From Candidatus Zixiibacteriota bacterium (GTDB lineage Bacteria; SM23-81), in NCBI GenBank assembly GCA_030628225.1, contig DAOVRJ010000177.1, positions 1 to 5,260 on the forward strand: a stretch of 5,260 nucleotides of DNA, in the 5' to 3' direction. The translations under genes were made by a program, and so were the position numbers. This document shows, piece by piece, positions 1 through 5,260 of this stretch. Within the stretch, counting starts at the first letter, position 1. Each line of letters opens with the position of its first letter. A model generated the notes under the pieces. It did not search any database. It saw nothing but the letters and a program-made list of their open reading frames with translations, and had not been told where the DNA came from.

Positions 1-953
1 AAGGGGGGTATATCCGCGTTCTGCCCGTTGAGAAACTGCATGAAGAGGAGCTGGAGCTTAAAAAGTATGAGCAGGACAAGCAAGACCTGATTCAGCTGGA
101 ACATCGGATCCTGGCCGTGGAACACGCAACCGCAGATGAGGTCAAAGATGCTCTGGCCTCCGTGCTCTCCAAAAGGGGGAGCATTGAGATCGACACCCGA
201 ACCAATTCTCTGGTCGTCACCGATATTCCCCAGAATTTGGACCTGGTAGCCCAGCTGGTTGAGGATCTGGACAGGGAAACGCCCCAGATCACCATCTCTA
301 CCAAACTGTTTGAGGTTGACTCCAGAACCTTGTTTGAGATGGGCATTGACTGGACGGTCATCACTGACGGCAAAATGATACAGCAGGTCACAGCCAGCAG
401 CGTCTCTGAGGCCATCGGAACGTTTACTTACAGTACCATGAAAGATAACATCGACCTGGACGCCCTGCTATCGGCCATTATCAGCAAGAATAAAGGAGAG
501 ATTTTGGCTCATCCCGAGATAACCACCCTGGACAATAAGGAAGCTTATATTGTTATGGGCCAGGAGATACCCATGAAGACTCTGGACGAAGCCGGCAATG
601 TTATCACAGAGATGATTCAGGTGGGGACCCAATTGACAGTAACCCCGCATATCACATCCGAGGGTAAAATTCTGCTGGAGCTGGAGCCGGAGCGAAGCTC
701 CTATGAGGTAGACCCCGGGGCCGGCATCATCATCAACACCCAGAGAGCCAGGACCAGCGTAGTGGTCAAGGACGGTCAGACGGCGGTCATCGGTGGTATG
801 ACCATCAAGGATACCAAGAAGATTGAGAAGGGGCTGCCCATTCTCCAGGACATCCCCCTTTTAGGAAACCTGTTCAAGTATCAACGGAATGAGGTAACCA
901 AGAAGGATCTGATCATCTTCGTCACTCCCCACATCGTGACTTCCCAGGAGTAA
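1..953 (+). CDS. pilQ: Type IV pilus secretin, PilQ type (C-terminal part, 5' end outside window)
   Basis: This is an outer-membrane secretin, the multimeric gated channel through which type IV pili or secretion substrates cross the outer membrane. The frame is open from base 3 to the TAA at 951-953, giving 316 visible residues; the start and any AMIN/STN domains lie to the left. Residues 1-8 (GGYIRVLP) and the charged, probably helical linker at about 10-33 resemble the segment PilQ proteins carry before their N1 domain. A secretin N1-like fold follows at about 34-90, with the typical RTNSLVVTDIP at about 66-76. The secretin core runs from about 95 to the end and includes GEILAHPEITTLDNKEA near 165-182, VGTQLTVTPHIT, the gate-region signature GLPILQDIPLLGNLF at about 277-291, and the terminal IIFVTPHIV. 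The protein ends four residues after that strand, so it has no pilotin-binding S domain. A GTG at 117 is internal, not the start. The secretin call is near certain. PilQ rather than GspD is inferred from the linker and would be settled by upstream pilMNOP genes. Confidence 0.93.
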   Translation, partial: GGYIRVLPVEKLHEEELELKKYEQDKQDLIQLEHRILAVEHATADEVKDALASVLSKRGSIEIDTRTNSLVVTDIPQNLDLVAQLVEDLDRETPQITISTKLFEVDSRTLFEMGIDWTVITDGKMIQQVTASSVSEAIGTFTYSTMKDNIDLDALLSAIISKNKGEILAHPEITTLDNKEAYIVMGQEIPMKTLDEAGNVITEMIQVGTQLTVTPHITSEGKILLELEPERSSYEVDPGAGIIINTQRARTSVVVKDGQTAVIGGMTIKDTKKIEKGLPILQDIPLLGNLFKYQRNEVTKKDLIIFVTPHIVTSQE

Positions 954-964
954 ATATCCACAGG

Positions 965-1003
965 AGCCCGGCTGCAAACGTCAGAACATGGGAGTAGCCC
1001 GGC
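965..1003. repeat. Spaced direct repeat AGCCCGGC
   Basis: The octamer AGCCCGGC occurs at 965-972 and again at 996-1003, 31 bases apart start to start (about three helical turns), just after the secretin stop codon. Both copies are preceded by GGAG, directly in the first and with T between in the second. This could be a tandem operator or chance in a GC-rich genome. No function is assigned. Confidence 0.3.
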
Positions 1004-1093
1004 ATTCTGCTGCCTTTCTTGGCGGATTTAAAGGACCAGCCATTTTTCCCTGCCCCTCTTTTATGCTCGCCCGCATCCCTCAGTAAAATTTCC

Positions 1094-1122
1094 TTGCCAT
1101 TTTTAAGCTCCGTTGCTATTTT
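1094..1122 (+). promoter_or_regulatory. Candidate sigma70-like promoter for the THEP1 operon
   Basis: TTGCCA at 1094-1099 matches five of six bases of the -35 consensus. TATTTT at 1117-1122 matches four of six of the -10 consensus, with a 17-base spacer. Transcription would begin near 1129-1130, leaving a leader of about 60 bases before the THEP1 start. The position upstream of a likely operon supports the call. The weak -10 and the local T-richness mean chance is a real alternative. Confidence 0.35.
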
Positions 1123-1190
1123 GGGTTTAACCTTGCAGGTCACTTACATCCTGTAGTGAACCGTCAATTTCTTTCGCTGCCGGGGTCTGT

Positions 1191-1736
1191 GTGCAGATGA
1201 ACATTCTCCTGACAGGCAAGCCCGGGGTGGGCAAGACCACTGTTATTGGAAAAGTCCTATCTCGACTTACCCGGCGTCTGGGCGGTTTCACCACTCAGGA
1301 AATCCGTCAGGAAGGCTGCCGCGTTGGGTTCAGCATCAGGGCAGTTGACACCGGTCAGGAGGGAATACTGGCCCACGTAAATATTTCCGGTCCCTATCGG
1401 GTAGCCAAGTACGGCGTGAACGTAGAGGATATGGAGAAGGTGGGAGTATCTGCCCTGCGCCGGGCCCTTAAATCCGGCGATCTGATCATCATGGATGAGA
1501 TCGGTCGAATGGAGAATTACTGCCCATCCTTTCAACGAGCGGTTCTGGAGGTCCTCGATGCCCCCAAAGACGTGCTGGGCACTCTGCAGATGAAATCCAC
1601 ACCCTTTCTGAACCAGATTCGGGAGCGCCCGGATGTGGCCGTCAGGCTGGTCACTTTCCGGAACCGTGATGCTCTGCCCGCCGAGTTGATAGAGCTTTTG
1701 GGAAGAAGGGATTACCGGAGCGAGAAAAACCCATGA
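1191..1736 (+). CDS. THEP1-type nucleoside-triphosphatase
   Basis: A 181-residue cytosolic P-loop protein of the THEP1/DUF265 family (bacterial and archaeal NTPases related to human NTPCR), which hydrolyse ATP, GTP and other nucleotides; the physiological role is not established. Visible motifs are the Walker A GKPGVGKTT at residues 9-17, the family-specific GGFTTQEIRQEGCRVGF at 31-47 followed by the TGQEG turn near 54-58, GPYRVAKYGVNV at 67-78, and the Walker B segment LIIMDEIGRME at 98-108, where most relatives have GPME. The closing VTFRNRDALPAELIELL also fits, and the length is normal for the family. The start is GTG 1191; ATG 1197, two codons later, is equally possible. Neither has a convincing Shine-Dalgarno sequence, only CGGGG at 1181-1185. 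The stop overlaps the next start as ATGA, indicating translational coupling. The family call is firm; any pathway link to neighbours is unknown. Confidence 0.93.
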   Translation: MQMNILLTGKPGVGKTTVIGKVLSRLTRRLGGFTTQEIRQEGCRVGFSIRAVDTGQEGILAHVNISGPYRVAKYGVNVEDMEKVGVSALRRALKSGDLIIMDEIGRMENYCPSFQRAVLEVLDAPKDVLGTLQMKSTPFLNQIRERPDVAVRLVTFRNRDALPAELIELLGRRDYRSEKNP

Positions 1737-2170
1737 GAGTGGGCGTGCATCGAGGTACCATGATCAGGGTGGGCGTTTACCTGGCCGCCCTGATGGTGGT
1801 GATCGTTCTGTTGCGTCAGCGGCGCACCCTGATTCCCACATACAGCCTCAGAGTAATTGAGGTACGGGAAATGGACCAGCTGGGCCCCTTGTTTGCCAGA
1901 GAGGGAGAGAAGTTGGTGGTGGTAAGGGTCTGGTTGACGGTTCATGCCCAGATCAAGGGCCGTCTGGGGCCGGATTTTTTCAGCCTTCAAGATGCCCAGG
2001 ACCGAGAATATCGACCTGATTTTCTCTCGCCGATGTTTTCCAGCGATCTTCCAGGGAATCATGGCCCAGGAATTGAAGGGACCCTGGTGTTTCATCTGCC
2101 CCGAGGAATGGTGGGCAAGAGTTTATCCTTCCACGCATACGCAGAGAACGATGCCCCAGACCTTAAATAA
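1733..2170 (+). CDS. Membrane-anchored protein with DUF4352-like beta domain
   Basis: A 145-residue protein of unknown function. Residues 11-27 (IRVGVYLAALMVVIVLL), flanked by arginines at 12 and 28-31, form one hydrophobic segment. It is most likely a signal anchor that leaves the rest outside the cytoplasmic membrane; there is no lipobox cysteine. The remainder reads as a small beta sandwich: KLVVVRVWLTV near 60-70, FFSLQDAQDREYRPD at 82-96, GIEGTLVFHLPRG near 113-125 and LSFHAYAE near 131-138. That order (a 'vvvrv.v' strand, a 'F.L.D..g..Y' strand, then an acidic or glycine turn and 'GtlvF.lP') matches the DUF4352 immunoglobulin-like fold of exported proteins and lipoproteins, though only by eye. 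The ATG at 1733 overlaps the THEP1 stop by four bases. ATG 1760 (residue 10), with GAGG at 1752-1755, is an alternative start placing the anchor at the extreme N-terminus. The last 20 bases overlap the leuC-like fragment. Confidence 0.75.
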   Translation: MRVGVHRGTMIRVGVYLAALMVVIVLLRQRRTLIPTYSLRVIEVREMDQLGPLFAREGEKLVVVRVWLTVHAQIKGRLGPDFFSLQDAQDREYRPDFLSPMFSSDLPGNHGPGIEGTLVFHLPRGMVGKSLSFHAYAENDAPDLK

Positions 2171-2307
2171 GCAGATTTTGGCCCAGAAAGCGGACCATGA
2201 GGAAGTTCTTCCCGGCCAGATCGTCACCGTCGTCCCTGATCTTCTGCTCAACCACGACGACTATCTCACGTAAGTTCAGACAGTTAGGAATAAAGAGGAT
2301 AGAAGAT
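2151..2307 (+). pseudogene. leuC: N-terminal remnant of a LeuC/HacA-type dehydratase large subunit
   Basis: ATG 2151 opens a 40-codon frame ending at TAA 2271-2273. Its product has KQILAQKADHEEVLPGQIV at residues 7-25, then VPDLLLNHDD at about 28-37. This corresponds to the N-terminus of isopropylmalate/homoaconitate dehydratase large subunits (aconitase superfamily; pattern 'eKILA.hag.eeV.pGeIv.v.vDl.l.HD'), iron-sulfur enzymes of more than 400 residues used in leucine or related 2-oxoacid biosynthesis. In the next frame, 2272-2307 encodes KFRQLGIKRIED, which fits the following family segment ('.kF.elGvkkv.dP'), so a small indel near 2262-2271 probably shifted the frame. A stop (TGA 2308-2310) then follows, and no further homology is visible before the protease gene. 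None of the catalytic or cluster-binding region is present. The start overlaps the preceding gene by 20 bases and has a weak AGAGAA upstream, as expected for a former operon member. An assembly or sequencing error is the main alternative. Confidence 0.66.
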
Positions 2308-2348
2308 TGATTTCCCACGTCAAAAAGGGATTGGCCGCAAGAGAGCGG

Positions 2349-2363
2349 TGACCGTTCCGGTCA
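2349..2363. repeat. Short perfect inverted repeat upstream of the protease gene
   Basis: TGACCG (2349-2354) and CGGTCA (2358-2363) are perfect inverted arms around a 3-base TTC loop. The element lies 29 bases before the protease start and ends on the first base of an alternative ATG (2363) in the same frame. No T run follows, so it is not a terminator. It might be a small operator or leader hairpin, or chance. Confidence 0.3.
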
Positions 2364-2380
2364 TGAGGACCAGCAGAGAT

Positions 2381-2389
2381 GGGAGAAGG
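2381..2389 (+). promoter_or_regulatory. Ribosome binding site choosing protease start 2393
   Basis: The purine tract GGGAGAAGG lies 3 to 7 bases ahead of ATG 2393, depending on which part pairs with 16S rRNA. The in-frame alternatives GTG 2348 and ATG 2363 lack a comparable site and would add an arginine-rich extension before the signal peptide. This decides for 2393. Confidence 0.65.
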
Positions 2390-2392
2390 CAG

Positions 2393-5260
2393 ATGAGCCG
2401 AAGGTGGGTGACCCTTTTCGCAATACAGATCTTGATTCTGGGAAGTTCTTTCGCCTGGGTCCGGGGAGAGACCGAGCCGCCCGATTATGCACCGGGGCAG
2501 ATTTTGCTCAAGCTCCAAGGGGAGCTGGAAGGGCTGAAGGTAGAAAGTAAGACTCAGGTGATCACCACGGGCATTGGCAGCCTGGACCGGCTGAACCGCC
2601 AGTTTGCGGTAACCAGCATGGAGAGGGCTCTTTTCCCCCTGCCGGGGGAGAGGGGAGATGCCCGCGTAGCCCACTTGGCCGGCGAATTGAGGTGGATCTA
2701 CCGCCTGGAGCTCGAGGGAGGTCAGGATGTTTGGGAAGCGGTCCAGGCATACGGGTGCGATTCCCATGTGGTCTACGCTCAGCCCAACTACCTGAACCGG
2801 CTCTGCCTGGTGCCGGATGATTCTCTGTATCACCAGCAGTGGGCTCTGTCCAAGATGCAGATGCCGGCGGCCTGGGACATCGAGCGGGGAAGCGGTGATG
2901 TGATCGTGGGCGTGGTGGACTCCGGCATAGATTACGACCACCAAGACCTGGCCGATAACATCTGGATCAACCCCGGAGAGGATCTCAATGACAACGGCCA
3001 GGTGGACAGCAGCGATTTTAACGGAATCGACGACGATGCAAACGGATACGTGGACGACATCAGGGGTTGGGACTTCACCGACGCCCCCCTGTTTGCCGGC
3101 CTGGGCGACTATCGGGAGCGGGATAACGATCCCGACGACGATCTGGGGCATGGTACCCACGTCTCGGGCATCGTGGCTGCCATGGCAGACAACGGCGTCG
3201 GTGTGGCAGGCATATCGTGGCACTCAAAGCTTATGCCCCTGCGGGCCGCCTTTAGGATGTCCCTGGGGGCTTTTCTGGAGGACGACGATGTCTCCGCGGC
3301 CATCGTCTACGCCGCCGACAACGGAGCGCGGGTGATCAACATGAGCTGGGGAGATCCGCGCATCTCGCCAGTGGTCCGGGATGTGATCGCTTACGCCTAT
3401 GCCAAAGGCTGTGTTATGGCCGCGGCGGCCGGCAATGTGGACCAGGCGGGCATCTTCTATCCCGGCGGGTTTGACCAGACCATCGCCGTGGGAGCCTCCA
3501 CATCCTATGATCAGCGGGCATCCTTCTCCAGCTTTGGCCGGAACCTGGACGTTTTGGCCCCCGGCTCAAACATCATCAGCACCTTTCCCGATGACGAGTA
3601 CGGATCGTTGGGAGGTACCTCCATGGCCACGGCTCATGTCTCCGGCCTGGCCGCCCTGCTGTTGGCCAAAGATCCTGGACTGTGTGCCGAAGAGGTGAGG
3701 CAGATCATCAACACCTCGGCGATAGACCTGGGAGCTTCCGGCTGGGATCCGGAAAACGGGAACGGGCGGATTGATGGGCTGCGCGCCCTGAGGATGGGGC
3801 AAACCACCCGGGTTCAGATAACTCACCCTCAGACGGGAACCGGCCTGGATTCCTGTGCGGCCATCGTGGGCACTGCCATGGGGATTTATCTGGAGAGCTA
3901 CGCCCTGGATTACGGGCTGGGGCTCACTCCCACCAGCTACCAGACCATCCTGGAGCCCACCTGCTCTCAGGCTCTAGAGGAGACCTTGGCCGTGTGGAAA
4001 GGGGTTGGCCAGCTGCCAGATACCAGCTGCACCATTCGTCTTCGGGTCTGGCAAATGGATGGGCAGGTGGTGGAGGATCGTGTGGTCGTTCATGTGGACC
4101 ACACCGCCCCCGTTCTGGACCAGATCCGGTCCGTTCGCCGGTTGGACGGAGATGGTTATGCCATTTTCGTGGAGTGGCAGACGGATGACGAGACCCTGGC
4201 CGGGCTTTTCTACCGGCCCCAGGGGCAGGAAGAGTTCTCCGTCATGGAGGGCATTCACGTGGCCGGAGAGCATTCCCTTGATCTCTCTGCGGAGCTGGAG
4301 CCCGGTGAGTATGAGTTTTATCTGACCGGCACCAACCCCGCCGGATTGACCACGGTGGACGACAACGGTGGTCAGTTCTATACCATCTCCGCCCCCTTTG
4401 AGATGGTGGACCGGGGTGGGTTTTTGCTGTTGGATCAGCTTGCTCTGGGCTACCTGTTTCATCGTCCCGTGGACCTGGACGGGAACGGTCGCCGGGAGCT
4501 CTTGTACATGGCCTTCAGCGACACCTCCGTCTATGGAAAGGCCATGGCCTATGAGATGGGAGAAGACCGTCTGCTGAAGAGGGTTTTCCAGAGCGAGACG
4601 AACTATCTGGTTTGGGATGTGGGGGACGCTGACGGAGATGGGAAGGGTGAAATTCTGGGGGGTGGGTATGCCGAGATATACCTGTTCGAAAGCCCCGACT
4701 CGGCCAGCTTTCCCGATCCTCTAAATCCCGTCTGGAGCAAAGAGGGTGTGTGGGGCAGCCAGATAGCTGATACCGATGGCGATGGAGTACAGGAGATCAT
4801 CTCCAAGTTGGAAGTGGGGTCAGATATAGTCATCTTCGAAAATGAGGGGGATAACGAATTCCAGCAGATAGCCAGCTTACCAAACCCCACGGAGGGGCGA
4901 AACAGCACCGGTACCAGGTTCGCCATCGGCGACTTCGACGGAGATGGGAAGATGGAGATATTAGCCGGGGACTCCGACGGGGACATCTATATCTACGAGG
5001 CCATGGGAGACGATGAATACGATGCAACGTGGTCGACTAACACCGGACTGGAGGACGCCCGTTATCTGGCCGCCGGGGACCAGCTGGCCGGAGGGGGGAG
5101 CTGGTTTGCCGTGGCCGCAAAATGGACGGATACCTATGATCCCAGATCCACCTATTGGCGGCTGATCGTCTACCAGCCCACAGGAGATAATCAATATGCC
5201 CCCGTGTGGTCCCAGGAACTGGTGGGGGTCAGTGGTCAGGGCAGCGGAATTGCGACCGCC
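2393..5260 (+). CDS. Exported subtilisin-family (S8) serine protease with Ig-like and FG-GAP repeat domains (3' end outside window)
   Basis: A secreted or surface endopeptidase; 956 residues are visible and the frame is still open at the right edge. Residues 1-25 form a signal peptide: arginines at 3-4, a hydrophobic core at 5-23, and possible cleavage after A21 or G25. A propeptide of the type seen in fervidolysin-like subtilases spans about 30-140 (DYAPGQILLKL at 31-41; TGIGSLDRLNRQF ending at 71), followed by the mature-start pattern YHQQWAL at 146-152. The triad is complete: D176 in VVDSGIDYDH, H253 in GHGTHVSG and S410 in GTSMATAHVSG, with oxyanion N348 in AAAAGN. An acidic insert at about 196-222 (DLNDNG, then NGIDDDANGYVDD) is typical of large environmental subtilases and probably binds calcium. 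The catalytic domain ends near 468. An Ig-like domain (about 474-572, GTAMGIYLESYALDYG) and a fibronectin-like domain (about 575-665) follow, then FG-GAP/VCBS repeats from about 690. It starts about 85 bases after the leuC remnant, with its own ribosome binding site and no clear promoter or coupled neighbour. The missing C-terminus may hold more repeats and a sorting signal. Substrate unknown. Confidence 0.95.
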   Translation, partial: MSRRWVTLFAIQILILGSSFAWVRGETEPPDYAPGQILLKLQGELEGLKVESKTQVITTGIGSLDRLNRQFAVTSMERALFPLPGERGDARVAHLAGELRWIYRLELEGGQDVWEAVQAYGCDSHVVYAQPNYLNRLCLVPDDSLYHQQWALSKMQMPAAWDIERGSGDVIVGVVDSGIDYDHQDLADNIWINPGEDLNDNGQVDSSDFNGIDDDANGYVDDIRGWDFTDAPLFAGLGDYRERDNDPDDDLGHGTHVSGIVAAMADNGVGVAGISWHSKLMPLRAAFRMSLGAFLEDDDVSAAIVYAADNGARVINMSWGDPRISPVVRDVIAYAYAKGCVMAAAAGNVDQAGIFYPGGFDQTIAVGASTSYDQRASFSSFGRNLDVLAPGSNIISTFPDDEYGSLGGTSMATAHVSGLAALLLAKDPGLCAEEVRQIINTSAIDLGASGWDPENGNGRIDGLRALRMGQTTRVQITHPQTGTGLDSCAAIVGTAMGIYLESYALDYGLGLTPTSYQTILEPTCSQALEETLAVWKGVGQLPDTSCTIRLRVWQMDGQVVEDRVVVHVDHTAPVLDQIRSVRRLDGDGYAIFVEWQTDDETLAGLFYRPQGQEEFSVMEGIHVAGEHSLDLSAELEPGEYEFYLTGTNPAGLTTVDDNGGQFYTISAPFEMVDRGGFLLLDQLALGYLFHRPVDLDGNGRRELLYMAFSDTSVYGKAMAYEMGEDRLLKRVFQSETNYLVWDVGDADGDGKGEILGGGYAEIYLFESPDSASFPDPLNPVWSKEGVWGSQIADTDGDGVQEIISKLEVGSDIVIFENEGDNEFQQIASLPNPTEGRNSTGTRFAIGDFDGDGKMEILAGDSDGDIYIYEAMGDDEYDATWSTNTGLEDARYLAAGDQLAGGGSWFAVAAKWTDTYDPRSTYWRLIVYQPTGDNQYAPVWSQELVGVSGQGSGIATA
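4472..4957 (+). repeat. Four FG-GAP/VCBS calcium-loop repeats within the protease gene
   Basis: Four acidic loops of the form D-x-D-G-(D/N)-G-x-x-E-(I/L) occur at protease residues 694-703 (DLDGNGRREL), 745-754 (DADGDGKGEI), 793-802 (DTDGDGVQEI) and 847-856 (DFDGDGKMEI), roughly 50 residues apart. This is the signature of FG-GAP/VCBS blades, which fold as an integrin-like beta propeller and bind calcium. At DNA level, loops two and four share the identical 15-mer GACGGAGATGGGAAG at 4631-4645 and 4937-4951. The window ends in GIATA, the usual lead-in to another such loop, so a fifth repeat probably lies just beyond. Confidence 0.85.

Follow-up and report, generated by a model that had tools for sequence, protein, structure and literature searches.

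The two-subunit dehydratases of the LeuC/LeuD, HacA/HacB and DmdA/B type (NF001614, TIGR01343, TIGR02087) provide one frame of comparison for the locus described here, and the general class of deletion pseudogenes in operons provides the other. As in the latter, both ends of a two-gene segment are kept here at the syntenic site and the middle is gone, with the flanks left intact. The window, by which we mean the whole stretch of 5,260 nucleotides from a Candidatus Zixiibacteriota genome that was analysed, carries a stub corresponding to the N-terminus of the large dehydratase subunit. Of the two subunits, it keeps ca. 37 codons of the large and ca. 15–18 codons of the small one. Compared with other deletion pseudogenes in operons, the present case has no unusual feature, and the loss of the leuC-leuD pair is ordinary gene loss. 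We consider it very probable (roughly 87%) that the 40-codon ORF at 2151-2273 is a pseudogene remnant, left by an internal deletion of about 1.6 kb that took out most of leuC and most of leuD. The features of the locus are collected in Table 1.

Table 1. Features of the window, and the fused paralogues found elsewhere in the same genome.
Feature	Position	Strand	Length	Evidence and remarks
Secretin (PilQ-type), upstream, common to SM23_81	3..953	+		PF00263 E=5.1e-43; 71% identity
THEP1-type NTPase, intact syntenic neighbour	1191..1736	+		PF03266 E=1.3e-52; 75% aa identity to SM23_81
DUF4352-like protein, N-terminal hydrophobic segment, intact	1733..2170	+		PF11611 E=0.0012, below curated cut-off; 49% identity to SM23_81
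leuC 5' remnant, codons 1-37 of LeuC/HacA-family large subunit	2151..2261	+		SM23_81 identity, NCBIfam N-terminal matches
Deletion junction with TAA stop (2271-2273) closing the 40-codon ORF	2262..2294	+		No convincing alignment to SM23_81 leuC/leuD; breakpoint approximate
leuD 3' remnant (EDRRLISHVKKGLAARER-stop), in frame with leuC remnant	about 2295..2349	+		SM23_81 leuD match, collinear with protease gene
Subtilase (S8) with FG-GAP repeats, cut off by the contig end	2393..5260	+		PF00082 E=7.6e-54; 75% identity to SM23_81
Tandem fused LeuC-LeuD (aconitase-type) genes	L030 (G000:C158) 4412-6205 and 6221-8008		597 and 595 codons	Followed by presumed CitE-like and CitF-like genes

The ORF, on the plus strand, starts with ATG, stops with TAA and encodes the 40-residue product MPQTLNKQILAQKADHEEVLPGQIVTVVPDLLLNHDDYLT. 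Its intact start overlaps the DUF4352-like ORF by 20 bases, as the preliminary description of this DNA had pointed out. The same description took the 40 codons for the N-terminus of a truncated LeuC/HacA-type gene, and the profile search bears this out with four NCBIfam matches, all to LeuC/HacA models and all aligned at the N-terminus (TIGR02083, E=0.0011; NF001614, 0.0039; TIGR01343, 0.0088; TIGR02086, 0.01). These matches are weak, which we attribute to the shortness of the query, and the 40-mer gave no match against Pfam and PDB sequences. The N-terminal signature T..EKIL.....V.PG.IV...PD...HD is present, with K8 replaced by Q. A full-length LeuC/HacA protein, i.e., some 415 residues with the [4Fe-4S] cysteines, is not encoded, and the stub scores 14.6–18 bits against family cut-offs of at least 385.

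A protein search of 60 relatives gives a clearer picture. Residues 1–37 are 73% identical to the start of the full-length LeuC of SM23_81 (E=2.8e-12) and 46% identical to the LeuC starts of two genomes of the same phylum, showing that the resemblance is homology and not chance. At the nucleotide level, window positions 2149-2261 align without gaps to the leuC start of SM23_81 with 76% identity over the stub, and the fragment covers leuC bases 1–111. The remaining residues 38–40 (YLT) and the stop codon derive from the deletion junction.

The comparison with SM23_81 (candidate division Zixibacteria bacterium SM23_81, locus LJUY01000050) is central to the assignment. It is the only other genome of the same family that was compared and the one genome with a syntenic intact locus; our search for literature on it found none. 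Its gene order is secretin, THEP1, DUF4352-like, leuC (418 codons), leuD (196 codons) and subtilase, and the window has this same order minus leuC and leuD between the DUF4352-like and subtilase genes. The order THEP1 - DUF4352-like - leuC that had been proposed as ancestral thus exists intact, together with leuD, in a relative with the same THEP1 neighbourhood. Full-length leuCD ortholog pairs occur also in two further genomes of the phylum (62–64% identity), and full length is therefore the ancestral state. The arrangement THEP1 - DUF4352-like - leuC-leuD - protease seems confined to the family: among 26 THEP1 loci in public genomes, SM23_81 alone has the neighbourhood of the window, and in none of the other 25 does leuC lie beside THEP1.

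At the other end of the gap, window positions 2295-2340 align to the 3' end of SM23_81 leuD over 45 bp without gaps, EDRRLISHVKKGLAA against EDGGLIPHVKRELAT. The score of this match is 36, which is reached by none of 2000 dinucleotide shuffles (maximum 31.5). The tail also sits where collinearity demands, about 53 bases 5' of the protease ATG, the corresponding distance in SM23_81 being 46. The subtilase gene probably starts at ATG 2393 rather than at GTG 2348 of the longest ORF, judging from its fit to the SM23_81 subtilase N-terminus and from GGGAGAAGG, which precedes it; in SM23_81 the subtilase gene overlaps the leuD end. The leuC and leuD remnants share one reading frame, and the junction of about 30 bases between them holds the TAA. 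Only the C-terminal tail of a LeuD/DmdB small subunit (TIGR02087) is present, the complete subunit with its NFGCGSSRE motif being absent. The preliminary description was thus right about the truncation of leuC but incomplete as to its extent, since most of leuD is lost too and its tail is kept before the protease gene.

The low pN/pS of the stub (given below) and its intact start overlapping the upstream gene could instead be taken as signs of a genuine small protein, or of a translated leader ORF through which the DUF4352-like gene would be coupled to the protease gene. We regard this as very improbable, because a full-length leuC occupies this place in the only close relative and because the stop lies within non-homologous junction sequence that is followed by a leuD remnant. 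Furthermore, no 40-residue homologue is found in the 60 relatives searched, where the matches lie in open frames of at least 420 codons; a small protein conserved at this length, which the preliminary description had named as the observation that would overturn its reading, is thus not seen in them. A scan of the plus strand from 2150 to 2393 reported no promoter-like or terminator-like site.

The front of leuC and the tail of leuD being kept in their original order, an internal deletion is the best explanation and its polarity is clear: as judged from the sequence, this is a loss, neither a small gene nor an insertion. Searches of plasmid DNA and viral contigs around the junction gave no match. 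The presence of intact syntenic leuC-leuD in SM23_81 and of the leuD tail in the window sets the missing part at ca. 1.6 kb in SM23_81 coordinates. The ancestral run would have been THEP1 - DUF4352-like - leuC - leuD - subtilase, as it stands intact today in SM23_81, and one internal deletion of this size in the window lineage would have fused leuC at about codon 37 to the last part of leuD, some 15–25 codons ahead of its conserved end. A stop codon at the junction ends the ORF. The stub would make no enzyme, since it keeps neither the active site nor the region of the [4Fe-4S] ligands and almost nothing is left of the small subunit, and any translation of it would owe to the start codon still overlapping the preceding gene.

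The missing piece is absent from the assembly (306 contigs, 92% complete). Searches of the window genome with a hacA-family model, an Aconitase_C model and the SM23_81 LeuC protein did not find the rest of leuC-leuD and returned just two fused paralogues of about 596 residues on contig C158, so the intact copy elsewhere that the preliminary description had suggested looking for was not found. That the genome is of the metagenome-assembled type, with this fragmentation and completeness, raises the question of whether leuC-leuD are intact in the real genome and were cut short in the assembly by a false join of leuC codon 37 to the leuD end. The skipped 1.6 kb, however, is nowhere else in the assembly, and the ca. 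30 junction bases fit neither gene well.

The substitutions in the two remnants bear on the same question and on the age of the break. The pN/pS of the stub relative to SM23_81 is 0.24 (0.32 over codons 8–37), which lies within the spread found for windows of 37 codons in the intact neighbours, 37 codons being little material; at this length, a rate test for relaxed selection does not distinguish the stub from intact neighbour genes. Such values are those that intact genes would show, in keeping with an assembly artefact. On the other hand, K8 of LeuC, invariant in the sequences compared, is Q in the stub, and the DGGL of the LeuD tail has become DRRL in the alignment of the window with SM23_81 (in the multi-sequence comparison, the aligner misplaced the window row). 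These glycines are likewise invariant in the sequences compared. The loss of invariant residues in both remnants is expected of a dead gene, would not be anticipated in genes that are really intact, and argues against a purely artefactual join of live genes, which we therefore consider unlikely. As for the deletion reading, the similarity of the pN/pS to that of intact neighbours indicates that most of the divergence probably accumulated while the gene still worked, and that the loss came after the split from SM23_81. In sequence terms, the loss would be fairly recent relative to this split. Earlier, the break had been described as recent or artefactual and free of scattered decay; its recent age and the neighbour-like pN/pS agree with this, but the altered K8 and DGGL glycines do not fit an absence of decay and speak against the artefact.

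The lost enzyme would be a hydro-lyase of the aconitase superfamily with uncertain substrate. The intact SM23_81 proteins exceed the subfamily cut-offs of NF001614, TIGR01343 and TIGR02087 by a wide margin and score below the equivalog cut-offs for the leucine isopropylmalate isomerase (TIGR02083) and methanogen HacA (NF040615). The HMGL-like domain of LeuA (PF00682) is found in none of four phylum genomes, three of them with intact leuCD (14 of 14 controls were positive), and Iso_dh (PF00180, LeuB) has no match in the window genome. The genome thus lacks the LeuA and LeuB matches that would mark a leucine-biosynthesis isomerase, which makes isopropylmalate an improbable substrate of the lost enzyme. 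Both genomes of the family have IlvC, located away from other leucine genes, and it occurs in three of the four phylum genomes (G000-G003). The enzyme was probably outside leucine synthesis, which would not be at stake, and the earlier expectation that the cell needs another leuC accordingly falls away. The aconitase-family complement of genomes G000-G003 is unusual. SM23_81 has LeuC-LeuD together with isocitrate/isopropylmalate-dehydrogenase-like genes near citrate synthase (L049). In two other phylum genomes (L095, 5347-7922, minus strand; L096, 3876-6478, plus strand), the orthologous leuC has a 4-base overlap with an upstream amidohydrolase gene, which we take to be MtaD/deaminase-like; the overlap suggests a coupled pair.

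A short piece of the N-terminus is missing from C158b, the second fused gene on contig C158, and this gene belongs to the same clade as the deleted leuC. In a tree covering 14 large subunits, the SM23_81 ortholog of the deleted gene groups with leuC of two other genomes, G002 and G003 (support 99/97), and C158b lies inside this group on a long branch. It is conceivable, but doubtful, that the free-standing leuCD could be lost because the fused paralogue took over its reaction, one chain replacing two subunits; the neighbours of C158b, presumably CitE- and CitF-like, indicate a different role.

The importance of the deletion beyond annotation is small. It cautions against annotating a 40-residue LeuC here and against inferring leucine prototrophy or auxotrophy from the stub, and it provides an example of gene loss within a poorly sampled phylum. 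If the takeover by the fused paralogue were true, a single-chain enzyme would have replaced a two-subunit one inside one family.
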